Assembly: GCA_018817845.1 (NCBI GenBank)
Contig: JAHITH010000008.1
Location: forward strand, 1-10,699
Length of the DNA: 10,699 nt
From: Patescibacteria group bacterium
Lineage (GTDB): Bacteria; Patescibacteriota; Microgenomatia; UBA1400; MFAQ01
Direction: 5' to 3'
Part shown: positions 1 to 10,699 of the stretch, in pieces
How the letters are laid out: the number at the start of each line of letters is the position of its first letter
Numbering within the stretch: the stretch's first letter is position 1
Translations under genes and position numbers: made by a program
Notes under the pieces: generated by a model
Database searches by the model: none
Seen by the model: only the letters and a program-made list of their open reading frames with translations
What the model was told of the DNA's origin: nothing

Positions 1-710
1 ACCCCCAAAGCCCTACAAGCCTTTTCCGCCTCCATGGCCACATCCTCTGGAACTTTTTCAAGCCCAACAGACTTCCCCAAAGACTTATTCATCACCACTT
101 TTTCTTCCTTTGGCATTCGCTTAAACCCGCCCAAAGTTTTATACCCCACTACAAACAATCGGTAGTCCCCATCGTTAGGAATATACGGCTGTACCAAAAA
201 TCCCCTTTCTCCCGTCACCTCTTTCAAATCAACCTCGTTTCTTATCCAAAACGTCCCCATCCCATGCCGCCCACCCTGACTCACCTTCACCACAAAAGGA
301 CTGTCCTTGTCAAGGACAGTCCTTAATAGTTCCTCCACACTCTCAACATACTCCGTTTCGGGGTAACTCACCCCCGCCTCTTCCATCATTACTCCAGCCA
401 CCGCCTTAAATCTTCGTAACGCACCATCAGTCATCAAGTACTCATCCACCACCGGTATCCCTTCTTTTTTAGCATACAAACACAACAACTTACTCCACTC
501 CAACTCACTCCCCACCGCCCTAAAATAAAACAAATCAAACTCCTTCAAGGTCTCACCTTGTAGGTAAATCTGCCAATCGCCACCCCCCTGTTTTACACTT
601 AACTCTTTATATTTTATCGGCACCAACTCCACCCCCAAGCCCTTCGCTTCTTCCACAAATCTATCCCCAGTCCCCCACTTATCAACTCTATAAAAATAAG
701 CTATCTTCAT
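1..710 (-). CDS. RimK-like ATP-grasp ligase, partial (C-terminus outside window)
   Basis: The first 236 codons of an ATP-grasp enzyme; the 3' end lies beyond the left edge. RimK-type members join a carboxylate to an amine (often an amino acid to a peptide or protein) through an acyl-phosphate made with ATP. Visible parts are an N-terminal alpha/beta domain (MKIAYFYRVDKW), a central segment with RRFKAV (residues 99-104), an ATP-binding lysine and glycine-rich loop in FVVKVSQGGRHGMG (139-152), and the typical QPYIPNDGDYRLFVVG strand-turn-strand (174-189), followed by KR and an Asn at 208. The metal-binding Asp/Glu/Asn end of the fold is not in the window. The ATG at 710-708 overlaps the upstream TGA by 4 bp (ATGA), suggesting translational coupling; GAAGGG lies only 3 nt upstream of it. 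It is the fourth gene of the minus-strand operon starting near 3528. Substrate cannot be told from sequence. Confidence 0.85.
   Translation of the reverse strand, partial: MKIAYFYRVDKWGTGDRFVEEAKGLGVELVPIKYKELSVKQGGGDWQIYLQGETLKEFDLFYFRAVGSELEWSKLLCLYAKKEGIPVVDEYLMTDGALRRFKAVAGVMMEEAGVSYPETEYVESVEELLRTVLDKDSPFVVKVSQGGRHGMGTFWIRNEVDLKEVTGERGFLVQPYIPNDGDYRLFVVGYKTLGGFKRMPKEEKVVMNKSLGKSVGLEKVPEDVAMEAEKACRALG
296..324. repeat. Nested perfect palindrome inside a coding region
   Basis: Two 14-bp arms (AAGGACTGTCCTTG at 296-309 and CAAGGACAGTCCTT at 311-324) are perfect reverse complements around one base. Each half is itself a 13-bp palindrome, AAGGAC-T-GTCCTT and AAGGAC-A-GTCCTT. It lies in frame in the ATP-grasp gene and encodes about residues 129-138 (LRTVLDKDSP), just before the first ATP-binding strand. 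It could be a small inserted palindromic element or a regulatory mRNA hairpin. Confidence 0.9.
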
Positions 711-2023
711 CTGCCCTTCATTTTACTATCTTTAAATCTGCCCGGATTAACTACAAAATCTCGCAAATCTCGCCTGCCTATTAAAAGTTTTTTCCTCAAA
801 TCTTTTCTATTAGTAATGCTCGCCCTAGTCACCACCTTTCTTCCCTTCAACCAAAACACCAACTTAACAACCATCCGTTTTTGCACCCCCAGTGAACTTT
901 TATACCTCTTTCTCCACAACACATTTTCCTTTTCCAAAAGCCCTAACTCCTTAGCTAAACTCCTGTCAATACTAGAACCATAAGCCCCCGTATCAATCTT
1001 GGCCTCTACCAAATATCTCTTTCTCTTTCCTATCTTAATCTCAGCCATCTCAAAAATCCCCACCCTTGTCTTATCTCCAGGCAACTTCCCCACTCTTCTA
1101 ACAAAACTACTGGCAAACAACGCCTTAGCCACCCTTACTCCTTTTTTCGCATCCTCCACGCTCAAACCCTCCACCCTATTCAACCTTCGTTTCAAACCAG
1201 ATCTATTGGCAATCTGAATCGACAAACCAGGCTGATCATTTAACTCCAACACCAACGGACCCTTTTCAGGGTCAATCAACATATCCACTGCCACATATCC
1301 CAACTCACTAGCAATCTGTGTGTCCACCGCCATTCTCAATACCTTATTCCATTCCGGCACCGTAATCCCATTCACCTTCTTTTGGGTTCCGGGGAAAAAC
1401 AATAACTTCTGCCCCTTGTAAACTCCATAAGTAGTAATCCCCGTAGCAATATCAATTCCCAAACCAATAGCTCCTTGGTGTAAATTAGCTTTACCCCCAC
1501 TCTCCTCTGTTGGTAATCTAAGCATGGCCATAATCGGCACCTTGTTATAAACAATCACCCTTACATCCGGCGCTCCACCAGAAGAAATTTTTTTAAACTT
1601 CCTATGAGTTTCAACCCTTTCCTCAATCATCGCCGTGTCAGGAATATTGTTTCTAGAAAAACGCCCCTCCACAACATCCATCGCATGAAGTTTCAAGTCT
1701 TCGGTGGTCACTTTTTTTCCACCCACCAATATCCACTCACCCGCCAGTTTTGCTGGTCGTTTAACCATAATAATTCCTCCACCCTCTAACCCCTGAACCG
1801 GTTTAATCACAAAACCACCCTTTAGTTTTAACCAATCAAACCTGTCAATTTCCAATTGGTTTTTTAGTTTACCCAATAACTTAGGGTGTGGAACCCTTGC
1901 CCTCTTTAAAATCTTTTTAGTCACAAGCTTATCATCAGCTCTCAACCGCGCTCGTTTTTTATTTAGTCTTAAATACTCACTGGAGCGAGTATTTATTCCC
2001 AAAATATCTTTCTGCTTTACCAT
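707..2023 (-). CDS. Alpha-L-glutamate-ligase-like ATP-grasp enzyme fused to a retropepsin-like domain
   Basis: A 438-residue two-domain protein. Residues 1-300 resemble the alpha-L-glutamate ligase-like ATP-grasp family related to RimK. They show the nucleotide-binding segment GGFVIKPVQGLEGGGII (69-85), DVRVIVYNKVPIMAMLRL (153-170), ANLHQGAIGLGID (179-191) and the metal-binding strand VAVDMLIDPEKGPLVLELND (244-263, with D247, E260 and N262). Residues 326-424 match the retropepsin-like fold of the RimB / 'ATP-dependent zinc protease' family: IDTGAYGSS (343-351) holds the catalytic-type Asp-Thr-Gly, and LLIGRRDL (413-420) the second hallmark. In known systems the ligase adds amino acids to a peptide or protein, and the protease-like partner processes the product. 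Here both are in one chain, with no signal peptide or membrane segment, so probably cytosolic. One base separates it from the 7TM gene upstream, and no clear ribosome binding site is visible. The substrate is unknown. Confidence 0.85.
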   Translation of the reverse strand: MVKQKDILGINTRSSEYLRLNKKRARLRADDKLVTKKILKRARVPHPKLLGKLKNQLEIDRFDWLKLKGGFVIKPVQGLEGGGIIMVKRPAKLAGEWILVGGKKVTTEDLKLHAMDVVEGRFSRNNIPDTAMIEERVETHRKFKKISSGGAPDVRVIVYNKVPIMAMLRLPTEESGGKANLHQGAIGLGIDIATGITTYGVYKGQKLLFFPGTQKKVNGITVPEWNKVLRMAVDTQIASELGYVAVDMLIDPEKGPLVLELNDQPGLSIQIANRSGLKRRLNRVEGLSVEDAKKGVRVAKALFASSFVRRVGKLPGDKTRVGIFEMAEIKIGKRKRYLVEAKIDTGAYGSSIDRSLAKELGLLEKENVLWRKRYKSSLGVQKRMVVKLVFWLKGRKVVTRASITNRKDLRKKLLIGRRDLRDFVVNPGRFKDSKMKGR

Positions 2024-2024
2024 T

Positions 2025-2915
2025 TTATTTCAAAAGGTCTCTAAATCTCCACATCTCTAATAGTCTTAGTCCCTTATATCTACTAATTAAATAATTCACC
2101 AGCATCACAGATAATATCGCCATCTCTGGTTGTAACAACACCGTTTCCTGCAACCATACCGAACTCATTACCCAATAGGCTATCAAGGCCAGAACCACGG
2201 TTTCTACAGCCATTATCAAAGCAGTTTTGGTGCTCTTATGAATCTGAGCCTCAATAAACGGATCAGCCAAAAGTACAAACAACAAAATGGGAAAAATACC
2301 AATCTCCCGCAAACTACTCCAATCACCAAGCCAAGGAGATAAAAGCAAAAGTCCAAACACCGCCAACGACACCGCCCAAACCAGCATAGCCATTCTGGGA
2401 AAATACTGCATCCTTACCTTACTAATCAGCTTTCTAGCCAAACTAGCCGTTAAAAGAATCGACAAAAACAAAACCACCCCCACCCCAACTCCCGTAGACA
2501 AAAATGCCACCGACACCGCCGCCGGAATAAAAATACCAAAACCCTTAACCCCCATTACGTTTCTAGAAAAAGCCACCAAGGCCGCAGTCAAGGGAAACAA
2601 CAAAATCAAAACAAACATATTTGGTGGCACCCCCTTACCCACCGCCTGCCTAATAGCTACCTTAAAAAAATTAAAAGGCCAAACCTTCTCAACCACCTGA
2701 TTATCTAGCACTTGTTCCAACCTAGACTTGGTTTCCTCTGGCTTAGTCAAATTTTCCTTAGGTTTTTCAACCTCCAACACCACCACTGGCTCAGCCGCCT
2801 CCGTCGCCCCTGTGGAATTTTCCAAGCGAACCTCCTCCAAGGTGGCCGAATGGACTCCTTGGACGGTGGTGAGCCCCAACATTAAAAATCCCAGTACCAT
2901 CAACAATTTTCGCAT
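2025..2915 (-). CDS. Signal-peptide-bearing 7TM_transglut-type membrane protein, no transglutaminase domain
   Basis: A 296-residue protein. Residues 1-24 form a signal peptide (hydrophobic LLMVLGFLMLGLTTV, cleavage likely after VHSA). Residues 25-95 are a polar, Glu-rich extracytoplasmic segment, and from about 100 there are several hydrophobic helices (roughly 100-119, 127-160, 173-196, 204-220, 230-252, 262-277). Features such as LLFPLTAALVAFSRNVMGVK (105-124) and the C-terminal RLLEMWRFRDLL (284-295) resemble the 7TM domain found fused to inactive transglutaminase domains (7TM_transglut) and encoded beside alpha-L-glutamate-ligase-like ATP-grasp genes. Here the transglutaminase-like region seems absent: only about 70 residues lie between the signal peptide and the first helix. 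The position directly upstream of the ATP-grasp/retropepsin gene supports the assignment. It may anchor, transport or present the ligation product; this is inference. Exact helix number is uncertain. Confidence 0.78.
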   Translation of the reverse strand: MRKLLMVLGFLMLGLTTVQGVHSATLEEVRLENSTGATEAAEPVVVLEVEKPKENLTKPEETKSRLEQVLDNQVVEKVWPFNFFKVAIRQAVGKGVPPNMFVLILLFPLTAALVAFSRNVMGVKGFGIFIPAAVSVAFLSTGVGVGVVLFLSILLTASLARKLISKVRMQYFPRMAMLVWAVSLAVFGLLLLSPWLGDWSSLREIGIFPILLFVLLADPFIEAQIHKSTKTALIMAVETVVLALIAYWVMSSVWLQETVLLQPEMAILSVMLVNYLISRYKGLRLLEMWRFRDLLK

Positions 2916-2925
2916 AAACTATATT

Positions 2926-3528
2926 TTACCGTCCCGCTGCCGAAATTGCCACCAAAATCTTATCAAACGACTCTATTTCTTTATCCAAATCATCCTCCCG
3001 CTCATAACCATTTCCAACCCTAACATACCTGCAACCAAAAACAAATGTTGGAATCGAACCCGCAGAATTAAACTTTTCATAAACAGCTCTATGTTCCTCT
3101 GGCATCCCAGTCTCCACCTCTTCCGTCAAGGTATTGTCTCCAGTATCCACTTGCCAATGATAAGCCACCACCCCATCAACATTTTCACTAGCCCAATCAT
3201 CAAAAGTATCTTTTATCCAAACACAATGCGAACACCAAGTAGTCGAAAATAAATACACCACCGGCTTACCATCTTCCCTACAAACCTCACTATCATATTC
3301 CGTAAAAGTCTCAAACTGCCTAACCAAATCACCCGGAGACGCCAAGGTAGGCTCTGCTACTTCTGCCGAATCCTCCACAACCTCAGCCACCTCATCCTCG
3401 ACCCTGGGTCGGGACATCGTCTCCACCTGCGAACTCAATCTCCCCACAAAAAACACCGCCACTACCAACAATCCCACCAACAAAGGCGCATATATTCCAA
3501 CCTGTACTTTTTTACCATTTTCACTCAT
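2926..3528 (-). CDS. Membrane-anchored thioredoxin-fold protein
   Basis: A 200-residue protein with one N-terminal membrane helix (APLLVGLLVVAVFFVGRL, residues 14-31), an acidic linker (about 40-65) and a thioredoxin-like domain outside the membrane. The redox site is TTWCSHCVW (96-104, CxxC at 99-102), after the strand PVVYLFS (89-95). The cis-proline motif is SIPTFVFGCRYV (158-169, P160). Two extra cysteines (C83, C166) could form a structural disulfide. The insertion between the active-site helix and the cis-Pro, about 40 residues with YHWQVDTGDN, is typical of this fold. It is the first gene of the operon, 10 bp before the 7TM gene, so it may keep cysteines of an exported partner or product in the right redox state. 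The start is set by the promoter, whose -10 ends 7 nt before the ATG; the ATG further upstream is followed at once by a stop. Confidence 0.85.
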   Translation of the reverse strand: MSENGKKVQVGIYAPLLVGLLVVAVFFVGRLSSQVETMSRPRVEDEVAEVVEDSAEVAEPTLASPGDLVRQFETFTEYDSEVCREDGKPVVYLFSTTWCSHCVWIKDTFDDWASENVDGVVAYHWQVDTGDNTLTEEVETGMPEEHRAVYEKFNSAGSIPTFVFGCRYVRVGNGYEREDDLDKEIESFDKILVAISAAGR

Positions 3529-3535
3529 GCACTAC

Positions 3536-3564
3536 ATACTATCCTCTCCACCCCCGCTTGTCAA
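3536..3564 (-). promoter_or_regulatory. Sigma-70-type promoter of the thioredoxin/7TM/ATP-grasp operon
   Basis: On the minus strand a perfect -35 TTGACA (3564-3559) is followed after exactly 17 bp by TAGTAT (3541-3536). The ATG of the thioredoxin-like gene starts 7 nt after the -10, so transcription should begin at or next to the start codon. A purine run (GGAGAGG) falls inside the spacer, upstream of the predicted transcript start, so it would not act as a ribosome binding site for this transcript. Confidence 0.75.
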
Positions 3565-3569
3565 CAACA

Positions 3570-4355
3570 TCACAATTTTTCCAATACCCCACCCAACAAA
3601 TCAAGTTTTCCAATCTCTTTTTCGTCAAACAAAAACGGCTTAAGTCTACGCCTCATCAAAATAGATACACCCTCCCCACCAAATTTAGACTTAGCTTTAT
3701 CAAGTACATCAGATATTCCATTCCCCCCAGCAAACCGCTTGTCTATCTTTGCCCCTTGAGAATATAACCACACAATGTCATAAATATCTCTAGCCTGTGT
3801 CCTAGATCTACCAATATAAGCGGCTAGTTTTTGCACCAAAAGTTGATCCAGTTTATTTGTCACCACTTGCTCTATTAATCCATAGCGCGAAAATAACTTA
3901 AACTCCACCTCTTGGCACTTCCAATATCTTGCATAATCTATCTTAATCATCATCTTTTCTTTTTCATTGCTAGAAATTTTAAGATCAAATAAAATTTTGG
4001 GGAAACGCAGTTCCAAATATGTTTTACCTTCTCCAAGTTTCTTCTTCAATTCCACCTGTATGTTTTCTCGCTCAAACACATCTACTACTTTTTCCACCAA
4101 TTCCAACACCTCTTTGTCAGAAAGTCCCAAATTATCAAAGTCTAAATCCTCAGAAAACCTTGGTAATCCCCTCAACATTCGCAAACTTGTTCCACCCACA
4201 AAAGACATTTTTCCCGCCCTAGGCAAAGCATAAAACTCAACCAAAAACCTACTCTGCAAATACTCACGTAAAACCCCTCTTTTTTTATTTACAGGCAAAC
4301 CCTGGTCCTTAGCAAAATTCAAAATTTTATCAAAACCAGTTATCAAGTTATTCAT
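3570..4355 (-). CDS. abiEii: AbiEii-type nucleotidyltransferase toxin
   Basis: A 261-residue protein of the AbiEii/AbiGii nucleotidyltransferase toxin family (DNA polymerase beta-like fold). The core motif is FVGGTSLRML (52-61) followed by RFSEDLDFD (66-74), giving the GG(S/T)...DxD arrangement that binds metal and nucleotide. KIDYARY (138-144) and QKLAAYIGRSRTQARDIYD (175-193) match the later conserved Lys/Arg and Asp motifs. In characterised AbiE systems this toxin stops growth, is counteracted by AbiEi, and can abort phage infection; related toxins transfer nucleotides to tRNA. Its start overlaps the antitoxin gene by 8 bp, and a good ribosome binding site lies inside that gene. All key motifs look intact, so the toxin is probably active. 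Confidence 0.9.
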   Translation of the reverse strand: MNNLITGFDKILNFAKDQGLPVNKKRGVLREYLQSRFLVEFYALPRAGKMSFVGGTSLRMLRGLPRFSEDLDFDNLGLSDKEVLELVEKVVDVFERENIQVELKKKLGEGKTYLELRFPKILFDLKISSNEKEKMMIKIDYARYWKCQEVEFKLFSRYGLIEQVVTNKLDQLLVQKLAAYIGRSRTQARDIYDIVWLYSQGAKIDKRFAGGNGISDVLDKAKSKFGGEGVSILMRRRLKPFLFDEKEIGKLDLLGGVLEKL

Positions 4356-4920
4356 ACAACACCTTTCTTACCCACTCAGGATAAATTTTCGAATAATCTT
4401 TTAACTTTTTCTTATTTAAATCATCCCGATTTACCCTAGTCGACTCAAGACCCCGAATTCCCCTAATGTAAATCCAATCAAGCAAGGCCTTCTCTGGCTC
4501 AGCCATATTGTAAAACAAGCCACTCTTTTCATCCTTGATTTTTCTATATCCAAAATACAAATTCTTAGCCAACTTACTATACAAAAACATGCCTACACTT
4601 GTTTTTATCTCCTTAGACGTCACCGTTGTTACACTAGTAATTTGCCCCACCACATCAGGAATAATTCCCGCCACTTGCAAGGCTGACTCCAAACTTACAT
4701 AAGAAGGCTTATATAACCAACCAGCCAGCACAAAATCATCTAATTCTCTATCAGCAAATTTATACACACCCCTCTTTAATCTCACTAGCTCTCCCCTCTT
4801 TGTCAATCGTGACAATTGAGTATTTACCATGGTTTTTCCTTCATTAAAAAACAATCTCTCTACCTGATAAGAATAAAAAATTGGTGTTTCAATTGCCCGT
4901 CCAAGTTGCTTCAATGTCAT
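4348..4920 (-). CDS. abiEi: AbiEi-type antitoxin and transcriptional repressor
   Basis: A 190-residue protein of the AbiEi antitoxin family. The N-terminal part (about residues 1-55 from this start) is a winged helix-turn-helix ending in LTKRGELVRLKRGVYKF, the usual turn into the AbiEi C-terminal domain. That domain shows PSYVSLESALQVAGIIP and the family-typical FYNMAEPEKALLDWIY. It neutralises AbiEii and represses its own operon in studied examples. The frame stays open upstream to an ATG at 4947 (nine extra residues, MYMYVYYLL). However, those bases contain the -10 box and much of the promoter spacer, so the ATG at 4920 is preferred. The toxin gene follows with an 8-bp overlap. No damage is visible. 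Confidence 0.88.
   Translation of the reverse strand: MTLKQLGRAIETPIFYSYQVERLFFNEGKTMVNTQLSRLTKRGELVRLKRGVYKFADRELDDFVLAGWLYKPSYVSLESALQVAGIIPDVVGQITSVTTVTSKEIKTSVGMFLYSKLAKNLYFGYRKIKDEKSGLFYNMAEPEKALLDWIYIRGIRGLESTRVNRDDLNKKKLKDYSKIYPEWVRKVLYE
4360..4366 (-). promoter_or_regulatory. Ribosome binding site of the AbiEii toxin
   Basis: The minus strand reads AAAGGTG, a good partial match to the Shine-Dalgarno consensus, with the AAAGG core ending 6 nt before the toxin ATG (4355). It is the clearest ribosome binding site in the window and fixes this start. It contrasts with the promoter-proximal genes, which lack one. Confidence 0.7.
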
Positions 4921-4928
4921 TAATAGAT

Positions 4929-4957
4929 AATATACATACATGTACATTATCTGTCAA
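4929..4957 (-). promoter_or_regulatory. Promoter and candidate operator of the abiE pair
   Basis: The minus strand carries TTGACA (4957-4952), a 17-bp spacer and TATATT (4934-4929), close to consensus. The -10 ends 8 nt before the preferred AbiEi ATG (4920). The spacer holds overlapping palindromes TACATGTA (4937-4944) and ATGTACAT (4940-4947), flanked by ATAAT (4927-4931) and ATTAT (4946-4950). Because AbiEi proteins are known autorepressors that bind inverted repeats, this is a likely operator; the exact site is inferred. Confidence 0.7.
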
Positions 4958-4964
4958 CCCCCAA

Positions 4965-4977
4965 TTCCTTGAAGGAA
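4965..4977. repeat. Small hairpin beside repeat copy 1
   Basis: TTCCTT-G-AAGGAA is a perfect 6-bp-arm palindrome in the gap between the abiE promoter and the end of the Fic gene, overlapping the first five bases of the 17-bp repeat. No T-run follows in either direction, so a terminator role is weakly supported. Confidence 0.5.
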
Positions 4978-4989
4978 CGCAACCTACAA
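4973..4989 (-). repeat. 17-bp repeat, copy 1 (REP-like?)
   Basis: The + strand reads AGGAACGCAACCTACAA (minus: TTGTAGGTTGCGTTCCT). An identical copy lies at 6103-6119. This copy starts 4 bp after the Fic stop codon. The GTAG-led sequence next to a hairpin recalls REP elements served by REP-associated (RAYT) transposases, but no such gene is in the window, so the class is a guess. Confidence 0.75.
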
Positions 4990-4993
4990 AACC

Positions 4994-6040
4994 TTACACC
5001 ATTAACACATAATAAGTTGCCGGACCATAAGATTTTTTCTGCAAAACCTTTTTGTCCACCAACAACTTTAACTTACTTTGAGCTGTTCTCTTAGGTATTT
5101 TTAAAATATCTACCACATCCCCACTAGTAACCCTGCCCAAAGAAGCAGTAAAATCCACAACCGTCATCTCATCATCTTTCAAATAACCCTCTACCAATCC
5201 CTTTTTACCCACAAATTCCAACGTCAAAACTTCTTTCTCCACCCTCAACACCTCCATCAAAAAACCCTCTATGTAATACTCTAACCACTCTGTTAAGTCA
5301 GTTTTTTGCCTACTCTTATAATTTTTACCTGTTTGCAGTTTAGAAAAATACTCCTTTCTGTTTTTATTGTAGTAATCTTCCAGCACCAATACCCTCTTAA
5401 AGTCCCAACCAGATTGATACAAATGCAATAAAGTCAATAGTCTTCCAGTCCTTCCGTTTCCGTCCGCAAAAGGGTGAATTGTCTCAAACTGATAATGCAA
5501 TAACCCAGCCCGAATCACTGGATGCAAATCACTTGTGTTTTTGAGCCAAGATATTAAGTTATTTATAAGATCAGACACCAACTTAGATTCTGGTGCTGTA
5601 TAAACCAACTTTTCTTTACCACTAGCCAAAACATTAACCACATAAACTGGTACTTTTCTCAATCTACCAATTTTTTCCTTACCCATTAAGCCAGCCATCA
5701 CCAACTTATGTAACCTCAAGATTTCTCTCTTACCAAAACAGTCACCACCAGCCATATCATCTACCAGCCTTAATGCCTTCAAATAGTTTTTTACTTCCAA
5801 AATCTGCTCATCTTCTGCCCTAACCTGCCCACCCTTACTTACCACCTCTACCTGATCTTCCCTCAAAACATTACCCTCTATACTAGTCGAACTATACGCC
5901 ATCCTTACTCGCGCCCACCTTCTTAAAAAACTTTCTCTACTCGGAACAAGCCTAGCTCTCTGAACCACCGATTTTGCCTCTGCAATCCTAGACAAATTGT
6001 TCAACATCGACTCACTAATTACAAATTTTGGTTCAAACAT
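4994..6040 (-). CDS. Fic family protein with N-terminal inhibitory motif and C-terminal winged helix
   Basis: A 348-residue Fic protein. The N-terminal Fic_N region holds SSTSIEGN (50-57), matching the (S/T)xxxE(G/N) inhibitory helix, here ahead of the core as in class II Fic proteins; E55 would block productive ATP binding. The catalytic loop is complete: HPFADGNGRTGR (189-200), fitting HxFx(D/E)GNGRxxR with the catalytic His and metal-binding Asp. Residues about 275-348 look like a winged helix (RTAQSKLKLLVDKKVLQKKS, then a strand GPATYYVL), often seen in this group. The likely activity is AMP transfer to a protein target, held in check by the inhibitory motif; targets are unknown. It is a single-gene unit with its own promoter, bracketed by the 17-bp repeats. 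The start fits the promoter and the N-terminal MFEPKF. Confidence 0.92.
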   Translation of the reverse strand: MFEPKFVISESMLNNLSRIAEAKSVVQRARLVPSRESFLRRWARVRMAYSSTSIEGNVLREDQVEVVSKGGQVRAEDEQILEVKNYLKALRLVDDMAGGDCFGKREILRLHKLVMAGLMGKEKIGRLRKVPVYVVNVLASGKEKLVYTAPESKLVSDLINNLISWLKNTSDLHPVIRAGLLHYQFETIHPFADGNGRTGRLLTLLHLYQSGWDFKRVLVLEDYYNKNRKEYFSKLQTGKNYKSRQKTDLTEWLEYYIEGFLMEVLRVEKEVLTLEFVGKKGLVEGYLKDDEMTVVDFTASLGRVTSGDVVDILKIPKRTAQSKLKLLVDKKVLQKKSYGPATYYVLMV

Positions 6041-6046
6041 AAATCA

Positions 6047-6055
6047 ATTATACCA
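6047..6055 (-). promoter_or_regulatory. Extended -10 promoter of the first Fic gene
   Basis: The minus strand reads TGGTATAAT (6055-6047), a perfect extended -10 (TGnTATAAT). Only six bases (TGATTT) separate it from the ATG at 6040, so the message should start at the start codon. No convincing -35 hexamer sits at 16-18 bp, which is common with extended -10 promoters. Confidence 0.7.
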
Positions 6056-6102
6056 CATATCACGCAATAATCACGCCACCAATCCCGCAATAACAAATCA
6101 GT

Positions 6103-6119
6103 AGGAACGCAACCTACAA
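6103..6119 (-). repeat. 17-bp repeat, copy 2
   Basis: Identical to 4973-4989 and in the same orientation. It starts 6 bp after the ABC ATPase stop codon. Here the flanks make a stem, GTAGG (6101-6105) with CCTAC (6113-6117) around 7 bases. On the minus strand a moderately T-rich stretch follows, so it might also act as a weak terminator of the exporter operon. Confidence 0.75.
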
Positions 6120-6125
6120 GCTCAA

Positions 6126-6911
6126 TCAAGAAGTTTTATTAAAAACATCCTCAATTATCTCGTCCAAAGGGGCGTTTTTATACTGCCTGTTCAACTTAAT
6201 CAAAGAGCTGTCCAACACCAACTTACCCTTATTAATCACCACCACCCTATTACACACCTTTTCAATATCTGCCATTTCATGACTGGTCAAAAGAATCGTT
6301 GTCCCCTTTTCCTCGTGCAAACGGCGTAAAAAACCCCTAATTTTTCTTTTAGCAATAACGTCCAAACCAATCGTCGGCTCATCCAAAAACAACAGTTTTG
6401 GCTGATGCAAAATAGCTCCAATCAACTCCATCTTCAATCTCTGCCCTAAAGACAATTTTCTCACCGGCACATCAAGAGAATCTTTAACCTCCAACAGAAA
6501 AGCCAGCTCCTCAACCGTATCTTCCATCTCCTTTTTTTCTAGTCTATAAATACTCTGGAACAGCTTAAAACTTTGATAAGCAGACAAATCCCAAGATAAA
6601 CCAGACTTATTACCCATTACCAAAGCAATCTGGCTCAAAAACGAATACTTACGATCAGTAGGTGTGTACCCCAACACCTCCACCTTACCAGAACTAGGGT
6701 AAAGCAAACCGGTCAGCATCTTTAAAGTAGTGGTCTTACCAGCTCCATTGGGGCCAAGCAACGCCACCGACTCCCCTTTCTTAATCTTCAAACTAATTCT
6801 ATCCACCGCCACCACATCTCTATTTTTAGGTACAAAAACACTCTTCAAAAAGCTCTGCTTAACAGGCACTTTGTAAATCTTGGTTAAGTTCTCTATTGTT
6901 ATAGCCATCAT
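6126..6911 (-). CDS. ABC transporter ATP-binding protein (COG4586-like)
   Basis: A 261-residue ATPase of an ABC-2 type exporter. Motifs: Walker A GPNGAGKT (53-60), signature LSLGQRLKMEL (153-163), Walker B LLFLDEPT (173-180), D-loop GLD (182-184) and H-loop histidine H211 in LLTSHEMADIE. The sequence style (VMGNKSGLSWDL at 98-109, LSLGQRLKMEL) resembles the COG4586 group, which pairs with two ABC2_membrane_6-type permeases, as here. At the Q-loop position, where relatives usually have Gln (as I recall, VMGQKSQLWWDL), this protein has N101, and the later Q is G104. It would power export across the cytoplasmic membrane; the cargo is unknown. The start gap to the permease is 4 bp and no ribosome binding site is evident. 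Two ATGs are adjacent (6911 and 6908) and either could be used. Confidence 0.92.
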   Translation of the reverse strand: MMAITIENLTKIYKVPVKQSFLKSVFVPKNRDVVAVDRISLKIKKGESVALLGPNGAGKTTTLKMLTGLLYPSSGKVEVLGYTPTDRKYSFLSQIALVMGNKSGLSWDLSAYQSFKLFQSIYRLEKKEMEDTVEELAFLLEVKDSLDVPVRKLSLGQRLKMELIGAILHQPKLLFLDEPTIGLDVIAKRKIRGFLRRLHEEKGTTILLTSHEMADIEKVCNRVVVINKGKLVLDSSLIKLNRQYKNAPLDEIIEDVFNKTS

Positions 6912-6915
6912 ATTT

Positions 6916-7752
6916 TCAAGAAGAAGCCGAGGAATAACGCCTCAAAGCTAAGTTCCAAAGCTTAATTTTACCCCAAACAAAAACTATGGTGGTAACAAAA
7001 AGCAATCCCAGCCACCCCAAACCGGTAGTCTTCCCCAGCAAATACGAAGTAGTCAGAGCAATGTGGCTCAAAAAAGGCACCGCCGTCAAGCCCAAAATAA
7101 TTATTTTGTTAGGGTAAGCCTCCAGAGGAATCGCATCACCAAAAAACATTATCTTGTATCCCAAACCAGTAATACTTTTGTTCTGCCCTGTCCAAAACAC
7201 CGTCAGACCCAAAATAAAGTTAAAACAATGAATAGCAATCTGTCCCAAAATAAAAGTCAAAATCGCCAAAGGAATTCCCCAAGGCCGTATAGCAAAATCC
7301 AAATTCCTAGCCATTAAAAACAACAAAGGTAATAAAGCCGGTAAGCCCTGAAAAACAAACATCAATAAATCAACTTTCTGAAAAGTTACATACCAAAGCG
7401 CCGGCAAAGGTTTAGACAAAATTAAATCCAGCTTACCAGAATTAACATCCTGCCCCATTCTGGCAATATTCCCAAAACTCCAAATCCAAGTAGAGTAAAA
7501 ACTCAACTGACCAACAAAAGTAAAAAGAAGCATCTCCGAATAACTATAGCCAGCAATGTTATCCACCCTGCTATATATAATAGAAAGAAATACCAAATAA
7601 GTAACCATGTAAGCCATGGTCGAAGCCAATCCTCCCCAGTTGTTATATACATACGCCGATCCTTCCTTAAAAGAAAAAATTATATTAGCCTTCAAAATAG
7701 CCAATCGTATATCTACGGCCCTTTTTAGTTTCTCAAATTCCCACTGCTTCAT
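6916..7752 (-). CDS. ABC-2 type permease (ABC2_membrane_6-like), second subunit
   Basis: A 278-residue integral membrane protein with about six hydrophobic helices (among them MAYMVTYLVFLSIIY, LLFTFVGQLSFYSTWIW and LLFVTTIVFVWGKI). The short helix-to-loop stretch MGQDVNSGKLDLILSKPLPA and the ending LALRRYSSASS are typical of the COG3694/COG4587 permease families, in which both permeases end in a ...RRYxSAG-like tail. It overlaps the preceding permease gene by 20 bp and is followed 4 bp later by the ATPase, so all three subunits should be made together. AAGG sits 4 nt before the ATG, a short-spaced ribosome binding site. Which COG it belongs to is uncertain. Confidence 0.85.
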   Translation of the reverse strand: MKQWEFEKLKRAVDIRLAILKANIIFSFKEGSAYVYNNWGGLASTMAYMVTYLVFLSIIYSRVDNIAGYSYSEMLLFTFVGQLSFYSTWIWSFGNIARMGQDVNSGKLDLILSKPLPALWYVTFQKVDLLMFVFQGLPALLPLLFLMARNLDFAIRPWGIPLAILTFILGQIAIHCFNFILGLTVFWTGQNKSITGLGYKIMFFGDAIPLEAYPNKIIILGLTAVPFLSHIALTTSYLLGKTTGLGWLGLLFVTTIVFVWGKIKLWNLALRRYSSASS

Positions 7753-8521
7753 ATCGCCTTAAACCTATCTTCCAAATTAATAAACTAAACGGCAAAAAAA
7801 CAGCCACCCAAAAAACCGAAGACAAAAAGGATATATAAATATCCAAACCCCAAACGGGGTTCTTAATTAAGGTTGCTGGTAGAAATCCCATCGCCGGAAA
7901 AGGTGACAAAAGAGTAAACATCTTTAATCTCTCTGGAAAAAGCGAAACCGGAATCATAACCCCGCTAAAAATACGAACAACGTGCGAGGCCACATTCTGC
8001 AGGTGATCAGCTTCAGTTGTCCAAAAAGTAATACTGCCGATCAGCAAATTAATCGCCAAGGCAATTACAAAAGCAAATAACAAACAAAACAAAAACAAAA
8101 TAATCCCCACAAAACTAATAGCAGGCAATAATAATAAACCGCTAAGTAAAAGCAAAATCGACATCACCATAACCACCCCCCTAGAGCCCAAAAAACTAAC
8201 ATACAAAAATAATACTGGGTGAATTGGCCGCAACAAATGGTTGCTCAAAGTACCAAGTTTAATCTCATCATTTAAAATTCTACTAAACCGCGTCGACTCT
8301 GCATCCACCAAACCAGACACCCCATTGGCTATCAAAAAATACGGCGCCAAATCCCAAAAACTTCCCACCCCAGACGATTCCTTGCCAATAATCGACCACA
8401 GCAAAACAATCCCAAAAATAGACAAAGCCTTACCAATAATCGAAAACCACACCTCACCACGGTAATTGGCCACTTGCAATAACCCAAATCCCAAACTGTC
8501 TTTATAAGTAGAAAACTTCAT
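7733..8521 (-). CDS. ABC-2 type permease (ABC2_membrane_6-like), first subunit
   Basis: A 262-residue membrane protein with about six helices (for example GKALSIFGIVLLWSII and SILLLLSGLLLLPAISFVGI). The motif ESTRFSRILNDEIKLGTLSN then HLLRPIHP is the cytoplasmic loop characteristic of this permease family, and the C-terminus IGLRRYEAVGI mirrors that of its partner. The frame stays open to a TTG at 8563, adding MIGWQAGDGIEWVH, but family proteins normally begin just before YKDSLGFGLLQVANYRGE. The ATG at 8521 is therefore preferred; a -10-like box ends 10 nt upstream of it. It is the first gene of the exporter operon. Confidence 0.85.
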   Translation of the reverse strand: MKFSTYKDSLGFGLLQVANYRGEVWFSIIGKALSIFGIVLLWSIIGKESSGVGSFWDLAPYFLIANGVSGLVDAESTRFSRILNDEIKLGTLSNHLLRPIHPVLFLYVSFLGSRGVVMVMSILLLLSGLLLLPAISFVGIILFLFCLLFAFVIALAINLLIGSITFWTTEADHLQNVASHVVRIFSGVMIPVSLFPERLKMFTLLSPFPAMGFLPATLIKNPVWGLDIYISFLSSVFWVAVFLPFSLLIWKIGLRRYEAVGI

Positions 8522-8531
8522 ATGAACCCAT

Positions 8532-8559
8532 TCTATACCATCCCCTGCCTGCCACCCAA
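8532..8559 (-). promoter_or_regulatory. Possible promoter of the exporter operon
   Basis: The minus strand has TGGTATAGA (extended -10; hexamer TATAGA at 8537-8532) and a weak -35 TTGGGT (8559-8554) with a 16-bp spacer. The ATG at 8521 is 10 nt beyond the -10. An alternative minus-strand TATAAT (8593-8588) further upstream would give a leader of about 60 nt; I cannot decide between them. Confidence 0.4.
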
Positions 8560-8566
8560 TCAAGAA

Positions 8567-8595
8567 TTGACCCTACTTGCTTTATCAATTATACT
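8567..8595 (+). promoter_or_regulatory. Sigma-70-type promoter of the second Fic gene
   Basis: TTGACC (8567-8572), a 17-bp spacer and TATACT (8590-8595) differ from consensus by one base each. The predicted start near 8602 leaves a leader of about 25 nt without a Shine-Dalgarno. The -10 overlaps a TATAAT on the opposite strand (8588-8593), so the two directions may compete. Confidence 0.7.
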
Positions 8596-8623
8596 AGACT
8601 AATCACTAGACTGAAATTAGACT
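8595..8623 (+). repeat. Three phased TAGACT repeats between promoter and Fic start
   Basis: TAGACT occurs at 8595-8600, 8607-8612 and 8618-8623, with 12- and 11-bp periods, close to one helical turn. The first and third extend to TAGACTAAT. The array runs from the -10 to 4 bp before the ATG, a good place for a repressor; the encoded protein's own winged helix is one candidate. Confidence 0.6.
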
Positions 8624-8627
8624 AATT

Positions 8628-9839
8628 ATGATAAAAATAGTAACAAAAAAACCATTTAAACAACCCTTTCTGAATCAGCTGATTTTAGCACCCAGCTTGT
8701 TGCCCTTTTCAGATGCAGAAATTCTTAAATTAGACGCAGATTTAGATCAATATGAACAATTATTTTTAAACCCCGATATTGAAAAGGCCCTTATTGATAA
8801 AAATGAACTGTTAACCTCTTACGCTATCTCTAAGGCAGAAAACTCTACATTGACCTTGCAAGAAGCTCAAAATGTATATAACTTTCTTCTTAATAATAAA
8901 GAATATACATTTATAGCTGATAAGTTAAAGAAAAAACAAAAATTAAACAAAAGGGACTATGAAAAACTTGAGTTTTTTAATATTGCAAAAGTATTTAGAA
9001 AATACAATCAAAATCCAGTAGACATAAAGGATATAACCCCAAAAACCATAAAAGAAATTCACAAACAACTAACCCAAGGACTAGATGTTTTCCAAGATTA
9101 TCTGGCAGATTTTGATGTTTATAAATCAGGACAATGGAGAGACAGCAACAATATTCAAGTTGGAGCCTACAAACCAGCTCCACACACAGAAATTGAAAAG
9201 GGGGTAAAAGAATTGCTTTCGTGGATAAAACAAAATAAAAACATTACCTCTGTGGGTATATTTCACACTGCTTTATACGCTCTTCATCCCTTTAGTAATG
9301 GTAACAAAAGAGTTTCTCGAGTACTTGAACATATATTTTTAAGAAGTTTGGGTATTAATACAAAAGGTCTTTACAGCACCTCTTATTACTACCACAAAGA
9401 AAAACCACGATACTATAAATATTTACTGTATTCGCTTGAAAGAAAAAACCTAAATCATTTTGTGTCGTTTTTCCAAGAAGCACTGGTATTGTCCATCATC
9501 TCAGTTATCAAAACCAGTTTAGAGACAAAACGCAAGGAATTTTTAGACAAAAAAGACATAGATAAACAAGTAAAAAGTATTCTTAAACCTTTAATAAAAC
9601 GACACGAAGTGCAATTTAAAAATCTTTTTAAAAAGGTTGGTAAGAAAATGGCCAGGCAAACCTTTGTTAATTATTTACAACAAGCGACAGATTTAAACAT
9701 CGTAACAAGACGAGGAGTGGGTCGAACTACCTACTACAGCTTAAGTATTTCACCAGAGGAAGAACAAACATTTAAAACGTTGCTTGATTTCATAAAACCC
9801 AAACTTAATTTTATCCCCAACGAGATAAAATTAACCTAA
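8628..9839 (+). CDS. Fic/Doc-type protein with Doc-like GNKR loop and C-terminal winged helix
   Basis: A 403-residue Fic-fold protein. The N-terminal part has SYAISKAENSTLTLQEAQNV (64-83), resembling Fic_N inhibitory helices with E71-N72, though the Ser is at the third rather than the fourth position before Glu. The catalytic loop is HPFSNGNKRVSR (220-231): the His, Phe, Gly-Asn and Arg are present, but the usual Asp/Glu is Asn (N224) and the second Gly is Lys (K227). This matches the Doc-type loop HxFx(D/N)(A/G)NKR, whose founding member phosphorylates EF-Tu, better than AMP-transferring Fic enzymes. The C-terminal part (about 320-375; RQTFVNYLQQATDLNIVTRR, then GRTTYYSL) looks like a winged helix. 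No antitoxin gene lies next to it. Base composition is clearly more AT-rich than the minus-strand operons. Activity and target are open. Confidence 0.85.
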   Translation: MIKIVTKKPFKQPFLNQLILAPSLLPFSDAEILKLDADLDQYEQLFLNPDIEKALIDKNELLTSYAISKAENSTLTLQEAQNVYNFLLNNKEYTFIADKLKKKQKLNKRDYEKLEFFNIAKVFRKYNQNPVDIKDITPKTIKEIHKQLTQGLDVFQDYLADFDVYKSGQWRDSNNIQVGAYKPAPHTEIEKGVKELLSWIKQNKNITSVGIFHTALYALHPFSNGNKRVSRVLEHIFLRSLGINTKGLYSTSYYYHKEKPRYYKYLLYSLERKNLNHFVSFFQEALVLSIISVIKTSLETKRKEFLDKKDIDKQVKSILKPLIKRHEVQFKNLFKKVGKKMARQTFVNYLQQATDLNIVTRRGVGRTTYYSLSISPEEEQTFKTLLDFIKPKLNFIPNEIKLT

Positions 9840-9858
9840 CCCATCTAATAAACTTCAA

Positions 9859-9864
9859 TATACT
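9859..9864 (+). promoter_or_regulatory. -10 box upstream of the NUDIX remnant
   Basis: TATACT ends 7 nt before the ATG at 9872, the same geometry as the other first genes here. No good -35 is seen at 16-18 bp. It may still drive the intact HAD-like gene downstream. Confidence 0.45.
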
Positions 9865-9871
9865 AGTAAAG

Positions 9872-10082
9872 ATGAGCACAGAAAAAAGAAGCCCATACCA
9901 AATTTTAGTTATCCCCTTCTACAAACAGAAAGGTGGTAATGTTTTATATGCTCTCTTTAAAAGAACATTTAAAATATCAGTGGTTTACTTATGATGACGC
10001 CATGGAAAAACTTAACTGGGATAGCAATAAAACTGCTCTTTGGGAACTTAATTATAGAATTGAAAATAAACTTAAACCATGA
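9872..10082 (+). pseudogene. NUDIX hydrolase remnant with internal deletion and frameshift
   Basis: Two pieces of one NUDIX-type protein lie in different frames. From the ATG at 9872 the frame reads MSTEKRSPYQILVIPFYKQ... NVLYALFKR, a typical NUDIX N-terminus, then turns to unrelated residues and stops at 9992-9994. From about 9951 another frame reads LSLKEHLKYQWFTYDDAMEK then LNWDSNKTALWELNYRIENK and ends at 10080-10082, a typical NUDIX C-terminus. The two join around 9951-9962. Together they keep about 74 residues where such enzymes have about 150, and no NUDIX box (Gx5Ex7REUxEExGU) remains, so the pyrophosphohydrolase activity must be lost. The closest match by eye is the dihydroneopterin-triphosphate-type NUDIX group; this is tentative. 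The old stop codon still overlaps the next gene's start (ATGA). Confidence 0.75.
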
Positions 10083-10681
10083 AAATAAAGGCAATCTATG
10101 CTGATTTAGGAGGAGTTTTAATCATAAATAAAGCAAGAGAAGTGGGAGAAAAATATGAGAAATCAGATGGTTTGACTCCCAAAATGACAAAGAATGCGTT
10201 CAGATTTATCCAGACAGCAAAAAGGAGCGACGAGGAACTAGCTACCTATCTAAATAACAAAAATATAAAAATTGATGTTTGGAAAAGGTTCCTCGCTGAT
10301 TTTTACGCATCGGAATCAAGAAATGACAGCTTGATTGAACTTCTTGAAAAAGCGAAAAAAAAAGGAAAGATAATAATTTTTACAACCAACAATTCAAGTA
10401 ACGTCTCTTTTGGAATCAAAAAGTATGGGATAAGCCATTTAGCTGATGGTATTGTGAATTCTTCAGATTTAAAAATTGCAAAACCCGATAAAAAATTCTG
10501 GATAGCCGCCTTTCGGCAAACTAAAAAACTCATTCCAAATATTCACCCCGAAAATGTTTTGGTCATAGATGATAGCGAAAAAAACTGTGCTTCAGCCAAA
10601 GATTTTGGTTTTAATAGTTTCGTTTACAAAAATAGAGGCCCTGATCTACTAACTGGTCTTTTCTTCTTCCTACATCATTAA
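10079..10681 (+). CDS. HAD-like hydrolase (HAD-IA type)
   Basis: A 200-residue haloacid dehalogenase-superfamily protein. Motif I is YADLGGVLI (7-15, nucleophile D9; the DLG form is shared with YihX-like members). Motif II is IIIFTTNNSS (98-107), motif III is the lysine in KIAKPDKKFW (K135), and motif IV is VLVIDDSEKN (160-169; D164/D165). The helical stretch between motifs I and II is the cap. Such enzymes are usually phosphatases of small phosphorylated metabolites; the substrate is not predictable. The C-terminus (LLTGLFFFLHH) is hydrophobic and slightly unusual but at the expected length. The ATG overlaps the NUDIX remnant stop by 4 bp and no Shine-Dalgarno is visible, so translation may have depended on re-initiation; decay of the upstream gene could affect its expression. 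The last 18 bases of the window show no gene. Confidence 0.88.
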   Translation: MKIKAIYADLGGVLIINKAREVGEKYEKSDGLTPKMTKNAFRFIQTAKRSDEELATYLNNKNIKIDVWKRFLADFYASESRNDSLIELLEKAKKKGKIIIFTTNNSSNVSFGIKKYGISHLADGIVNSSDLKIAKPDKKFWIAAFRQTKKLIPNIHPENVLVIDDSEKNCASAKDFGFNSFVYKNRGPDLLTGLFFFLHH

Positions 10682-10699
10682 CGAAATTGCCCCATTCAT

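Follow-up and report, generated by a model that had tools for sequence, protein, structure and literature searches.

What do four tightly packed genes at the end of a Patescibacteria contig do, and which of them belong together? The window analyzed here is a whole stretch of 10,699 nucleotides that makes up an entire contig (C9) of its genome (G000). It carries a thioredoxin-fold gene, a 7TM gene, a fusion of an ATP-grasp and a retropepsin domain (hereafter AGR), and a second RimK-like ATP-grasp gene (Table 1).

Table 1. Positions of genes, domains and a possible promoter in the window
Feature	Coordinates	Strand	Description
Possible sigma-70-like promoter	3536..3564	-	TTGACA-17-TAGTAT; about chance level
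Thioredoxin-fold gene	2926..3528	-	200 aa; CxxC as WCSHC; membrane-anchored; accessory
7TM gene	2025..2915	-	296 aa; PF14402
AGR gene	707..2023	-	438 aa
AGR ATP-grasp domain	1148..2023	-	residues 1-292; RloC-type; polyglutamate-ligase-like predicted writer
AGR retropepsin domain	707..1069	-	residues 319-438; K342, D344-T-G, R383, R406; predicted polyglutamate eraser
Second RimK-like ATP-grasp gene	1..710	-	incomplete at base 1, the contig end

Gene order and the conserved pair

The four genes and the spacing given by the first-pass annotation were borne out, with gaps of 10 bp and 1 bp and a 4-bp overlap, all exact, and every gene on the minus strand. The single promoter proposed for them was not: one sigma-70-like site (10/12 matches) was found, against a mean of 0.6 in shuffled sequences. 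The end of an AbiEii gene lies just 41 bp upstream, on the same strand.

A second genome of the same genus (G001, locus L032) has the identical four genes in identical order. More widely, the 7TM gene was followed directly by AGR in 96 of the 99 Patescibacteria loci examined, with a median gap of 2 nt. By both observations, the arrangement is far beyond chance. Iyer et al. reportedly predicted in 2009, from amidoligase networks, that RimK-like ATP-grasp, 7TM_transglut and retropepsin-like genes are linked, and the gene-neighborhood search showed that the first pass had been right to invoke this linkage. The conserved core, however, is the pair of 7TM and AGR genes, which comprises fewer genes and is more broadly spread than the four-gene unit first described; the 7TM half was present in 109 of 379 sampled Patescibacteria genomes.

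The loci compared numbered 100 and were picked non-randomly from search matches by score and size of contig, 40 of them from 98 match-bearing genomes and 60 from further matches (379-genome survey). Two loci (L056 and L144) in which a simple ORF caller plus HMM gave no 7TM ORF were left out, as were three without an adjoining AGR (L110, L111 and L150), of which L110 and L111 stop at a contig end. The genome of L150 has a match to the MATCAP (DUF1704) carboxypeptidase in a 795-aa frame 72 kb away. After four AGRs shorter than 400 aa had also been left out, 92 AGRs entered the motif count.

The other two genes of the window were suggested as possible marks of an undescribed variant, and here the outcome was divided. 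Against PF08443 (cut-off 21 bits), the incomplete second ATP-grasp gene scored 25.6 bits and its full-length counterpart in G001 (289 aa) 66 bits; in the latter genome, a third ATP-grasp gene (311 aa) and mnmA follow. One to four extra ATP-grasp genes were present in 37/60 loci without fused or adjacent MATCAP, so a doubled ligase is common rather than a special mark, while none was present in the 21 loci with fused MATCAP, a comparison uncorrected for kinship. The thioredoxin-fold gene fared better. It is no chance neighbor in a single genome, lying on the same strand, no more than 1 kb upstream, in 15 of the 32 7TM-bearing genomes of the order and in 6 of 14 families, with a chance model that ignores shared ancestry. 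The same HMM did not detect it in 60 loci of a wider phylum draw, and it looks like an accessory of the window's order. Its protein matched PF00085 marginally (23.9 bits, cut-off 23.5) and is not the TIGR01068 equivalog (19.7 bits, cut-off 96.8); its anchor is similar to that of DsbA-like proteins encoded at the same position in relatives.

The paired proteins and loss of the retropepsin motif

The 7TM protein matched PF14402 with 93 bits (cut-off 25; 2.4e-26) and Pseudomonas RloB with 24% identity over 262 positions (E 4e-18). It consists of a signal-like helix, a low-confidence stretch at about residues 20-55 and seven transmembrane helices, in an AlphaFold model with a pLDDT of 88, and its positively charged C terminus is, by loop charges, probably cytosolic. 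Judged from these matches, the protein is the 7TM half of RloB minus the transglutaminase domain. Among nine long 7TM relatives scanned, a PKD domain was found in eight and a Pfam transglutaminase in none.

The ATP-grasp half of AGR scored 211 bits against PF14397 (cut-off 31.4; 2.3e-62) and shared 41% identity with Pseudomonas RloC over 314 positions (E 8e-77). AGR also matched TIGR02291 at E 9.6e-80, but its 267.9 bits lay below the cut-off of 314.2. The nearest solved folds and the best profile matches of this half were RimK, the polyglutamate ligase of ribosomal protein S6, and D-Ala-D-Ala ligases were also among the fold neighbors.

The retropepsin half fell below the Pfam cut-off (PF05618, 25.1 versus 27 bits), a threshold that two of its relatives (L113 and L143) exceeded, and was otherwise clear from a DTG motif and a profile match to the solved retropepsins 9g58 and 9g59. 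In the Rlo report (PMC12239564), RloA cleaved reporters that had runs of 8 or 10 glutamates but left those of 6 or fewer uncut. Its catalytic residue is D48, the mutations R114A and R137A cause the strongest impairment, and K46 touches the glutamate chain in the authors' model. D48, R114, R137 and K46 align with D344, R383, R406 and K342 of AGR. Where D-[TS]-G was intact (60 AGRs), D344 was present in 60 (it defines the set), R383 in 57, and R406 and K342 in 54 each, while in the 32 AGRs that had lost the motif, K342 and R406 were each retained in 5, counts that for decayed retropepsins rest on a difficult alignment. Gly416 was kept in 30 of these 32, and therefore the retropepsin fold probably persists despite motif loss. 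Eleven of the 32 still have the Asp and lack only the following T/S-G; these have probably, though not certainly, lost activity.

Loss of the motif coincided with MATCAP. The motif was intact in 45/45 AGRs from genomes without detected MATCAP, absence here meaning no match when each genome, often an incomplete one, was searched once with Pfam. By comparison, it was lost in 32/47 AGRs from MATCAP-match genomes: 19/21 with fused MATCAP, the other two retaining D-[TS]-G, and 13/26 with MATCAP elsewhere in the genome. Thirteen genomes combine an intact retropepsin with a MATCAP match, and MATCAP was in some cases scored as present on a weak match, the weakest at E 5e-6. On the tree, there were three separate losses, each with MATCAP fused or adjacent; in a pairs test, 1-2 of 8 pairs went in the expected direction and none in the opposite one, a test that with three independent losses cannot reach 0.05. 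The MATCAP HExxxH was kept in 43/44 sequences, the remaining one being cut at the end of its stretch, and was followed by EEG in 30 of the 43 and by QEG in 13. Among the 379 genomes, 61 of 63 strong MATCAP matches (E<1e-20) fell in genomes with the 7TM half. MATCAP was not found in the window's own genome. In all nine Pseudomonas genomes searched it is a solitary gene, and HMMs detected no ATP-grasp in the flanks retrieved; the link between ATP-grasp and MATCAP is therefore not universal. MATCAP/TMCP enzymes strip polyglutamate off tubulin (PMC10499314).

A candidate polyglutamate writer and eraser, and its alternatives

On the strength of the gene order, the domain and residue matches and the pattern of motif loss, we consider it fairly probable that the 7TM protein and AGR form a Patescibacteria version of the Rlo system, in which AGR is both writer and eraser of polyglutamate. 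AGR would be cytosolic and docked to the membrane; its ATP-grasp half would add a glutamate chain to an acceptor and its retropepsin half would shorten that chain. Since writer and eraser would share the same chain, one polypeptide would set chain length. The 7TM protein, with its positively charged C terminus predicted to be cytosolic, would be the likely docking or acceptor partner, the extra RimK-like ligases may supply additional addition steps, and the thioredoxin-fold protein, as an order-level accessory, would have its target outside the pair. The phenotypes of Rlo mutants suggest, by analogy, an output in cell-envelope or osmotic homeostasis. Gene order, domain architecture, conserved active-site residues and the repeated loss of the eraser site were observed; that the monomer is glutamate, that AGR docks, which partner accepts the chain and what the physiological output is, we infer. 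We read the eraser as exchangeable, since its site was repeatedly lost only in MATCAP-match genomes. A ligase and a cutter on one chain suggest a common product, and the repeated decay of one cutter only in the presence of another points to a glutamate chain as that product. The complete proposal, membrane-docked polyglutamate editing by a writer and eraser in one protein, with the retropepsin exchanged for MATCAP at least three times, is put forward tentatively, as plausible but somewhat short of probable.

The best surviving alternative, though an unlikely one, is a free polymer with no protein acceptor: AGR and the 7TM protein would synthesize poly-alpha-glutamate, or another anionic chain like it, and export it to serve as an osmolyte or as material of the cell surface, and the peptidase would trim or recycle it. 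The 7TM protein could then be a transporter; PMC12239564 describes Rlo mutants with osmotic defects and with defects in biofilm and cell shape, and its authors mention free polyglutamate as one possibility. Next in standing, and again unlikely, is a chain of something other than glutamate, whereby AGR would ligate another amino acid or modify a cell-wall peptide, with the retropepsin and MATCAP as its processing peptidases. TIGR02291, whose cut-off the window's protein misses, is a hypothetical equivalog only, PF14397 is named a sugar-transfer associated ATP-grasp, and the D-Ala-D-Ala ligases among the fold neighbors point the same way; yet RimK gave the best fold and profile matches, the polyglutamate-contact residues are conserved, and MATCAP is a deglutamylase family in eukaryotes (PMC10499314).

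We regard as quite improbable that the retropepsin half regulates the ligase, its decay then reflecting relaxed regulation instead of replacement by MATCAP. RimB is said to bind and regulate RimK (PMC12239564), and a persisting fold in the lost-motif domains would suit such a role, but motif loss was confined to MATCAP-match genomes. Very unlikely is the original suggestion, in which the four genes would yield a cysteine-containing peptide, or a modified protein, with a link to redox chemistry: although the thioredoxin-fold gene recurs upstream in several families of the order, it went undetected in the wider phylum draw, no small peptide gene was prominent among recurrent neighbors (ORFs of at least 60 aa), the retropepsin has modelled polyglutamate-contact residues, and such a product is unsupported because the window's 7TM and AGR proteins contain no cysteine at all.

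Comparison with known systems

The polyglutamate writer and eraser proposed here has its closest likeness in RloABC of Pseudomonas aeruginosa (PMC12239564), which shares with the window a 7TM membrane protein, an RloC-type ATP-grasp and a retropepsin in one operon; RloA and the AGR retropepsin have the same catalytic and polyglutamate-contact residues. According to the same source, 96% of RloB matches are proteobacterial, a share that the frequency of the 7TM half among Patescibacteria genomes qualifies. The first pass noticed neither the likeness to Rlo, nor the shift of the protease from secretion to the cytosol, nor the MATCAP pattern. The Rlo retropepsin is secreted by its own signal peptide, whereas that of AGR has none and forms the C-terminal half of a ligase, and should therefore be cytosolic. 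It was fused in all 66 loci that remained in a named scan after 13 Pseudomonas/Stutzerimonas loci and one from Omnitrophota were excluded, the frame of L166 being broken. RloB also has an inactive transglutaminase domain, whereas the window's protein has the 7TM domain only, and Patescibacteria differ from Rlo in their extra RimK-like ligases and, in other lineages, in a fused or adjacent MATCAP.

The S6 substrate of E. coli has a Glu-Glu C terminus. S6 was found in 16/19 genomes and went undetected in G000, G001 and G016, all less than 90% complete; among relatives, a Glu-Glu end was present in 1 of 8 S6 C termini read and in 0/3 of family f1. The RimK/RimB system resembles AGR in pairing a glutamate-ligase ATP-grasp with a cytosolic, tail-cutting retropepsin (PMC12239564), while in AGR both activities are predicted on one chain, with a membrane partner in addition.

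In the tubulin system, as described in PMC10499314, TTLL writers face TMCP/MATCAP erasers, so that an ATP-dependent glutamate ligase is opposed by an HExxxH carboxypeptidase, as is proposed for MATCAP-bearing Patescibacteria. The latter arrangement is bacterial, often a single polypeptide and, as far as known, without tubulin, and it concerns other lineages and not the window's genome. If the proposal is true, the bacterial side of MATCAP, the family of animal tubulin deglutamylases, would act in a writer-eraser code like that of tubulin.

Layout of the operon and its surroundings

The first-pass annotation had described four minus-strand genes, and we found the layout exactly as described (see table). 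The window is one entire contig of an assembly that is 88% complete, with 107 contigs totaling 718 kb; its second ATP-grasp gene is cut short by the contig end. When a genome of the same genus was examined, the four-gene order was kept, here with the second ATP-grasp gene at full length (289 aa), and was followed by a third (311 aa) and mnmA. Among the matches listed, the closest named relatives of the ATP-grasp/retropepsin fusion protein (AGR) belonged to Microgenomates, Candidatus Woesebacteria among them, with 43–53% identity for the best; this places the window within that section of the Patescibacteria (CPR).

The surroundings of the operon were also inspected. ORFs matching AbiEi/AbiEii in size and family lie at the equivalent site in the same-genus genome, and two different Fic-domain proteins are encoded on the 10-kb window. 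GC skew is strong over positions 1–8500 (about −0.3 to −0.6) and fades to zero toward the right end.

Features of the window and of two further loci
Feature	Location	Coordinates	Strand	Remarks
Trx-fold protein	window		minus	membrane-anchored
7TM protein	window		minus	
AGR	window		minus	ATP-grasp/retropepsin fusion, 438 aa
Second ATP-grasp gene	window		minus	cut off at contig end
AbiEi/AbiEii toxin–antitoxin pair	window	3570–4947	minus	directly upstream of operon, same strand
Fic-domain protein	window	4994–6040	minus	PADLOC match: SoFic
ABC transporter operon	window	6126–8563	minus	one ATPase (PF00005), two membrane ORFs (ABC-2 type, judged by eye)
Fic-domain protein	window	8628–9839	plus	
Transglutaminase-like protein	locus L250 (G000:C76, window's genome)	553–2322		stand-alone; Cys, His, Asp apparently in place; C-terminal TM, judged by eye
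ATP-grasp + retropepsin + second ATP-grasp	locus L143	2908–5673		921 aa; proposed writer-eraser-writer on a single chain

The conserved 7TM–AGR core and its accessory genes

Searches detected the 7TM protein in 98 of 138 relatives; of 379 genomes sampled across the phylum 109 had it, and of 14 control genomes none. We then analyzed 100 loci taken from genomes with 7TM matches; with the window added, 99 had a detected 7TM ORF, and in 96 of these AGR followed directly on the same strand, at a median gap of 2 nt. Two of the three loci without an adjoining AGR were at contig ends. This core of 7TM protein and AGR is a real finding, and is more interesting than the thioredoxin member.

The doubled ligase, together with the thioredoxin member, had been suggested as a possible mark of an undescribed variant. 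However, extra ATP-grasp genes continued past AGR in 37 of 60 loci without a fused or directly following MATCAP (the PF08014 carboxypeptidase family), covering 18 families, so that a doubled ligase is a common arrangement rather than a special mark. In family f61 (L157, L158, L159), three ATP-grasp genes come after AGR, one of them ~565 aa long; L158 and L159 have a MATCAP gene nearby on the opposite strand. Farther out, 22 of the 40 loci from the class (L032–L071) have mnmA within six genes downstream of AGR, and many other loci have yebC and ruvC (the latter identified by eye) just upstream; this neighborhood is probably old housekeeping synteny.

The suggestion that the Trx-fold member belongs with the operon fared better. 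With a DsbA-like protein from a family member as the query, a same-strand Trx-fold gene no more than 1 kb upstream of the 7TM gene was detected in 15 of 32 7TM-bearing genomes (6 of 14 families), against a chance expectation of ~0.1% per genome by a random-placement estimate that ignores shared ancestry. In the 60 loci sampled more widely from the phylum, the same HMM found none. The anchor of the window protein resembles that of the DsbA-like proteins (47.5% identity over 40 residues), but its domain is of the thioredoxin type rather than the DsbA type. Since neither the 7TM protein nor the AGR of the window contains cysteine, the target of the Trx-fold protein is not a thiol of these two.

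In the predicted model of the 7TM protein (pLDDT 88), a signal-like helix and a stretch of low confidence precede seven TM helices, and loop charges favor a C terminus inside; Foldseek with this model returned nothing at E ≤ 0.001. In other classes, the N-terminal part spans ~300 residues, with a PKD domain in eight of nine proteins examined and a Pfam transglutaminase in none of the nine. We infer that the 7TM domain may act as a docking partner. Proteins similar to the transglutaminase-like protein of L250 occur near the 7TM gene in seven loci of family f11.

AGR active sites and loss of the retropepsin motif

The predicted AGR model (pLDDT 85) has RimK as its closest solved folds, and a profile search matched one half to RimK and the other to solved retropepsins, while a PDB search with the single sequence gave nothing at E 0.01. 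RloA, the Pseudomonas retropepsin, cleaves reporters with 8 or 10 consecutive glutamates; D48 is catalytic, the authors' model has K46, R92, R114 and R137 in contact with the glutamate chain, and the strongest impairment comes from R114A and R137A (PMC12239564). By alignment with nine Pseudomonas RloA sequences (residue numbers are one lower in the locus used), K46, D48, R114 and R137 correspond to AGR K342, D344, R383 and R406. Of the 60 AGRs with intact D-[TS]-G, all have D344 by definition, 57 have R383, and 54 each have K342 and R406.

In many other families, AGR is ~790 aa long and consists of ATP-grasp, retropepsin region and a MATCAP domain; Pfam confirmed ATP-grasp and MATCAP in all four examined, with no match to the retropepsin region in these four. 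MATCAP is instead the next gene in f8, f11 and f13, families of the window's order, and in three others. MATCAP/TMCP proteins act as carboxypeptidases on tubulin and remove polyglutamate as well (PMC10499314). Across 92 AGRs, the motif was intact in 45/45 from genomes without a MATCAP match, in 13/26 where MATCAP is the neighboring gene or lies at another site in the genome, but in only 2/21 with fused MATCAP (Fisher p = 1.5e-13, uncorrected for kinship). Of the 32 AGRs counted as having lost it, 21 lack the Asp and 11 keep it without the following T/S-G; the polyglutamate-contacting residues are mostly absent there as well. The ATP-grasp tree places loss of the motif at three points, and two leaves within the fused clade still carry a live motif (five changes in all); in an independent-pairs test, itself unable to reach 0.05, one to two of eight pairs went the expected way and none the opposite way. 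MATCAP HExxxH was kept in 43/44, with EEG next in 30 and QEG in 13. Across the 379 genomes, 61 of 63 strong MATCAP matches, and 66 of all 84, fell in 7TM-bearing genomes. We read this pattern as a possible exchange of erasers, the retropepsin giving way to MATCAP. The window's genome, with no MATCAP match and an intact retropepsin, is as the pattern predicts. Conversely, MATCAP was stand-alone in 9/9 Pseudomonas genomes searched, with no ATP-grasp found in the flanks examined, and was absent from the Omnitrophota genome, which argues against generality of the link.

Comparison with Rlo

The P. aeruginosa operon consists of rloA for a secreted retropepsin, rloB for an inactive transglutaminase joined to a 7TM domain, and rloC for an ATP-grasp protein; the osmotic defect of a triple protease mutant is rescued by loss of rloB or rloC (PMC12239564). 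In Shewanella, a homologue of the 7TM protein has an effect on vesicle production (PMC12096838). Compared with the Pseudomonas proteins, identity is 41% between the window ATP-grasp and RloC (314 positions) and 24% between the 7TM protein and RloB (262 positions). No description of this system in Patescibacteria was found by title or abstract, a comparison that did not take in the likeliest earlier source, Iyer et al. 2009.

By title, the best 80 of at least 578 confirmed matches in a scan of named genomes comprised 52 CPR names, 14 unnamed bacteria, 13 Pseudomonas/Stutzerimonas and one Omnitrophota. Retropepsin and ATP-grasp share a chain in the 66 CPR and unnamed matches (the frame at L166 is broken), whereas in the other 14 the alignment to AGR stops by residue 319; nine of these yielded a retropepsin, encoded by a gene of its own and usually with a hydrophobic N terminus. 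In this sample, the fusion is thus the hallmark of the Patescibacteria form. Because the ligase requires ATP and shows no signal sequence, a cytosolic location is expected for the fused protease, whereas RloA of P. aeruginosa is secreted. Since two defining features, the secreted protease and the transglutaminase domain, are both missing, we do not file the 7TM–AGR system as RloABC itself; it is Rlo-like and probably works in the same way as RloABC.
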